Shown here one piece after another: positions 1-64,000 of a stretch of DNA of 64,000 nt (position 1 is its first letter; each line of letters opens with the position of its first letter). The stretch covers positions 62,001 through 126,000 of the forward strand of contig CANGEP010000001.1 in the NCBI GenBank assembly GCA_947452905.1. The letters run 5' to 3'. Made by a program: the position numbers and the translations under genes. The DNA is from Bacteroidota bacterium. Its GTDB lineage: Bacteria; Bacteroidota; Bacteroidia; Chitinophagales; Chitinophagaceae. The notes beneath the pieces are model-generated. The model was given only the letters and a program-made list of their open reading frames with translations. It had not been told where the DNA came from and made no database searches.

Positions 1-1199
1 CTACTGGCGCTAACCATGATTTTGGGAAAGTAATTTCTCGCAGCCGTGGTGTTGCCGATAAAATGAGTAAGGGCGTTCAATTCTTAATGAAGAAAAACAA
101 GATTGACGTAATCATGGGTTATGGTAAAGTATTGTCGAGAGGAAAAGTGGAAGTGAAAGATGCTGAGGGTAAAACACAAGTGATAGATACTAAATATATC
201 GCTATTGCAACAGGTGGTCGCTCCAGAGAATTACCTAATTTAAAACAAGATGGTAAAAAAGTAATTGGCTACCGCGAAGCAATGGTGCTAGCTACACAAC
301 CTAAAAGCATGATTATAGTTGGTAGTGGAGCGATAGGTGTTGAGTTTGCCTATGTATACAATAGCATGGGTACCAAAGTAACTATTGTTGAGTTTTTACC
401 AAGAATAGTTCCTGTGGAAGATGAAGACATTTCTAAAGAATTAGAAAAGCAATACAAAAAACAAGGTATCGAAATTATGACCAACGCTACAGTTGAGTCG
501 GTTGATACTACTGGTGCTGGTGTTAAAGCAAAAGTAAAACAACAGGATGGCACTTATATTACTTTAGAAGCAGATATTGTTTTAAGTGCAGTGGGTGTGG
601 TTGCTAATATTGAAAATATTGGCTTAGAGCAAAATGGTATTAAAACAGATAAAGGCAGAATCATTGTAGATAAATATCAACAAACATCTATCGCTGGCAT
701 TTATGCTTTAGGTGATTGCTCTCCAGGTCAGGCATTAGCGCATGTTGCTGCTAAAGAAGGCATCAATGCTGCTGAGCATATGGCATACCAAGAGAAAAAG
801 CATAAACATTTACCAGATACTATCGATTACAATAATATTCCAGGTTGTACTTATTGCACACCAGAAATTTCTAGCGTAGGCTATACCGAGAAAGCAGCTA
901 AAGAAGCTGGTTACGAAATTAAAGTAGGTAAGTTTCCATTTATGGCAAGTGGTAAAGCATCGGCCGCTGGTGCTACCGAAGGTTTTGTAAAAGTTATCTT
1001 TGATGCTAAGTATGGCGAGTTTTTAGGATGTCATATGATTGGCATGAATGTTACGGAAATGATTGCCGAAGCAGTGGTGGCGCGTAAACTCGAAACTACT
1101 GCGCACGAAATTTTAAACGCCATTCATCCGCACCCAACCATGAGTGAAGGATTAAAGGAAGCAACTGCGGCAGCCTATGGCGAAGCAATTGACATTTAA
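1..1199 (+). CDS. lpdA: Dihydrolipoyl dehydrogenase, 5' end outside the window
   Basis: E3 flavoprotein that reoxidises dihydrolipoamide in the pyruvate and 2-oxoacid dehydrogenase complexes, in the cytoplasm. The open frame runs from base 3 with no start in view, so the N-terminal FAD-binding segment and the redox-active CxxxxC pair are missing because of the window edge, not because the gene is broken. The NAD-binding glycine motif GSGAIG is at about 321-338, the second FAD segment with GIYALGDC at about 699-722, and the C-terminal dimerisation domain ends in HPHPTMSE, which carries the catalytic His-Glu pair. The 398 visible codons fit a family of about 465 residues. A strong hairpin terminator follows. 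Confidence 0.95.
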   Translation, partial: TGANHDFGKVISRSRGVADKMSKGVQFLMKKNKIDVIMGYGKVLSRGKVEVKDAEGKTQVIDTKYIAIATGGRSRELPNLKQDGKKVIGYREAMVLATQPKSMIIVGSGAIGVEFAYVYNSMGTKVTIVEFLPRIVPVEDEDISKELEKQYKKQGIEIMTNATVESVDTTGAGVKAKVKQQDGTYITLEADIVLSAVGVVANIENIGLEQNGIKTDKGRIIVDKYQQTSIAGIYALGDCSPGQALAHVAAKEGINAAEHMAYQEKKHKHLPDTIDYNNIPGCTYCTPEISSVGYTEKAAKEAGYEIKVGKFPFMASGKASAAGATEGFVKVIFDAKYGEFLGCHMIGMNVTEMIAEAVVARKLETTAHEILNAIHPHPTMSEGLKEATAAAYGEAIDI

Positions 1200-1219
1200 C
1201 TAGTGTAAATAAAATACTT

Positions 1220-1260
1220 AATGGCTCGTAATTCAAAAAATTTTGAATGCGGGCCATTTT
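1220..1260 (+). terminator. Intrinsic terminator after lpdA
   Basis: AATGGCTCG (1220-1228) pairs with CGGGCCATT (1250-1258), with one G-T pair, and encloses a second perfect stem ATTCAAAA/TTTTGAAT (1231-1238, 1241-1248). TTTT follows. It ends only 5 bases before the prfC start codon, so prfC transcription must start within or before the hairpin, or read through it. Confidence 0.75.
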
Positions 1261-1265
1261 AAATT

Positions 1266-2852
1266 ATGAAATACGAAAAAGAAATAAATAGACGAAAGTC
1301 TTTTGCGATTATATCTCACCCCGATGCAGGTAAAACTACCTTAACAGAAAAGTTTTTGTTATTTGGTGGAGCTATTCAAACGGCAGGTGCTGTAAAAAGC
1401 AACAAAATAAAAAAGCATGCCACTTCCGACTTTATGGAAATCGAGCGCCAAAGAGGTATCTCGGTGGCTACTTCTGTAATGTCTTTTGAGTATAAAGGAA
1501 TTTTGATTAATTTATTAGATACACCCGGTCACAAGGATTTTGCCGAAGATACTTATCGTACCCTTACAGCCGTGGATAGTGTTATCTTGGTTATTGATAG
1601 TGTAAATGGTGTGGAGCCGCAAACACGTCGATTGATGGAAGTGTGTCGTATGCGTATGACACCGGTGATTGTATTTATTAATAAAATGGATAGAGATGGC
1701 AAAAACCGTTTCGATTTATTGGAGGAGATAGAAAAGGAATTAAAGATATCATTACACCCTATGACCTGGCCCATTAACAGCGGTAAGGAGTTTAAAGGGG
1801 TATATAATTTGCACGAAAAAAGTTTACGTTTATTTACTGCCAGCACTAAAGCCAATGATGAGGATGTAGTGGATATCGCCGATTTATCGAGCGATGTTTT
1901 ACAACAAAAAGTGGGCGATCGTGATGCCGATTTATTAAGAGAGGATGCCGAGCTTATCGAGGGGGTTTATGGAGCACTTGATCCCGAAGCCTATTTATCT
2001 GGTAATATTGCGCCAGTATTTTTTGGATCGGCCGTAAATAATTTTGGTGTAAAAGAAATGCTGGACACTTTTATTCAAATTGCTCCTGTGCCTCGTGATA
2101 GAGCTACAAATTTGCGTGAAGTAAAAGCAAGTGAAGATAAATTTAGTGGTTTCATTTTTAAAATACATGCCAACCTCGACCCTAAACACCGCGATCGTAT
2201 TGCTTTTATGCGTGTATGTAGTGGTAAGTTTGAGCGTAATACTTATTATAAGCATGTGCGTTTGCAAAAAGACGTACGCTTTACCAATCCCTATACTTTT
2301 TTAGCTCGAAGTAAAGATGTTATCGAAGATGCTTATCCGGGCGATGTAGTAGGTTTATTTGATACAGGTAATTTTAAAATTGGAGATACCTTAACCGAGG
2401 GAGAGAATTTTTATTTTACGGGTATTCCCACTTTCTCACCAGAGATATTTAAAGAATTAGTAAACAAGGATCCTATGAAGACCAAGCAATTGGAAAAAGG
2501 GATTCAGCAATTAACCGACGAAGGCGTTGCGCAATTATTCACCCAATTTGGAGGCAATAAAAAAATTATTGGTTGTGTAGGGGAATTACAATTTGAGGTA
2601 ATACAATATCGTTTGTTACAAGAATATGGGGCAGCCTGTGAATTTAGAACACTTCCTTTTTATAAAGCTTGTTGGTTAACTTCTAAGGATCAAAATAAAC
2701 TCGACGACTTTTTGCGTTATAAGCAACAAAATGCAGCGCTCGATAAAGACGAGTCGCCAGTGTATTTAGCGCAAAGTGAATGGTTTTTAAATACAGAAAT
2801 TACCAATAACCCCGATATTACTTTCCATTTTACCAACGAGGTAAACAAATAA
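1266..2852 (+). CDS. prfC: Peptide chain release factor 3 (RF3)
   Basis: Translational GTPase that removes RF1/RF2 from the ribosome after peptide release. The 528 residues match RF3, which is much shorter than EF-G. Visible G-domain motifs: P-loop SHPDAGKTT (residues 17-25), DTPGHKDF (about 85-92) and NKMD (about 139-142). The switch I stretch with IERQRGISV is also RF3-like, and an RF3-type C-terminal domain follows. The ATG at 1266 gives a normal N-terminus. rimO begins 21 bases after the stop, so the two probably share a transcript and form a translation-related pair. Confidence 0.95.
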
Positions 2853-2873
2853 TTATTTGCTAAAAAAGCCAAC

Positions 2874-4184
2874 ATGAAATCAAAAACACTCAAACAAAAT
2901 AAAGTAAATATTATAACCTTAGGTTGTAGTAAAAACTTGGTAGATAGTGAAATGTTGAGTGGTCAATTAGCTGCGAATGATATTGATGTGGTTCACGAAA
3001 ATAAAAAGTTAGATCATAATATCGTGGTGGTAAATACCTGCGGATTTATTGATAAAGCCAAAGAGGAGAGTGTAAATACAATCTTGGATCAGGTAGCTTT
3101 AAAAAATAAAGGTAAGCTTGATAAAGTATATGTAACGGGTTGTTTGAGTGAAAGATACCGTGGCGATTTAGCAGCCGAAATTCCAGAGGTGGACGCTTGG
3201 TTTGGTACCATGGAACTGCCTTTAATGCTCAATCAATTAAACGCCGATTATAAAGCCGAATTGTTAGGAGAGCGTTTGTTAAGTACTCCACAGCATTATG
3301 CGTATTTAAAAATTAGCGAGGGCTGTAATCGTACCTGTGCTTTTTGTGCTATCCCTTTAATGCGTGGTCAGCATGTAAGTAAAACCATCGAGCAATTGGT
3401 GGACGAAGCCAAGGGACTTGTTAAAAAAGGAGTGAAAGAGGTTATGTTAATTGCACAAGAGCTTACCTACTATGGATTAGATATTTATAAAGAGCGCGCC
3501 CTTCCAAAATTATTAAATGCCTTAGCTGATGTGGAAGGTTTAACATGGATTCGTTTACATTATGCTTATCCAAGTAAGTTTCCATTGGAAGTATTGGATG
3601 TAATGCGTGAGCGTGAAAATATATGTAAGTACATCGATATCCCTTTACAGCATGCAAGCAATAATATGCTTAAAGCCATGCGTCGAAATATTACCCGCGA
3701 AGAGATGGGCGAGCTAATTGCGGAAATTCGTAAGCGTGTTCCGGGTATTGCCATTAGAACTACTTTAATTGCGGGTTTCCCAGGGGAAACTTTGGAGGAT
3801 ATCGAAGAGCTTAAAGCATTTTTACAAGAGCATCAGTTTGATAGAGTAGGTATATTTACCTATAGCCACGAAGAAAATACAAGTGCCTACGATTTGGTGG
3901 ATGATGTGCCTGCCGAAGAAAAACAAAGAAGAGCCGAAGAGATTATGGAACTGCAACAGGAAATTAGTTTAGCGCGCAACCAAAACAAAGAAGGCCAAAT
4001 TTTAAAAGTATTGGTAGATAAGAAAGAAGCAGGTCGTTACCTAGGACGTACCGAATTTGATAGCGTAGAGGTAGACAATGAAGTAGTTATCAATACTACT
4101 AAACGATTAAAGCCAGGCGATTTTGTAATGGTAAAAATTACAAAGGCTTACGACTATGATTTAGAGGGCGAGTTGGTTGACTAG
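2874..4184 (+). CDS. rimO: Ribosomal protein S12 methylthiotransferase RimO
   Basis: Radical SAM enzyme that adds a methylthio group to an aspartate of ribosomal protein S12. The N-terminal UPF0004 domain has LGCSKNLVDSE and further conserved cysteines (NTCGF, VTGCLSERY) for the auxiliary 4Fe-4S cluster. The radical SAM CxxxCxxC motif, CNRTCAFC, is near residues 151-158. A C-terminal TRAM-like segment ends the 436-residue protein, the usual length. LGCSKNLVDSE and the S12 pairing separate it from MiaB. The last 47 bases overlap the 3' end of the convergent sterol-desaturase-like gene. Confidence 0.95.
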   Translation: MKSKTLKQNKVNIITLGCSKNLVDSEMLSGQLAANDIDVVHENKKLDHNIVVVNTCGFIDKAKEESVNTILDQVALKNKGKLDKVYVTGCLSERYRGDLAAEIPEVDAWFGTMELPLMLNQLNADYKAELLGERLLSTPQHYAYLKISEGCNRTCAFCAIPLMRGQHVSKTIEQLVDEAKGLVKKGVKEVMLIAQELTYYGLDIYKERALPKLLNALADVEGLTWIRLHYAYPSKFPLEVLDVMRERENICKYIDIPLQHASNNMLKAMRRNITREEMGELIAEIRKRVPGIAIRTTLIAGFPGETLEDIEELKAFLQEHQFDRVGIFTYSHEENTSAYDLVDDVPAEEKQRRAEEIMELQQEISLARNQNKEGQILKVLVDKKEAGRYLGRTEFDSVEVDNEVVINTTKRLKPGDFVMVKITKAYDYDLEGELVD

Positions 4185-5409
4185 AAAAAGAAGCTACGGT
4201 GGCGGTACTTATCATAAAATAGCCCATTAGTATATAACTGCTAGCACCCCATACATGTTGAAGTCCAAACCAGCCCCCATATAAAAGTATACCAGCTACA
4301 CAAATGGCATTTTTAATGGTTTCTATAAGCCAAGCATAGGGATTACGGTCCATGAATTCGGTTAAGGCATACACCTGACAAAAAACAAAAGCCCCATAAA
4401 TAAATATATTGCTATGTCCGATGGTAGCTATATTCCCAAATAAATAACTCACTAAAAGTAGCAAACAGAAAAGTTGTATCCATAAATAGGTAAGCATACT
4501 TTTAGTTGCAGGAGTATCATATTTTTCAAAATGGTACACATCTTCAATTTTATATACTGGATATTTTTGAACTACATCTGCAGGGCGCCAGCCTAATGGC
4601 ATAAACCAGATACGGAATTTATCTTTCCAATTTTGTGTATGCCAGGCATCTTTAATTAAGAGCCACATATGCATAAAGTTAATCTTAATAGGGTTCCATG
4701 TTCTTACAGGTCTGGTAACACCATACACTGCAGGCACATCGGCAAGCTCTTCTTGGAAACTGCCAAATAAGCGGTCCCAAAAAATAAAAATTTGGGCAAA
4801 GTTTTTATCTAAATATTCTTTGTTAATCGCATGATGAACGCGGTGGTGGGCAGGGGTAACAATAATATATTCTAAAATACCCATGTTTTTAATATGACGA
4901 GTATGGTACCAAAACTGAGCAAATAAATGCAAAGGCGCTACAATAGCAATTACTTTTTCGGGTACCCCTAAAATGGCTGCGGGTATTAAAAGCACTGCAT
5001 AAATTCTTACAAAAACCGAAATGCTTTGTCTTAAGGCACAGGCCAAATTATATTCCTCACTACTATGATGCACAATATGATTGTTCCAGAAAAAATTAAT
5101 TGTATGTGCCAATCGGTGGGTCCAATATCCAGCAAAATCTAGTGCAATAAAAGCAATCACATATAAAAGCCAGTTAGCTTGCAAATGAAATACTGCCAAA
5201 TGTTGTAAAAGCCATCCGTAGGTGATTATGGCAATACTTAATCCCAAAACATCTTTGGTAGAGTTGGTAACGCCCGAACTAAGGCTCGAAACCATGTCTA
5301 AAGTTCGCACAGTATCAAATCCTTTACGCCAACCATACCATTTTTCAAATAAAACCAATAGTAAAAATAGAGGCATGGCGATAATCAAAATTTTACCATA
5401 AGTTTCCAT
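4138..5409 (-). CDS. Sterol desaturase / fatty acid hydroxylase family membrane protein
   Basis: Integral membrane di-iron oxygenase of the fatty acid hydroxylase superfamily; the true substrate is unknown. The three histidine clusters that bind the iron are all present: HRLAH, then HIVHH a short way on, then HHRVHH. They are embedded in several hydrophobic spans, and further spans in the last 150 residues form a C-terminal extension (423 residues in total). Bacteroidota homologues are often guessed to modify lipids or carotenoids, but nothing nearby indicates a substrate. Convergent with rimO, with a 47-base 3' overlap. Confidence 0.85.
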   Translation of the reverse strand: METYGKILIIAMPLFLLLVLFEKWYGWRKGFDTVRTLDMVSSLSSGVTNSTKDVLGLSIAIITYGWLLQHLAVFHLQANWLLYVIAFIALDFAGYWTHRLAHTINFFWNNHIVHHSSEEYNLACALRQSISVFVRIYAVLLIPAAILGVPEKVIAIVAPLHLFAQFWYHTRHIKNMGILEYIIVTPAHHRVHHAINKEYLDKNFAQIFIFWDRLFGSFQEELADVPAVYGVTRPVRTWNPIKINFMHMWLLIKDAWHTQNWKDKFRIWFMPLGWRPADVVQKYPVYKIEDVYHFEKYDTPATKSMLTYLWIQLFCLLLLVSYLFGNIATIGHSNIFIYGAFVFCQVYALTEFMDRNPYAWLIETIKNAICVAGILLYGGWFGLQHVWGASSYILMGYFMISTATVASFSSQPTRPLNHSRKPL

Positions 5410-5508
5410 AGTTATTATTTTAGTCTTGGTTTAGCAATATGCAACCAAATGTATCAATTTTATCTTAATTTGCAGCCTAATCTGCCAGCGGTTTTGCCGT
5501 CTATATTT

Positions 5509-7107
5509 ATGAAATTTAACGCCACTCAAATACCTTATCAGGCTACTGGATTATTTTCCCAGCTGGTTAGAGATTATGTAGAGGCAAATGGCACAGCAAT
5601 GGATTATGTAAACTATGCCCCCCATGTTGACGGTGTTCAAAAAGCTATTGCAGCAAGAAAGAATTTTCCTACAAACCGCAAATTATTACATTCTGTTTTA
5701 CATGCACAATATGCCACATTGAATTCCGAAAAAGCGGTGGCAGATAATGTAGAATTACTATTACAAGAAAACACTTTTGTAATCACTACAGCGCATCAAC
5801 CTAATATTTTTACGGGGCCCTTATACTTTTTTTATAAAATTATTCATGCCATACAAATGGCAGCCGATTTAAAGAAAAAGTTTCCCGAAAATAATTATGT
5901 TCCTATGTATTATATGGGCTCCGAAGATGCGGATATCGATGAAGTAGGTAGCTTTTATTTAGGAGGCACTCCTTTCAGCTGGCAAACAAAGCAATCTGGC
6001 GCTATTGGTCGTATGAAAGTAGACGATGCTTTGCTCAGTTTGTTAAAAAATATGGAAGGGTATTGGCAAACTTTACCTCAGGGCAAAGATGCAATGGATG
6101 CCTTACAAAAAGCCTATCAAAAAGGCCGAACCATTAATGAAGCAACTTTACATTTAGTACATATTTTTTTTGGTAAGTATGGTTTGGTGGTGATACAGCC
6201 CGACGACGCAAAATTAAAATCATCCTTTGTATCGGTGATGGAAAAAGAGTTAACTACTCAATTTTCGAACAAAGCATTACAGCCTACACTTGAAAAGTTA
6301 AAGACAGACTATCATGTTCAAACCGAGGGGAGGGTAATTAATTTATTTTATTTAAAAGACAATACTCGTTCCCGCATCGAATTAAAAGAGGGTGTATACA
6401 GTATTGTGGATTCCGATATTCAATTTACCAAAGCGCAAATAATTGCCGAATTGCACGAACATCCCGAACGATTTAGCCCCAATGTTATTTTAAGGGGACT
6501 GTATCAGGAAACAATATTACCCGGCATTGTATTTATTGGTGGGGGCGGTGAGTTGGCATACTGGATGGAACTTAAAAATGTTTTTGCTGAAGCAGGAGTG
6601 CATTTCCCTTTACTGCAATTAAGAAATTCGTTTTTATGTATTTCTCAAAAAATGGTAAAACAATGGGCCAATTTAGGTTTTGACTTAGCAGATGTATTTA
6701 AGCCTATATTAAATTTAGAAGCCGAATATGTAAATGCACACACCGAAAATTCTTTGTCTTTGTCAGATTCTATTAATGCATTAGAAAAGCTTTATCAAAC
6801 TATTCGTAATCAGGTAAATAAAGTAGATGCTACCTTAGGAGATCATACCATGAACTTGTCGGTTCAGTCTGTTAAAAAACTACTTGAACTTGAAAAGAAA
6901 ATATTAAAAGCAGAAAAACGTAAACAAGCTACGTCTATAGAGCGTATTCGTACAATTAAAAATGAACTCTTTCCTCAAAATAGTTTACAAGAGCGCGTAG
7001 AAAATTTTGTAGAATGGGTGGGGGTTTATGGATGGGATTGGGTACACGCTATAATGGTAAATTCTAACTCCTTGGAGCAGCGCTTTACTATTATTACAGA
7101 AGAGTAG
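5509..7107 (+). CDS. bshC: Bacillithiol synthase BshC (cysteine-adding enzyme)
   Basis: Last step of bacillithiol synthesis: adds cysteine to glucosaminyl malate. The start is placed at ATG 5509, giving 532 residues that begin MKFNATQIPY, the normal family N-terminus. An in-frame ATG at 5449 would add 20 residues unlike the family. The TTAHQPNIFTGPLYF stretch near residue 100 and the MYYMGSEDADIDEVG region are typical BshC sequence. The last 100 residues look like the coiled-coil insert known from the family. It implies the cell uses bacillithiol as low-molecular-weight thiol; bshA and bshB are not in the window. Confidence 0.93.
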   Translation: MKFNATQIPYQATGLFSQLVRDYVEANGTAMDYVNYAPHVDGVQKAIAARKNFPTNRKLLHSVLHAQYATLNSEKAVADNVELLLQENTFVITTAHQPNIFTGPLYFFYKIIHAIQMAADLKKKFPENNYVPMYYMGSEDADIDEVGSFYLGGTPFSWQTKQSGAIGRMKVDDALLSLLKNMEGYWQTLPQGKDAMDALQKAYQKGRTINEATLHLVHIFFGKYGLVVIQPDDAKLKSSFVSVMEKELTTQFSNKALQPTLEKLKTDYHVQTEGRVINLFYLKDNTRSRIELKEGVYSIVDSDIQFTKAQIIAELHEHPERFSPNVILRGLYQETILPGIVFIGGGGELAYWMELKNVFAEAGVHFPLLQLRNSFLCISQKMVKQWANLGFDLADVFKPILNLEAEYVNAHTENSLSLSDSINALEKLYQTIRNQVNKVDATLGDHTMNLSVQSVKKLLELEKKILKAEKRKQATSIERIRTIKNELFPQNSLQERVENFVEWVGVYGWDWVHAIMVNSNSLEQRFTIITEE

Positions 7108-7113
7108 TAAAAT

Positions 7114-7632
7114 TTATTTATCAAACTCGTTGTTAAACTGCCCCTTCATTTTATCTACTTTCGCTAGCACTTCCGACTCCATATTTTGTTTATAGTCTTC
7201 CATGGCGTTTCCGATGGCAGCATCGGCACTGCCAATAATTTGAGCAGCTAATAAACCTGCATTCTTAGCACCATTTAAAGCTACTGTGGCAACAGGCACG
7301 CCACCTGGCATTTGTAAAATTGATAATACAGAATCCCAGCCATCAATCGAGTTAGATGATTTAATAGGAACGCCAATCACAGGCAGTGATGTAATTGCTG
7401 CTACCATGCCTGGTAAATGTGCAGCACCACCAGCGCCCGCTATAATTACTTTTAATCCACGCTTACGGGCATTTTTAGCATAGTCCATCATGCGCTCGGG
7501 TGTTCGGTGAGCAGATACCACCGTAAGTTCAAATGAGATATTAAAACTGCTTAAAACATCTGCAGCAGCCTGCATAATGTTTAAATCACTGTCGCTTCCC
7601 ATGATGATACCTACAATTGCTGGACTAGCCAT
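7114..7632 (-). CDS. purE: N5-carboxyaminoimidazole ribonucleotide mutase PurE
   Basis: Purine synthesis: converts N5-CAIR to CAIR in the cytoplasm. The 172-residue length fits class I PurE. Visible motifs: [11 protein letters not shown] near the N-terminus, SAHRTPERM with the catalytic histidine, and [13 protein letters not shown], all hallmarks of the CAIR-binding site. purK is not adjacent. The stop lies 6 bases from the bshC stop (convergent). The purine gene purB is also in the window but 15 kb away. Confidence 0.96.
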
Positions 7633-7675
7633 ATATTTAATTTTTACAAAGATAAATAATCTATCCTAAATGGGT

Positions 7676-8998
7676 TTAAGGCACTAAATATCCCTCCATA
7701 CCTGCTAAAATAGGGGCCGCTTTGGTCTCGGTAAATTTAATGCGTACGTATTTAATTTTTTTACTGGGGAACTGTAAAATTCGCTTATGGCCAATGGTAG
7801 TTCCTGCTGTAATGGGATCAAATTGTTTTAAATTATTGCCACCCGATACTTCAAATTTTACCACTCTTTGCCCTTGGCTTATTTTTTCTTTTAGTACCAG
7901 CGTATTTAAATTTACTTCTTTTGCAAGATGAATTTCGACACTATTTTTAGTAGTCAATATTTTAGCGCCTTTAAAAACATTATGTGCAAAAGCAGCCTCT
8001 CTTATTTTTTTAAATTCCATTAAAGCAGCAGAGTCGGCACTCGAAATAAGTCCTGCTCTATTGGGGGGCACATTTAATAACAAATTACCTCCGCGACCCA
8101 CCGACTTTGCATAGAGGTCAAATAAGGTAGCGCCCGATTTTACGGTATTGTCTTCTCCTGGATGATAAAACCATCCTTTACGAATGGAAACATCAGCCTC
8201 TGCACCAATCCAATTTTTCCCATTATAGTTGCCGCTATTTAAAGTATCATTGGCAGGGGCGCCTTCGCCTCTTTTAAAACCAGCAGTGTCTAATAAGTTC
8301 CAGTTAGTCTCCCCAATAATGCCTCTTTCATTTCCAATCCATCTAACATGTGGGCCAATATCACTAAAGATCATTAATTGGGGTTGATACTTTAATGCTG
8401 AATCTTTAAAACGGGTAAAATCGTACACTTGCTTTTTACCATTAGGGCCTTCGCCATTGGCACCATCCCACCATAGTTCAAAAAATTTACCATAACCGGT
8501 AAGTAATTCTTTCATGGTATTAATGTAAATATCATTGTACTTTGGTGTGCCATAATCGGGATGATTACGATCCCAAGGTGAAATATAAACGCCCATTTCA
8601 ATGCCTTGCTTTTTACAGGCTTCTGATAACATTTTTAAAACATCGCCTTTGCCATTCATCCACTTACTTTCTCTTACAGTATGCTTGCTATACTTGCTTG
8701 GCCATAAACAAAAGCCATCATGGTGTTTTGCGGTTATTATAATTCCTTTGGCACCCGCTGCTTTAGCAATCGAAGCCCACTGATTACAATCTATAGCAGT
8801 GGGATTAAATACATTAGGATCCTCGCTGCCATGTCCCCATTCTAAATCGGTAAAAGTGTTAGGGCCAAAATGCATAAACAAATAAAACTCTTTATCATGC
8901 CATGCTAATTGCCCTGCTGTAGGGGTGGGGCCAAATTTTGTTTGTGCATAGCTTAACGTTGTCAAGCAACAAAAAAAGAGAACAAAAATTTTTTTCAT
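7676..8998 (-). CDS. Secreted alpha-L-fucosidase, GH29
   Basis: Retaining exo-fucosidase that removes alpha-L-fucose from glycans. Residues 1-19 are a signal peptide ending SYAQ, so the enzyme is periplasmic or surface-located. KHHDGFCLWPS (from residue 91) lines the fucose site, and the probable nucleophile is D178 in ELWWDGANG. At 440 residues it contains the catalytic barrel and a short C-terminal beta domain but no extra binding module, as in the GH29-B type, which prefers branched alpha-1,3/1,4 fucose; that subtype is a guess. It stands alone between purE and pdxJ, without SusC/SusD partners. Confidence 0.9.
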   Translation of the reverse strand: MKKIFVLFFCCLTTLSYAQTKFGPTPTAGQLAWHDKEFYLFMHFGPNTFTDLEWGHGSEDPNVFNPTAIDCNQWASIAKAAGAKGIIITAKHHDGFCLWPSKYSKHTVRESKWMNGKGDVLKMLSEACKKQGIEMGVYISPWDRNHPDYGTPKYNDIYINTMKELLTGYGKFFELWWDGANGEGPNGKKQVYDFTRFKDSALKYQPQLMIFSDIGPHVRWIGNERGIIGETNWNLLDTAGFKRGEGAPANDTLNSGNYNGKNWIGAEADVSIRKGWFYHPGEDNTVKSGATLFDLYAKSVGRGGNLLLNVPPNRAGLISSADSAALMEFKKIREAAFAHNVFKGAKILTTKNSVEIHLAKEVNLNTLVLKEKISQGQRVVKFEVSGGNNLKQFDPITAGTTIGHKRILQFPSKKIKYVRIKFTETKAAPILAGMEGYLVP

Positions 8999-9013
8999 GC
9001 GGGTATTATTATT

Positions 9014-9739
9014 TTACAAAGTAGTTAAGGCGCGTTTGTATAATTGAATCGTGTTTTCGAGTCCTAAATAAAGGGCATCAGTAATTAATGCATGACCAAT
9101 ACTTACTTCGTCAATGGCAGGTATATGGGCAATTAAGTATGGTAAGTTAAATCGGTCTAAATCGTGCCCTGCATTAATACCTAATCCTAGCTTAGTGGCT
9201 TCATTTGCTGCACTTATATAGGGAGCAATGGCTTTTTCTTTTTCTCCTGTTGCAAATAATTTTGCATAAGATTCGGTGTAAAGTTCAATACGATCCGTGC
9301 CTGTGCTAGCTGCGCCTTTAACCATCTCTACATTTGGGTCTACAAAAATAGAAACACGAATACCGGCATTTTTAAAAAGTGCAATAATTTGTTTTAAATA
9401 ATCTTGCTCTTTAATGGTATCCCAACCATGATCGGAAGTTAATTGATTAAGTGCGTCGGGTACTAAAGTAACTTGATGTGGTTTAGTTGCTAAAACTAAG
9501 TCTACAAATTTTTGTTCTTTTGGATTGCCTTCAATGTTGAACTCAGTGCTTACAATTTTAGTTAAATCATAAACATCCTGATAGCGAATATGCCTTTCGT
9601 CGGGGCGGGGGTGAACTGTAATACCTTCGGCACCAAAACGCTCACAATCCATAGCCACTTTTAATACATCGGGATTATTACCACCACGACTATTTCTTAG
9701 CGTGGCTATCTTATTTATATTAACACTTAAACGAGTCAT
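9014..9739 (-). CDS. pdxJ: Pyridoxine 5'-phosphate synthase PdxJ
   Basis: Condenses 1-deoxyxylulose 5-phosphate with 3-amino-2-oxopropyl phosphate to pyridoxine 5'-phosphate (DXP-dependent vitamin B6 pathway). The start is set at 9739, giving [20 protein letters not shown], the canonical N-terminus; the frame could extend to 9769 but the extra 10 residues are not family-like. Conserved pieces include [11 protein letters not shown], the GNP region and the phosphate-binding GINAGHDL near the C-terminus. 241 residues is the normal length. Divergent from the UbiD-like gene, 39 bases between start codons. Confidence 0.95.
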
Positions 9740-9753
9740 GAGCGAATTTAAGT

Positions 9754-9761
9754 TATTTTTG
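9754..9761 (+). promoter_or_regulatory. Candidate -7 element before the ubiD-like gene
   Basis: TATTTTTG matches the Bacteroidota -7 consensus TAnnTTTG and lies 17 bases before the ATG at 9779. No good TTTG -33 box was found at the expected distance, so the call rests on one box and its position. Confidence 0.35.
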
Positions 9762-9778
9762 CATCTCAAATATACCTC

Positions 9779-11584
9779 ATGGCCTATTCTAGTTTGGAAG
9801 ATTGTTTATTGGATTTGGAACGCAGTGGCCAGCTTTTGCGTATAAAAGAAGAGGTGGATCCCAATTTAGAGATGGCAGCTATTCATTTACGCATTCATGA
9901 ACAAAAAGGGCCAGCCATTTTATTTGAAAAAGTTAAGGGTTCTAAGTTTCGTGCTGCCTCCAATATTTTTGGTACCCTAGAAAGAAGTGAGTTTATATTT
10001 AGAAATACTTTAGCGAGTGTAAAGCAGTTAATTGATATAAAAATTGACCCTGCTGCAGCGTTAAAAAATCCATTAAAAACTTTATCTGCTTTACCTGCAG
10101 CCATAAATGCTTTACCTAACAGCCTACCATTATCTAAACCCGTTTTATTTGAAGAAATTCAAATATCGGATATGCCCTTAATAAAACATTGGTCCATGGA
10201 TGGTGGGGCATTTGTAACGCTTCCTCAAGTGTATACAGAGGATGCCGATAAACCTGGAATTGGTAATTCTAATTTAGGCATGTACCGTATTCAATTGAAT
10301 GGCAACGAGTATGTGTTAAATAAAGAAATTGGCTTGCATTATCAATTACATCGTGGTATTGGTGTACATCAAACAAAAGCCAATAACAAAGGACTTCCCT
10401 TAAAAGTAAGTTGCTTTGTAGGTGGTCCGCCAGCTCATAGTGTAGCTGCAGTAATGCCTTTGCCCGAAGGTTTAAGTGAATTAAATTTTGCAGGGGTACT
10501 GGCAGGCAAACGTTTTAATTATACCTATGATGATGGCTATTGCATAAGTACCGATGCCGATTTTGTAATTACGGGCGAAGTTTTTCCAGGGGAAAATAAA
10601 CCCGAAGGTCCTTTTGGAGATCATCTGGGTTATTATAGTTTACAACATCCTTTTCCAGTAATGAAAGTGCATAAAGTATATGCAAGAAAAAATGCTATTT
10701 GGGCTTTTACTGTGGTTGGACGCCCTCCACAAGAGGATACTAGTTTTGGACAATTAATCCATGAGATGACAGGGGCAGCCATTTCTAATGAGATACCAGG
10801 ATTAAAAGAAGTCCATGCAGTGGATGCTGCAGGCGTACATCCTTTATTGTTAGCTATTGGGAGTGAAAGATATACGCCATTTTTACAAACACAAAAGCCT
10901 GCCGAAATATTAACTATCGCGAATCATATTTTAGGTACAGGACAATTAAGTTTGGCAAAATTTTTATTTATCACGGCAACACAACTTCAGGAAAAGCTAT
11001 CTACTAAAAACGAGCAAGCATTTTTTGAATATATTTTATCTCGTATCAATTTATCACGCGATTTACATTTTCATACCAACACAACTATTGACACACTCGA
11101 TTACTCGGGCGAAAACCTAAATGCTGGGTCAAAAATAGTTTTAGCTGCCTATGGTGCTCCCATTAGAACTTTGGCTACAACGGTTCCTCCCATTATCGAA
11201 GCATTAGATGCCGATGCACAAATGGTGATGCCGGGTGTAATTGCATTTGCCGCAGGAAAAATTGATACTTTAACTATTCAAGAAAAATTAAAAGGGGCAG
11301 GTTCGGAATTACTAGAAAATTTAGGGGTGGTTATGCTAGTGCTTACCGAAGATCCCTCTTGGATGGCGCAAACATTGAATAATTTTTTATGGGCTGGTTT
11401 TACAAGAACCAATCCTTCTCATGATATTGATGGGGTAGATGCGTTCGTACAAAACAAACATTGGGGTTGTACTGGGCCATTAATTTTAAATGCCACCATT
11501 AAAAAGCATCATGCTCCACCTGTGCTTAAAGACGCTGCTATTGAAAAAAGAGTGGACGAGATTTTAGCCAAATACGGGTATTAA
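9779..11584 (+). CDS. UbiD family decarboxylase, probably menaquinone (futalosine) pathway
   Basis: Prenylated-FMN-dependent decarboxylase of the UbiD superfamily. The signature [15 protein letters not shown] is present near residue 275, and [16 protein letters not shown] is the typical nearby binding region. The 601-residue length is long for UbiD (about 490) but usual for Bacteroidota members, which carry a C-terminal extension. Because this genome has mqnA and so probably makes menaquinone by the futalosine route, the likely role is decarboxylation of the dihydroxynaphthoate intermediate (the MqnL role); this is inference. It needs a UbiX-type prenyltransferase, not seen here. Confidence 0.88.
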
Positions 11585-11590
11585 ATTAGC

Positions 11591-12382
11591 TTAACATTCG
11601 ATCCAAGTATGATCCGCTAATAATTTTACTGTAGCAACAAATTGAGCAAAAGGCCCAGCGCCTCCGCCCCATTCACTAGGTGCAACCAAGGACAGTACAT
11701 GCGAGCCATCTGTTTTTTCATACACATGATACACTTGTCCTATTTGTGGTTTAAAAGTAATTTTAGCTTCGTAAATCATTAAACTTAATTCTTTTCTTTT
11801 TCTTATTTCTTGCGCTTGTCTAGCCAATAACTCAATTTGCTCTTTAATTTGATTTAATTGCATATTGGTTTGATCCTCCATCGCCGATAAAGCCTTGTGC
11901 TTAATGATACCTTCTTTGGTAGGACGAATGGCAACACTGCCTGCAGAGGATGCGTAGGGTAAAACACTTAGCTGTTTATGATACACTTCGGTATTCTTAA
12001 AAGCTTCCCCATTTTCTTTACAACCATGATGCGTTACTTTTAAAAAACCATTGGCTAAAATTTCATGAACAACCTGCAGCGATAAGGTATCGCCTTTAAA
12101 AAACTGTACAGTTAAACAAGAAGCATTGTTGATTTCGGCTGCCATTTGGTCGGCAAAATCTTTATTGTCAAAAGGGAATTTTTCGCCATTGGGATTAATC
12201 TCATATTGAGCATAAAAAGCTTCATTTTCGATATTTACCCAATTGTGGCTAAAGCTTAAATGATGCCCTGCGTGAGTGCTCTCAATTTTGTAATTTCCCG
12301 ATTTAGGAACTATTTGATACTCAAAATCACATTTTTCGGGAAAGAGTTGCCAGGAGGCTAAAAAATTATAAGCTTGAACCAT
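11591..12382 (-). CDS. DUF2452 domain protein, function unknown
   Basis: No enzymatic motif was recognised. The first 120 residues look like a small beta-rich, lipocalin-like domain. The segment from about residue 150 begins IRPTKEGIIKHKALSAMEDQ, contains an alpha-helical stretch rich in Gln, Glu and Lys (NQIKEQIELLARQAQEI), and ends in a beta-rich part with VYEKTDGSHVLSLVAP; this C-terminal half matches what I know as DUF2452 in Bacteroidota. No signal peptide, so probably cytoplasmic. The stop lies 6 bases from that of the UbiD-like gene (convergent). Confidence 0.75.
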   Translation of the reverse strand: MVQAYNFLASWQLFPEKCDFEYQIVPKSGNYKIESTHAGHHLSFSHNWVNIENEAFYAQYEINPNGEKFPFDNKDFADQMAAEINNASCLTVQFFKGDTLSLQVVHEILANGFLKVTHHGCKENGEAFKNTEVYHKQLSVLPYASSAGSVAIRPTKEGIIKHKALSAMEDQTNMQLNQIKEQIELLARQAQEIRKRKELSLMIYEAKITFKPQIGQVYHVYEKTDGSHVLSLVAPSEWGGGAGPFAQFVATVKLLADHTWIEC

Positions 12383-12424
12383 GCTAGTATAACAAAAAGG
12401 GGTGTAAAAAGTTGAGTCTTGTAA

Positions 12425-14266
12425 TTAATTGATGGATACAAAATCGGGTTTGGTTAAGATATTTGAGTTGTACTTAAACCTTAAGTTACTTGTTAAGCTA
12501 ATATTCCATGGGCTTACTTGTAGGTTGGTTCTTGGGAAATAGAATCCTTTAATTTCGATGGTGCCAAAAATGAGGTTTTCGTTACGAATTCTAGACCCTC
12601 CACCAATAGCCGAATAAATATCTCCCGAGTTGATGGGGCTGCCCACTGTTCTAATGTAAGTAATATTGCCAAACACAAAAGGAGCTTGCCTAAATCCATA
12701 ATACGATTTTGAATTATACCAGATAGATTCCCAGTTGGCACTTAAACGAGTGCCTCCTTTAATTCTTTCTCTACTTAGTTGTGGAATACCATAGATGCTA
12801 TTAATAAGTAATGCTTCATTGAATTTATTTTTGAGTGTTTCAGCAAAACTAACAGTAAAAATGGATCTGTATTTGTAACCACTCTCTAGATATTTTAAAG
12901 GGCTTATTTGTTCTATATTCAACAACAAACGAACATCTTGTAATTGTTTATCGCTATAACTGCTACCGGTACTTATGAGCACATGTCTAAAGCTTTCGTT
13001 TTTAGCCAATCTGTAATTTTCAATTTGAATTCCTGCATAGGGTTGGTCTTGTCCCTCTCTTTGATAATGACCCGTAGTAATAGTAAGTGCTTTACCTGAG
13101 GGTAAATCCTCATTACGTCCAAAACCATATAGATATTGGGTTCGTATAATTTTTTGTGTGAATAATGTGTAAGCAACTAAATAAGCTTTTATGCTTTGAA
13201 AATTTTTATCTATAATAGATAAATAATTATTGGGCCTGCTATCAAATTGATTATTTAAAACTCTAAACTGAATAAAGTGGCGGGGTTTTGTATTATTGAT
13301 TTTCCATTTATCGTTAAATAATTGATATCCTATCCAAGTATCAAAATGGGTTAATTTATATTGTAAATCACTCTTGTATAAACTATCTGTCCAAAGGCCG
13401 GGGTAGGCATTGTTATTATTGGATACACTAAAATCAAAACCTGCTGTAAATTTACTTAAGGGATTGAGTAAAGGCCTTAAGCCGTTTATATAAAATCGAT
13501 TCGCTGAATTTATATTGTTGGCATAATTAGGTTCGTAAGTATTGAGTCCAGTATTTATTTCTACAAAACTACCTTTAATATTACGGGCCGTATAATTAAA
13601 TCCCCATCCTGCTTTATTGGTTCTTTGTGCATCATAGTCGTGATTAAATTTTATATCATTTCCCATATCGTTTAAATTTTCTATATTTAAAGAGGCTTTA
13701 TAGGAGTTGGCGGTTTTAAGATTAATGCTACCTCCAAATGGGAATATATCTTTGGTAATTACATATATATCTACAATGCTGCTGTCTCCCTTAATGGGTA
13801 AAGCAATTATACGAGCATCTTGTAAATAGGGAAGGTCTCTTAACCACTTTTCATTGTAGGCAATAATCAAAGGATTTAAATAATCCCCTTCTTTAAAAAA
13901 TAGATTTTTTTGTATCGTATTTTCTTTGGTGTTGTTATGTACTTTATCCGCTAATTGTGCAAGTAAATCCTCCTTAAAGTTATTTTCACTTTGAAGCAAT
14001 GATCCATGATGTCGGTGTTCAATTTGAATGCTATTAATTTTTTTTCCTTCCTGCTCGGCCATCGATTGAATGATCTTATTTATGGCAATACTAGTAGAGT
14101 CAATCAATGGGTTGGGCTTGCCTTTAAAAAGATTAATCATGTTTCGAACAAGATGACTATCTTTTAAGTTGGGAATTGCAGGCAAAACAGGTTTTTGTGC
14201 ATTGCTAAAAGTGCATATGATCAATGAAATAAATAATATAAAAACACGAAGCCGCATAGGCTTCAA
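12425..14266 (-). CDS. Outer-membrane POTRA/beta-barrel protein (BamA/ShlB-like)
   Basis: Residues 1-23 are a signal peptide (core VFILFISLIICTFS, then NAQ). Residues of about 80-170 read like one POTRA domain: an initial KINSIQIE strand, NTIQKNLFFKEGDYLNP, then a helix and a final DIYVITKD strand. The remaining 440 residues have the alternating pattern and many aromatic, Asn and Ser residues of an outer-membrane barrel. A two-part layout like this suggests an Omp85-superfamily member, but one POTRA and no partner gene give no substrate. The last residues end LTKPDFVSIN rather than in the usual terminal Phe. Confidence 0.72.
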   Translation of the reverse strand: MKPMRLRVFILFISLIICTFSNAQKPVLPAIPNLKDSHLVRNMINLFKGKPNPLIDSTSIAINKIIQSMAEQEGKKINSIQIEHRHHGSLLQSENNFKEDLLAQLADKVHNNTKENTIQKNLFFKEGDYLNPLIIAYNEKWLRDLPYLQDARIIALPIKGDSSIVDIYVITKDIFPFGGSINLKTANSYKASLNIENLNDMGNDIKFNHDYDAQRTNKAGWGFNYTARNIKGSFVEINTGLNTYEPNYANNINSANRFYINGLRPLLNPLSKFTAGFDFSVSNNNNAYPGLWTDSLYKSDLQYKLTHFDTWIGYQLFNDKWKINNTKPRHFIQFRVLNNQFDSRPNNYLSIIDKNFQSIKAYLVAYTLFTQKIIRTQYLYGFGRNEDLPSGKALTITTGHYQREGQDQPYAGIQIENYRLAKNESFRHVLISTGSSYSDKQLQDVRLLLNIEQISPLKYLESGYKYRSIFTVSFAETLKNKFNEALLINSIYGIPQLSRERIKGGTRLSANWESIWYNSKSYYGFRQAPFVFGNITYIRTVGSPINSGDIYSAIGGGSRIRNENLIFGTIEIKGFYFPRTNLQVSPWNISLTSNLRFKYNSNILTKPDFVSIN

Positions 14267-14286
14267 AATTACTACATATAAACAAC

Positions 14287-14308
14287 AAAGCCTCCAAATG
14301 GAGGCTTT
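14287..14308 (-). terminator. Probable terminator after the GH20 gene
   Basis: AAAGCCTCC (14287-14295) and GGAGGCTTT (14300-14308) form a perfect 9-bp stem with a 4-base loop, between the GH20 stop and the next leftward start. Read leftward, the tail GTTGTTTATA is only moderately T-rich. Confidence 0.55.
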
Positions 14309-14331
14309 GCTTACTTAGTATATAGTATAGT

Positions 14332-16221
14332 TTATAGTACTTTCACAGCTCTTTTTTTAAGTGCTTCTATAGGAATATTTAAATACTTGCCAATGGGTTT
14401 GCCATCTCTATAACTAATAATTCTTACCGATAATACATCTTCGGGTAATACTACAGGTGCTGTATATTTGCTGCTATAATTATCGGGCATTTGATCGTTA
14501 ATTGTAAAGTACATATCTAGGCCTTCCACTTCGCTTTCCATTTTTAATACTAAATCACCATTGGATCTTTGTTCTGTAGTTACAATAGGGTCGTAGATAC
14601 TTTTTGAATAACGTACCCCAGCTGCATCTAATTTTTCAAATTGGCCTTCTACTTTTTTAGAAAAACTAGACCAATTCTTTTTTTCTTTAGGGCTCCAACT
14701 TGTTTCCGCAACTGCCATACCTCTTGGCCATGTCATGTATTGTGCATATCGCATATCAAAAATTTGCTCTGTCCATTGATTGGCTTGATTCCCTAAAATT
14801 AAATTTGGATCAATGCCTTCCGGAATAGGCTCGAAGCTATAAGTTGTTTTCATTCTTAAACCACGATATACTTTACCTTCGGCCGTAAGTTCGCCTTGGT
14901 AAAAATCGATATAGTTATAATCGTTGGGCGACATGACCACTTTATGTCTTTGTTTGGCAGCTTCAATACCCCCTTTGATTCCTCTCCAACTCATTACTGC
15001 TGCATCACCCGATAAACCGCCATCTAAAATTTCATCCCAACCCATCATTTTTTTTCCTTTACTATTAATTATTTTTTGCACCCGACGAACAAAATAACTT
15101 TGCACTTCATTAATGTTTTTAATGCCTTCTCTTTTCATTAATGCTTGCACATTGGCCGATTTTTGCCAATTATTTTTAGCATTCTCATCACCACCCATGT
15201 GAATATATTCAAAAGGGAATAGGGGAGCTATCTCTGAAAATATTTTATCTAAATACTCAAATACTTTTTCGTTGGAGGGGTCTAGGGAATTATCTATTCT
15301 GGCAGCCACATGTCCATTTACGCCTTCCCAATCCATAAATTCATCTCCTGCATTTACTTGGTAAGGATAATTGGGCGTGGTACTTAATGCTGGATAAGCA
15401 GTATTCATAGCCATGCTATGACCTGGAATATCCACTTCAGGAATTACTTCTATGAATTTAGATTTCGCATAAGCTACTACTTCTTTAATATCTTCTTGTG
15501 TGTAAAACCCTCCATAGGTCTTAGGTTCATCTAAAGCAGGTGTAGTAATATTCATCCATTTGCCTTTACGATCGGCTCTCCAAGCACCCACCGAAGTTAA
15601 TCTAGGTAAAGACTTAATCTCAATTCTCCATCCTTGGTCATCGGTTAAATGCCAATGAAAACGGTTTAGTTTATACCTTGCCATATCATCAATAAAAACC
15701 TTCACATCTTCTTTGCTAAAAAAGTGACGGCTTACATCTAACATCATACCTCTCCATGCAAAACGAGGTTTGTCGGTAATAGAAACATAAGGAATAGACC
15801 AATTTACATTCGCTTGCAAAGTTTTTGCATAAATGCTTGCAGGCAATAATTGTTGAATAGTTTGCCAGCCAAAAAATAAACCTGCATTGGTATTTGCTTT
15901 TAAGGAAACTCCTTTTGCGTTCACTTCTAGCTCATAGCCTTCGCTTCCCAAATTATCGTCCTTAATAATGTCAAGTGTAATGCTTGCTTTGTTTTTGCTT
16001 ATACTAACTATAGCGCCAGTGGTTGTTTTTAATTTTGTCGCTATTTGCTCAGCCAATTCATTCGCCGTGGCAGGGGCATTGATAGCAATGTTTTTAGGTA
16101 ATGTAAAAATTCCATTTCCCTTCGTCATTTGTAGGGGCTCGGGAATAATATTAATTTCTTGAGCGTTTAGTTGAATACTGCATATAGTCATACATGCAGC
16201 TACTAGCATTTTCATTTTCAT
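14332..16221 (-). CDS. Secreted beta-N-acetylhexosaminidase, GH20
   Basis: Removes terminal beta-linked GlcNAc/GalNAc by substrate-assisted catalysis. A signal peptide covers residues 1-20 (cleavage after LNA or LNAQ). An N-terminal GH20b-type domain precedes the catalytic barrel, which begins about residue 150. Visible landmarks: HWHLTDDQGWRIEI (189-202), PEVDIPGHS (261-269) and HMGGDEN with the catalytic pair D345-E346. The last 90 residues, with MYFTINDQMPD, resemble the chitobiase C-terminal domain. 629 residues is complete. Together with the GH29 enzyme 6 kb away it suggests trimming of host or environmental glycans, though the two genes are not in one operon. Confidence 0.93.
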   Translation of the reverse strand: MKMKMLVAACMTICSIQLNAQEINIIPEPLQMTKGNGIFTLPKNIAINAPATANELAEQIATKLKTTTGAIVSISKNKASITLDIIKDDNLGSEGYELEVNAKGVSLKANTNAGLFFGWQTIQQLLPASIYAKTLQANVNWSIPYVSITDKPRFAWRGMMLDVSRHFFSKEDVKVFIDDMARYKLNRFHWHLTDDQGWRIEIKSLPRLTSVGAWRADRKGKWMNITTPALDEPKTYGGFYTQEDIKEVVAYAKSKFIEVIPEVDIPGHSMAMNTAYPALSTTPNYPYQVNAGDEFMDWEGVNGHVAARIDNSLDPSNEKVFEYLDKIFSEIAPLFPFEYIHMGGDENAKNNWQKSANVQALMKREGIKNINEVQSYFVRRVQKIINSKGKKMMGWDEILDGGLSGDAAVMSWRGIKGGIEAAKQRHKVVMSPNDYNYIDFYQGELTAEGKVYRGLRMKTTYSFEPIPEGIDPNLILGNQANQWTEQIFDMRYAQYMTWPRGMAVAETSWSPKEKKNWSSFSKKVEGQFEKLDAAGVRYSKSIYDPIVTTEQRSNGDLVLKMESEVEGLDMYFTINDQMPDNYSSKYTAPVVLPEDVLSVRIISYRDGKPIGKYLNIPIEALKKRAVKVL

Positions 16222-16261
16222 AGCAATCGTTTTTTAAAGTACATCTTAAAGATACAAAAAA

Positions 16262-16292
16262 TAAAAAAGCCGTCCCGAAAATTCGGAACGGC
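16262..16292 (-). terminator. Intrinsic terminator of ahcY
   Basis: GCCGTCCCGAA (16269-16279) pairs with TTCGGAACGGC (16282-16292), with one wobble or mismatch. Read leftward, TTTTTTAT follows directly. It sits between the ahcY stop and the GH20 start. Confidence 0.85.
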
Positions 16293-16322
16293 CTAAGGGA
16301 TATTTTGAACGAATTCTGTCTA

Positions 16323-17642
16323 CTAGTATCTATACATGTCAGACTTAAATGGTCCATGTTGAGGAATACCCAAGTAAGCAGCTTGCTCGGCTGTTAACTC
16401 ATCTAACTCAGCACCTACTTTTGACAAGTGTAAACGAGCTACCTTCTCATCTAAATGCTTAGGTAATACATACACTTTGTTTTCGTAGTTCTTATGGTTA
16501 TTCCATAATTCGATTTGAGCTAAAGTTTGGTTAGAGAATGAGTTACTCATTACAAATGATGGGTGACCTGTTGCACAACCTAAGTTAACTAAACGACCTT
16601 CTGCTAATACGATGATGTCTTTACCATCGATATTGTATAAATCTACTTGAGGCTTGATAGTGTCTTTTGTATGACCATAGTTTTTATTTAACCAAGCCAT
16701 ATCAATTTCAATATCAAAGTGACCAATATTACAAACAATCGCTTTATCTTTCATCACTCTAAAGTGCTTCTCGTTAATTAAATCGCGACATCCAGAAGCA
16801 GTTACGATAATGTCTGCTTCTTGAACTGCGTTAATCATTTTCTTAACTTCGTAACCATCCATCGCTGCTTGCAATGCACAGATAGGATCAATTTCAGTAA
16901 CAATTACACGACAACCAGCGCCACGTAATGATGCAGCCGAACCTTTACCTACGTCGCCGTAAGAACCTACTACAGCCACCTTCCCAGCCATCATCACATC
17001 AGTAGCACGACGAATAGCATCTACCAATGATTCTTGACAACCATATTTGTTATCGAATTTAGATTTAGTAACAGAATCATTTACGTTAATCGCAGGAATA
17101 GGTAAAGTACCTTTAGCCATACGCTCATATAAACGGTGTACTCCTGTGGTTGTTTCTTCAGATAAACCTTTAATGCCAGCAACAAACTGAGGATATACAT
17201 CAAATACCATATTGGTTAAATCACCACCATCATCCAAGATCATATTCAAAGGACGATCTTCACCACCAAAGAACAATGTTTGCTCAATACACCAATCACC
17301 TTCTTCAACACTTTGGCCTTTCCAAGCAAAAACACCAATACCTGCAGCAGCAATAGCAGCAGCAGCTTGATCTTGTGTAGAGAAAATATTACAAGAGCTC
17401 CACTTAACCTCTGCACCTAATGCAGTTAAAGTTTCAATTAACACAGCAGTTTGAATAGTCATGTGTAAACAACCCGCAATACGAGCACCTTTTAATGGTT
17501 GGCTTGGTCCGTACTCGGCACGGATGCTCATTAAACCTGGCATTTCGGCCTCGGCTAAGCGAATTTCTTTACGACCCCATTCTGCTAGGGAGATATCTGC
17601 TACCTTATAGGGTAAGCTAAAATCGATGTTTTGTAAGCCCAT
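16323..17642 (-). CDS. ahcY: S-adenosyl-L-homocysteine hydrolase (adenosylhomocysteinase)
   Basis: NAD-dependent hydrolysis of S-adenosylhomocysteine to adenosine and homocysteine, recycling the product of SAM-dependent methylations. 439 residues, full length. Visible: [21 protein letters not shown] at the substrate site, the Rossmann motif [15 protein letters not shown] near residue 220, and the C-terminal FKSDMYRY with the conserved Lys and Tyr that reach the neighbouring subunit's NAD. Codon choice is less AT-driven than in its neighbours, as expected for a highly expressed gene. Divergent from an Lrp-type regulator, which may or may not control it. Confidence 0.97.
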
Positions 17643-17662
17643 AATAGTTTTTATTTAGGGTT

Positions 17663-17693
17663 CAAAGGTAAATTGGTAGTAGATAATAATAAA
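17663..17693 (-). promoter_or_regulatory. Candidate ahcY promoter
   Basis: Read leftward: TTTA (17693-17690), 19 bases, TACCTTTG (17670-17663). The -7 box matches TAnnTTTG exactly and the -33 box differs from TTTG by one base. The predicted start gives a leader of only about 15 bases. Confidence 0.5.
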
Positions 17694-17760
17694 ATATATC
17701 TAAAAAATAGTGAAATATACTATTTATGGTTAATTTTATGTACATAAACGCTTATTCGAT

Positions 17761-18276
17761 ATGAAAAATAAGACCCCAATAGCCGAATCGGCTATCCCTT
17801 CTCAAACTATAGACAATACAGTTCCTGTAGATGCCAAAGACTTGGCTATTTTGAGACTTTTACAAACTAATGCTAGAATGTCGGTGGCGGCTATTGCAGA
17901 ATCAGTTCAGTTAAGTACCACACCAGTGCATGAGCGAATAAAAAGATTAGAGGCAAGTGGAGTAATTAAGCAATATGCCGCTTTATTAGATGGGGCTAAA
18001 CTTCGTAAAGGGTTAATGGTAATTTGTTATGTTTCTTTGAACCAGCACAGTAAAAAATCGGGCTCGCAATTTATTAAACTCATTAATGAATTACCGGAAG
18101 TAGTAGAGTGTTATAGTATCTCAGGGGAATTTGATTTTATGCTTAAAATTGTTACCGAGGACATGAACAGTTACTACCACTTTCACGTAAACAAATTAAG
18201 CCAAGCCGAGAATATTGGACAAGTGCAAAGTGTATTTATTATGGGGGTAGTGAAGCAAACCCATGAGATGGTTTAA
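17761..18276 (+). CDS. Lrp/AsnC family transcriptional regulator
   Basis: DNA-binding regulator of the feast/famine family. After a non-conserved 25-residue N-terminus, an AsnC-type helix-turn-helix begins at LAILRLLQTNARMSVAAIAESVQLS, followed by TPVHERIKRLEASGVI. The C-terminal RAM (ligand-binding) domain includes LPEVVECYSISGEFDFML. 171 residues is slightly longer than the usual 150-160 because of the N-terminal tail. The gene is divergent from ahcY with a 118-base shared control region. The target and effector (probably an amino acid) cannot be read from sequence. Its stop overlaps that of the convergent GNAT gene by 4 bases. Confidence 0.92.
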   Translation: MKNKTPIAESAIPSQTIDNTVPVDAKDLAILRLLQTNARMSVAAIAESVQLSTTPVHERIKRLEASGVIKQYAALLDGAKLRKGLMVICYVSLNQHSKKSGSQFIKLINELPEVVECYSISGEFDFMLKIVTEDMNSYYHFHVNKLSQAENIGQVQSVFIMGVVKQTHEMV

Positions 18277-18788
18277 AAATGTAAACGCATCACATAGTCG
18301 TCCATGAAAAATCCATTGCCAATATCAAACTTAAATTCGGCTTCTTTTACAAAACCATTTTTTTCATAAAAAGTGTACGCATTATTATGCTTATTCACTT
18401 GCAGGAAAAGGGAAGTGGAGCCTTCGGCTTTGGCTACTTCAATCGCTTTATGCAAAAGAGCTTTGCCTGCACCACTGCCATGCGCCGCAGGTAGTACATA
18501 CAATTTATTTAATTTATGGGCTGTTTGAGAAACATCATTTTCTGTGGCCCCTTCGGCACTCACCGAACAAAATCCAATATCCTCTCCATGTAAATTCGCA
18601 ATATAAAATTGATGACCTTTTGCAAATTGCTCCGAAAGGGAAGCATCACTGTACATCCAATCCAACATAAAATCGATTTGTTCCTGTGAAATAATATGTC
18701 CATAAGTACTAGGCCATGTACGCTCCGATACAGAACGGATAAAGGCACGTTCCTCCAAAGTGGCTTTACGAATTATTATTTCACTCAT
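18273..18788 (-). CDS. GNAT family N-acetyltransferase
   Basis: Acetyl-CoA-dependent acetyltransferase with unknown acceptor. The acetyl-CoA pyrophosphate loop is visible as LPAAHGSGAGKALLHKAIEVA, preceded by the beta-4 strand KLNKLYV and followed by NAYTFYEKNGF, the typical C-terminal GNAT motif. 171 residues, single domain. It starts directly at the end of valS, with no gap, so it is probably co-transcribed with valS, but that does not identify its substrate. Confidence 0.88.
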   Translation of the reverse strand: MSEIIIRKATLEERAFIRSVSERTWPSTYGHIISQEQIDFMLDWMYSDASLSEQFAKGHQFYIANLHGEDIGFCSVSAEGATENDVSQTAHKLNKLYVLPAAHGSGAGKALLHKAIEVAKAEGSTSLFLQVNKHNNAYTFYEKNGFVKEAEFKFDIGNGFFMDDYVMRLHF

Positions 18789-21398
18789 TTATAATTGCGC
18801 TAAAGATTCTTCAATGGTTTGTATTCTTGCCAAAGCATCGGATTTCTTTTTTTGTTCTATCGCAAATACTTCGGGCTTGGCGTTTTGAACAAATTTTTCG
18901 TTGCTTAGTTTTTTCTCCACCGAAGCTAAAAAGCCCTGTTGGTGTGCTAAATCCTTTAATAAATTTTCTTTTAAGCTAGCGGTATCAATCGCCTGATCGG
19001 CAACAATGTAAAACTTATCTTTTTCTAATGCCACTACAATGCTGCTTGTGATAGCGCCATTGGTATAGGAAATAGATTTGGCATTTACTTGCTTGGCAAG
19101 TATATTTTGTATAGTTTGGTAAGGAGCGTTGGCATCGGTTTGTATATGCAAATCAATGGCGTCCTTAGGTTTTATCTGATTTTTATTTCGTGCATCACGC
19201 AAAGTAGAGATTACATTTTGTAATAAAGCCCCCGCGTTTAAAACCTCGGTATTATAACTCTTTAGAGCTGCGTATTCTTTTACACATAAATCTTGCTCTT
19301 GAGTTTGTAAAGTATGATGAATTTCTTCGGTTATAAAAGGCATGAAGGGATGTAATAATTGTAATAAGGCATCATAAAACTGAATTGTTTTTTGATACAC
19401 GCCTTCGTGAATCGGTTGCTCAAAGCCTGGTTTAATCCATTCTAAATACCAACTACAAAAATCGTCCCATATTAAACCATAAATAGTTTTTAAAGCCTCA
19501 CTTAAACGGAAGCTCGTTAACATTTCATCTACCTCTTTTTGTGTAGCATTTAATTTTGCTTCAAACCAATTCATAGCAAAATCAGCATCCTCAGGAATAG
19601 CCCCCTCCTTATTTTGACGGCCTTCCCACATCTTCAATAATTTGGTGGCATTCCACAATTTATTATTAAAATTTCGGCCTTGCTCTAATGTAGATTCATC
19701 AAATAATAAGTCATTGCCCGCAGGAGAAGCAATCATAATGCCAAAGCGAACTGCATCAGCGCCATATTGATCAATCAAGCCTAATAGGTCGGGAGAGTTG
19801 CCTAAGCTCTTACTCATTTTACGTCCTTGCTTATCACGCACAATACCTGTAAAATAAACATCCTTAAAAGGAATCTTGCCCATATATTCTTCACCGGCCA
19901 TGATCATTCTTGCTACCCAGAAAAATATAATCTCGGGAGCAGTAACTAAAGTGCTTGTAGGGTAGTAATAATTAATTTCGGCATTACCTGGGTTTGACAT
20001 TCCTTTAAATACTTCAATAGGCCATAACCAACTACTAAACCAAGTATCTAAACAATCCGCATCCTGATGTAATTCCTTGCCTTTTGTTTCGGGATAAGTT
20101 TCATATACTTTTTCCAAAGAAGTTTCAACATATACATTGCCCTCTGCATCATACCATGCTGGAATACGATGCCCCCACCATAATTGTCTGCTTATACACC
20201 AGTCTTTGATATTGTCCATCCAATGACGGTATACATTTTTAAACTTGGCAGGATGAAATTGTATCTCATCGCTCATCACTGCTTCCAAAGCAGGACTGGC
20301 TAATTTTTTCATATCTACCCACCATTGTAAACTTAATCTGGGTTCCACAATGGCATCGGTTCTTTCACTAAAGCCTACTTGATTTACATAATCTTCTAAC
20401 TTCACCAAATTGCCACTGGCTTCTAAATCGGCGGCAATAATTTTTCTTACTTCTATACGATCTTTCCCTATATACATAGGCGCCGCCTCATTCATCGTGC
20501 CATCTTCGTTCAAAGTTTCAATAACTTCTAAACCATGTTTTTGACCCAAGTTAAAGTCATTGATATCATGTGCTGGGGTAACTTTTAAAGCGCCTGTGCC
20601 AAATTCCATTTCGATATAATCATCTGCAATAATAGGTATGCGACGATTAATCATAGGCACAAATGCAAATTTGCCCACTATGTTTTTATAACGCTCATCT
20701 TTAGGATGCACACATATTGCAGTGTCGCCAAAAATAGTTTCAGGTCTTACTGTTGCAATGGTAATATATTCGTCTCCTGGAACATCTAATTTGTATCTAA
20801 TATGATACATTTTCCCATTCACTTCTTTGTGAATCACTTCCTCATCACTTAAAGCAGTTTTCGCACGCACATCCCAATTAATCATGCGCTTGCCACGATA
20901 TATTTTTCCTTTATTGTATAAGTCTACAAATACTTTAATAACGGTTTCATAATAATCAGGATCCATGGTAAAAGAAGTACGATCCCAATCCAAACTACAG
21001 CCCATTTTTCTTAATTGCTGTAAAATGATGCCACCATATTTTTCTTTCCACTCCCAAGCATATTCCAAAAATTCGTCTCTCGATAAGGATGATTTAGCTA
21101 TGCCACGCTCTCTTAACATGGCTACTACTTTTGCCTCAGTTGCAATAGATGCATGATCGGTTCCAGGCACCCAACAAGGATTCATACCCTGCATGCGAGC
21201 ACGACGAACCAAAATATCTTGAATGGTATTATTTAAGCAATGTCCCATATGTAAAACACCTGTTACATTGGGAGGTGGGATGACGACCGTGTAAGCCTTT
21301 TTATCGTTAGGCTCACTGTGAAAATACCCCTTGTTAATCCAATGTTGATACCATTTGGCTTCTACTTCTCCAGGTATATAGTTTTTACTAAGTTCCAT
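18789..21398 (-). CDS. valS: Valyl-tRNA synthetase
   Basis: Class I aminoacyl-tRNA synthetase charging tRNA-Val. The HIGH signature reads HMGH at residues 50-53 (PPPNVTGVLHMGH); the KMSKS loop is at about residues 526-530 (GRKMSKSLGN). Between them lies the CP1 editing domain with TVRPETIFGDTAICVHP. The C-terminus has the anticodon-binding domain and a coiled-coil tail (LARIQTIEESLAQL). 869 residues is normal. In a leftward pair with the GNAT gene. Confidence 0.97.
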   Translation of the reverse strand: MELSKNYIPGEVEAKWYQHWINKGYFHSEPNDKKAYTVVIPPPNVTGVLHMGHCLNNTIQDILVRRARMQGMNPCWVPGTDHASIATEAKVVAMLRERGIAKSSLSRDEFLEYAWEWKEKYGGIILQQLRKMGCSLDWDRTSFTMDPDYYETVIKVFVDLYNKGKIYRGKRMINWDVRAKTALSDEEVIHKEVNGKMYHIRYKLDVPGDEYITIATVRPETIFGDTAICVHPKDERYKNIVGKFAFVPMINRRIPIIADDYIEMEFGTGALKVTPAHDINDFNLGQKHGLEVIETLNEDGTMNEAAPMYIGKDRIEVRKIIAADLEASGNLVKLEDYVNQVGFSERTDAIVEPRLSLQWWVDMKKLASPALEAVMSDEIQFHPAKFKNVYRHWMDNIKDWCISRQLWWGHRIPAWYDAEGNVYVETSLEKVYETYPETKGKELHQDADCLDTWFSSWLWPIEVFKGMSNPGNAEINYYYPTSTLVTAPEIIFFWVARMIMAGEEYMGKIPFKDVYFTGIVRDKQGRKMSKSLGNSPDLLGLIDQYGADAVRFGIMIASPAGNDLLFDESTLEQGRNFNNKLWNATKLLKMWEGRQNKEGAIPEDADFAMNWFEAKLNATQKEVDEMLTSFRLSEALKTIYGLIWDDFCSWYLEWIKPGFEQPIHEGVYQKTIQFYDALLQLLHPFMPFITEEIHHTLQTQEQDLCVKEYAALKSYNTEVLNAGALLQNVISTLRDARNKNQIKPKDAIDLHIQTDANAPYQTIQNILAKQVNAKSISYTNGAITSSIVVALEKDKFYIVADQAIDTASLKENLLKDLAHQQGFLASVEKKLSNEKFVQNAKPEVFAIEQKKKSDALARIQTIEESLAQL

Positions 21399-21484
21399 GC
21401 TTAAAATTCGGTTCTAAATTGAGCCACAAAAATAAGGAAAAGCCACAAGCTATTTTTGACAAAAATGTACGAACTTCCCATTCT

Positions 21485-22069
21485 ATGGAATTTGCTGTTG
21501 TTGATATTGAAACTACTGGGGGAATGCCCCATACACATGGGATTACCGAAATTGCCATTGTAATTCACAATGGACAAGAGGTAACCGGTAAATATGTGAC
21601 CCTCATTAATCCACAACAAAAAATTCCACCCTTTATTGTAAATATGACTGGTATTAGTGATGATATGGTGGCCAGTGCACCTTTATTTAAAGAGGTGGCG
21701 CCTCAAATTTTTAATTTATTGCAAGGTCGCATCTTTGTTGCCCATAATGTAAGTTTTGATTATGGCTTTGTACACTATTTATTGAACTACCATGGTTATG
21801 CATGGTCGGCTCCTAAATTGTGCACCATTAAACTGAGTAAAAAAGTATTTCCTGGATTAGTTAAATATGGGTTAGGATCTTTAACACGTGATTTAGGCAT
21901 TCGCATTGAAGGTCGTCATCGAGCTTGGGGTGATGCAGCTGCTACAGCAAAGGTATTAACTATGGCAATCGAGAAAGAGGGAATGCAACCCATTCATAGT
22001 TTACTTGCCAAAAAAGAACCCCGCAAAAAAATAGCGCCGCCGAGTAATGAAACTGGCGACGCTATATAA
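21485..22069 (+). CDS. DEDDh 3'-5' exonuclease, DnaQ/PolC epsilon-like
   Basis: Single-strand-type 3'-5' exonuclease domain protein. The start is placed at ATG 21485, giving MEFAVVDIETTGG; a TTG at 21419 could add 22 residues but would lie 21 bases from valS. The four catalytic acidic residues and the histidine are seen in VDIETTG (Exo I), HNVSFDYGF (Exo II) and HRAWGDAAAT (Exo III). The 194 residues cover little more than the exonuclease fold, so this is not the longer form fused to a GIY-YIG (UvrC-like) domain found in many relatives. Proofreading subunit or stand-alone repair nuclease cannot be told apart. Confidence 0.87.
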   Translation: MEFAVVDIETTGGMPHTHGITEIAIVIHNGQEVTGKYVTLINPQQKIPPFIVNMTGISDDMVASAPLFKEVAPQIFNLLQGRIFVAHNVSFDYGFVHYLLNYHGYAWSAPKLCTIKLSKKVFPGLVKYGLGSLTRDLGIRIEGRHRAWGDAAATAKVLTMAIEKEGMQPIHSLLAKKEPRKKIAPPSNETGDAI

Positions 22070-22088
22070 TTTAATGCGTAATAGTTAT

Positions 22089-23429
22089 TTAATATTCCGC
22101 TGTAATACCCGTATAATTTTGTGGAGTAATAGCTTTTAATTCTTTTTTAAGCGCAGCTGTAATTTTTAATCCATCAATAAATTTATGCATCAATTTTTTA
22201 TCTATCTTATGGTTGCCTCTAGTTAAATCCTTTAAAGCTTCATAAGGGTTTGGATATTTTTCGCGTCTTAAAATGGTTTGAATAGCTTCGGCCACTACCG
22301 CCCAATTGTTTTCTAAATCCTCCTGAATCTTAGCTTCATTTAAAATGAGTTTGCCCAATCCTTTTTCTAAAGAGTTTAAAGCAATAGTGATATGCCCCAC
22401 AGGCACTCCAATATTTCTTAATACGGTAGAATCGGTTAAATCTCTTTGTAAACGACTGATAGGTAATTTAGCAGCAAGATGCTCTAATAAAGCATTGGCA
22501 ATTCCTAAATTACCTTCGGCATTTTCAAAATCGATAGGGTTTACTTTATGTGGCATAGCGCTAGAGCCTACTTCGCCTTTTTTGGTTTGTTGCTTAAAGT
22601 AATCCATTGAAATATAGGTCCAGATATCACGTGCTAAATCGATTAATATATTGTTGATACGTTTTAAAGCATCGCAATGAGCAGCAAAATTATCGTAGTG
22701 CTCAATTTGTGTTGTAAACTGCATTCTTTGTAATCCTAAAACATCCTCTACAAATTCGTTTCCAAGCGACACCCAATTTTTTTTAGGATAAGCTATATGA
22801 TGTGCATTAAAATTTCCAGTGGCTCCTCCAAATTTAGCAGCATAAGGTATGGCGGTAAATAATTCAATTTGATTATGTAAACGCTCTACAAATACCATTA
22901 CTTCTTTTCCTAAAGTTGTAGGAGAAGCGGGCTGTCCATGCGTACGCGCTAGTAAGGGAACTTTTTTCCATTGCTTTGCGAACTGATATAATCTGTTTTG
23001 TAAATTAATGAGGGCTGGTAAGGTATTGTGCTCCATCGCTTCTTTCCATGATAAAGGAATAGCGGTATTATTAATATCTTGAGAAGTTAAACCAAAATGT
23101 ATCCACTCTTTTAACTCACTGGCTTTATGGGCGTCCAGTATTTCTTTTAAAAAATATTCAACTGCTTTTACATCATGATTGGTAGTAGCTTCAATGGCTT
23201 TAATTTTTTGAGCATCTACCTCACTAAAATTGTCCACTACAGCTAGTAAAGATTTTCTTAAAGCAGGTGTTAGTTTAAAAAACTTTTTATCGGCTAAAAA
23301 TAAAAAATAATGAACTTCTACTAAAACACGGTATTTTATTAGAGCGTATTCGGAGAAATAGGCACCTAAACTATGGGTTTGTTTTTGGTAACGACCGTCA
23401 ATGGGAGAGATAGCAGTAAGTTGTGACAT
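22089..23429 (-). CDS. purB: Adenylosuccinate lyase
   Basis: Acts twice in purine synthesis, cleaving SAICAR and adenylosuccinate with release of fumarate. The start is set at ATG 23429 (MSQLTAISPIDGRYQKQ), the standard N-terminus; the frame is open to 23534 but that would run into mqnA on the other strand. The fumarase/lyase signature GSSAMPHKVNPIDFENAEGN is clear, and the TTNHDVKAVEYFLKE and TSQDINNTA segments also match. 446 residues, complete, of the E. coli-like long type. Confidence 0.96.
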   Translation of the reverse strand: MSQLTAISPIDGRYQKQTHSLGAYFSEYALIKYRVLVEVHYFLFLADKKFFKLTPALRKSLLAVVDNFSEVDAQKIKAIEATTNHDVKAVEYFLKEILDAHKASELKEWIHFGLTSQDINNTAIPLSWKEAMEHNTLPALINLQNRLYQFAKQWKKVPLLARTHGQPASPTTLGKEVMVFVERLHNQIELFTAIPYAAKFGGATGNFNAHHIAYPKKNWVSLGNEFVEDVLGLQRMQFTTQIEHYDNFAAHCDALKRINNILIDLARDIWTYISMDYFKQQTKKGEVGSSAMPHKVNPIDFENAEGNLGIANALLEHLAAKLPISRLQRDLTDSTVLRNIGVPVGHITIALNSLEKGLGKLILNEAKIQEDLENNWAVVAEAIQTILRREKYPNPYEALKDLTRGNHKIDKKLMHKFIDGLKITAALKKELKAITPQNYTGITAEY

Positions 23430-23433
23430 ATAG

Positions 23434-23466
23434 ATTGCTTTAAACAATTGGTTTTTGATATCTTTG
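23434..23466 (+). promoter_or_regulatory. Candidate mqnA promoter
   Basis: ATTG (23434-23437), 21 bases, TATCTTTG (23459-23466): the -7 box matches TAnnTTTG exactly and the -33 box has three of four bases. It lies partly inside the purB start region on the opposite strand and gives a very short leader before the TTG start at 23483. Confidence 0.45.
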
Positions 23467-23482
23467 CGCAAAGTTAATCGAA

Positions 23483-24223
23483 TTGGATAGAAGATGGCGC
23501 ATTGGGGCGGTAAGTTATTTAAATACACGTCCATTATTATTAGGCATTGAACAGTCGGATTTAATGCAAAGCATTGAGTTAATCAAGGACTATCCTGCAA
23601 AAATTGCCCAAGATTTAATTGACGGTAGTATTGATATTGGACTAGTGCCTGTGGCAGTTATTCCTTTATTAAAGGAGGCTCATCTGGTATCAGGATATTG
23701 TATAGGTGCCGAAGGCCCTGTTGCTTCGGTATGTTTGTTTAGCGAGGTTCCGATGGATCAAATAAAGCGGGTGTATTTGGATTATCAAAGCCGAACTTCT
23801 GTGGCATTGGTTCGTATTTTATTGGCAAAATTCTGGCAAAAAGGGGTAGAATTTATAAAAGCCGAAGAAGGTTATATTGACCATATTAAGGGGGAAACGG
23901 CCGGGGTGATTATTGGAGATAGAGCTTTGGCAGCGCGTGCTCATTTTTCGCATATTTATGATTTAGCCGAAGCCTGGGTCAAATATACAGGCAAACCCTT
24001 TGTTTTTGCCACTTGGATTGCCAACAAACCAATCCCCGACCATTTTATGGCAGCTTTTGATAAAGCCAATGCGGTTGGCTTGGAAAATTTGGAACAAGTT
24101 ATTAAGGCAATTCCTTTAGCTGAACAAGTGTATGATTTACATACTTACTATACCCAAAATATAAGTTACCTATTTACCCCTGAGAAAAAAGAGGGAATGG
24201 AACTATTTTTAAAAGCGCTTTAA
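23483..24223 (+). CDS. mqnA: Chorismate dehydratase MqnA (futalosine menaquinone pathway)
   Basis: Dehydrates chorismate to 3-enolpyruvoyl-benzoate, the first committed step of the futalosine route to menaquinone. IGAVSYLNTRPLL at the N-terminus is the family hallmark, followed by the periplasmic-binding-protein-like fold with DYPAKIAQDLIDGSIDIGLVPVAV and a middle YLDYQSRTSVALVRILL segment. The start is a TTG at 23483; no in-frame ATG or GTG fits upstream of the conserved IGAVSYLN. 246 residues fits MqnA rather than MqnD. Its end overlaps the convergent flippase gene by 15 bases. Confidence 0.92.
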   Translation: MDRRWRIGAVSYLNTRPLLLGIEQSDLMQSIELIKDYPAKIAQDLIDGSIDIGLVPVAVIPLLKEAHLVSGYCIGAEGPVASVCLFSEVPMDQIKRVYLDYQSRTSVALVRILLAKFWQKGVEFIKAEEGYIDHIKGETAGVIIGDRALAARAHFSHIYDLAEAWVKYTGKPFVFATWIANKPIPDHFMAAFDKANAVGLENLEQVIKAIPLAEQVYDLHTYYTQNISYLFTPEKKEGMELFLKAL

Positions 24224-25729
24224 TATTTTAATGTTTCTTTTTTCTAGGAAATCAAAAAACATATTGGTGAGCTCTGGTGCTGGGTTAATTTTGGCTAATA
24301 CCCAATAAAATACAATAACATAAATAAGTGATTTTGCAATTCCGTCTGTTACAAAATTGTGAAAGCTAGGTAAAAAGTATAAAACAATAATTAAAGCTAT
24401 TATAAGTACGAAAAAGTATAAATGCTTTATGGTATATGGTTGTAGTTTAAATTTTTTATACAAGAAAACATAGCGCATCGAGTTATAGATAATTATAGCA
24501 GCTAAATTGGAGAAGGCTAGACCATATAATCCAAAGTATTTAATTAAAAAAAAGTTTAGGGGTATAGAAAGCGTTACAAAAGCTACATTGGTAAAAAAGT
24601 CGAATCGCCAATAATTAGAAGTATTGATGATTGCACCATTTACACCTGTGCTAAGGTCAACAATTTTAGCAATTCCTAAAATAAAAAATATACCCGCTAG
24701 CGGTCCAAAAATATTGTGTTGATTGCGACTTATAAGATTTAAGAAGGTAACTATATTATGAATATTAATAAGTAGAAGACCAAATAGCAAAAACCCAATA
24801 GTCATTAAATTGGAAATACTCTTTTTGTATATTGACTTTATGTTTTCCATATCTTTTATTCTCCAGGAATCGGCCAGCACTGGAACACTTATGGACTGTA
24901 AACTTCTTTGAGGTATTTCGATGATAGCCGATAAATACATGGCAATGGTAAAAATCCCTGTATCACTTAATCCTCTTAAACCAACAATTAAGAAAGTGTC
25001 ATTAGTGCGGGCTAATACCGCAAAAAACTGCCCTGCAAATACAAAAAGGGTATAATTAAAAATTCGCCCCTTTAAACGTCTTGTTACATTACTATTAATA
25101 ATAAAGTTTAAATTCCATTGTTTTGATTTTATAAGGGTAACTAATAAAATAAATACTGGGGGTAGGTACAATAAACAGAATAAAACAATAAAGCTTGTAA
25201 AATCAATTAATTTGAAACCGTACAATAGAATTAAAAACGTCGTGAGTACTCTAATTAAAGTTTCTTTTAAAAAATTGGTAGTAACCGTTTTCTTTAAAGT
25301 GCCAGCAAAAGCTTCTAGCCAACTATATATGAGTAAAAGAAATGTGCTTGGAAAAATAAAATAGTAATACTTGGCTAAACTTGGGGACTTTCCTAGTTTT
25401 CTTAAAACAAAGTCTTTGTTGTAAATTCCCAAAAACAAGAAAATAGCAAAACCAATTAAAATTACCACAAGTGTAATTAAAGGGTAATCGTTTTTCTTGG
25501 GGCCTAAGTAGTGAGTATAAAAAGGGTTGAATTTATAAATAGCAGGAATGGATCCAATAGTACAAAAAGAAGCGAAAGTGATACTTGCATCTAATATTGC
25601 CCTAGTAAGCCCAATTTCCTCGGTTGAGAAAAAATAAGGGAAAAGAATAAGCATATTAATGGCGCCAATCACAAAGCCAATTAAAATATAAAAACTTGAT
25701 TTTGTGCCCTGTGTTTGTATAATTCCCAT
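24209..25729 (-). CDS. Polysaccharide flippase, Wzx/MATE-like
   Basis: Polytopic membrane protein of the polysaccharide-exporter/MOP superfamily; moves lipid-linked glycans across the inner membrane. About 12-14 hydrophobic spans are evident over 506 residues, starting with an N-terminal span SFYILIGFVIGAINMLILFPYFF and a second repeat-like half. Basic clusters separate spans. No enzyme motif. The position next to five glycosyltransferase genes supports a role in surface glycan export. It could instead be a lipid II flippase-like protein, but the neighbourhood argues against that. Confidence 0.85.
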   Translation of the reverse strand: MGIIQTQGTKSSFYILIGFVIGAINMLILFPYFFSTEEIGLTRAILDASITFASFCTIGSIPAIYKFNPFYTHYLGPKKNDYPLITLVVILIGFAIFLFLGIYNKDFVLRKLGKSPSLAKYYYFIFPSTFLLLIYSWLEAFAGTLKKTVTTNFLKETLIRVLTTFLILLYGFKLIDFTSFIVLFCLLYLPPVFILLVTLIKSKQWNLNFIINSNVTRRLKGRIFNYTLFVFAGQFFAVLARTNDTFLIVGLRGLSDTGIFTIAMYLSAIIEIPQRSLQSISVPVLADSWRIKDMENIKSIYKKSISNLMTIGFLLFGLLLINIHNIVTFLNLISRNQHNIFGPLAGIFFILGIAKIVDLSTGVNGAIINTSNYWRFDFFTNVAFVTLSIPLNFFLIKYFGLYGLAFSNLAAIIIYNSMRYVFLYKKFKLQPYTIKHLYFFVLIIALIIVLYFLPSFHNFVTDGIAKSLIYVIVFYWVLAKINPAPELTNMFFDFLEKRNIKILKRF

Positions 25730-25830
25730 TTTGCTTATTTCAATATAAAATTATTGAATTATTCACAAGAATCAATAATATTTATGATACCCATCAATTT
25801 TTAGTAATTTGCTTGTATTCAGCAGAGAAT

Positions 25831-26601
25831 ATGAACAAGATATCAATTGTAACAATTTGTTTTAACGATCTAACGGGGCTTATAAAGTCGTGCGCATCAG
25901 TTGATATGCAAAGTGAAAAGCCTTTTCAGCATATTATTATAAATGGCAGCACTTCCAATGAGGTTGAAAATTGGTTTACAAATTCTAATCAGCCTTCGTT
26001 TCGTAAAATTATTAATGAAAGGGATAGAGGAATTAGTGATGCTTTTAATAAAGGCATAAAATTAGTAGAGGAGGGGGTAGTACACTTATTAAATTCCGGA
26101 GATGAATATGCATCTGAAAATGTTTTATTAATTGTAAAAGAGGCTTTTGAGCACCATCCAGCTATTCAATGGCTGAGCGGAAAGATAACTTTAAAAAGAG
26201 GAGGTATTTGGGTAACTATCGGCAAGCCATTTGAAGGGAATCAATTATACAAGGGGATGAGAAGTGTATCACATCCCACTTGGTTTGTGAGAAAAGAAGT
26301 GTACAATCGTGTAGGCTTATTTAGCGAGCTATATAAAATTGCCATGGACTATGATTTAATGTGTCGTATAAAAGACGAACCTTATTTATATTTAGATTTT
26401 GAGATTGCTAAATTTGATGATACAGGAGTGAGTAGTGTACAGTATTTGAAATCCTTAGCCCAAAATATTGAAGTGTATGAATCTCATTTTGGGTTTTCCT
26501 TACAATGCCGTTTATGGCAATTCAGACAAAAGCTATTTTATTATTTTTTACAAACCGGTTTTGGAAAATTTATATTTAAACTTAAGTCTAATCTTAGTTA
26601 A
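25831..26601 (+). CDS. Glycosyltransferase family 2 (WcaA-like)
   Basis: Transfers a sugar from a nucleotide donor onto a growing glycan at the cytoplasmic membrane face. The start is set at ATG 25831 (MNKISIVTICFND), typical for GT2; a TTG at 25813 is possible. RGISDAFNKGI and LLNSGDEYA are the acceptor-site and DXD-like regions, and HPTWFVRKEVY is common in this subgroup. 256 residues, no membrane spans except a weakly hydrophobic tail. It is the only rightward gene of the polysaccharide block and ends 4 bases inside the convergent GT9 gene. Confidence 0.88.
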   Translation: MNKISIVTICFNDLTGLIKSCASVDMQSEKPFQHIIINGSTSNEVENWFTNSNQPSFRKIINERDRGISDAFNKGIKLVEEGVVHLLNSGDEYASENVLLIVKEAFEHHPAIQWLSGKITLKRGGIWVTIGKPFEGNQLYKGMRSVSHPTWFVRKEVYNRVGLFSELYKIAMDYDLMCRIKDEPYLYLDFEIAKFDDTGVSSVQYLKSLAQNIEVYESHFGFSLQCRLWQFRQKLFYYFLQTGFGKFIFKLKSNLS

Positions 26602-27758
26602 ATATTGAATAGGTTTTCTTTCTCTATGATTGCAATAATTTGCGCTGGAGTTACTTGATTGTAATCGATGTTTACAATATGTTCATACTTATCTTTTACA
26701 ACAGTAGCATTGGCTATGTCATTAGCAATCGAAGTAGGGTAGGCAGATATAATTTTATTAGAAATGTTTTGTGGGTAGGGAGAGAATCGGCCATATTGCG
26801 AGCCATTAAATATACCCAAGCTTAAACAATTTACAGTAGCAGCCATATGAATGGAACCAGTATCCACCGAAAGTAAGCAATTGGCTCCTTTGATAACAGA
26901 AACCGTTTCTGCAAGAGTGGTGGAACCAATTAAATTGATTGTAGGATGTGTATAATACTTGTTAAAATCCTCTCCATAATGGATATCGGAGCTAGCGCCC
27001 GCTAGTACCACTGTAAGATGATATCTGTTAAATATATAATTACATACTTCAGCAAAATAGGAAGCACTCCAAATTCTTTTGGGGCTTCTAGAACCAGGAA
27101 ACACAACCAAGTACTTAGAAGGTAATGCGTATTTGTATTTTGTTTCTGGTAATTCAACTGCTGCAGAAAAACATACATCATTCACTTGTGATGGCTGCTT
27201 GGTTATCCACTGTGTAAATTCTTTATTTCGGTTAAATTCAAAAACAGGCCTTTCAAATATTGGCAGTAAATGGGTATATAAATTTTTATCGTAGGCCTGT
27301 TCATAATCCAGATAGTTTTCGTTGTTTCTTATAAATCCATAATTATCCAAAGCTTTCGCAGCTTTTACAATACTATCATCCACTCTTTTAGCCCTTGAGT
27401 AAGTTGGATTTATAACAGCACTATATCCCTCTTGATATATACATTTTGAAAACTGATATCTATAAGCGATAGATGTTTTATATAAGTTTTTATTAAGCCA
27501 GTGTATTTTACTAAAAATGCTGGTGTCAAATTCTAGTTCAAATAAGGATTTCCATGCGGAGTTTCCGACAAAGTGAACTTCTTTTTGATGGCATACTGGT
27601 GCCGTTAATAGTTCAAGTATAAATTTTCTCCATAAAATATAGTCGCCAATTTCATCCACGCGGATAAATAAAACCTTTTCGGTTTTATTTCTTTTTTGGC
27701 TAACTATGCAGGCAAAAAAAGTAATTATATCATATATAAATCCTTTGATGCGATTCAT
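26598..27758 (-). CDS. Glycosyltransferase family 9 (heptosyltransferase-like)
   Basis: GT-B fold enzyme related to ADP-heptose:LPS heptosyltransferases. Visible: VLFIRVDEIGDYILWRKFI near the N-terminus (the acceptor-side loop), VVFPGSRSPKRIW at the start of the donor domain, and LSVDTGSIHMAATVNCLSLGIF, the classic donor-binding motif. 386 residues, full length. Donor and acceptor cannot be named. Last gene of the leftward glycan operon, 4 bases beyond the methyltransferase gene. Confidence 0.88.
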   Translation of the reverse strand: MNRIKGFIYDIITFFACIVSQKRNKTEKVLFIRVDEIGDYILWRKFILELLTAPVCHQKEVHFVGNSAWKSLFELEFDTSIFSKIHWLNKNLYKTSIAYRYQFSKCIYQEGYSAVINPTYSRAKRVDDSIVKAAKALDNYGFIRNNENYLDYEQAYDKNLYTHLLPIFERPVFEFNRNKEFTQWITKQPSQVNDVCFSAAVELPETKYKYALPSKYLVVFPGSRSPKRIWSASYFAEVCNYIFNRYHLTVVLAGASSDIHYGEDFNKYYTHPTINLIGSTTLAETVSVIKGANCLLSVDTGSIHMAATVNCLSLGIFNGSQYGRFSPYPQNISNKIISAYPTSIANDIANATVVKDKYEHIVNIDYNQVTPAQIIAIIEKENLFNI

Positions 27759-27762
27759 GAAT

Positions 27763-28548
27763 TTACTTGATTTTATTTTTTAAGAACTCATAATCCTGTT
27801 GAACCAATGAATCGTTTTTATTGCCAAAAATAAAAGATAGCCATTTGGCAATTTTATTATGACAAATTAATTTAAATAGAGTAGCGTTAATTTTCTTTTT
27901 TGTTAATAAGTGTAAATATTTACCATCAGTATATAAATGTATACCTTTAATCTCAGCGATCTTTTTTAGCGTATCATAATGGTACAAAGCAATGTGTTGG
28001 CCTATTTCTGGAGATACATACCACCAGTTCTCGGAGGTTACATTTTCTGTAGGTTGTAATACAGTTGAAAATAGTATGCTATCTGAATAATTTAATATTT
28101 CATCTATTTCCTGAAGGGGGTTGCTTAAATGTTCAAACACTTCAAAGGCTGTAGCCAATTCAAAATTTTTGATATTGGTATCCGTAACATCAAAGTGTTT
28201 AGCAAAAATATTTTCGCAGTATTTATCTTGTCTAAAAAAATGGTATCCATTATCTCTCATCAATCTCACTAACATGCCATAACCTCCTGCAAAATCAATA
28301 AAATTCGCTTTTTTGTTAAAAAAAGAATTTATAATTAAACTTGTTTTTTTTGCCAATTCGAAATTTCTGTTAGTAAGCCCGATATCCAGTTGGGTAATAG
28401 CACTCGAGTAGGATTCGTCTAGCCAATAGGGGTTTTCGGTTTGGATAAATGAGCAATCACTGCATTTAAAATAGGTGACATCATATTTATTTAAAATCTT
28501 AGCAATAAATATTGGCTCTGCAGTATTGTCGCAAATTTTACATTTCAT
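27763..28548 (-). CDS. SAM-dependent methyltransferase with N-terminal zinc-knuckle
   Basis: Class I methyltransferase of the Methyltransf_23 type. Two CxxC pairs (CKIC at residues 3-6 and CSDC near 29-32) form a probable zinc-binding head. The SAM-binding glycine motif is FIDFAGGYGMLVRLM near residue 98, and the EVFEHL motif follows. 261 residues. The arrangement (Zn head, Rossmann domain) is common among methyltransferases that modify nucleotide-linked or polymerised sugars, and its operon position between two glycosyltransferases fits that. Confidence 0.85.
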   Translation of the reverse strand: MKCKICDNTAEPIFIAKILNKYDVTYFKCSDCSFIQTENPYWLDESYSSAITQLDIGLTNRNFELAKKTSLIINSFFNKKANFIDFAGGYGMLVRLMRDNGYHFFRQDKYCENIFAKHFDVTDTNIKNFELATAFEVFEHLSNPLQEIDEILNYSDSILFSTVLQPTENVTSENWWYVSPEIGQHIALYHYDTLKKIAEIKGIHLYTDGKYLHLLTKKKINATLFKLICHNKIAKWLSFIFGNKNDSLVQQDYEFLKNKIK

Positions 28549-28549
28549 C

Positions 28550-29452
28550 TTAAAATACTTTTTTTATCAAATCAATTATTCGTTTAGGAAGGGATCTTTT
28601 TACATACCACTTGCTAAATGTATAATTATCTGCTGTTAAATTTACAACTTTTGACTTTGGATGTATCATTTCATTTAAATCATACACTGGAAGTTGAGCA
28701 TACTCCTCGGCGCCTTTTATAGTATGGGTTGCATTGGTGTCAAATCCAATATTAGCCACCAAATTTTTACTTGGAATTATGGAAAGTCCATTATGTTTCC
28801 ATAATGCATAGGTCCATTGATAATCCCATGTATTAATACTATTATTATTAACATTGGTGAATGCCTTGTGCCAATACAATAGTGAACTAGGATTAAATTT
28901 ATAATTAGTAAACCATTTTTTTAATAAAGGTTTATTGTAATCATCTAAAGCTGCATTATATAAATCCCAGGCTCTTTTCCAAGTTGCCCAACCCCATACA
29001 TGTACGATACGGGAAAAATAATACGAATCAGAAATTGCAAAATCTTTGTGTTGAAAATTTGTTCCACCAATATGCATTATTTGTGTGTCCTCTTTATAAG
29101 TAGTTAGCATTTGTTCACAAAAGTGAAAAAACGAATTATTGGGTAAGCAATCGTCTTCAAGAATAATTCCTTGGTCCACATTTGAGAAAAACCAACTGAT
29201 GGCATTTGACACCGCATTTTTACATCCCCAATTTTCTTGTCTTAGCAAGTATTTAACTTCGCATTTCCAATTTATGTTTTTTATTATTTCTCGAACTGCA
29301 GTACAATTTTTGATATCATTTACATTGTTGTTTCTTGGGCCATCTGCAGTTATAAAAAGCATCGTAGGTTGAATGCTTGCAAGCATCTCTAAAACTTTTT
29401 GTGTTTGCTTAGGACGATTAAAAACAATAAATAAAATGGGAGTATTAAACAT
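28550..29452 (-). CDS. Glycosyltransferase (GT2-like, HlpA type)
   Basis: Begins PILFIVFNRPKQTQKVLEML, an N-terminus seen in a family annotated as hemolytic protein HlpA-like or nucleotide-diphospho-sugar transferase. LILEDD-like sequence (GIILEDDCLPN) supplies the acidic donor/metal motif, and VWGWATWKRAWDLYN is characteristic of the group. 300 residues, cytoplasmic. Very AT-rich codon use. Its start overlaps the end of the FkbM gene by 8 bases, so translation is probably coupled. Confidence 0.82.
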   Translation of the reverse strand: MFNTPILFIVFNRPKQTQKVLEMLASIQPTMLFITADGPRNNNVNDIKNCTAVREIIKNINWKCEVKYLLRQENWGCKNAVSNAISWFFSNVDQGIILEDDCLPNNSFFHFCEQMLTTYKEDTQIMHIGGTNFQHKDFAISDSYYFSRIVHVWGWATWKRAWDLYNAALDDYNKPLLKKWFTNYKFNPSSLLYWHKAFTNVNNNSINTWDYQWTYALWKHNGLSIIPSKNLVANIGFDTNATHTIKGAEEYAQLPVYDLNEMIHPKSKVVNLTADNYTFSKWYVKRSLPKRIIDLIKKVF

Positions 29453-30233
29453 TATTCTTTACTGCTATTATGTTTTGGAAGGCAAAAAGTTCATGATACA
29501 AAGGGACGTATTCATCTATTTCCAGCATTTCAGTTGGCAATAGTCTGTAAAATTTATAATTAGGTAAAAGTTTCATAAAGTCTCTTAAAAAAGTATGCGA
29601 AATAACATTCATTTCATTAAATTCAATTTGAATGTAATTTATTTTTGAAGCTGCAATCGTTTTTGTGGCTCCTTTTATTACTGAAAGTTCATTTCCTTCA
29701 GTATCAATTTTTAATAAAGAAATTTGTTCAATATTATATTTATCTACTATAGAATCTAATGTAGAAATGGATATTTTAGTTTCGATAACCTCACTTTTGT
29801 GAATATCTTCTATTACTTCTTTATAAACACTTGCATGTTGAGAACCATTATTAGATTTATAATCAAAAATAATTGTTTCGAAAGTGGAGTCTCCTAGTCC
29901 AACATTAAAATGATTTATATTTAAATTTAATGTATTGTTTAATAATTGTTGAAAGGTATCAGGGTGAGGTTCAAAAGCATATATTTGCGTATTAACTTTA
30001 TTCTCTCTAATGAAAATTGAATAATCTCCGATATTTGCCCCTACATCAAATATTACACCCTTCTTAAATTCTTCTTTTTTGATTAATTCTTTAATGAATG
30101 AGTTTTCACCACTTAAAAATTGATTTGAGTTATTTCTTAACCCTAAACCATGTATACTTAACTTAAAAAGAAATCGATTCAGTTTGAAAAATATTTTCCT
30201 TGCAAATAAAAACGTATATATTTTATAAATCAT
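29445..30233 (-). CDS. FkbM family methyltransferase
   Basis: SAM-dependent O-methyltransferase. VIFDVGANIGDYSIFI is the SAM-binding motif I, AFEPHPDTFQQL is motif II-like, and STLDSIVDKYNIEQISLLKIDTEG (key part LLKIDTEG) is the FkbM hallmark. 262 residues, complete. Homologues methylate sugar hydroxyls of polysaccharides or glycosylated lipids; here it is translationally linked on both sides (4-base overlap with the GT2 gene upstream, 8-base overlap downstream). Confidence 0.87.
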   Translation of the reverse strand: MIYKIYTFLFARKIFFKLNRFLFKLSIHGLGLRNNSNQFLSGENSFIKELIKKEEFKKGVIFDVGANIGDYSIFIRENKVNTQIYAFEPHPDTFQQLLNNTLNLNINHFNVGLGDSTFETIIFDYKSNNGSQHASVYKEVIEDIHKSEVIETKISISTLDSIVDKYNIEQISLLKIDTEGNELSVIKGATKTIAASKINYIQIEFNEMNVISHTFLRDFMKLLPNYKFYRLLPTEMLEIDEYVPLYHELFAFQNIIAVKNNV

Positions 30234-31129
30234 AGCAATCCTTTTAAAGCATCTATCCTAAACTTTATAACTGGCCAGGATTTAGCAGGGGTTAATTGTA
30301 ATGCGTATTTTAAAGCTAAAATAAAAGAAGCTCCTAATTTAAAAAAGTACTCCATAATTTTTTTGAAATATGCTATTGTTGAAATTTGTAAGGTTCTTGT
30401 TTTTTCCCCTCTTCCTATACCACTTGCCACACGATACATGTACTCGGAACTTAATTTTTTTACTTCTACTACATGATACACACAAATAGAGGGATCGTAG
30501 TAAATGGTATGGCCTAAAGCAAGAATTTTATAAAAAAGCTCCTTGCCCTCCCCGCCAATTCTGAGGGTGCCCACTACGCCAGGTAAAGCGGTGTTAAATC
30601 CACCAATTTGCTCGTACACCTCTTTTTTTACAATCATATTGGATTCCAAGGGGTACTTGCCATTTTCAAAAGCACACGCAGCAGGGGCATAATCAAAATT
30701 ACCCACTAAGGAGGATACATAGTAGCTCATCCATTTGGGTTCTTCTGGGATATATTTAGGAATGATACGACCGCCAAATCCTATGGCATTGGGTTTATCA
30801 TGTATATGTTTGATGATATTGCTAATGTAATCATAGGTAGCAACCGCATCGTCATCCATAAAACAAAGCCAGTTGCCCTTACTTAATTTAGCACCTGTAT
30901 TACGTGCGAAAGAGGCGCCTTGATGTTTTTCAGTGGTATAGGAAAAATTGCCTTCTAAATGATTTTGTCTCCATTCTGTATACACATCTTCTGTGTTGTC
31001 GGTTGAATTATTGTCAACCACAATTACCTCAAATTCAGAAAGAGCACAGGATTGCTTGTACAAGCTGTTTAATGCTTCGCCAATATAATTGGCACGATTG
31101 TAACTACATATAACAACAGATACTAGCAT
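30230..31129 (-). CDS. Glycosyltransferase family 2
   Basis: GT-A fold transferase. LVSVVICSYNRANYI opens the nucleotide-binding half, VIVVDNNSTDNT is the second motif, and CFMDDDAVATYDYI carries the metal-binding DxD. The later GGEGKELFYKI region looks like the acceptor/catalytic-base segment. 299 residues, with a slightly hydrophobic C-terminal helix that may anchor it to the membrane. Four bases downstream of YfhO, so in the same operon. Confidence 0.9.
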   Translation of the reverse strand: MLVSVVICSYNRANYIGEALNSLYKQSCALSEFEVIVVDNNSTDNTEDVYTEWRQNHLEGNFSYTTEKHQGASFARNTGAKLSKGNWLCFMDDDAVATYDYISNIIKHIHDKPNAIGFGGRIIPKYIPEEPKWMSYYVSSLVGNFDYAPAACAFENGKYPLESNMIVKKEVYEQIGGFNTALPGVVGTLRIGGEGKELFYKILALGHTIYYDPSICVYHVVEVKKLSSEYMYRVASGIGRGEKTRTLQISTIAYFKKIMEYFFKLGASFILALKYALQLTPAKSWPVIKFRIDALKGLL

Positions 31130-31133
31130 TTAA

Positions 31134-33614
31134 TTACGACGATTTTCTTTTTATAAATGGGGTAATAATAAATCCTATCAAAGAAATCCAAATAACGATG
31201 GAAGCCGAGGTGGATGCTAGTTGAGCATTGGCAATGGAACTTGGTTTAAACTCAAATCTAATTTTATGAGCGCCTGCAGGAATTACTAAGCCTCTCAAAA
31301 CATAGTTCGCCTTAATAATGGGTGTTTCTTTATCATCTATATAAGCTTTCCAGCCTAATTTATAATACACTTCACTAAAAATAGCCAATTGTTTTTTACT
31401 ACTATTGCTTGTATAATTTACTTCATCGTTATTATTATTTACAAGCTTTATGCTTGCTAGAGAATCAAATTGCAAATCAGTTAAGTCGGCAATTTTATCT
31501 TTCTCCTCAATAATCGCTGTATCCTTAGGGCTAAAGAAGCTAAGCTTGTTCATTACTTCGTTTGGTCCTTTTTGAACATCAATTCCTTTTACAAACCACG
31601 CACTTCCAAGAGCTGCTTTGTTAGGTAAGGTATCGTTTGCTAAATTTCCAGTAATAAAATACTTTGTATTTAACATATTGGCAGTAGGCATACAATTAGG
31701 GAACTTATACCATTGATTCTCTATCAAATCTTGGTAGATGCTTAATTTAGCAGGGTTATAACCACCTACTGTTTTATGATGATAAGCTACAATAGCTCCG
31801 CCATTAAATGCATTATTAATGCCGGCTCTTAAATCTAAAACACGATAATCAGTTGTGTCTTTTAATAAGGCATTATCGATAGGACTAAGTGCAAACGCAT
31901 TTTCGTTTTCAGTTGCTTCGATAAAATTATCTGCCTTTAAATATTTTACATTTACCTGAAACAGATCTACCATCGCTAACAAGCCAATACCCACTAAAAC
32001 AACAGTTTGATTTAATATTTTCTTGAAAGCTAAAAACAAAAGTGCAGTAATGAGTAATAAGTAAATAGCAAATTTTACAATATCTCCTTCAATCATGGTT
32101 TTACGATCGGTAGCTAAAGCATTTACTAGATCATTGGCGGGTGTTTCAAATACTGCTTTTTGTGCAGCATCAGGTATTTTGGCAATGGTAGTAATTAAAT
32201 TTTTGTCGCTTTCGCTTTTAAAGTCGCTACTACTATAAATGTATAATACAGAAACAATCACTAGTCCCAAAACAATTAAACTAGGCTTATATTTTTTTAA
32301 AACCTCTTTAAAGGATGTCTCTATAGTTATAGCCTGCATGCCATACATGGCCATAACGCCTAATAATAAAGTAGGCAATACGATAATCATACTAGGGGCT
32401 CTAAACTTATTATATAATGGAAGATGGTCTAGCATGAAGCTATTAAAGGAAAGTAAGAATGATCCTGCAGCTAACAATAAACTAAATATAATTGCAGCAG
32501 TAATCCAATAACGGTGTTCATTAGATTTTACACTTAATCCAATTATGGCAAATAAACAAATGATTAATCCCACATAAGGAGGTCCAGATGTGAAACCAAT
32601 GCCTCCCCAATAAAATTGCAAAAATGACTGAAGTTGTTGCCCTACCTGTGGTTGCATTTGTTGTAGTACTTCGATGGCCTTTGAACTTGTTGGGTCAATC
32701 ACATTGGGGTCACTTGAGCCACCATAAATATTAGGAAACATCATAACCAATGGCTCGGATTTGAACATGCTATAACTAAGTGCATAGTCTTTGTTTAATC
32801 CTGTGGCTGTTGTTTTACTATCCTTAGTTACTAAAACGCTTCCGCCTCTTATAGATTCTTTCCCGTATTCATAGGTACTCACAAGCATAGGGGCATTTAC
32901 GGCAATACCTAATAATCCAGCAACAATACCTAATCCAAGGGTTTTTAAAATGGTTTGATATTTTTTTTCTTTAATCCATTTAATTAAAAAATAAACCGAC
33001 ATAAAAACAACCACGATTAAACCATAATAAGTGATTTGCAAGTGATTTGCTTGTACAAATAAGGCGGTTGAAATAGCCGTTAAAATAGTGCCAGCAATAT
33101 ATTTTTCATTGAACAATAAAAGTATAGAACCAATAAAGAAAGGTAAATAGGCAATGGCATGCATTTTTGTAATATGCCCAACAATAATAATAATAGGATT
33201 ATAACTTGCATAACTATAAGCCAAGGCACCAATCACACTTACGATTAAATTAAAACCTAATACCTGGGCTAAAAAATAAAAACCTAAACAAGCTAAGAAA
33301 AACAAACTTATAGGTTCGGCTAATTTTAAAGTTAATATTTGATCTAACAAACCTATAGAAAAAGCAAATCCTGGCACACCAGTAATTTGATAGGCGGGCA
33401 TGCCACCAAACATATTTTTTGTCCACAAAGAGGTATGACCATTTTTCTCGCTATAGGTTAATGCGTCATGTGCCATTCCTTTCCATTGAGTGATATCTGA
33501 CTGTTGCAACACTTTTCCTTCGATAGCAGGTCTGCAATAAATAATAGCTACAATCGCAAAAATGGCAACAGCAATTAAATGGGGCAGTGCCGACTTAAAA
33601 AATGGCTTAAACAT
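31134..33614 (-). CDS. YfhO family polytopic membrane protein
   Basis: Large membrane protein of 826 residues with about 12 or more hydrophobic spans in the first 540 residues, then a long soluble domain and a last C-terminal span. The N-terminal loop contains WKGMAHDALTY and FGGMPAYQ, typical of YfhO proteins, and the soluble part ends VIPAGAHKIRFEFKPSS followed by the final span. YfhO proteins have a GT-C-like layout and are implicated in adding sugars to lipoteichoic acid or glycolipids in Gram-positives; a sugar-transfer role from a lipid carrier is plausible here because it heads the glycan operon. Confidence 0.85.
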   Translation of the reverse strand: MFKPFFKSALPHLIAVAIFAIVAIIYCRPAIEGKVLQQSDITQWKGMAHDALTYSEKNGHTSLWTKNMFGGMPAYQITGVPGFAFSIGLLDQILTLKLAEPISLFFLACLGFYFLAQVLGFNLIVSVIGALAYSYASYNPIIIIVGHITKMHAIAYLPFFIGSILLLFNEKYIAGTILTAISTALFVQANHLQITYYGLIVVVFMSVYFLIKWIKEKKYQTILKTLGLGIVAGLLGIAVNAPMLVSTYEYGKESIRGGSVLVTKDSKTTATGLNKDYALSYSMFKSEPLVMMFPNIYGGSSDPNVIDPTSSKAIEVLQQMQPQVGQQLQSFLQFYWGGIGFTSGPPYVGLIICLFAIIGLSVKSNEHRYWITAAIIFSLLLAAGSFLLSFNSFMLDHLPLYNKFRAPSMIIVLPTLLLGVMAMYGMQAITIETSFKEVLKKYKPSLIVLGLVIVSVLYIYSSSDFKSESDKNLITTIAKIPDAAQKAVFETPANDLVNALATDRKTMIEGDIVKFAIYLLLITALLFLAFKKILNQTVVLVGIGLLAMVDLFQVNVKYLKADNFIEATENENAFALSPIDNALLKDTTDYRVLDLRAGINNAFNGGAIVAYHHKTVGGYNPAKLSIYQDLIENQWYKFPNCMPTANMLNTKYFITGNLANDTLPNKAALGSAWFVKGIDVQKGPNEVMNKLSFFSPKDTAIIEEKDKIADLTDLQFDSLASIKLVNNNNDEVNYTSNSSKKQLAIFSEVYYKLGWKAYIDDKETPIIKANYVLRGLVIPAGAHKIRFEFKPSSIANAQLASTSASIVIWISLIGFIITPFIKRKSS

Positions 33615-33693
33615 AGGTATAAATTATAGTAACAAACCTACAACTAAAACCGCTTTTTGCGTAATTTTCTTATCTTGTAATTAATTCAAAATC

Positions 33694-33990
33694 ATGAGAA
33701 ATATATTCACACATGGCTTTTTAGCTTTTATCTCTCGATTGGCTATTATTTGCAATGTATTTTTTATACTTTCTTTAATGATTATGCTTTTGAAATGGTT
33801 TAAATTACCCGATTTTTTAGCCAATTTTATAGCGGTTTTAGGGCTGGAAATGTCGCCTGTGGCTAATATCACTTTTTTGATTTGGTTATTGGGGGTAAAA
33901 TGGACCCGAAAAGTATATTTTATACCTAGATGGCAAACAATTGCTATCTTAATTATGTTACTCATTCAAATAACTGCTGCCTTTATATGA
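33694..33990 (+). CDS. Small membrane protein, function unknown
   Basis: 98 residues with three hydrophobic stretches (about residues 17-35, 46-66 and 80-97) and few charges, so probably an inner-membrane protein. No known family was recognised. It is taken as real because its stop codon overlaps the next start as ATGA (33987-33990), a sign of translational coupling with the queuosine-precursor transporter. An antisense frame at 33681-33965 is weaker in context and was left out. Confidence 0.7.
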   Translation: MRNIFTHGFLAFISRLAIICNVFFILSLMIMLLKWFKLPDFLANFIAVLGLEMSPVANITFLIWLLGVKWTRKVYFIPRWQTIAILIMLLIQITAAFI

Positions 33991-34772
33991 TACACTCCAT
34001 TTTAAAAGATAAATCCACCAAATTATTCTTAGGCATTACAGCCTTTTTCATTGCCAATGCATTAATTGCGGAGTGTATTGGAGGTAAGATTTTTTCCCTC
34101 GAAGGCGTCTTGGGGATGGCACCAGCTAACCTAAGTTTGTTTGGCGAAAAAGGATTGTCTTTTAATTTAACCTGTGGTGTTTTATTATGGCCGCTCGAAT
34201 TTGTGATTACCGATATTGTAAATGAATATTATGGACCCAAAGCAGTAAGGCGAATAAGTATTACTGCTGTAGCCTTAATTAGTTATGCTTTTTTAATGTT
34301 TTATATTGCTATGAAAGCAGCGCCTGCTAGTTTTTGGGTAGGTTCAAAAACAGAGATGGGAGTGCCCAGTATGCAAACTGCATTTGAAGCTATTTTTGGA
34401 CAAGGTATGTGGATTATTGTAGGAAGCCTAGTAGCCTTTTTAGTGAGTCAGTTAATTGACGTAATGGTTTTTCATAAAATTAAAAAAATGACAGGGGAGA
34501 AGATGGTTTGGTTAAGAGCCACAGGTTCCACTGTGGTTTCTCAGTTAGTAGATAGTTTTGTGGTATTAGTGATTGCTTTTAAAATAGGGAATGGTTGGTC
34601 ATGGAGTACCGTACTTGCGGTATGTGTAGTAAACTATATGTACAAATTTACCATGGCCATTGTTTTAACACCCGTTATTAGCTTAGTTGAAAATCGAATT
34701 GAAAAGTATTTGGGAAAAGAGAAAGCCACTCAAATGAAATTAGCGGCGATGGGTATTGAAAATGAAATTTAA
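33987..34772 (+). CDS. Queuosine precursor transporter (YhhQ/QPTR, VUT family)
   Basis: Inner-membrane importer for a 7-deazaguanine precursor of queuosine tRNA modification. The start is the ATG at 33987; an in-frame ATG at 33930 lies inside the previous gene and adds a non-family N-terminus. The family signature WPLEFVITDIVNEYYGPKAVRR is visible (core FVITDIVNEYYG), with six or so hydrophobic spans and the second signature region ATGSTVVSQLVDSFVVL. 261 residues. The specific precursor (preQ0, preQ1 or queuine) cannot be told. Coupled to the small membrane protein upstream. Confidence 0.88.
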   Translation: MIHSILKDKSTKLFLGITAFFIANALIAECIGGKIFSLEGVLGMAPANLSLFGEKGLSFNLTCGVLLWPLEFVITDIVNEYYGPKAVRRISITAVALISYAFLMFYIAMKAAPASFWVGSKTEMGVPSMQTAFEAIFGQGMWIIVGSLVAFLVSQLIDVMVFHKIKKMTGEKMVWLRATGSTVVSQLVDSFVVLVIAFKIGNGWSWSTVLAVCVVNYMYKFTMAIVLTPVISLVENRIEKYLGKEKATQMKLAAMGIENEI

Positions 34773-34775
34773 GAT

Positions 34776-35240
34776 TTAAAACTTATGTTCATTGAGTAGC
34801 ATTTTAACAGCTACTTTATCAATGGGCAAAGTCATATGTCCCTCCTTTAATTCGTTTAAAGGTATCCATCTAAGATGTTCTGCTGTACCATTGTTATCGG
34901 CCACTTCCTCGGGTAAAAAATCAAATGCTTTTGTTTTAGCAATTACATTTTTAGTATTATCGGTAAATACTCTATAATAGATTGAAATAATTTGATCCTT
35001 GTTGTTAAATGCAGAAATCTGAAAAAAATCGGTGGTGTAAAAATGTTCGCCAACCGTTACTTGTAAATTAGCTTCCTCCATAAATTCTCTGGCTAGGCCG
35101 TCTCTAGTGCCCTCTCCAATTTCTAAACCTCCTCCTGGTAGTTTGGTAATATAACTTCCTCTTATGAACTCATCACTCACTAATAATCTTTGCTGATCAT
35201 CAATTAAAATGCCATACACGCGAACATTAAATAAGGCCAT
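34776..35240 (-). CDS. Nudix hydrolase
   Basis: Hydrolyses a nucleoside diphosphate linked to an unknown moiety. The Nudix box is GGGLEIGEGTRDGLAREF followed by MEEANL, matching GX5EX7REUXEEXGU except that the last Gly is Asn. 154 residues, single domain. Third gene of a leftward set with dapF and the nucleoside phosphorylase, 7 bases after dapF; shared transcription is likely, shared function is not evident. Confidence 0.87.
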   Translation of the reverse strand: MALFNVRVYGILIDDQQRLLVSDEFIRGSYITKLPGGGLEIGEGTRDGLAREFMEEANLQVTVGEHFYTTDFFQISAFNNKDQIISIYYRVFTDNTKNVIAKTKAFDFLPEEVADNNGTAEHLRWIPLNELKEGHMTLPIDKVAVKMLLNEHKF

Positions 35241-35247
35241 GGGAGAG

Positions 35248-36027
35248 TTATTTTAAATGGATGCTTGCTTTATACACAAATGTACCTGGGCCTTTTAGCC
35301 AAATATGATTAAAATGTCCACCTCCTTTGTTGTTAAAACTTACGGCTAAGTTTCCGCCTAGTGTTTTAATATCAACGGTATGTTCTCCTTCTTTATGCAA
35401 ACAACTTACAAGGGCGGAAGCAGTAACACCAGTGCCACAAGAATAGGTTTCATTTTCAACACCACGCTCATATGTTCTTACAAACAAACCATCAGTTAAG
35501 TGCTCAATAAAGTTGGTATTGATTCCTTCTTGGGCAAATCGTTCGTTATATCTTATAGCTCGACCTTCTTTATACACATCAAAATGAGCCAAATCTTTTA
35601 CCATCGCTATATAGTGAGGGGAGCCTGTATTGGTTACAAAAAAACCATCTCCTGTTTCCACTGCATGTACATCGCTCATTTTTAAATATACCCATCCATT
35701 ATTATGAATACTGGCTTCGTGCGGACCGTCGATAGCAATAAATAAATAATGATCTTTTACAATACCATTGTCGTGTGCAAATTGCACCAAACATCGGCCA
35801 CCATTGCCACACATAGTACCTTCGGTGCCATCGGCATTATAATAAGTCATCGAAAAATCATATCCTGTTGTGGTACCTAATAACATTAATCCATCTGCGC
35901 CCACGCCAAAACGGCGATCACATAAAAAAGCAATTTGTTGGTTAGATAATGAAATATTTCCTTCTCTATTATCAATAATTACAAAATCATTGCCGGTTCC
36001 TTGATATTTTGAAAACTGAATATTCAT
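35248..36027 (-). CDS. dapF: Diaminopimelate epimerase
   Basis: Interconverts LL- and meso-diaminopimelate for lysine and peptidoglycan synthesis, without cofactor, using two cysteines. Both are present: ADGTEGTMCGNGGRC (first catalytic Cys) and TYSCGTGVTASAL (second). The N-terminus IQFSKYQGTGNDFVIID is typical. 259 residues, normal. Sits between the nucleoside phosphorylase and Nudix genes with 9- and 7-base gaps. Confidence 0.96.
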   Translation of the reverse strand: MNIQFSKYQGTGNDFVIIDNREGNISLSNQQIAFLCDRRFGVGADGLMLLGTTTGYDFSMTYYNADGTEGTMCGNGGRCLVQFAHDNGIVKDHYLFIAIDGPHEASIHNNGWVYLKMSDVHAVETGDGFFVTNTGSPHYIAMVKDLAHFDVYKEGRAIRYNERFAQEGINTNFIEHLTDGLFVRTYERGVENETYSCGTGVTASALVSCLHKEGEHTVDIKTLGGNLAVSFNNKGGGHFNHIWLKGPGTFVYKASIHLK

Positions 36028-36036
36028 AAATGCGTT

Positions 36037-36912
36037 TTAAATAGTTGCGATAATACCCAATGTTTTTTGAATCATATGATCTACAGCAGATGCCATATCC
36101 TTACTATATTCTTTTTTCACTCTATTGGCTATAATAACATTTATACTTAAGCATTGATGACCCAATAAATTACACAAACCATAAATCGCACTGGTTTCCA
36201 TTTCAAAATTAGCAATATGATGATTGCCGTATCTGAATGAAGTCATTTGATCTACTAAATTAGGCATACTTAAAGGGAGTCTTAAGATTCGTCCTTGTGG
36301 ACCATAAAAGCCAGGGCAGGTAACAGTAATGCCATGGCTATAGCCTTCGGTAAAATGTTTTATTAAGCCTGCACTTGCACTGGCAATATAAGGTTGCACT
36401 TTTTGTGCAGTTATTTGCGTGTGATTTTCAAAGGCATTTAAAATAGCTAGTTCCTCTGCATTGTTTTGTAAATTATAAAAATGCAATAAATTATCAATTC
36501 CTAAACCATGTGTACCGGCTACCAATTGATCCACACCTACTTCCCCTTGCAAAGAGCCGCAAGTGCCCATGCGAATAATTGAAACCGATTTTTTTTGTTC
36601 TTTGATGGTTCTTGTATTAAAATCGATATTTGCTAAGGCATCCACTTCGTTTAGGGCTATATCAATATTATCCGGTCCAATTCCAGTAGATAAAACGGAG
36701 ATTCTTTTTTGTCCTATATAACCAGTATGAGTAATAAATTCTCTATGTTCACATTTATGTTCGATGCGGTCAAAATATTTACTCACCGATGCCACTCTTT
36801 CTGGATCGCCAACGGTGATAATTGTGTCCGCCATCTCTTCGGGTCTTACATTTAAGTGATATACCGCACCACGCGCATTAATAATTAATTCTGATTCACC
36901 AATTACCGACAT
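36037..36912 (-). CDS. Nucleoside phosphorylase (uridine phosphorylase-like)
   Basis: Member of the PNP/UDP phosphorylase family; splits a nucleoside with phosphate to free base and ribose-1-phosphate. TVGDPERVASVSKYF at the N-terminus is the phosphate-binding segment, STGIGPDNIDI and RMGTCGSLQ are further active-site pieces, and NFEMETSAIYGLC carries the ribose-binding Met-Glu. 291 residues, longer than E. coli Udp (253) as is common in Bacteroidota. Uridine versus purine preference is not certain. First gene of the leftward dapF set. Confidence 0.87.
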   Translation of the reverse strand: MSVIGESELIINARGAVYHLNVRPEEMADTIITVGDPERVASVSKYFDRIEHKCEHREFITHTGYIGQKRISVLSTGIGPDNIDIALNEVDALANIDFNTRTIKEQKKSVSIIRMGTCGSLQGEVGVDQLVAGTHGLGIDNLLHFYNLQNNAEELAILNAFENHTQITAQKVQPYIASASAGLIKHFTEGYSHGITVTCPGFYGPQGRILRLPLSMPNLVDQMTSFRYGNHHIANFEMETSAIYGLCNLLGHQCLSINVIIANRVKKEYSKDMASAVDHMIQKTLGIIATI

Positions 36913-36966
36913 AAAGCATTTATTTATGCTACAAATGTCGTTTAATTACTATTAGTGGTAAAATTC

Positions 36967-36997
36967 TTTTATAATTAAGTTCTTTGCGCTATTTTCG
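36967..36997 (+). promoter_or_regulatory. Candidate tRNA-Cys promoter
   Basis: TTTT (36967-36970), 19 bases, TATTTTCG (36990-36997). Each box differs from the Bacteroidota consensus by one base; spacing is ideal and the tRNA begins 11 bases later. Confidence 0.45.
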
Positions 36998-37008
36998 CGT
37001 TCCGAAAA

Positions 37009-37079
37009 GGTCCTGTGGCCGAGTGGCTAGGCAGAGCTCTGCAAAAGCTTCTACAGCGGTTCGAATCCGCTCGGGACCT
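37009..37079 (+). tRNA. tRNA-Cys (GCA)
   Basis: A full cloverleaf can be drawn: acceptor GGTCCTG/CGGGACC (37009-37015, 37072-37078), D stem GCC/GGC, anticodon stem GAGCT/AGCTT around the loop CTGCAAA (anticodon GCA), T arm AGCGG-TTCGAAT-CCGCT, and discriminator T at 37079 as expected for cysteine. 71 nt; CCA is not encoded. A terminator-like hairpin that opens structured element A follows within 10 bases. Confidence 0.97.
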
Positions 37080-37084
37080 CGATA

Positions 37085-37258
37085 CAAAGCCTGTCACGAA
37101 AGTGACAGGCTTTTTTCATTCGAGACAGCGACGAAAGCTCGCTTTCGTGAGCTGTTGAGAATGAAAAAAGACAAACAAACACCTTGTGTTTGTTTGAAAG
37201 GCTTTGGGTAAAGCGAGATAGCCGAAGCGGAAGACAATGCGCAGCATTGGCTATCGCT
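37085..37258 (+). ncRNA. Candidate structured RNA, tRNA-linked element, copy A
   Basis: Core 37085-37206 (122 nt) aligns without gaps to 42900-43021. Helix 1: AAGCCTGTCAC/GTGACAGGCTT (37087-37097, 37102-37112) with GAAA loop and T run. Helix 2: TTTTTTCATTC/GAATGAAAAAA (37111-37121, 37159-37169), enclosing ACAGC/GCTGT and ACGAAAGC/GCTTTCGT (37131-37138, 37141-37148). Helix 3: CAAACAAACAC/GTGTTTGTTTG (37172-37182, 37186-37196). An outer pairing CAAAGCCT/AGGCTTTG (37085-37092, 37199-37206) would compete with helix 1. Helix 4 beyond the core: GATAGCC/GGCTATC (37217-37223, 37249-37255). Five paired positions differ in a compensatory way from copy B. The role is unknown; transcript, terminator complex or REP-like repeat are all possible. 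Confidence 0.6.
37087..37116 (+). terminator. Intrinsic terminator of tRNA-Cys (helix 1 of element A)
   Basis: Perfect 11-bp stem AAGCCTGTCAC/GTGACAGGCTT with GAAA tetraloop, followed by six T (37111-37116). It starts 8 bases after the tRNA. Confidence 0.85.
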
Positions 37259-37350
37259 TAAGATAGATTGCGCAGCATTGGCTATCGCTTGAGATAGCTG
37301 GCGCAGCATTGGCTATCGCTGAAGATAGCTGGCGCAGCATTGGCTATCTG
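37231..37350 (+). repeat. Four tandem copies of a 31-bp hairpin unit
   Basis: Units at 37231-37259 (29 bp), 37260-37290 (31), 37291-37321 (31) and 37322-37350 (29). Each contains GCGCAGCATTGGCTATC. Copies 2-4 begin with AGATAG, so GATAG(C) and (G)CTATC inside a unit can form a small hairpin; copy 1 instead pairs with the helix-4 left arm at 37217-37223. There are no spacers, so this is not a CRISPR array. From 37351 to 37401, up to the FAD-oxidoreductase start, nothing further was recognised. Confidence 0.9.
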
Positions 37351-37401
37351 ATTTTGTGGCCCCATAAGTTTTCCCTAATTTAAATTATCAAAACCCTGTT
37401 G

Positions 37402-39255
37402 ATGAAGCATTTAACCTTGGGTATAATTTTATGGGCCATTCATTGCCTTGGATTACAAGCGCAACCTTACCAAAAAATTTTGGAAACCGATGTTTTAGTA
37501 GTAGGTGGAACAGCAAGTGGGATATGTGCAGGTATTCAATCGGCTAGATTAGGTATGAATACTTTAATTATTGAATCTACCCCTTGGCTAGGCGGTATGC
37601 TAACTTCTGCTGGGGTATCTGCTTTTGATGGCAATGATGCCATGCCTGCAGGAATTTTTGGAGAATTTAAAAAGCAATTAGCCCTTCACTATGGTGGTGA
37701 AAAAAAACTATCCACTGGATGGGTTAGTAATACTTTATTTGAACCTCATGTGGGAGATAGTATTTTTAAAAGTATGGCTCGAAAGGAAAAAAAATTAACA
37801 GTAAAATATAATTGTGAGCTAACCAAACTTGATAAAGACGGCCATCAAATTAAGGGACTTATATGTTATGATAAAAAAAGTCATCAATCTATTTTAATTC
37901 ATGCAAAAAGATATGTTGATGCCACAGAATTAGGGGATGTATTAGCGGCGGCCTCTCTTGGCTATGATATTGGCATGGAGGATAATGAACAAACCCATGA
38001 AAATGTAAATAAGTCTGGGGCAAATGGTATCATTCAAGATATTACTTATGTAGCTATCTTAAAAGATTTTGGCAAGCCACAACCTATAATAGCAAGGCCT
38101 GTAAATTATGATTCTTTAGAATTTGACGCCAGTAATAGTAATTTTTATTTCAATACTTTTTTAAAGAAGCCAACAGTGGATGCGAAAACGATGTTGAACT
38201 ATGGTAAACTTCCTAATAAAAAATACATGCTCAATTGGCCCATTTATGGGAATGACACATATTTAAATGTGATTGAAAAAACACCCGCCGAAAGAGAACT
38301 ATTATTAGAAAAAGCCAAGCAACAAACAGTAAGGTTTATTTATTTTATTCAAAAAGATTTAGGGTTTTCTAATTTATCCTTGGCGGACGATGAGTTTCCT
38401 ACCACCGATAAATTAGCATTGTACCCATATTACAGAGAATCTAGAAGAGTTCAGGGGAAAGTACGCATGATGGTGCAACATATTTCAACCCCTTTTGATA
38501 CCCAGCAAGCATTATATAAAACAGGTATTGCAGTAGGGGATTATCCTATCGATCATCATCATAAAAAAAATAAAGAGGCACCGCAGCATTTAGATTTTTA
38601 CCCGGTACCCTCTTTTAATATTCCTTTGGGTGCAATGATACCAAAGGAGGGAGGTAATTTAATTATTGCGGAAAAGTCAATCAGCGTTTCTAATATTGTA
38701 AATGGCACTACAAGACTACAACCCTGTGTGATGCAAGTTGGGCAAGCCGCTGGATTATTAGCGGCACTTAGTATTAAAGAAAAAACAAATCCTGAGAATG
38801 TATCAGTTAGAAAAACACAATCTTTTTTATTAGAGGCAGGGGGCTATATTATGCCTTATAAAGATGTACCCATCGGAAGCCCTTATTTTAAAGCCATTCA
38901 AAAAATGGGTGCTACTGGATTATTAAAAGGAGTAGGTAAACCAAGTGGATGGGCCAATGCTACTAATTTTTATCCTAATAATAAGGTAAGCCTATCTGAA
39001 TTTTTAGAAACTTGGCGTCAGAAATTTCCAGATTCAATTTCGTATACCCATCAAGAAATGACGCTAAAAGATGCCTTGTATTTTTCCCGTCAGCTTCAAA
39101 ATAAAAATAAAGATTTTAAAAAATCGTGGTATCAAATTGGCTTGAATAACTTTGATTGGAATCGCCCCATTTTACGTTACGAGCTTGCAGCTATATTAAA
39201 TGAGTATGCTGTTTTTTCGGTCTTTAACGTTGATTTGTATGGGGATTTAAAATAA
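37402..39255 (+). CDS. Secreted FAD-dependent oxidoreductase (FAD_oxidored family)
   Basis: Start at ATG 37402; a TTG directly before it is less likely. Residues 1-21 form a signal peptide (LGIILWAIHCLGLQAQ), so the enzyme works in the periplasm. TDVLVVGGTASGICAGIQSARLG is an FAD-binding Rossmann motif (core GGTASG), followed by ESTPWLGGMLT. The middle has RESRRVQGKVRM, and GTTRLQPCVMQVGQAAGLLAAL near residue 440 is the C-terminal FAD contact. The last 120 residues are a small extra domain. Members of this family occur in many Bacteroidota sugar-degradation loci, but the substrate is unknown and no glycosidase is adjacent. Confidence 0.85.
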   Translation: MKHLTLGIILWAIHCLGLQAQPYQKILETDVLVVGGTASGICAGIQSARLGMNTLIIESTPWLGGMLTSAGVSAFDGNDAMPAGIFGEFKKQLALHYGGEKKLSTGWVSNTLFEPHVGDSIFKSMARKEKKLTVKYNCELTKLDKDGHQIKGLICYDKKSHQSILIHAKRYVDATELGDVLAAASLGYDIGMEDNEQTHENVNKSGANGIIQDITYVAILKDFGKPQPIIARPVNYDSLEFDASNSNFYFNTFLKKPTVDAKTMLNYGKLPNKKYMLNWPIYGNDTYLNVIEKTPAERELLLEKAKQQTVRFIYFIQKDLGFSNLSLADDEFPTTDKLALYPYYRESRRVQGKVRMMVQHISTPFDTQQALYKTGIAVGDYPIDHHHKKNKEAPQHLDFYPVPSFNIPLGAMIPKEGGNLIIAEKSISVSNIVNGTTRLQPCVMQVGQAAGLLAALSIKEKTNPENVSVRKTQSFLLEAGGYIMPYKDVPIGSPYFKAIQKMGATGLLKGVGKPSGWANATNFYPNNKVSLSEFLETWRQKFPDSISYTHQEMTLKDALYFSRQLQNKNKDFKKSWYQIGLNNFDWNRPILRYELAAILNEYAVFSVFNVDLYGDLK

Positions 39256-39283
39256 TCCAATCGCTTTCTTGTATTTTTGCATT

Positions 39284-39670
39284 ATGAAGCATTCTCAAAC
39301 TATTGGTATCCTACTTTGCCTTTTCTTATTTTATTGTACCACACAACCTTTGGTTTTTATCGAAAGTAAAAATTGGGTTATCACTGGGTGGCAAACTGCA
39401 GGAAGTAGTTATGGGCAACCGGGTAAATTCTTGGCTTATTTCGGGGGGTTAGCCATTTTGTTTTTTGCGCTCCCTTTTATTTGGGCTAAACGATTCAATA
39501 TGGCTTTTGCTGCTTTATTGTTAGCATGGTCTTTTAGAAATTTTTTGATATTATCTACTTGTCAAATGGGCGAGTGCCCTCAAAAACAATGGGCACTGTA
39601 TGCTTGCATTTTCATTTCTTTCGGCATTTTAATAATGACTTTTTTGCCAAAAATTAAAATTCCAAAATAA
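39284..39670 (+). CDS. Small integral membrane protein, function unknown
   Basis: 128 residues starting at ATG 39284 (MKHSQTIGILL); the frame opens at 39269 but the extra five residues are unlikely. Four hydrophobic segments are visible: residues 7-25, 49-66, 70-88 and 103-121. A WVITGWQTAGSSYG loop follows the first span. No family recognised. A TATTTTTG box lies only 4 bases before the ATG, so if it is a -7 element the message would be leaderless or the box is accidental. Confidence 0.7.
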   Translation: MKHSQTIGILLCLFLFYCTTQPLVFIESKNWVITGWQTAGSSYGQPGKFLAYFGGLAILFFALPFIWAKRFNMAFAALLLAWSFRNFLILSTCQMGECPQKQWALYACIFISFGILIMTFLPKIKIPK

Positions 39671-39671
39671 T

Positions 39672-39703
39672 AAAAAAGCCTCCTTAAATTGGGAGGCTTT
39701 TTT
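39672..39703. terminator. Bidirectional terminator between convergent genes
   Basis: AAAAAAGCCTCC (39672-39683) and GGAGGCTTTTTT (39692-39703) form a perfect 12-bp stem with an 8-base loop. A and T runs on either side serve both the rightward membrane-protein gene and leftward rocD. Confidence 0.9.
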
Positions 39704-39711
39704 ATTATATA

Positions 39712-40950
39712 TTATTGAATGTGTAATTTTTCTAGTGCTTTTCCAATAATAGTAACCGCTTCGTTTATTTGCTGCTCATTAATAATTAAAGGAGGTGCAA
39801 ATCTAATTTTATCTCCATGAGTAGGCTTTGCTAATAGGCCTAAATCTTTTAAATGTAAACATAAGTCCCAACTAGCATCAGGATTATCATGTTTTATTAC
39901 AATAGCATTTAATAATCCCTTGCCGCGAATGGTGGTAACAAAAGGAGAATGTAAATCGGCGATCCCTTTTCTTAATAGGGCACCCATTTTGGTAGCATTG
40001 TCAGCCATGTTTTCGCTCTTTAATACTTCTAAAGCTTTCATTGCTACGGCGCAGGCTAATGGATTTCCACCATAGGTTGAACCATGTTCTCCTGGTTTTA
40101 TTTGTAGCATAATCTCATCATCTGCTAAGATAGCGGCCACAGGCATTGTACCTCCACTTAAAGCTTTTCCTAAAATCAAAATATCGGGTCTAACAGCTTC
40201 GTGATCACAAGCAAGCATCATTCCGGTTCTTGCTAATCCAGTTTGTATTTCATCTGCAATAAATAAAACATTGTGTTTCGTGCACAATTCACGAACGCCT
40301 TTTAAATAACCATCATCAGGTATTACAACACCTGCTTCACCTTGAATAGGCTCCACCATAAAAGCCGCAACGTTCTTATCTTGTAATTCTTTTTCTAAAG
40401 CGACTAAATCATTATAAGGAACTAAGCCAAACCCAGGCATGAAAGGTCCAAAACCTTTATAACTACTTGGGTCTGTAGAAGAAGAAATAGCAGCTAAAGT
40501 GCGACCCCAAAAATTACCATCAGCAAAAATTATTTTAGCTTCATTTTCGGCGATACCTTTTACAGCATAACCCCATCTCCTGGCTAATTTAATGGCCGTC
40601 TCACCACCTTCCACACCTGTATTCATGGGAAGTACTTTGTCATAGCCAAAATATTCGGTGATGTATTTTTCATAGGTGCCTAATAAATTATTATGAAAAG
40701 CACGAGAGGTTAAAGTGAGTTTACTTGCTTGCTCTTGCAATGCTTTAATAATCGCAGGATGACAATGACCTTGGTTGACAGCAGAGTAACCACTCAAAAA
40801 GTCAAAATATTTTTTACCATCAATGTCATATAAATACACACCTTCTCCTTTTTCTAAAACCACCGGAAGGGGATGATAGTTATGTGCGCCGTATTGGTTC
40901 TCTAAATCTAAATAATGTTGTGCATTAGCACTAAGGGTATGCGATGTCAT
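39712..40950 (-). CDS. rocD: Ornithine aminotransferase
   Basis: PLP enzyme of class III that converts ornithine and 2-oxoglutarate to glutamate semialdehyde and glutamate, linking arginine and proline metabolism. The N-terminus ([23 protein letters not shown]) is typical of ornithine aminotransferase. [15 protein letters not shown] contains the PLP-ring aspartate, LGKALSGG the Schiff-base lysine, and [15 protein letters not shown] the phosphate contact. 412 residues, full length. It stands alone with its own terminator. Confidence 0.94.
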
Positions 40951-40999
40951 GATTGACTTTTTAAAGTAAAATTAAAAGGAGTTCAAAAAATAGGGTGGG

Positions 41000-41018
41000 T
41001 AAAAGATACTTACCCCAA
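41000..41018. other. Small inverted repeat before rocD
   Basis: GGGTAA and TTACCC separated by 7 bases, 50 bases upstream of the rocD start. It could be an operator or a leader hairpin; nothing else in the 187-base gap is clear. Confidence 0.25.
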
Positions 41019-41137
41019 GGGATGATTGAGTAAATCTAAGTTAGCAGCTAAAAAAGAGTGCTTTTTCATGGATCTAAGATAGTTTTTTTACTTTAAATTC
41101 CCATATTTTGGGCTTACATTCGCAGAAACATTCTCTT

Positions 41138-42151
41138 TTGAAACCCTTTGTTTCCATAGTTATCTTAAACTTTAATGGCGTTAAATATTTGCAAGAATAT
41201 TTGCCTTCAGTTTTGGCTACTCATTATGAAAATTTTGAAGTGGTTGTGGCCGATAATGGATCTTCAGATAATTCAATAGAAGTTTTAAAAAAAGAATTCC
41301 CTTCGGTTAAAATTTTGGAAAGTTTAACCAATGAAGGTTTTGCAGGCGGGTATAATTGGGCACTTAAATTAGTAAAGGCGGATTATTATGTTCTTTTAAA
41401 TTCGGACTTAAGGGTAAGTGCTAATTGGATTAGTCCCATGGTTGATTTATTAGAATCAAATCCATTAGCAGCAGCTTGTCAACCCAAATTGTTGGCACAA
41501 AATGCACCTACTTATTTTGAATATGCGGGTGCTTCGGGGGGGTGGATAGATAGTTTAGGTTATCCTTTTTCTCGTGGAAGAGTATTTGATGTATGTGAGC
41601 AGGATTTAGGTCAGTATGAGGATACAAATAAAGTATTTTGGGCATCGGGGGCTTCATTGATGATAAAGGCTGCGGTTTTTCATGAATTGAATGGCTTTGA
41701 TGCTAGCTTTTTTGCGCATCAAGAGGAGATTGATTTATGCTGGAGATTGCAATTAGCAGGTTATGAGCTTTATGTTTGTCCTGCATCTGTGGTATATCAC
41801 GTGGGGGCTGGCACCCTTCCAAGAGGAGGTCGTAAGGTTTTCTTAAATTTCAGGAATAATTTAGTGATGATGTGCAAAAACTTACCCTTGTCTGAATTGG
41901 CCTGGAAAATGCCATTAAGATTTGTTTTAGACGCAATTTCAGCCTGGAAAGGGTTACTTAGTGGGGATACCTACTTTTTTACGGCCATTGCGAAAGCTCA
42001 TTTTGCGCTTTTTGGCATATTAATTAGTGGCAAACTTAAGCGTAGCAAGGTTACAAGGTCGTTGGCTTCCTTGAATGGGGTATATAATGGATCTTTGGTT
42101 TTTCAATACTTCCTCAAAAAGAAGCAGTATTTTAATAAAATTGTGGAATAA
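41138..42151 (+). CDS. Glycosyltransferase family 2
   Basis: GT-A transferase of the rhamnosyltransferase-like subgroup. The start is taken as TTG 41138, giving MKPFVSIVILNFNG, a standard GT2 N-terminus; another TTG at 41108 would add 10 residues, and no suitable ATG exists. VVVADNGSSDNSIEVL, LLNSDLRV (DxD-type position) and GFDASFFAHQEEIDLCWRLQLAGY with the ED-type catalytic region are clear. The tail contains hydrophobic segments. 337 residues. It is a lone gene, 8 kb from the polysaccharide block. Confidence 0.88.
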   Translation: MKPFVSIVILNFNGVKYLQEYLPSVLATHYENFEVVVADNGSSDNSIEVLKKEFPSVKILESLTNEGFAGGYNWALKLVKADYYVLLNSDLRVSANWISPMVDLLESNPLAAACQPKLLAQNAPTYFEYAGASGGWIDSLGYPFSRGRVFDVCEQDLGQYEDTNKVFWASGASLMIKAAVFHELNGFDASFFAHQEEIDLCWRLQLAGYELYVCPASVVYHVGAGTLPRGGRKVFLNFRNNLVMMCKNLPLSELAWKMPLRFVLDAISAWKGLLSGDTYFFTAIAKAHFALFGILISGKLKRSKVTRSLASLNGVYNGSLVFQYFLKKKQYFNKIVE

Positions 42152-42177
42152 CACGTTCATTATTAAGAACTAGTTGC

Positions 42178-42185
42178 TATTTTTG
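42178..42185 (+). promoter_or_regulatory. Candidate -7 element of the 67-residue protein gene
   Basis: TATTTTTG matches TAnnTTTG and lies 18 bases before the ATG at 42204. No TTTG box was found at the right distance. Confidence 0.35.
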
Positions 42186-42203
42186 CGTCCGTAAATAAAT
42201 ACT

Positions 42204-42407
42204 ATGTCACAAGATTTACATCAACCAGAAGCTTCTAAAGATATTAACTCAAATTGGGTAACTTCATCTAGATTCTTATTTTACGTTACTCTTTTCTCTA
42301 TTCTTGCCTTAGTGGTAGGGAACTGTTCTAAAGTATTCACCAGTGGGTTTAAAAAACCTAACCCAGAAGTGCAAACTAGTTCTCAGTACAAGCCAGAATA
42401 TAAATAG
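42204..42407 (+). CDS. 67-residue single-span membrane protein, unknown
   Basis: Small protein with a polar N-terminal 22 residues, one hydrophobic span (RFLFYVTLFSILALVVG, about residues 23-40) and a polar, Lys/Pro/Ser-rich tail. No family recognised. A plausible -7 box, ATG start and typical spacing support it being real. A cysteine follows the span (GNCSK), but the long polar N-terminus argues against a lipoprotein. Confidence 0.6.
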   Translation: MSQDLHQPEASKDINSNWVTSSRFLFYVTLFSILALVVGNCSKVFTSGFKKPNPEVQTSSQYKPEYK

Positions 42408-42415
42408 AAAAAAAA

Positions 42416-42446
42416 TTTGTTTAAGAGTGCTGAATCCTTATTTTTG
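42416..42446 (+). promoter_or_regulatory. Consensus promoter of the tRNA-Gly/tRNA-Leu cluster
   Basis: TTTG (42416-42419), exactly 19 bases, TATTTTTG (42439-42446): a full match to the Bacteroidota housekeeping consensus TTTG-N19-TAnnTTTG. Transcription should start near 42452, about 20 bases before tRNA-Gly. Confidence 0.75.
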
Positions 42447-42472
42447 CACTCCTAAAAATAGTTCTTGTACAA

Positions 42473-42545
<73 letters not shown>

Positions 42546-42547
42546 CA

Positions 42548-42580
42548 AAAATCCCGAATTTCGGTTTGGGATTTTTTTTT
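42548..42580 (+). terminator. Intrinsic terminator after tRNA-Gly
   Basis: AAAATCCC (42548-42555) pairs with GGGATTTT (42568-42575), followed by T to 42580. Extra A-T pairs are possible inside the loop. Confidence 0.75.
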
Positions 42581-42595
42581 AAGTCTGTAACAGAC

Positions 42596-42899
42596 GCCTT
42601 GGTGGTGGAACTGGTAGACACGCAGGACTTAGACATTGTTCTTTGGATGAACAAAATTTGAGTGCACTTCGAGAAATTGAAGATGTAGAACTCCGTAAAT
42701 TCGGCGAACCCTTTTAAATGGGAATACCGAGCGAAGCCCGAAAGGGAACGTGTAGAGACTAGACACGGAGCACCTAAATCGAAAGATAAGGTGAAGGCAT
42801 AGTCCAGACTACAAACCGATGTAGGGTGGTGAAAACCATAGTAGTAAGAAAATCCTGTGGGCCGCAACGCCCGTGCGGGTTCGATTCCCGCCTGAGGCA
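42596..42899 (+). tRNA. tRNA-Leu (UAA) interrupted by a group I intron
   Basis: Exon 1 is 42596-42630 and exon 2 is 42849-42899 (86 nt spliced). Acceptor GCCTTGG/CTGAGGC with discriminator A; D stem GTG/CAC; anticodon stem CAGGA/TCCTG; spliced loop CTTAAAA, which gives anticodon TAA; long variable arm with stem GGGC/GCCC (42859-42862, 42869-42872), as required for a class II leucine tRNA; T arm GCGGG-TTCGATT-CCCGC. The intron sits between anticodon bases 34 and 35, the position used in cyanobacterial tRNA-Leu(UAA). Standard tRNA finders may miss or misreport it. Confidence 0.95.
42631..42848 (+). ncRNA. Group I intron (IC3-like) in tRNA-Leu(UAA)
   Basis: 218 nt, self-splicing type by structure. 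The 5' splice site follows a U (42630) that pairs with G in P1: C28-T29-T30 with G60-A61-G62 (42628-42630, 42660-42662). P3: CTCCGT/ACGGAG (42691-42696, 42765-42770). The R region at 42749-42774 and the S region at 42788-42804 give P7 as GACTA/TAGTC (42757-42761, 42800-42804), the guanosine site. The intron ends in G (42848), the omega-G. No endonuclease frame. The P1 loop contains an extra hairpin, TTGTTC/GAACAA. R and S resemble the Anabaena tRNA-Leu intron from memory. Confidence 0.92.
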
Positions 42900-43077
42900 C
42901 AAAGCCTCTCACGCAAGTGAGAGGCTTTTTTTATTTAAAGCAGCGTCACAAGCTTGCTTGTGTAAGCTGATGAAAATAAAAAAAGACAAACAAACACTTT
43001 GTGTTTGTTTGAAAGGCTTTGAGTAAGACCGGTATTTTGGGAAGACGACGAACAACGTGAGTCGTCAATCCAAAATA
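42900..43077 (+). ncRNA. Candidate structured RNA, tRNA-linked element, copy B
   Basis: Core 42900-43021 (122 nt) begins at the base after the tRNA-Leu discriminator. Helix 1: AAGCCTCTCAC/GTGAGAGGCTT with GCAA loop (42902-42912, 42917-42927). Helix 2: TTTTTTTATTT/AAATAAAAAAA (42926-42936, 42974-42984), enclosing CAGC/GCTG (42941-42944, 42966-42969) and CACAAGC/GCTTGTG (42947-42953, 42956-42962). Helix 3: CAAACAAACAC/GTGTTTGTTTG (42987-42997, 43001-43011). Outer pairing CAAAGCCT/AGGCTTTG (42900-42907, 43014-43021). Helix 4: TATTTTGG/CCAAAATA (43033-43040, 43070-43077), enclosing GACGAC/GTCGTC. Same architecture as copy A, with compensatory changes. Confidence 0.6.
42902..42932 (+). terminator. 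Intrinsic terminator of tRNA-Leu (helix 1 of element B)
   Basis: Perfect 11-bp stem with a GCAA tetraloop, then seven T (42926-42932), starting 3 bases after the tRNA. Confidence 0.85.
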
Positions 43078-43099
43078 AAGGATGTGAAAGGCTTTGAGT
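43010..43099 (+). repeat. Direct repeat TGAAAGGCTTTGAGT
   Basis: The 15-base sequence occurs at 43010-43024 (end of the element core) and again at 43085-43099, flanking helix 4. Both copies could pair with the CAAAGCC segment at the start of the element. The rest of the gap to 43138 shows nothing else. Confidence 0.85.
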
Positions 43100-43138
43100 T
43101 ATGCAGCTAGTCATTATATCTTATCTTAGCATTACCAT

Positions 43139-44107
43139 ATGTCTCATTTAAAAGAAAGACCCGAAAATAATTGTTTAAACTGCGGCTCCACCGTGACAGG
43201 AAGGTTTTGTCATCATTGTGGGCAAGAGAATGTAGAAGTTAAAGAGAGTTTCGGTCATTTATTAATGCACTTTGTTGAGGATCTTACTCATTTCGATGGT
43301 AAGCTTTGGAAAACTTTACAATTATTATTATTTAAGCCTGCTAAATTAACGCAGTACTATATGGATGGCAAGAGAGCTTCTTATATCCATCCCATAAGAA
43401 TGTATCTATTTATTTCGGCTGTGTTCTTTTTCTTTATTTTTTCGGGCAAAGCACCTGAACCTCCGAAGCCAAAGGAAATACAAAAGGAGATTACTAAAAA
43501 TTTACCCAAGCATTCCAATAAACGAAATGGCTTAGTGATAAATTTATCTGATGATACTATACAATATAAAAATGTTGCCGAATATGATTCGGCCCAGTTA
43601 AAATTGCCTATAGCGAAAAGACATAATTGGTTTGAAAAGAGGGTGATTAAAAAGTCGATAGAAATAAATTATAAATACAACAACGATATATATAAAATTG
43701 GCCAGGCTTTTAATGAGCAGTTTCAGCATTATTTTTCACGCATGTTGTATATTTCGCTTCCAGTATTTGCATTTTTTTTATGGCTATTGTATAGAAGCAA
43801 TAAAAACCATTATTTTGTAGATCATTTAATTTTTAGCATACATATTTACTGCGCCTTTTTCATTATTTTATTTGCTTTAAAGTTAGTTAACTTTTTTACT
43901 GAACTGGCATTTCATAAAGTATATGCATTCGCTACAATAATAACTCCCATTTTATTATTTTTCTATTTATATAAAGCGCTTCGTAATCATTTCAATCAGT
44001 CCAGAGCAAAAACGGTTTTTAAATTTATAATCCTAAATTTTCTAACCCTCATTTTAATGGCAGTTTTAATGTCCTCATTTATTTTACTTTCTTTATTTAA
44101 TATCTAA
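43139..44107 (+). CDS. DUF3667 membrane protein with zinc ribbon
   Basis: Function unknown. The N-terminus has two CxxC-type pairs (CLNCGSTVTGRFCHHCGQ), a zinc ribbon, followed by the conserved LMHFVEDLTHFDGKLWKTL and KPAKLTQYYMDGKRASYIHPIRMYLF stretches that define DUF3667. Five or so hydrophobic spans follow, with a charged loop rich in Lys and Pro after the first. 322 residues. The next gene, mazG, starts 2 bases after the stop. Confidence 0.85.
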   Translation: MSHLKERPENNCLNCGSTVTGRFCHHCGQENVEVKESFGHLLMHFVEDLTHFDGKLWKTLQLLLFKPAKLTQYYMDGKRASYIHPIRMYLFISAVFFFFIFSGKAPEPPKPKEIQKEITKNLPKHSNKRNGLVINLSDDTIQYKNVAEYDSAQLKLPIAKRHNWFEKRVIKKSIEINYKYNNDIYKIGQAFNEQFQHYFSRMLYISLPVFAFFLWLLYRSNKNHYFVDHLIFSIHIYCAFFIILFALKLVNFFTELAFHKVYAFATIITPILLFFYLYKALRNHFNQSRAKTVFKFIILNFLTLILMAVLMSSFILLSLFNI

Positions 44108-44109
44108 GT

Positions 44110-44880
44110 ATGTCAAGTCATAGTTTGTCAAAAAGTTTTTTAGACCTGGTTGAAATTATGGATACCCTCAGGGAAAAATGTCCTTGGGATAAAAAACAAA
44201 CCATACATAGTTTAAGAAGTAATACCATTGAAGAATTGTATGAATTAGTAGATGCCATTATTGACGAGGATTGGAAGGGGATACAGGAAGAGTTAGGAGA
44301 TATTTTATTGCATGTACTTTTTTATGCAAAAATTGGCACGGAACAGGGACAGTTTACTCTGCAAGATTCTATTGAGGGTATTTCAAAAAAATTAATTCAT
44401 CGACACCCGCATATTTATGGAGATGTGAAGGCAGAGGATGAGGAAACCGTTAAAAAAAACTGGGAACAATTAAAATTACAAGAGGGTAAAAAATCATTAT
44501 TAGAAGGTGTGCCCAATAGTTTACCAGCTATGGTAAAAGCCTTTAGGATTCAGCAAAAAGTAAAACAAGTTGGATTTGAGTGGGAGAACATTGAACAGGT
44601 TTGGAATAAAGTAGAAGAAGAAATTGAAGAACTTAAAGTAGAAATTAAAGCGGGAGATGCTCAAAAAATGGAGCAAGAGTTTGGAGATGTATTATTTAGC
44701 TTAATCAATTATGCTCGTTTTTTAAATATCGATCCAGAAACCGCTTTGGAGCTTACTAATAAAAAATTTAAACACCGATTTGAACTGCTTGAAATACATG
44801 CCGTAGCTAATGGACTCGATTTGGCCGCAATGAGTTTAGAGCAGAAGAATGCAGTTTGGGATAGCATCAAATTAAAATAA
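44110..44880 (+). CDS. mazG: Nucleoside triphosphate pyrophosphohydrolase MazG
   Basis: Hydrolyses NTPs and dNTPs to monophosphates; house-cleaning enzyme. Two MazG domains in tandem: the first with REKCPWDKKQTIHSLRSNTIEELYEL and the metal-binding ExxE...ELGD (EELGDILLHVLF), the second with KVEEEIEELKVE and EFGDVLFSLIN. 256 residues, full length. Probably co-transcribed with the DUF3667 gene. Confidence 0.95.
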   Translation: MSSHSLSKSFLDLVEIMDTLREKCPWDKKQTIHSLRSNTIEELYELVDAIIDEDWKGIQEELGDILLHVLFYAKIGTEQGQFTLQDSIEGISKKLIHRHPHIYGDVKAEDEETVKKNWEQLKLQEGKKSLLEGVPNSLPAMVKAFRIQQKVKQVGFEWENIEQVWNKVEEEIEELKVEIKAGDAQKMEQEFGDVLFSLINYARFLNIDPETALELTNKKFKHRFELLEIHAVANGLDLAAMSLEQKNAVWDSIKLK

Positions 44881-44886
44881 AATTTC

Positions 44887-46128
44887 CTAGTGTTTCTTTT
44901 GTAATTCCTGCATTTCTATACATGCTTGAATAAATGGGCCTATTGCCTTTAAATCATCATCTCTTTTAGGTTCAGAAACATAATAAGCATAGCTACCATC
45001 TCTATAAGGAGTGCCGCCAAGACCAGCTCCAGAAACTGCTTTAATATAGTGAACTGTTCCTTTAGCATCTGTTACAACAAAATTTTGTATCATTCCATTA
45101 TATGCTTTAGTAACTACTTTGGTATATTTTTTAGAAATATAACCAAGGCGTATACTTTTAGCTAACGCATAAACAAACATAGCAGTGCCTGAAGCTTCTA
45201 AATAATTCCCTTCTTGACTGGCTTTGTTTGTTATTTGCCACCAAACTCCTGAATTTTTATCTTGGTATTTAACTAGGGCGGGAGTAAGTCGGTTAAGTAT
45301 TTGAATTAATTTTTTTCTTCCTGGGTGCGTATAGGGAATTTCATCCAATACATCCACAAGCCCCATAATGTACCAACCCATGGCTCTGTTCCAAAATTCT
45401 GGCGATTTACCTGTGAGAGGATTAGCCCATTTTTGCAATTTGCTTTCATCCCATCCATGATATAATAAACCAGTGCTACTATCTCTGCTATACTTTTCCA
45501 TCCAAATAAATTGATTTACAATATCGGTGTAAGCAGCAGTGTCATGAACGAGTGTAGTATATTGAGCATAAAAAGGAGCAGCCATATATAAACCATCCAG
45601 CCACATTTGATAGGGATATTTTAATTTATGCCAAAACCCGCCAACCTTATTTCTTGGCTGCCAGGCCAATTGTTTGCGAAGTAATGTCGCAGCTTTCTTA
45701 TATTTCGCATCTTTATAAATTTCGAATAAAAACAAAAGTTGTCTTCCTGCAGGGATATTATCAAAATTATATTCCTCTAAATTATAGGTTTTAATACTAC
45801 CATCTTCGTTTACAAAATGGTCTATTATTTTTTTAGTGTACAAAAGATACTTTTCGTCATGCGTGCTTCGCCATAATTTTTCAAAGCCGGTTAATGCCAC
45901 ACTCATTTCATAATTCCATACAGCAGGTCTATTGAAACTTGCTTGGGTGGGATCTTCGCCAGGTTTAATTTGATTGTCCTGAAGTAGATGGGCAAGAAAT
46001 TTTTTTACTACCATCGAATCGGGGTAGGTGCTCATAACCGTAGTCGCAATTCCTTTGGCATAGTCTATTTGACTATAAATAATATTTACTGTTAAAATAA
46101 AAATTAAGAGTAGTGAAGTTTTTTTCAT
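44887..46128 (-). CDS. Secreted GH105/GH88 unsaturated glycuronyl hydrolase
   Basis: Start at ATG 46128 (MKKTSLLLIFILTV), giving a clear signal peptide ending IYSQ. The (alpha/alpha)6 barrel family removes 4,5-unsaturated uronic acid from lyase products, classically rhamnogalacturonan. YPYQMWLDGLYMAAPF contains the probable catalytic Asp, and WNYEMSVALTGFEKLW, WNRAMGWYIMGLVDVL and EASGTAMFVYALAKS are further conserved regions. 413 residues. Last gene of the leftward LacI-headed operon, 28 bases after the esterase. Confidence 0.87.
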   Translation of the reverse strand: MKKTSLLLIFILTVNIIYSQIDYAKGIATTVMSTYPDSMVVKKFLAHLLQDNQIKPGEDPTQASFNRPAVWNYEMSVALTGFEKLWRSTHDEKYLLYTKKIIDHFVNEDGSIKTYNLEEYNFDNIPAGRQLLFLFEIYKDAKYKKAATLLRKQLAWQPRNKVGGFWHKLKYPYQMWLDGLYMAAPFYAQYTTLVHDTAAYTDIVNQFIWMEKYSRDSSTGLLYHGWDESKLQKWANPLTGKSPEFWNRAMGWYIMGLVDVLDEIPYTHPGRKKLIQILNRLTPALVKYQDKNSGVWWQITNKASQEGNYLEASGTAMFVYALAKSIRLGYISKKYTKVVTKAYNGMIQNFVVTDAKGTVHYIKAVSGAGLGGTPYRDGSYAYYVSEPKRDDDLKAIGPFIQACIEMQELQKKH

Positions 46129-46156
46129 AATTATAGCAATCAATGCAGAGGCTTTT

Positions 46157-48052
46157 TTAATGATCTGTTCTAAATGGAGAAGCAGGTAGCCCCTCTTTAT
46201 TGGCTAAGTTGGCACCCTCTGGGTTGTCGGCCCAAGCATATCTTACATATTTTGGTTGGGGTATTTCACTACTCCAAACCACCACCTTATCTCCTTCAAT
46301 AACAGCTTTGGCCCAAACAAATTTTTTGTCTTCCCCAGCAATGGAAAAGTAATTTAAGTTCTCTTTATCTGATGAAATTAACCCAGTGCCTATATGTGTA
46401 AATGAAATAACCATTTTATTGTCTTTAATAATTGACGATTGATATAAAGGGCCACTGTATTCTAAATTTTTCTCACCATACGCAATACTTTGAGCAGCTA
46501 GTGCTAAACGATCACCCACTTCTTTTTTTCGATCGGGATGAATATCATTCCATTCTCCTAAATCAATAGCTATGGCCATAGCTGTATTTGGTTCGCTTAG
46601 GGCTTTTAATTGTGACTCTCGTAATCTTGCCCATTTACTTTCGGAGGGTATATAATTCATGTCCATATAACCAGGCAATTGAACATATAAGAAAGTAGCA
46701 TTGGGGTTTTGCCATTTATTTCGCCAATCTTGTATTAAATTGGTTTGCAATTTTTCATATATCTCGGGTTTGCTAGTATTGGCCTCGCCCTGATACCAAA
46801 CAAAACCCTTGTTATTAAAATTAATAATCGGAGCAATCATTGTATTGTAGAGTGCATTTGGTTTGTAGGCATTCACACTACCTGCACCTTTTACTTTTTT
46901 AGTGGGATCAAGCACAGCTCCAACTTTATACAACCATTCTCCTTTTAAGTCGATGGTATCTTTTCCCATAATTAAACAATAAGGTTTATCGGGCATAAAA
47001 CCACCTTTGCCATTTATGTTTTCTACTCTAACTACAATAGTATTTTTTCCTTCCACTAATAATCCTGTTGGAATGGGGTATCTTCTTTGAGGATACATAT
47101 AAGTAGTATTCCCAATTTTTTTTCCATTAATATATACCTGATCGGCATCTATAATTCTACCTAAGAATAATTTAGAGGGACTATTTTTTGCTAAATTATG
47201 AATTATAATTTCTTTACGATACCACATAATACCATCAAAATCTTTCACGCCTTGATCCTCCCAATAACCAGGCACATTAATGGTATGCCATCCTTTAGGC
47301 TGATAATTTGGATCGTTCCATTTTTCCAATAACCCTTTATCCTCAAAAGTAAAAGGAGGATTATCTATTACCGGCATTCTTTTAATATTATTGATATAGG
47401 CTGTGTCTATATTTTCTAGTCCTTCTTTACTGGTCCATGATTCTATGGGTGTGCCACCCACACTCGCGTTTATGATGCCAATAGGAACTTGGTATTTGTC
47501 ATATAAATTTTTGGCAAAGAAATAAGCGACTGCACTAAACTGTGGAAGATCTTTAGGGTTAGCCCATTTCCATGACCCACTCGTTACATCATCATAAACT
47601 TTTGAAGTATCTGTTGCATTAGGTACTGTAAAATTTCTTATAGCAGGATAATTAGCATTGGTTATTTCACTTTCGTAACGTACACTATGTAATTCCATTT
47701 GATGTACCATATTGGATTGTCCTGCACATATCCAAACATCTCCAAATAAAATCTCATGAATGGTAATGGTATTAGATGCTTTAAAAATTATTTCAAAAGG
47801 GCCGCCTGATTTTGTAGGAGGCAATGTTAATTTCCATTGGCCATTATCATCAGCAATTGTTTGATAATTATGTTTATTAAAATATACTTTTACTTTCTCC
47901 TTTTTCCCAGCCCAACCCCACAAGTTTACAGGAGTTTCTCTTTGTAAAATCATACTATCCCTAATAATTCTTGGTAGTTTAATTTGGGCTTTTGTGTAAC
48001 TACTCATTAAAACAAATCCTACAATGAGTAGTGATGATAAAAGTTGTTTCAT
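46157..48052 (-). CDS. Secreted sialate O-acetylesterase-type SGNH esterase
   Basis: Carbohydrate O-acetylesterase; in this locus probably removes acetyl groups from xylan side positions rather than from sialic acid. Signal peptide of residues 1-22. VWICAGQSNMVHQMEL carries the nucleophile Ser and GTPIESW the second block; the C-terminal part has FVWYQGEANTSKPEIY and IPSESKWARLRESQL. Between about residues 235 and 370 a beta-rich segment (NVPGYWEDQG, MWYRKEIII) looks like an inserted GH2-type sugar-binding jelly roll. 631 residues. Its ATG overlaps the GH43 stop by one base (TAATG). Confidence 0.87.
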   Translation of the reverse strand: MKQLLSSLLIVGFVLMSSYTKAQIKLPRIIRDSMILQRETPVNLWGWAGKKEKVKVYFNKHNYQTIADDNGQWKLTLPPTKSGGPFEIIFKASNTITIHEILFGDVWICAGQSNMVHQMELHSVRYESEITNANYPAIRNFTVPNATDTSKVYDDVTSGSWKWANPKDLPQFSAVAYFFAKNLYDKYQVPIGIINASVGGTPIESWTSKEGLENIDTAYINNIKRMPVIDNPPFTFEDKGLLEKWNDPNYQPKGWHTINVPGYWEDQGVKDFDGIMWYRKEIIIHNLAKNSPSKLFLGRIIDADQVYINGKKIGNTTYMYPQRRYPIPTGLLVEGKNTIVVRVENINGKGGFMPDKPYCLIMGKDTIDLKGEWLYKVGAVLDPTKKVKGAGSVNAYKPNALYNTMIAPIINFNNKGFVWYQGEANTSKPEIYEKLQTNLIQDWRNKWQNPNATFLYVQLPGYMDMNYIPSESKWARLRESQLKALSEPNTAMAIAIDLGEWNDIHPDRKKEVGDRLALAAQSIAYGEKNLEYSGPLYQSSIIKDNKMVISFTHIGTGLISSDKENLNYFSIAGEDKKFVWAKAVIEGDKVVVWSSEIPQPKYVRYAWADNPEGANLANKEGLPASPFRTDH

Positions 48053-49086
48053 TATTTATAAGGTTTAATCGTATGTATAAAGCCATTAGCATCATAAGTA
48101 AGTTCAGTAACTTTAATAGATCGTAAATGTGTAACGCCTTTAGATAAAATTGAATCGTGATAAAACAAATACCATTTACTATTAAATTCAACAATTGAAT
48201 GATGCGTTGTCCAACCTATTACTGGTTCTAATATCACACCTGCATATGTAAAAGGGCCATAAGGGTTATCTCCAATGGCATAACAAATTAAATGTGTATC
48301 GCCTGTTGAGTAGGAGAAATAATATTTACCATTATAAACATGCATCCAGGAAGCCTCAAAAAACCTTCTATTTATATCTCCTTGGACTATTGGTATTCCG
48401 TTTTCATCTTTGATTACTACATCTTTGGGAGTTTCCTCAAAATTCAATAAATCATCGCTTAATTTGGCCACTTTAGCACATAAGGCGGCTTCCTTATTTA
48501 AGGGTAAAAAGGCAGTAGGGCTTTCATGATTTTGGCCATTAAATTTTCCTTCACGCCATCTTTGTAATTGTCCTCCCCATATACCCCCAAAATAAATATA
48601 GTAGCTGCTGTTATTGTCTTTAAAAACACAAGGATCTATTGAAAAACTATTTTCAATAGCAGCAGCTTGTGCCTTAAAAGGTCCTTTGGGTGAATCACTT
48701 ATGGCCACGCCAATTCTAAAAATACCGGCAGCGTCTTTAGCCGAAAAAAAGAGATAGTATTTCCCCTTTTTTTCACAACAATCAGAATCCCACATTTGTT
48801 GTGTGGCCCATGGCACATCATCAACATGTAATACCATTCCATGGTCGGCAATTTCTCCATCTGGATGATCCATCGAAAAAACATGGTAATCCTTCATGGC
48901 AAAATGACTCCCTAAATCATCAAACGCTTCTCCTGCATTTATATCATGCGATGGATATATATAAATTTTATTTTCAAACACATGTACTGCAGGGTCGGCA
49001 GTATACATATGCTTTACCAGAGGGCTGGAAATTGCTTTCGCATTTATATCATCAAAATTAACATGATCTATATTGTCTTCTGGCAT
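48052..49086 (-). CDS. Cytosolic GH43 beta-xylosidase/arabinofuranosidase
   Basis: Five-bladed propeller glycosidase acting on xylo- or arabino-oligosaccharides. The N-terminus has no signal peptide (MPEDNIDHVNFDD), so the enzyme acts in the cytoplasm on imported oligosaccharides. YTADPAVHVFENKIYIYPSHD contains the catalytic-base Asp, SFSIDPCVFKDN the pKa-modulating Asp, and RRFFEASWMHVYNGKYYFSYS the catalytic-acid Glu. 344 residues, single domain. It sits between the symporter gene (12-base gap) and the esterase gene (1-base overlap). Confidence 0.9.
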   Translation of the reverse strand: MPEDNIDHVNFDDINAKAISSPLVKHMYTADPAVHVFENKIYIYPSHDINAGEAFDDLGSHFAMKDYHVFSMDHPDGEIADHGMVLHVDDVPWATQQMWDSDCCEKKGKYYLFFSAKDAAGIFRIGVAISDSPKGPFKAQAAAIENSFSIDPCVFKDNNSSYYIYFGGIWGGQLQRWREGKFNGQNHESPTAFLPLNKEAALCAKVAKLSDDLLNFEETPKDVVIKDENGIPIVQGDINRRFFEASWMHVYNGKYYFSYSTGDTHLICYAIGDNPYGPFTYAGVILEPVIGWTTHHSIVEFNSKWYLFYHDSILSKGVTHLRSIKVTELTYDANGFIHTIKPYK

Positions 49087-49098
49087 TGTTAAAAGTTT

Positions 49099-50565
49099 TT
49101 AGTTTCTTTTTTCTTTTAATTCGGATTCTATTTTTAATTCCATTTTTTTATCTATCCCATACCAAAATAATAAGCCAGCACCAGTTATAAATATAAGTCC
49201 GGGTACGATGCTCGACAATAATTTAATACCTTGAATTGCTGAATCATTTTGAATTGGTAAATCTGCATTATATCCAAATAAGCCTAGCATCCATGCATTA
49301 ATTGCACCTCCCACACTTAATCCAACTTTAAGTCCAAATATCATTGCCGAAAAAATGATAGCAGTGGCTCTTCGGTTGTTTTTCCATTCACTATAATCAG
49401 CAACATCGGCTATCATCGCCCATAATAGTGGAATGGTAATACCATAAATAAAGCCATGTATACCTTGCAGTAAAACATAGGTATTAACTGCATTAGTATC
49501 TAAAAAATGAATGGCCAGTAAACAAAATGCAGAAAGGGTTAAAAATATTCCGAAAATGTTTCTTTTACCAAATTTATCGGCAAGTGGTTTGGAAAAGAAT
49601 ATTCCCAATATCATAGCAATGGTACTAGAAGCCCCTACAATACTAGAGACAGCAAAAGGGGCGCTGCCAGGTTTGAAAAACTCTTCAAAAGCAGCTTTCC
49701 CAAATTGGTTACTTAAGCTATTTAAAAAATCATTAAATCCAATGGTGTTTAAAAATGAAATTTCACTTTGTTCTGTTAAATAGTTTTTTAAATAGTAAAT
49801 ATTTACCCCTCCTTTAATGGAAAGGGTAATGAAAACTAAAATTGTTAAAACTAGCATTATTACCCAAGGTTTATTTTTTGTTAAATCCGAGAGATCTTGA
49901 AGGATGGGTGTTTTTTGTTCTTTAGGAGGGGTAATTCTTTCTTTCGTTGTTAAAAAAGTAATGATAAAACATATAATCCCTGTGATAGCAAATACAAACA
50001 TTACTTTTTCAAAGCCTGCTGCTTTATCTCCATGCCCCAATGATATGGCTAAGGGTAATAATAATACTTGAATAATAAACTGCGCAGCCATTACAGCAAC
50101 AAAGCGATAGGAGGACAAACTATTTCGTTCCTTCATATCACCTGTTAATACTCCACTAAGTGCAGAGTAGGGTAGGTTATTCGCAGAGTATATAATTACG
50201 AGTAAAAAATAAGTGGCAAAGGCGTAAATAACTTTTCCATTTTCATTAAAATCGGGCGTCGAAAATGCTAATAATGCAATTACACCAAAAGGAATTGCAG
50301 TCCACAATACCCAAGGGCGAAATTTCCCCCATCTGGTATGAGTGCGATCTGCAATCATGCCCATGATGATATTAAAAAAGGCGCCTACAACCCCTCCAAT
50401 AAGCATTACCATACTTGCTTTGGCGGCCGGTATTTTGTAAATGTCGGTATAAAAAAAGGCTAAAAAAGCTAAGAGAGTTTGAAAAATTAAATTGGCAGCT
50501 AAGTCGCCTAAGCTATAACCAATTTTTTCTATTACTGATAGTTTTTGAGTAATGGGATTGCTCAT
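49099..50565 (-). CDS. GPH-family sugar:cation symporter (XynP-like)
   Basis: Inner-membrane glycoside-pentoside-hexuronide symporter, probably for xylo-oligosaccharides. The N-terminus EKIGYSLGDLAANLIFQTL is typical of the family, followed by MIADRTHTRWGKFRPWVLW, the characteristic loop between spans 2 and 3. About 12 spans over 488 residues; a long loop lies near the middle. Start overlaps the lacI stop by 4 bases. Pairing with an intracellular GH43 mirrors the xynP-xynB arrangement of Firmicutes. Confidence 0.9.
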   Translation of the reverse strand: MSNPITQKLSVIEKIGYSLGDLAANLIFQTLLAFLAFFYTDIYKIPAAKASMVMLIGGVVGAFFNIIMGMIADRTHTRWGKFRPWVLWTAIPFGVIALLAFSTPDFNENGKVIYAFATYFLLVIIYSANNLPYSALSGVLTGDMKERNSLSSYRFVAVMAAQFIIQVLLLPLAISLGHGDKAAGFEKVMFVFAITGIICFIITFLTTKERITPPKEQKTPILQDLSDLTKNKPWVIMLVLTILVFITLSIKGGVNIYYLKNYLTEQSEISFLNTIGFNDFLNSLSNQFGKAAFEEFFKPGSAPFAVSSIVGASSTIAMILGIFFSKPLADKFGKRNIFGIFLTLSAFCLLAIHFLDTNAVNTYVLLQGIHGFIYGITIPLLWAMIADVADYSEWKNNRRATAIIFSAMIFGLKVGLSVGGAINAWMLGLFGYNADLPIQNDSAIQGIKLLSSIVPGLIFITGAGLLFWYGIDKKMELKIESELKEKRN

Positions 50566-51590
50566 ATTTTTTTAATTGAAGATTCTCGAATAATTAATTT
50601 GGATTCAATAGTGCTAGAAATTTGGTTAATTTTAGTGTTATTTTCATTTTCACTTAAACTATTTAATAAACTTCTTGCCGCCACTTCTCCCATGGTAATT
50701 CCTGGGTAATTGATAGTAGTCAATTTTGGTTCAACTAAAGTGCATACAATATCATTGTTAAAACCAACTATGGCAATATCCTTAGGTATTTTTATTTTTA
50801 AGTCTTTTAATGCTTGCATGACTATCGCAGCCGAGATATCATTAGTTATAAAAATGCCATCTGGTCTTGGTTTCATTTTACTAATTTTCATAGCCACATC
50901 CAGGCAGGCATCTTTTTGCAAATCATTCACAAATACAAGACTCTCTTTGAACAAAAGTCCATTTTTTTTGATTGCTTGTTTATAACCTTCAAACCTTTTT
51001 TGGTATACGTTTCTAGTAAGAAATCCAGTTATATGTGCTATGTTTTTACATCCTTGATCTATTAAATGTTGAGTGGCGTCAAACCCTGCTTGTTTATTAT
51101 TAATGGTAATATTCCTCCATTTGCTTTTTTCCTCTACACGGTCAAAAAATACAACGGGGATATTTTTTTTATAATATTGTTCAAAATGCGATAGGTCTTG
51201 TGTTTCGTAGGCAAGGGAAGCAAGTATACCATCCACTCTTTTATGAAATAAGTTATTGGTATTGGCAAGTTCCATTTTTGCAGATTCGGCTGAGTGTGCT
51301 ATAATAATGTCATATACTGTTTTAGAAAGAACATTTTCGATACCAGCTAATACTGAAACCATAAAATGAGAGTTAAGCTCATGCATTATTACGCCAATAG
51401 TATGTGTTTTTGTTTTTCGAAGGGAGCTTGCAAAATAATTACTTCTGTATCCTTTTTGATTGGCAAAGGCAACTATCTTTTTTTTAGTTGCGGGCTTTAC
51501 TGAAGGGGCGTCTTTTAGGGCTCTGCTTACAGTGGCAATGGATATATTGAGTTCTTTGGCAATATCATAAATAGTGACTTCTTTTTGCAT
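50562..51590 (-). CDS. LacI family transcriptional regulator of the xylan locus
   Basis: Helix-turn-helix at residues 4-50 (VTIYDIAKELNISIATVSRAL, core ISIATVSRAL), hinge helix around FASSLRKTKTHTIGV, then the sugar-binding periplasmic-protein-like core with LVFVNDLQKDACLDVA, DGIFITNDISAAIVMQ and FNNDIVCTLVEPKLTTI. 342 residues. It heads the leftward operon and is divergent from xylA. A LacI-type palindrome lies 56 bases upstream over the predicted start of its own transcript, so autorepression is likely; the inducer is probably xylose or a xylo-oligosaccharide. Confidence 0.93.
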   Translation of the reverse strand: MQKEVTIYDIAKELNISIATVSRALKDAPSVKPATKKKIVAFANQKGYRSNYFASSLRKTKTHTIGVIMHELNSHFMVSVLAGIENVLSKTVYDIIIAHSAESAKMELANTNNLFHKRVDGILASLAYETQDLSHFEQYYKKNIPVVFFDRVEEKSKWRNITINNKQAGFDATQHLIDQGCKNIAHITGFLTRNVYQKRFEGYKQAIKKNGLLFKESLVFVNDLQKDACLDVAMKISKMKPRPDGIFITNDISAAIVMQALKDLKIKIPKDIAIVGFNNDIVCTLVEPKLTTINYPGITMGEVAARSLLNSLSENENNTKINQISSTIESKLIIRESSIKKI

Positions 51591-51645
51591 ACAATCTTTG
51601 TGTAGTTATGTAAATCTAGTTAAAATATAATTTTTTCAAAAAAAA

Positions 51646-51661
51646 ATGTAAACGATTACAT
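51646..51661. promoter_or_regulatory. LacI-type operator between lacI and xylA
   Basis: ATGTAAACGATTACAT is a 16-base palindrome with a central CG and one mismatched pair (A at 51652 opposite T's partner at 51655 on the other half), the typical form of LacI-family sites. A-rich and T-rich flanks extend the symmetry (AAAA...TTTT). It lies 56 bases before lacI and 144 before xylA. Confidence 0.75.
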
Positions 51662-51666
51662 TTTTC

Positions 51667-51699
51667 CAAAAATATTAATATATTCGTTAGGATGATAAA
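51667..51699 (-). promoter_or_regulatory. Candidate promoter of the leftward xylan operon
   Basis: Read leftward: TTTA (51699-51696), 21 bases, TATTTTTG (51674-51667). The -7 box is consensus, the -33 box has three of four bases. Transcription would start near 51660, inside the LacI operator. Confidence 0.45.
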
Positions 51700-51804
51700 T
51701 AATAATTGCTTGATCAAAGCCTGCATTTGCCAGTTTGAAAAAGGTAATCTTTATTTTATTTAAAAATTAATTATAATATTCTATAAATTTTAAATCAATT
51801 AGGT

Positions 51805-53133
51805 ATGTCGGTATTAATTGGAGAAAAAGAATTTTTTAAAGGTATAGGTAAGGTTCAATTTGAAGGGTTACAATCTGATAATCCTTTGGCCTATCGTTAT
51901 TATGATGAAAACAAAGTAGTTGCCGGAAAGAAAATGAAAGATTGGCTTCGTTTTGCAGTTGCTTATTGGCATTCCTTTGTAGGTAACGGTGCTGATCCAT
52001 TTGGGGAACCCACACAAATTTATCCTTGGAATGAAAAATCGGATGCCATTGGAAAGGCAAAAGATAAAGCAGATGCTGCATTTGAGTTTATTACTAAATT
52101 AGGTTTGCCTTATTATTGTTTTCATGATGTGGATGTGGTGGATTATACAAATGATATTCATGAAAATGATAAGCGTTTACAAAGCTTAACTGCTTATTTA
52201 AAGCAAAAACAAGAAGATAGTGGCGTTAAATTATTGTGGGGTACTGCCAATGTGTTTAGCAATACTAGATATATGAATGGGGCATCTACCAATCCCGATT
52301 TTCATGTGCTTACACATGCCGCCGCACAGGTAAAAGCAGCATTGGATGCAACTATTGCTTTAAAAGGAGAGAATTATGTTTTTTGGGGAGGTAGAGAAGG
52401 ATATATGACCTTGCTTAATACCAATATGAAACGTGAAAAAGAGCATTTAGCTAAATTTTTACATACTGCAAAAGACTACGCTCGAAAAAATGGTTTCACG
52501 GGCACTTTCTTTATTGAGCCTAAGCCATGTGAGCCAACAAAACATCAATACGATTATGATAGTGAAACAGTAATGGGTTTTTTACGTCAGTATGATTTAT
52601 TAAATGATTTTAAATTAAACATTGAAGTAAACCATGCAACATTGGCGGGTCATACTTTCCAACATGAATTACAAGTGGCTGCCGATGCTGGTATGTTAGG
52701 AAGTATTGATGCCAATAGAGGAGATTATCAAAATGGATGGGATACCGATCAGTTCCCTAATAATTTAAATGAAATCACCGAAGCCATGTTAATTATAGTT
52801 GAAGCAGGTGGTTTTGGAGGAGGAGGCATTAATTTTGATGCTAAAAGAAGAAGAAATTCAACCGACCCAGTCGATTTATTTCATGCACATATTGGGGGAA
52901 TTGACACTTTTGCTAGAGCCTTGATTGCTGCCGATCAAATTTTGCAAAAGTCGGATTATAAAAAGTTACGTTCCGATAGATATGCCTCTTTTGATAGTGG
53001 TAAGGGAAAAGAATTTGAAGAGAACAAATTAAGTTTAGAGGATCTTAGAGCCTATGCCATTGAAAACGGTGAACCTAAAGTAACCAGCGGCCGACAAGAG
53101 TTCTATGAAAACATAGTAAATAAATTTATTTAA
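51805..53133 (+). CDS. xylA: Xylose isomerase
   Basis: Interconverts D-xylose and D-xylulose with two divalent metals. 442 residues, the group II type with an N-terminal insert. FHDVDVVD holds the catalytic His, FWGGREGY the signature, [17 protein letters not shown] and [17 protein letters not shown] the metal-binding Glu and His residues, and [17 protein letters not shown] the remaining metal ligands. First gene of the rightward xylose arm. A strong hairpin terminator follows its stop, so its expression may exceed that of xylE and xylB. Confidence 0.97.
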
Positions 53134-53141
53134 ATAATGAT

Positions 53142-53174
53142 AACGGGATAAGGTAAGATCTTATCCCGTTTTTT
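53142..53174 (+). terminator. Intrinsic terminator between xylA and xylE
   Basis: AACGGGATAAG (53142-53152) pairs perfectly with CTTATCCCGTT (53160-53170), with a 7-base loop, followed by T to 53174. It lies inside the 62-base xylA-xylE gap and would cause partial termination unless xylE has its own promoter. Confidence 0.85.
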
Positions 53175-53195
53175 GTAACCTCAAAACATACCCTT

Positions 53196-54848
53196 ATGGC
53201 ATTTATTAATACTACTGATACTTCTAGCAATACAAGTTTTAAACAAGGCAATACCTTGTATACAATAATGCTAACTCTTGTAGCAACACTTGGAGGCTTG
53301 TTATTTGGTTATGATACTGCAGTAGTAAATGGAGCCGAGAAATCACTGGTTGGGTTTTATATTGGTTCCCCCGAAAAAAACGAATACGTTTCAAATATTA
53401 TTCAAGTAATGAGTCAATATCGAATTTTATTGGTCGTCGTTTTATATATTGTTTTTTTAATTATTGCTGGCCAGTTAATTAAATTATTAGGGTTTAAGAG
53501 GGGAGGGATGGTTGGAGTATTTATAATATTTATTTTAAGTTTTTGGAGTATATCATTTTTGCAAAAAATGATACCTGTAGATATTGTTGGTATAAAAGAC
53601 ACTGCCGATGCGGTTAAAGGGTTTGTTATATCAAGTGCTTTAATTGGTTGTGTAATTGGAGGCGCGATGGCTGGATTTGTTTCAAAATCTTTGGGTCGAA
53701 AAAAAGGTTTAGTAATTGCAGCTTTTGCTTTTTTGATTTCAGCCATAGGTGCCTGGAAGCCAGAAAATTTTAATTTTTTTGGCGTATTAGATGTGTATTC
53801 ATTTGTTATTTATAGAATTATTGGTGGTATAGGTGTGGGAATCGCTTCTATGATTTCACCAATGTATATTGCTGAAATTGCGCCAGCAAATAGTAGAGGC
53901 AAATTGGTTTCCTTTAACCAATTTGCGATTATATTTGGAATGCTAGTTATTTATTTTGTAAATTATTTTATTGCTAAACAAGGGAACGAGGAGTGGTTGG
54001 TAACCGAAGGTTGGAGATGGATGTTTTTTTCAGGGGCAATTCCAGCCGGTATATTTTTAATTCTATTATTTTTTGTACCTGAAACACCACGTTATTTAGC
54101 TATCCAGGGGCAAGATGAAAAAGCATTAAATGTACTTCAAAAAATTGCTGGTAAAGAATCTGCCCCCACTATCCTAAAAGAAATCAAAGGAACTTTAGTG
54201 GAACAAAATGCTCCCTGGTTATCTTATGGGTTCTTGGTATTATTTGTGGGATTGATGTTATCGATATTTCAACAATTTGTAGGTATCAATGTAGTGCTTT
54301 ATTATGCGGGTAACATTTTCAGAAATATGGGAGCTTCCACCGATACTTCTTTGCTGCAAACCATCATTGTGGGCGCCGTTAATTTATTATTTACCATTGT
54401 GGCTATTGTTACAGTTGATAAATTTGGTCGCAAGCCTTTAATGATTATTGGTTCGGTGGGTATGGCCTTTAGTATGGTTGCCTTAGGCTTCGCCTTTTAT
54501 TTTAATCAAGTAGGTATGATAGCTTTATTATTTATGCTTTTATATACTGCAGCATTTGCTATGAGTTGGGGGCCAGTGTGCTGGGTTCTTTTAGCTGAAA
54601 TTTTCCCTAATAGTATAAGAGGAGCATTATCTCTAGCGGTAGCTGCTCAATGGATTGCCAACTGGATTGTTTCACTTACATTTCCTATGTTAAATGATAA
54701 TGTATGGCTAACCGAAAAATTTAATCATGGTTTTGCTTATTGGATTTATGGTTTTATGAGTATTTTATCAGCCATTTTTATGTGGAAATTTGTTCCTGAG
54801 ACAAAGGGTAAAACCTTAGAGTCGATGGAGCAATTATGGAAAAAATAA
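53196..54848 (+). CDS. xylE: D-xylose:H+ symporter, MFS sugar porter (XylE-like)
   Basis: Major facilitator with 12 or more spans, inner membrane. Sugar-porter signatures: GGLLFGYDTAVVNGAEKSL in span 1, ISPMYIAEIAPANSRGKLVSFNQ (key PMYIAEIAP, RGKL), FFVPETPRYL after span 6, GINVVLYYA in span 7 and FVPETKGKTLE at the C-terminus. 550 residues is longer than E. coli XylE (491); the extra part is in the span 2-3 region (about residues 65-130), a feature of Bacteroidota homologues. Between xylA and xylB, so xylose is the natural substrate. Confidence 0.92.
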   Translation: MAFINTTDTSSNTSFKQGNTLYTIMLTLVATLGGLLFGYDTAVVNGAEKSLVGFYIGSPEKNEYVSNIIQVMSQYRILLVVVLYIVFLIIAGQLIKLLGFKRGGMVGVFIIFILSFWSISFLQKMIPVDIVGIKDTADAVKGFVISSALIGCVIGGAMAGFVSKSLGRKKGLVIAAFAFLISAIGAWKPENFNFFGVLDVYSFVIYRIIGGIGVGIASMISPMYIAEIAPANSRGKLVSFNQFAIIFGMLVIYFVNYFIAKQGNEEWLVTEGWRWMFFSGAIPAGIFLILLFFVPETPRYLAIQGQDEKALNVLQKIAGKESAPTILKEIKGTLVEQNAPWLSYGFLVLFVGLMLSIFQQFVGINVVLYYAGNIFRNMGASTDTSLLQTIIVGAVNLLFTIVAIVTVDKFGRKPLMIIGSVGMAFSMVALGFAFYFNQVGMIALLFMLLYTAAFAMSWGPVCWVLLAEIFPNSIRGALSLAVAAQWIANWIVSLTFPMLNDNVWLTEKFNHGFAYWIYGFMSILSAIFMWKFVPETKGKTLESMEQLWKK

Positions 54849-54863
54849 TTTAAAATAGTTAAT

Positions 54864-56345
54864 ATGCTTTTATTAGGAATTGATGTGGGTACTTCTTCTA
54901 TTAAAGTTTCTGTGATAGAGGCAAATAGTCAACAAATTATATCCTCAGCACAATATCCAGAAACAGAAACGCCTATTATATCACATCAATCTGGATGGGC
55001 CGAACAATCTCCAAATAGATGGTGGCAGGATGTAAAAATGGCTATCAAAAAATTAAATGCAACTGGTAAATACAATCCAAAAGACATAGGCGCCATAGGC
55101 ATTGCTTATCAAATGCATGGATTAGTGCTAATAAACAATGAGGGAGAAGTTTTAAGAGATAGTATTATTTGGTGTGATAGCCGAGCGGTTCCCTATGGAG
55201 AGGCAGCTTATCAAGCAATTGGCAAAGAAAAATGTTTAACACATTTATTAAACTCACCTGGAAATTTTACTGCCGCTAAATTGGCTTGGGTAAAGGAGCA
55301 TGAGCCCCTTGTGTATGAACAAATTTATAAAGTATTATTACCAGGAGATTTTATAAGTTATAAGTTTACGGGACAACTAACAACCTCTGCCTCCTCCTTG
55401 TCAGAAGGTGTTTTTTGGGATTTCAAAACCAATTCCTTATCAAAAGGAGTACTGGATTATTTCGGATTTAGCGAATCAATTTTTCCAAATATTCAAGATG
55501 TATTTAGTGAACATGGACTAGTAAACAACCAAGTGGCCAATGAGCTTGGTTTACAAGCAGGTATACCCGTAACGTATAAAGCAGGGGATCAACCCAACAA
55601 TGCACTCTCCTTAAATGTTTTAAATGCTGGAGAGTTTGCAGCCACTGCTGGTACATCGGGTGTTATTTATGGTGTCTCGGATAAGCTAGTATATGATAAT
55701 GAAACCAGAATTAACAGTTTTGCACATGTAAACCATACCAATATAAATGCAAGTATTGGCGTTTTATTGTGTATCAATGGAACAGGAATATTAAATAGGT
55801 ATGTAAAAGAATTAATGGGGGCAAATGAATCCTATCAACAAATGAATGAGGCTGCAAGTGCTATTACATTGGGTAGTGATGGCTTACAAATTATGCCTTT
55901 TGGAAATGGTGCGGAAAGAATTTTTAATAATAAAATTATAGGAGCACAATTTGAGAATGTAGATTTAAATAAACATACATCGGCACATTTTTATAGAGCC
56001 GCGCAAGAGGGAATTGCTTTCGCTTTTAAATATGGTTTTGATATTATGCAATCAAATGGCATGCAACCCTCAAAAATTAGAGCAGGTAAAGCAAATATGT
56101 TTTTAAGCCCAATTTTTTGCGAAGCCTTTGTAAACGTTATTGGAGTTCCTTTGGCGCTATATGATGCAGATGGTAGTGTGGGTGCAGCAAAAGGAGCAGG
56201 TATTGGGGTTAAAGTATATTCATCTGCTGAAGAAGCATGCAATGTTCAAGAAAATATTGGATTAATTGAACCTACAAAAATTAGTTTATATCAGGATTTA
56301 TATGAGCAGTGGAATAGTCAATTATCAAAACACCTAAATAAATAG
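54864..56345 (+). CDS. xylB: Xylulokinase
   Basis: Phosphorylates D-xylulose to xylulose 5-phosphate, feeding the pentose phosphate pathway. FGGY kinase fold: LGIDVGTSSIKVSVIEA binds ATP phosphate at the N-terminus, YQMHGLVLIN and IIWCDSRAVPYG form the sugar site, VTYKAGDQPNNALSLNVL contains the catalytic Asp, and ATAGTSGVIYG begins the C-terminal ATPase half. 493 residues, complete. 15 bases after xylE and 7 before the GH3 gene. Confidence 0.95.
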   Translation: MLLLGIDVGTSSIKVSVIEANSQQIISSAQYPETETPIISHQSGWAEQSPNRWWQDVKMAIKKLNATGKYNPKDIGAIGIAYQMHGLVLINNEGEVLRDSIIWCDSRAVPYGEAAYQAIGKEKCLTHLLNSPGNFTAAKLAWVKEHEPLVYEQIYKVLLPGDFISYKFTGQLTTSASSLSEGVFWDFKTNSLSKGVLDYFGFSESIFPNIQDVFSEHGLVNNQVANELGLQAGIPVTYKAGDQPNNALSLNVLNAGEFAATAGTSGVIYGVSDKLVYDNETRINSFAHVNHTNINASIGVLLCINGTGILNRYVKELMGANESYQQMNEAASAITLGSDGLQIMPFGNGAERIFNNKIIGAQFENVDLNKHTSAHFYRAAQEGIAFAFKYGFDIMQSNGMQPSKIRAGKANMFLSPIFCEAFVNVIGVPLALYDADGSVGAAKGAGIGVKVYSSAEEACNVQENIGLIEPTKISLYQDLYEQWNSQLSKHLNK

Positions 56346-56352
56346 ATCGTAT

Positions 56353-58539
56353 ATGAAATCTAAATTCTTTTTTGTAATATTTTTTTCTCTAATTATGGGG
56401 AGTGTCAATATTCTTTACGCTCAACAATTACCTTTTCAGGATAAATCATTAAACATCGATCAAAGAGTGAAGGATTTGGCCAGTCGTCTTAGTTTAACAG
56501 AAAAAATAAATGAGATGATTTATAATGCGCCAGGCGTTCCTAGATTAGGTATTCCGGAATATAACTGGTGGAATGAGGCTTTGCATGGAGTAGGCAGAAG
56601 TGGACGAGCTACGGTGTTTCCTCAAACCATTGGATTAGCAGCCACTTTTAATCAAGATTTAGTTTTGGAAGAGGCTACAGTAATTTCTGATGAAGCAAGA
56701 GCAATGTATAATGTGGCTATCAAAAAAAATTATAGAATGCATTACGGGGGTTTAACATTTTGGTCGCCCAATATTAATATTTTTAGAGATCCTCGTTGGG
56801 GTAGAGGTCAAGAAACCTACGGGGAAGATCCTATTTTAACCTCCACCATGGGCGTAGCTTTTGTAAAAGGCTTACAAGGCAATGATCCTAATTATTTAAA
56901 AGTGGCAGCATGTGCTAAACATTATGCAGTGCATAGTGGCCCCGAAAAAACGAGACATGAGTTTAATGCGGAAGCATCGATGAAGGATTTATGGGAAACC
57001 TATTTACCTGCATTTAAAGCTTTGGTGGATAATCATGTAGAATCTGTGATGTGTGCTTATAATAGATATCAAGATGAGGTTTGTTGCGGCAATAGTTATT
57101 TATTACAAGATGTACTTAGAGGTCAATGGAATTTTAAAGGGCATATTGTTTCGGATTGTTGGGCAATTAGTGATTTTTACAATGGGCATAAAGTAGTAAA
57201 AACTCCTGCCGAAGCCGCAGCATTGGCGCTAAGAAGAGGGGTTAATTTAGAATGTGGTAATTCATTTCCTTATTTAATAGAGGCAGTTAAAAAAGAATTA
57301 ATTACTGAGAAAGAAATTGATAGCTCTTTTTCAATCTTAGAGAGAACGAAATTTAAATTGGGTTTATTTGATCCAGCGGGGTCAACTGTTTACGATACCC
57401 TAGGTGAATATTCAATAAATAACGAAGCACATAGAGCATTGGCAAGAAAAGTAGCTCAGCAATCTATTGTATTATTAAAGAATAATGGAATATTGCCTTT
57501 AAAAAATGATTTAAAAAAATACTTTGTAACCGGCCCCAATGCTGCGAGTATGGACGCACTTATGGGGAATTATTATGGAGTGAATGATAAATATGTAACC
57601 ATATTAGAAGGTTTAACAGGTGCTATTATGGATGGCTCTCAACTACAATACAGAGTGGGAACTTCACTTGTTGGCGATAGTACTAAGGCTTCTAGATTTA
57701 GTACTGGAGAGGCAAGAGAGTCTGATGCTACAATAGTTGTAATGGGAATTACTGGATTTTTAGAAGGGGAAGAGGGAGAATCGGTATTGTCCAAAACAGG
57801 GGGTGACCGACTTGATTATAATATTCCTGCCAATCAAATTGAATATTTAAAAGCCTTAAAAAAATCAAACTCAAAACCCGTTATTGCCGTTATTACTGGT
57901 GGAAGCCCGATGAATTTAACCGAAGTGCATGAAATTGCTGATGCTGTATTAATGGTTTGGTATCCAGGAGAAGAAGGGGGGAATGCAGTAGCAGATATTA
58001 TTTTTGGTAAAGTTTCCCCCTCTGGTAGATTGCCTATCACATTTCCTAAATCCTTAAGTCAGTTACCTGCTTATGAAAATTATTCAATGAAGGGGAGAAC
58101 CTATCGTTTTATGAATGAAGTTCCAATGTATCCTTTTGGTTTTGGACTTAGCTATTCAAATTTCACCTATTCAAATTTAAGTATTTCTAAAGCAGCAGTT
58201 CAAAATAATGAATCTATTGAGGCTACTGTAACCGTGAGCAATTCAGGTAAAGTTGATGCGGATGAAGTAGTTCAATTATATGTATCACATCCTAATGCAG
58301 GTAATGATGCACCAATCATGGCCTTAAAAAACTTTAAACGAGTTCAGCTAAAATCGGGCGAGCAAAAAACCATCAGCTTTACCATTACCCCTGAGATGAT
58401 TAATTTAATTAACGAAAAAGGGCAAAGTGTTTTTGTAAAAGGCGCACTTAAAATAATGGTAGGCGGGTCATTGCCAACCCAAAGAAGTAAGGAATTAGGA
58501 GCTGCCGATTTTGTATTTCAAAATGTGAATTGTAAATAA
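56353..58539 (+). CDS. Secreted GH3 beta-xylosidase/beta-glucosidase
   Basis: Exo-acting glycosidase; beta-xylosidase is favoured by the locus. Signal peptide of residues 1-24 (FFFVIFFSLIMGSVNILYAQ). The N-terminal GH3 barrel has WWNEALHGVGRSG and WSPNINIFRDPRWGRGQETYGEDP (key NIFRDPRWGR); the nucleophile is D268 in HIVSDCWAIS. The C-terminal alpha/beta sandwich follows, with LMGNYYG and GITGFLEGEEGE for the acid-base region, then a fibronectin III-like domain from about residue 620. 728 residues. It should release xylose in the periplasm, for uptake by XylE. Confidence 0.93.
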   Translation: MKSKFFFVIFFSLIMGSVNILYAQQLPFQDKSLNIDQRVKDLASRLSLTEKINEMIYNAPGVPRLGIPEYNWWNEALHGVGRSGRATVFPQTIGLAATFNQDLVLEEATVISDEARAMYNVAIKKNYRMHYGGLTFWSPNINIFRDPRWGRGQETYGEDPILTSTMGVAFVKGLQGNDPNYLKVAACAKHYAVHSGPEKTRHEFNAEASMKDLWETYLPAFKALVDNHVESVMCAYNRYQDEVCCGNSYLLQDVLRGQWNFKGHIVSDCWAISDFYNGHKVVKTPAEAAALALRRGVNLECGNSFPYLIEAVKKELITEKEIDSSFSILERTKFKLGLFDPAGSTVYDTLGEYSINNEAHRALARKVAQQSIVLLKNNGILPLKNDLKKYFVTGPNAASMDALMGNYYGVNDKYVTILEGLTGAIMDGSQLQYRVGTSLVGDSTKASRFSTGEARESDATIVVMGITGFLEGEEGESVLSKTGGDRLDYNIPANQIEYLKALKKSNSKPVIAVITGGSPMNLTEVHEIADAVLMVWYPGEEGGNAVADIIFGKVSPSGRLPITFPKSLSQLPAYENYSMKGRTYRFMNEVPMYPFGFGLSYSNFTYSNLSISKAAVQNNESIEATVTVSNSGKVDADEVVQLYVSHPNAGNDAPIMALKNFKRVQLKSGEQKTISFTITPEMINLINEKGQSVFVKGALKIMVGGSLPTQRSKELGAADFVFQNVNCK

Positions 58540-58546
58540 TTGTCTT

Positions 58547-59590
58547 TTGAATAATCAAATTACAAAAACATTATTTGGAACAATAGAGGGCGTTGAAATT
58601 TATCAATACACCTTGGTGAATGCTAATGGTATGCGTGTGAGTGTCATGAATTACGGAGGCACACTTTTAGAAATTATTACTAAAGATAATAAGGGTGCTA
58701 ATGGTAATGTAATTTTAAGATTTGATACCCTTAACGACTATCTTCATAAAAATAATCCATATGTAGGTCCCTTAGTAGGAAGGTATGCCAATAGGATAGG
58801 TGCTGCAAAGTTTACGCTTCAAGAACAAGAATATATTTTAGAAGCCAACGATCATGGAAATACCTTGCATGGAGGTTTTGGCGGTTTTGATAAAGTGATT
58901 TGGGAGATAACACCTGTACCCGAAAAAAATGCATTACAATTAAATTATCTGAGCAAGGATGGAGAAGGGGGATTCCCAGGCGATTTACATGTACAAGTTG
59001 TATATACCTTAGGCAATGACAATTCTTTATGCATCGATTATTTAGCAACCACCAATAAAGCTACCCCAGTGAGTTTGACAAGCCATGCTTATTTTAATTT
59101 ATCGGCAGGTATTCAAAACGATATACTTAAACATCATGTACAAATAAATGCATCCAAATATATTCCAGTGAAAGAAAATTTAATTCCTACTGGTGAATTA
59201 TTAGATGTGAAGGGAAGCCCTATGGATTTTTTACAAGAGCAGATGGTGCAAGATCAAATTTTAAAAACCAAGTCTGGTTATGATCATAGTTGGGTGCTTA
59301 ATAAAGAACCTTCAAAAGATTCTTTTGCGGTTCGAGTATTTGAACCTGTCAGTGGTCGTTTATTAACCATGTATACCACCGAGCCTGCTGTTCAATTTTA
59401 TACGGGTAATTTTTTAGATGGCACGCTTGGTTGTAATAATGGGGAGTATAAATTTGTTAAACATGCAGGATTATGTTTAGAAGCGCAAAAATTCCCAGAT
59501 AGTCCTAATCAAAGTAATTTTCCCAATACTATTTTACATCCGAATCAAGAATATAAGCAAAGAACAGTGTATCAATTTGCAGTAAAGTAA
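58547..59590 (+). CDS. galM: Aldose 1-epimerase
   Basis: Interconverts alpha and beta anomers of sugars released by the glycosidases. The start is a TTG at 58547 (MNNQITKTLFGT); the next in-frame ATG is 26 residues in and would cut into the fold. GPLVGRYANRIG and NDHGNTLHGGFGGFD carry sugar-binding residues, LTSHAYFNLSAG a catalytic His, and CLEAQKFPDSPN the catalytic Glu. 347 residues, without a signal peptide, so cytoplasmic. Last gene of the rightward xylose arm, 7 bases after GH3. Confidence 0.92.
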   Translation: MNNQITKTLFGTIEGVEIYQYTLVNANGMRVSVMNYGGTLLEIITKDNKGANGNVILRFDTLNDYLHKNNPYVGPLVGRYANRIGAAKFTLQEQEYILEANDHGNTLHGGFGGFDKVIWEITPVPEKNALQLNYLSKDGEGGFPGDLHVQVVYTLGNDNSLCIDYLATTNKATPVSLTSHAYFNLSAGIQNDILKHHVQINASKYIPVKENLIPTGELLDVKGSPMDFLQEQMVQDQILKTKSGYDHSWVLNKEPSKDSFAVRVFEPVSGRLLTMYTTEPAVQFYTGNFLDGTLGCNNGEYKFVKHAGLCLEAQKFPDSPNQSNFPNTILHPNQEYKQRTVYQFAVK

Positions 59591-59593
59591 ATA

Positions 59594-60625
59594 TTATAGA
59601 GAGGGTCTTAGTGTTAAAGAGAAAGGAATAGGGGTATGCGCTGTAGATTGATGTAAAATTAGCTCTGCCGCTTTTATACCCATCATTTCAAAGTCGGTCG
59701 AAATAGTAGTAATGCCGTTTAAAATAATTTTTTTCATGGGCGATTCATTGTAAGAAATTACGCCTATATCTTTTCCCAATTTTAATTTTGAGGCAATTAT
59801 TTTTTCGATGAGTGATACTAAATCAATATCCATTAAACACAAATACACAATTCCTTTTTCGATTTGTTCCTCTTGTATTTGATGTACCACTTTATAGGTG
59901 AAAGCGTATTGTTGACAAAACTGGTAAAACCCTTTTAGAATTTCAGTAGGAAAGTAGCTATCCTTTGGAAAAACAATATGTATGGCATCATATTTAATTA
60001 AACGCGGTAAAGCTTGTTTTAAAGCACCGTAAATGTCTTTTTCAAAGTCCTCATAAACTGTGCCTATTTTCCCTTTTATATTGGGTTGTAATTTATCCAG
60101 TATAATTAACTTTTCAGGGGGAATAGCATTTAAAATTTCATGAACATTTTCGCCACCTTCATTAAAATGGGGAATAATTACATAGTGTGTGTAATCGTTT
60201 TTTTTATTTTCTATTAATTTTTTAAAAAAAGAATAGTCGTTATTATAAATGTAAAAATCAATAGAGGCAATGTCACCGAGCGCCTGTGCAAAACTGTCGT
60301 AAATTATTTTTTTATGAGGGCTTAGCTTGTTAAACAGTAAGAAAATTTTAAGTTCAATTTTGGTGTCTATTGATTTAATAAAATATCCTTTACCTGGAAC
60401 CGATCCTACCACCCCCATTTCTTTTAAATATTTATATCCTTTCTCGGCAGTATCTCTAGAAATTTCATATTCAAAACTCAGTTCGTTAATAGAGGGTAAC
60501 ATATCATCTTTTCTGAGTATCTTATCGCCAATAGCTTTAATAATTCCATTCGCCAATTGTAAATACTTGGGTGTGGCAGATATATAGTCAATAGCTATTT
60601 CTTGAAATAAGGGATTCTTTTTCAT
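59594..60625 (-). CDS. GntR-type regulator with sugar-binding-like domain
   Basis: Start at ATG 60625 (MKKNPLFQEIAID); an upstream ATG at 60688 adds 21 unlikely residues. The winged helix of GntR type covers about residues 10-80: KYLQLANGIIKAI, MLPSINELSFEYEISRDTAEKGYKYLKE (core LPSINELS, SRDTAEKGY), PGKGYFI. A 250-residue C-terminal domain resembles the LacI/periplasmic-binding fold (IYNNDYSFF, ILNGITTISTDFEMMGIKAAELI). 343 residues. Divergent from rhaT, so it probably represses the rhamnose genes; it ends 3 bases from galM (convergent). Confidence 0.87.
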   Translation of the reverse strand: MKKNPLFQEIAIDYISATPKYLQLANGIIKAIGDKILRKDDMLPSINELSFEYEISRDTAEKGYKYLKEMGVVGSVPGKGYFIKSIDTKIELKIFLLFNKLSPHKKIIYDSFAQALGDIASIDFYIYNNDYSFFKKLIENKKNDYTHYVIIPHFNEGGENVHEILNAIPPEKLIILDKLQPNIKGKIGTVYEDFEKDIYGALKQALPRLIKYDAIHIVFPKDSYFPTEILKGFYQFCQQYAFTYKVVHQIQEEQIEKGIVYLCLMDIDLVSLIEKIIASKLKLGKDIGVISYNESPMKKIILNGITTISTDFEMMGIKAAELILHQSTAHTPIPFSLTLRPSL

Positions 60626-60662
60626 CTTAGGTGTGTAAATTATAAAAATATTGGTAGAAAAA

Positions 60663-60701
60663 GCCATATTTTGGCCTATTTTAAGCATGATGGTGCATGA
60701 T
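60663..60701. promoter_or_regulatory. Possible regulator-binding region before rhaT
   Basis: Contains an inverted repeat GCCA-5-TGGC (60663-60666, 60672-60675) and a direct repeat GCATGAT at 60685-60691 and 60695-60701, exactly 10 bases apart, one helical turn. It lies between the GntR-type regulator and rhaT. No consensus promoter box was recognised with confidence. Confidence 0.35.
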
Positions 60702-60771
60702 AGATTAAAATACTTGAATGAATAACTTTACGTGGATTGCTTCTTATTACTTAGCCATTTAAATCTATTTT

Positions 60772-61851
60772 ATGATAGTTCTATTGGGGGTTATTTTCCA
60801 TTTTATTGGAGGATTCGCATCGGGTAGTTTTTACATGCCTTTTAAAAAAGTAAAAGGTTGGAGTTGGGAAAGTTTCTGGATTGTAGGAGGCCTTTTTTCT
60901 TGGTTGATAGTTCCTCCATTAGCCGCCTATTTAACCATACCTGGTTTTGCAGCTATTATTAAAGGAACCTCCACTAGTACATTGTTTTTAACTTATTTTT
61001 TTGGAGTTCTCTGGGGTATTGGAGGATTAACTTATGGGTTAGGGGTGAGATATTTAGGAGTTTCTTTAGGTAGCAGTATCATCCTTGGCTTGTGTATGGT
61101 TTTTGGTGCCATCATTCCAGCCATCTATTACGATTTTCATCCAGTGCAGGGTAAAGATGCTTTTTCGGTGATGGTTTCCTCATCATGGGGGATCACCGTA
61201 TTGATAGGGCTGCTAATTTGTATTATAGGTATTGTCGTGAGTGGTAAAGCGGGTGTTTTAAAAGAAAATGAAATTAATAATCAACAAGCAGTTGCGTCGA
61301 GCACTGAGTATAAATTTGCACTTGGAATGTTTGTGGCAATCGTATCTGGGGTTTTAAGTGCTTGCTTTAATTTTGGATTAGAGGCAGGGCAGTCAATGGC
61401 AGTAATTGCCAATGATACTTGGAAAGCTGGACATCCTAATCAAGGCGAGTTTTTATATCGTAACAATGTTATTTATGTGGTTTTGTTATGGGGTGGATTA
61501 ACAACCAATTTTATTTGGTGCATGCTCTTAAATTTTAGAAATAAAACATTTGGAGACTATACCAATGCACAAACCCCCTTATTTAAAAACTATTTATTTT
61601 CAGCTTTAGCGGGTACTACTTGGTTTTTACAATTCTTTTTTTATGGAATGGGCGAGAGTAAATTAGGCAATGGGCCTAGCTCTTGGATTTTACACATGGC
61701 ATTTATTATACTCATAGCCAATATGTGGGGATTGGTTTTAAAAGAATGGAAAGGAGTAAGTAAAAAAACAAACAATACCATTATTGCTGGTATTGTTATA
61801 ATCATTGTTTCTGTATTGATTGTAGGCTATGGAAATAGTTTGCATAATTAA
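60772..61851 (+). CDS. rhaT: L-rhamnose/proton symporter RhaT
   Basis: Inner-membrane uptake of L-rhamnose. About 10 hydrophobic spans over 359 residues. FIGGFASGSFYMPFKKVKGWSWES at the N-terminus (core SGSFYMPFKKVK) is the family hallmark, and YGLGVRYLGVSLGSSIILGL, AQTPLFKNYLFSALAGTTWF and MGESKLGNGPSSWILHM are further matches. Length slightly above the 344 of E. coli. Followed after 26 bases by the aldolase fusion; together they begin a rhamnose catabolic operon that runs out of the window. Confidence 0.95.
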   Translation: MIVLLGVIFHFIGGFASGSFYMPFKKVKGWSWESFWIVGGLFSWLIVPPLAAYLTIPGFAAIIKGTSTSTLFLTYFFGVLWGIGGLTYGLGVRYLGVSLGSSIILGLCMVFGAIIPAIYYDFHPVQGKDAFSVMVSSSWGITVLIGLLICIIGIVVSGKAGVLKENEINNQQAVASSTEYKFALGMFVAIVSGVLSACFNFGLEAGQSMAVIANDTWKAGHPNQGEFLYRNNVIYVVLLWGGLTTNFIWCMLLNFRNKTFGDYTNAQTPLFKNYLFSALAGTTWFLQFFFYGMGESKLGNGPSSWILHMAFIILIANMWGLVLKEWKGVSKKTNNTIIAGIVIIIVSVLIVGYGNSLHN

Positions 61852-61877
61852 TCATTATTAAAATTTAAATCTGTTTT

Positions 61878-63992
61878 GTGGCAAAGAAAGAATTCAAACA
61901 TGTAAGCTATTTATGGGACGATCAATTAGCTGCAACTATGGCAAATGACGAAGTGGCTTTGTTGGTATACCGTTCCAATTTATTAGGAGCCGATTTACGA
62001 TTAACTAATTATGGGGGTGGGAATACTTCTTGTAAAGCAATGGCTAAAGATCCTCTAACTGGTAATGAGGTAGAAGTGATGTGGGTAAAAGGAAGTGGGG
62101 GTGATTTAGGTACTATGAAAAGAGATGGCTTAGCTGCTTTATATGTAGATAAATTAAGAAGTTTACAAAATGTATATCGTGGTTTAGCGTATGAGGATGA
62201 AATGGTTCAATTATTTAATCATTGTATTTATGATTTGGCTTCAAAAGCGCCTAGCATTGATACACCACTACATGGTTTTTTACCTTTTAAGCACATCGAC
62301 CATTTACATCCTGATGCTGCTATTGCCATAGCGGCAAGTAAGGAGGGAGAAAAAATTACCAAAGAATTATTTGAAGGTAAGATTGGCTGGGTGCCTTGGC
62401 AAAAACCAGGCTTTGATTTAGGGCTTCAATTAAAAGAATGTCTTGATACAAATCCTGGTATTATAGGAATTATGTTGGGATCTCATGGATTGTTTACTTG
62501 GGGTAACACAGCTTATGAAAGCTATATAAACACGCTAGAAGTGATTGAAAAATGTGCTGAGTTTATTCAAGAAAATTTAGCTAAAAAATCGGCTCCCTTT
62601 GCAGGACAAAAAATACCCTCTTTAGAGGCTTCTGCTCGTAAAGCGCAGGCAGCAGCATTAGCGCCCATTTTAAGAGGTTTTTGTTCCTCTCAAACAAAAA
62701 TGATTGGACATTTTACTGATGACGAAAGAGTGCTTGAATTTATTAATTCAAATGATTTAGATAGATTAGCTCCTTTGGGTACGAGTTGTCCCGATCATTT
62801 TTTAAGAACCAAAATCTCTCCTTTAGTAGTAACAATTTCTGCATCTGAGGATCTTACGAAAGTAGATGTTATTAAAGAAAAATTAAGTCCTTTGTTCGCT
62901 GATTATCGCAAAATGTATAGTAGTTATTATACCAGTTGTAAGCATGATAATAGTCCAGCCATAAGAGATGCCAATCCCGTTATCATTTTATATCCCGGAG
63001 TGGGTATGTTTAGCTTTGCTAAAGACAAACAAACTGCAAGAGTAGCTGCCGAATTTTATATTAATGCCATTAATGTAATGAAAGGAGCTGAAGCCATATC
63101 CACCTATACATCCTTGCCAAGACAAGAAGCATTTAATATTGAATACTGGTTGTTAGAAGAAGCTAAATTGCAAAGAATGCCTAAGCCAAAGGCATTAACT
63201 GGACGTATTGCTTTGGTTACAGGAAGTGGCGGGGGCATTGGGAAAGCCATTGCTAAGAAATTTGCTTCCGAAGGGGCTTGTGTTATTTTATCCGATAATA
63301 ATGCCCAAAGATTAGCGGAGGCCGAACAAGAATTTATCAATTTGTTTGGCAAAGACATAGTAACTACAGGTATTTTGGATGTCACCGACAGTTCTACCAT
63401 TATAGGAACAATGCATCATGCCGCTTTACATTTTGGTGGGGTAGATATAATTGTAAATAATGCAGGCTTATCTATTTCAAAAACCATCGAGGACCATACC
63501 ATTCAGGATTGGGATTTATTGTATGATGTATTGGTGAAAGGGCAAATGTTTGTAAGTCAATCTGCTATTGGTATTATGCGTAAACAAAATTTAGGAGGAG
63601 ATATTTTAAATATTGTGAGTAAAAATGCTTTGGTGAGTGGACCCAATAATGCAGGTTATGGATCCGCAAAAGCCGCGCAATTGCATTTGAGTCGATTAAA
63701 TGCTGCGGAACTGGGTAAAGATAAAATTCGTGTAAACGTAGTAAATCCAGATGCAGTAATTGCAGGTAGCAATATTTGGAGTGGTGGATGGGCCGAAGGC
63801 CGAGCCAAGGCTTATGGCATTAAGGTAGAAGAGCTCCCTGCTTATTACGCTGGTCGCACTTTATTAAATGAAATAATTTTACCAGAAGATATTGCCAATG
63901 CTTGTTTTGCTTATGTGGGGGGCTTATTAAGTAAGTCCACAGGTAATGTGTTAAATGTAGATGGAGGCATAGCTGCTTCTTTCGTAAGGTAA
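61878..63992 (+). CDS. rhaD: Bifunctional rhamnulose-1-phosphate aldolase / lactaldehyde dehydrogenase
   Basis: Fusion of a class II aldolase (residues of about 20-410) and a short-chain dehydrogenase (about 430-704). The aldolase half has TNYGGGNTSCK, DTPLHGFLPFKHIDHLHPDA with zinc-binding histidines, and GSHGLFTWG. The SDR half has ALVTGSGGGIGKAIAKKF (NAD site), IIVNNAGLS, the catalytic Ser in NIVSKNALVSG and the YxxxK pair in NAGYGSAKAA. It should cleave rhamnulose 1-phosphate to DHAP and L-lactaldehyde and then oxidise or reduce the aldehyde. Start is GTG at 61878. Complete 704 residues, stop 8 bases from the window end. Isomerase and kinase presumably lie downstream. Confidence 0.92.
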   Translation: MAKKEFKHVSYLWDDQLAATMANDEVALLVYRSNLLGADLRLTNYGGGNTSCKAMAKDPLTGNEVEVMWVKGSGGDLGTMKRDGLAALYVDKLRSLQNVYRGLAYEDEMVQLFNHCIYDLASKAPSIDTPLHGFLPFKHIDHLHPDAAIAIAASKEGEKITKELFEGKIGWVPWQKPGFDLGLQLKECLDTNPGIIGIMLGSHGLFTWGNTAYESYINTLEVIEKCAEFIQENLAKKSAPFAGQKIPSLEASARKAQAAALAPILRGFCSSQTKMIGHFTDDERVLEFINSNDLDRLAPLGTSCPDHFLRTKISPLVVTISASEDLTKVDVIKEKLSPLFADYRKMYSSYYTSCKHDNSPAIRDANPVIILYPGVGMFSFAKDKQTARVAAEFYINAINVMKGAEAISTYTSLPRQEAFNIEYWLLEEAKLQRMPKPKALTGRIALVTGSGGGIGKAIAKKFASEGACVILSDNNAQRLAEAEQEFINLFGKDIVTTGILDVTDSSTIIGTMHHAALHFGGVDIIVNNAGLSISKTIEDHTIQDWDLLYDVLVKGQMFVSQSAIGIMRKQNLGGDILNIVSKNALVSGPNNAGYGSAKAAQLHLSRLNAAELGKDKIRVNVVNPDAVIAGSNIWSGGWAEGRAKAYGIKVEELPAYYAGRTLLNEIILPEDIANACFAYVGGLLSKSTGNVLNVDGGIAASFVR

Positions 63993-64000
63993 GCTTTAAA

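Follow-up and report, generated by a model that had tools for sequence, protein, structure and literature searches.

Structured elements behind tRNA genes in Bacteroidota: candidate insertion cassettes

Two 122-nt elements located behind the tRNA-Cys and tRNA-Leu genes of the window (the whole stretch of 64,000 nucleotides that was analyzed) belong to a family which has a conserved structure with sense-strand polarity, is linked to tRNA genes, and matches the acceptor strand and the T stem of the local tRNA. The tRNA tail is duplicated in a minority of the copies, tandem arrays exist, and one occupied site can be compared to two empty orthologous sites. We consider it probable that these elements are ORF-less insertion cassettes which separate a tRNA gene from the terminator of that gene, units which would move and fold as RNA.

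The window elements and their relatives

The elements and their surroundings comprise the following features.
37009..37080, + strand: tRNA-Cys(GCA), host gene of element 1 (ARAGORN; RF00005, 58.5 bits)
37085..37206, + strand: element 1, four-way junction of 122 nt (136.9 bits with model R1)
37085-37092/37199-37206, + strand: closing helix P1 of element 1
37093-37106, + strand: hairpin A of element 1, GAAA loop
37109-37171, + strand: stem B of element 1, CUCG loop
37173-37195, + strand: hairpin C of element 1
37086..37113, + strand: terminator-like hairpin and T run for the tRNA transcript, element 1
37172..37196, - strand: terminator-like hairpin C and T run on the opposite strand, element 1
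37207..37217, + strand: GGTAA then AGCGAG, behind element 1
37218..37358, + strand: degenerate hairpin-unit repeats (GCGCAGCATTGGCTATCGC...), read from the sequence; probably right-end remnants
about 42596..42899, + strand: tRNA-Leu(UAA), host gene of element 2, with a group I intron inside (ARAGORN with introns)
42900..43021, + strand: element 2, 122 nt, same layout as element 1, GCAA and CUUG loops (137.3 bits with model R1)
42901..42928, + strand: terminator-like hairpin of element 2
42987..43011, - strand: terminator-like hairpin of element 2 on the opposite strand
43022..43032, + strand: AGTAAG and ACCGG, behind element 2
43039..43071, + strand: right-end hairpin H4, GGGAAG...CAATCC (read from the sequence and from relatives)
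43084..43099, + strand: fragment resembling the end of a second unit (GTGAAAGGCTTTGAGT), read from the sequence; possibly an eroded tandem array

Realignment reproduced the gap-free pair described in the original prediction: 37085-37206 and 42900-43021 differ at 19 sites, ten of which form the five compensatory pairs listed there (with offsets counted from 0), and the loop of helix A (its helix 1) is indeed GAAA in element 1 and GCAA in element 2. The terminator-like sense hairpin of element 1 is an alternative pairing, in which the 5' strand of P1 pairs with the 3' flank of hairpin A. The CGAG of 37207..37217 is complementary to a CTCG located just 3' of the tRNA-Cys acceptor end; in element 2, the corresponding site is 43022..43032, at which the acceptor strand is matched in other copies but only partially in this one. 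The AATCC of H4 is the point where the duplicated tRNA ends of relatives start. No tRNA-tail repeat follows either window copy, and their right ends look eroded. Thus, they have probably become fixed and are inherited at their present sites. The tRNA-Leu(UAA) gene was missed by a first ARAGORN run and found when introns were allowed; its intron matches RF00028 at 42631-42824 with 41.5 bits, below the gathering score of 50.

A scan of the whole window with Rfam 15 at the gathering threshold returned only two tRNAs, and no family for the elements. Chlorobi-1, at 42901-42988, was rejected with 20.6 bits, far below the threshold of 50. No description of the family was recognized in the open-licence papers on tRNA-linked repeats and structured RNAs in Bacteroidetes and on tyrT/rtT. 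The covariance-model search that had been proposed as a check found further copies in this genome and in relatives, and their differences keep the pairing: there are 10 sense-strand copies above 49 bits (model R1) in this genome, and matches in 23 of 24 same-genus genomes. Matches were found in at least 66 of 396 genomes at the order level and at least 19 of 395 at the phylum level, the best 9 first-look candidates per genome being scored with stricter filters, so that absences are not firm. Six same-genus genomes of the order-level survey gave no match at E ≤ 1e-5 among these 9 candidates. One further survey scored the best 59 first-look candidates per genome, also with stricter filters; in all three surveys, absences are not firm and the copies per genome are lower bounds. 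A search of contigs with a DNA pattern of the whole unit, which perhaps left out close relatives, returned one relative's contig, CANKWR010000027.1 (Bacteroidetes bacterium).

A tRNA gene lies within 20 nt upstream of the start in 92 of the 112 genus copies and in 40 of the 43 copies of a second set (7 further copies from the same genus and 36 from other genera, 34 of the latter being linked); six Met-tail copies and some others count here as "no tRNA", ARAGORN having called none. The upstream flanks of copies behind the same tRNA match across the genus. A GC-containing hairpin with a T run behind it, which defines an intrinsic terminator, is present in the elements (the window has 12 such sites, compared to 6.2 ± 2.5 in shuffles). 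A terminator-like hairpin is present on the sense strand of 106/112 genus copies and 40/43 copies of the second set, and on the opposite strand of 56/112 and 23/43, respectively.

Right ends, proposed mobility and inheritance

The proposed cassette would consist of a fold of about 105–130 nt in a whole unit of about 140–180 nt, whose left edge comes after the tRNA discriminator base. Judging from the sequence, hairpin A and its T run resemble an intrinsic terminator, so that an insertion would leave the tRNA with a terminator; a read-through transcript would form the four-way junction, with closing helix P1 and arms A, B and C. GGTAAG, a mimic of the acceptor strand on its 5' side, and a hairpin resembling a T arm follow 3' of the fold. 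Together with the duplicated tRNA 3' end, which would run from T-loop A58 to the discriminator, the acceptor mimic and the hairpin would make up the top half of a tRNA. This tRNA-like right end may serve in processing or mobilisation, a trans-acting enzyme would be responsible for moving the unit, and the fold would act as RNA, not as single-stranded DNA. The predicted terminator at the start of the element argues against much full-length transcript.

The segment downstream of the element matches the acceptor strand of the local tRNA. In a fixed register, pairing reaches 66.8%, versus 50.6 ± 2.1% (0 of 2000 shuffles), based on the 68 non-redundant copies among 95 usable ones (out of 115). The right hairpin tracks base 62 of the local T stem: it has A in 11 copies, G in 0 and another base in 7 when this base is T, and G in 86, A in 10 and another base in 18 when it is C, in a parse which left out 23 of the 155 copies and was wrong in some (of its 10 C/A rows, 5 matched a motif which is not the T-loop). 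Both relations are new here.

A repeat of the tRNA tail (at least 15 of 20) lies behind the unit in 15 of 152 copies, mostly outside the genus, only four of the 15 being genus copies (L060, L137, L149 and L192); the other 137, the two of the window included, have no such repeat at this threshold. Likewise, 15 of 152 copies repeat 10 nt or more of the upstream tail without a mismatch, versus 0.13 expected; some of the tails contain a few spacer bases, and that of L072_601 is the end of a preceding unit. In five loci, the units form tandem arrays and the tRNA tail recurs behind them as direct repeats; the units of array L220 differ from each other, as judged by eye. The copies L190 and L148 have a tRNA tail only. 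As for the right hairpin, its centre has no homology to the T-loop, and in L226 the hairpin does not fully fit the T stem of its own tRNA.

L226 is also the occupied site, to be compared with two empty orthologues having the same tRNA end, L239 and L240. Its insert of 157 nt, repeat included, encodes no integrase. This comparison covered 16 loci, of which L238, L241, L246, L249 and L250 were unused, having no tRNA on the strand examined. Near-identical B modules form 23 pairs, 10 of them behind two different tRNAs and 13 including a copy without a tRNA label. The earlier idea that the element may multiply behind tRNA genes is thus supported by the tRNA linkage, the arrays, these modules and the occupied site. 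The P1+A sequences of same-tRNA copies from different genomes have an identity of 0.731, compared to 0.592 ± 0.013 with shuffled labels (12 copies without a tRNA label were left out, five Met labels were given by hand from identical tRNA tails, and one further hand label concerns a copy outside alignment A4, described below). P1+A is therefore locus-specific, which indicates that much of the history is vertical.

Alternatively, the element may be a tRNA trailer owned by the host, an elaborate and vertically inherited terminator or small RNA with occasional spread by gene conversion, whose role would be tRNA 3' processing or bidirectional termination. The conservation of P1+A by tRNA locus, the matching upstream flanks and the opposite-strand hairpins agree with this proposal. 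It is nevertheless unlikely in view of the tRNA-end duplications and tandem arrays, L220 and its differing units in particular, the patchy presence within the genus, the empty orthologous sites and the copies with a tRNA tail only.

As regards the enzyme that would move the cassettes, the RVT_1 profile has no match in 14 of the 17 genomes tested: it is lacking in 9 of 11 carriers (this genome included) and in 5 of 6 non-carriers. A resident reverse transcriptase is therefore not required, as far as the profile sees. Tyrosine recombinases occur in 17/17 genomes, carriers or not, and so are uninformative on mobilisation. A further proposal, which we regard as improbable, is that the cassette parasitizes tRNA genes in the manner of a SINE, but in bacteria. 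The cassette RNA would start at the tRNA 3' processing cut and end in the mimic of the tRNA top half, whose 3' strand would be the host tRNA's own tail. RNase Z, the CCA-adding enzyme and perhaps RNase P would mature it, and a trans-acting enzyme would copy it back beside tRNA genes, with duplication of the tail; the tyrT repeats of E. coli would then share this lifestyle as a distant example.

Evidence for selection on the fold

In the six full copies of this genome, double changes occur at 23 of the 46 pairs (the shuffled mean is 9.7, and 0 of 500 shuffles reach 23) and 98.2% of the cells are paired, versus 82.6% in shuffles. In alignment A4 (101 sense copies from 100 sources, E ≤ 5e-12), double changes are seen in 45 of 46 pairs, 96.0% of the cells of the four-way junction are paired versus 68.9% in shuffles, and pairing drops to 39.7–51.6% when the partners are slid; these values come from related copies which were fitted to the model, with a structure derived from the same sequences. 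On the tRNA-sense strand, G-U pairs outnumber A-C pairs by 177 to 15 in 115 copies, and by 58 to 7 in 33 distinct gapless copies. Counted by eye in the list of 115 copies, the A loop is GNRA in at least 56, the B loop CUYG in at least 105 and the C loop GNA in at least 74. Many additional copies, together with the predominance of G-U pairs over A-C pairs, thus support, for the folded sense strand, the selection on structure that had been proposed from two copies.

The same compensatory changes could arise neutrally in quasi-palindromes, by template switching between the arms during replication and without selection on a fold. This mechanism is described in PMC8794818, according to which it can also explain asymmetric frequencies of stem pairs, and in the family whole hairpin modules seem to be replaced in one piece. 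However, template switching gives no evident reason for the excess of G-U on the tRNA-sense strand, and neither the recurrent loop classes nor the acceptor and T-stem matching are explained, which makes this origin very unlikely.

Comparison with known systems

The closest known system is that of the 178-bp repeats of E. coli tyrT/tyrV (rtT). The rtT RNA (rttR) corresponds to Rfam RF00391. These repeats also lie directly behind a tRNA gene, as a tandem array in which a copy of the 3' end of the tRNA stands between the units. The copy begins in the T-loop after TA (TAATCC...), and a strand encoded by the unit, GGGGAAGGAT, is complementary to the tRNA tail. The original prediction knew of no named family with this layout, a statement which has to be qualified since the tyrT repeats also end in tRNA 3'-end copies; in the present family, such an end is found in the 15 copies and five array loci mentioned above, and in neither window copy. 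However, the E. coli repeats occupy one tRNA locus with an encoded CCA, whereas the cassettes are found at many isoacceptors; their unit starts without a T-run terminator, and the fold of one E. coli unit contains no such junction. They do not match model R2 (E up to 1), and a cmscan of 15 cassette loci (E up to 0.05) returned tRNA and a few sub-threshold plastid or miRNA hits, and no match to Rfam RtT.

The present family suggests that the tyrT/rtT repeats have a phylum-wide counterpart with its own conserved fold and local tRNA matching. If the cassettes move, they would, to our knowledge, be among the smallest insertion units, and their terminator would spare the host tRNA. Given the occupied and empty sites, ordinary comparative genomics and RNA sequencing can be used to test origin and direction. 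Integron cassettes (attC) likewise form tandem arrays of small units whose sites fold, but the target is here a tRNA tail.

Direct repeats of the tRNA end are typical of islands inserted at tRNA 3' ends by tyrosine integrases, and a minority of the copies have them, although not the two of the window. The elements could then be attachment-site scars of islands inserted at tRNA T-loops, whose genes were later lost. Integrases are indeed present in all 17 genomes, and integrated elements leave tRNA fragments according to PMC9897764. However, one shared fold of about 105–130 nt at many tRNAs argues against such scars, a right end whose centre lacks T-loop homology argues against a classical integrase, and units of about 140–180 bp are too small for an integrase gene. 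We consider such scars highly improbable.

REP/BIME elements are also short, palindromic, multicopy and intergenic, and PMC2965389 states that BIMEs act as bidirectional terminators. The cassettes differ by their length of about 120 nt, by their tRNA linkage and, in some copies, by the tRNA-end duplication. A REP is defined as a short hairpin of 20–40 nt, while the genus sense copies measure 105–136 nt (one 147 nt). Spread by a RAYT (Y1) transposase is extremely unlikely, Y1_Tnp (PF01797) having 0 matches in this genome (the control is positive in 5/14 genomes), and "REP-like" finds no support in the strict sense. The motif GAACGAAGTGA of the right-end hairpins has 7 occurrences in this genome, none of them farther than 200 nt from an element copy.

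The original pair and its copies in this genome

The two 122-nt stretches noted in the original prediction lie behind tRNA-Cys(GCA) and tRNA-Leu(UAA); their alignment is gap-free with 19 differences, and the compensatory changes claimed at five pairs hold if the offsets are counted from 0. The features in the window are the following.

37085-37206: element 1, behind tRNA-Cys(GCA)
37218-37358: run of a degenerate hairpin repeat, GCGCAGCATTGGCTATCGC, after element 1
42596-42899: tRNA-Leu(UAA), which carries a group I intron (RF00028, 41.5 bits, under the gathering threshold of 50)
42900-43021: element 2, behind tRNA-Leu(UAA)

A covariance model, the kind of check proposed, was built (R1) and retrieved further copies from this genome and its relatives; a whole-genome DNA search also yields additional copies here. 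At least 10 sense-strand copies score above 49 bits in the 2.29-Mb genome (R1, 150 of 805 candidates scored). Nine of the ten lie within 15 nt behind a tRNA gene (Cys, Leu-UAA, Leu-CAA, Arg-UCU, Arg-ACG, Arg-CCG, Ser-GGA, Lys and Gln), and the tenth does not. The unit is near-palindromic, so the weaker antisense hits seen at these positions are shadows. In an alignment of six full-length copies from this genome, whose gaps are confined to one end column, 98.2% of cells are paired and 23 of 46 pairs show double changes, with 0 of 500 shuffles as high.

The group I intron is flagged in two of seven same-genus tRNA-Leu(UAA) orthologues (L097 and L130); the other five are unflagged. Copies without a tRNA (L003, 1155-1276, from contig C8 of this genome; L125, L151 and L074) have in common an upstream stretch like TTCCAAACTCGCTCCTATGGAGGCTA, and the ORFs near them look by eye toxin-antitoxin- or Fic-type-like.

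Fold and tRNA linkage across the family

The element folds into a four-way junction made of a closing helix (P1), a hairpin (A), a long stem with two internal loops (B) and a second hairpin (C). In 101 copies, 96.0% of cells are paired, compared to 39.7-51.6% in slid controls, and all but one of the 46 pairs show variation in both partners. G-U outnumber A-C pairs by 177 to 15, and by 58 to 7 if only the 33 distinct copies without gaps are counted, which require no model alignment; this polarity says that it is the tRNA-sense strand that folds, be it as RNA or as single-stranded DNA. Among 115 copies, loop A is GNRA in at least 56, loop B is CUYG in at least 105 and loop C is GNA in at least 74. 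Together with the T run behind it, hairpin A resembles a terminator in 106/112 copies of the genus and in 40/43 of a second set (36 copies from other genera and 7 from further same-genus genomes), while hairpin C gives a terminator-like signal on the opposite strand in 56/112 and 23/43. Elements 1 and 2 carry both signals, in a 6.4-kb stretch with 12 such sites versus 6.2 ± 2.5 in shuffles.

R1 matches 30 of 40 genomes at E ≤ 0.01 (this one, 23/24 of the same genus and 6/15 of the same order). R2, the model built from 101 copies, matches at least 11/60 genomes of the family (E ≤ 1e-4), at least 66/396 of the order and at least 19/395 of the phylum (both E ≤ 1e-5), counts which all include this genome and rest on few scored candidates per genome. 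The order search matched eight same-genus genomes; six listed same-genus genomes had no match. Linkage was counted in the best-scoring loci, which are no random samples: a tRNA gene ends at most 20 nt upstream in 92/112 genus copies (in 71 of these 92, the end called by ARAGORN lies one base inside the element) and in 40/43 copies of the second set, including 34/36 from other genera. Of the 16 phylum-search loci that were neither already seen under another number nor re-used, 15 likewise have a tRNA immediately before the element or array (one of them, L261, in genome G113, is the same place as L231).

The right end, tandem arrays and proposed insertion

Behind P1 come GGTAAG, a segment that complements the local tRNA's acceptor 3' strand, and a hairpin (H4), which in relatives is typically GGATCA...TAATCC. 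In one fixed register, acceptor pairing reaches 66.8%, compared to 50.6 ± 2.1% when downstream segments are swapped between copies (0/2000) and 22.9-48.5% at ten other tested offsets; in an earlier test without a set register, the excess was smaller (9.15 vs 8.11 ± 0.18). H4 also follows the tRNA: where the T-stem base is T, its left strand has A in 11 copies, G in 0 and another base in 7, and where it is C, G in 86, A in 10 and another base in 18, a count in which 23 copies were skipped and some rows misparsed. The p values of these tests are indicative only, because rows of one locus from several species are non-independent.

Arrays in other genera have, between their units, a duplicate of the tRNA 3' end that runs from T-loop position A58 to the discriminator.

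Arrays
Arg-ACG: four units of 153 nt
Leu-GAG: three units of 159 nt
Pro-UGG: two units
Ser-type: without a called tRNA
Pro-GGG: three successive units that differ, as judged by eye; R2 matched two of them

The tandem arrays L216, L218, L219, L220 and L256, from other genera, lie behind single tRNA genes, with near-identical units save at L220. Among single copies, 15 of 152 repeat their own upstream tRNA tail within 200 nt downstream at 15 or more of 20 bases (195 mismatched controls reach at most 14/20), four of them from the same genus (L060, L137, L149 and L192); exact tail runs of at least 10 nt occur in 15 copies, versus 0.13 expected. Elements 1 and 2 have no tRNA-tail repeat downstream. 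Their right ends look eroded, with AATCC persisting behind element 2, and the degenerate repeats at 37218-37358 are probably remnants of right-end units.

The cassette is best read as an ORF-less insertion unit that would target tRNA tails and bring its own terminator, with a right end resembling the top half of a tRNA. Occupied and empty sites were compared at Leu-GAG, five loci being left out. In G298, a genome of another genus of the family, the tRNA is followed by the unit, then AATCCAGTCTCGGGCAC, then a terminator (L226); in G455 and G460, where the tRNA has the same end, a terminator comes next, 3-4 nt off register, its 3' arm and flank being 73% and 72% identical to those of G298. Three further relatives (L242, L245 and L252) are empty at 3-8 nt, and their tRNA ends differ. 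As for candidate enzymes, tyrosine recombinases are present in every genome tested, RVT_1 is absent from 9 of the 11 carriers tested, and no Y1 transposase was found in this genome.

In E. coli, the three 178-bp repeats behind tyrV at tyrT end in TAATCC and a tRNA-Tyr tail (19/22 bases), as does, by eye, the tyrT-tyrV spacer of K-12 (L236), and a strand of the unit itself, GGGGAAGGAT, complements that tail, a principle shared with the cassettes. The cassette thus works like these repeats; R2 finds no match at the tyrT locus, and the likeness lies in the mode of operation and need not mean membership.

History of the copies

P1 and A are more identical within a locus (0.731) than with shuffled tRNA labels (0.592 ± 0.013); the effect is weaker for B (0.584 vs 0.551 ± 0.010) and C (0.497 vs 0.437 ± 0.012). 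B modules at least 95% identical occur in 23 pairs with different tRNA labels: 10 behind two different tRNAs and 13 involving a copy labelled 'none', one pair being a single-locus tandem. Inheritance in place therefore accounts for most of the copies, along with copying of modules from one locus to another. L190, which lies behind an Arg-like tail and has no tRNA, is 93% identical to L092 from another species, which has a tRNA-Met tail.

In this genome the Leu-GAG site is empty, while three relatives (L116, L146 and L145) carry an element before the same downstream gene; gain and loss both fit. The right hairpin of L226 has AGAT, which fits AATCT tails rather than its own AATCC. AATCT tails are seen in other genomes of its genus (L242, L243, L244, L245, L247 and L248), and the mismatch is perhaps a trace of the source locus.
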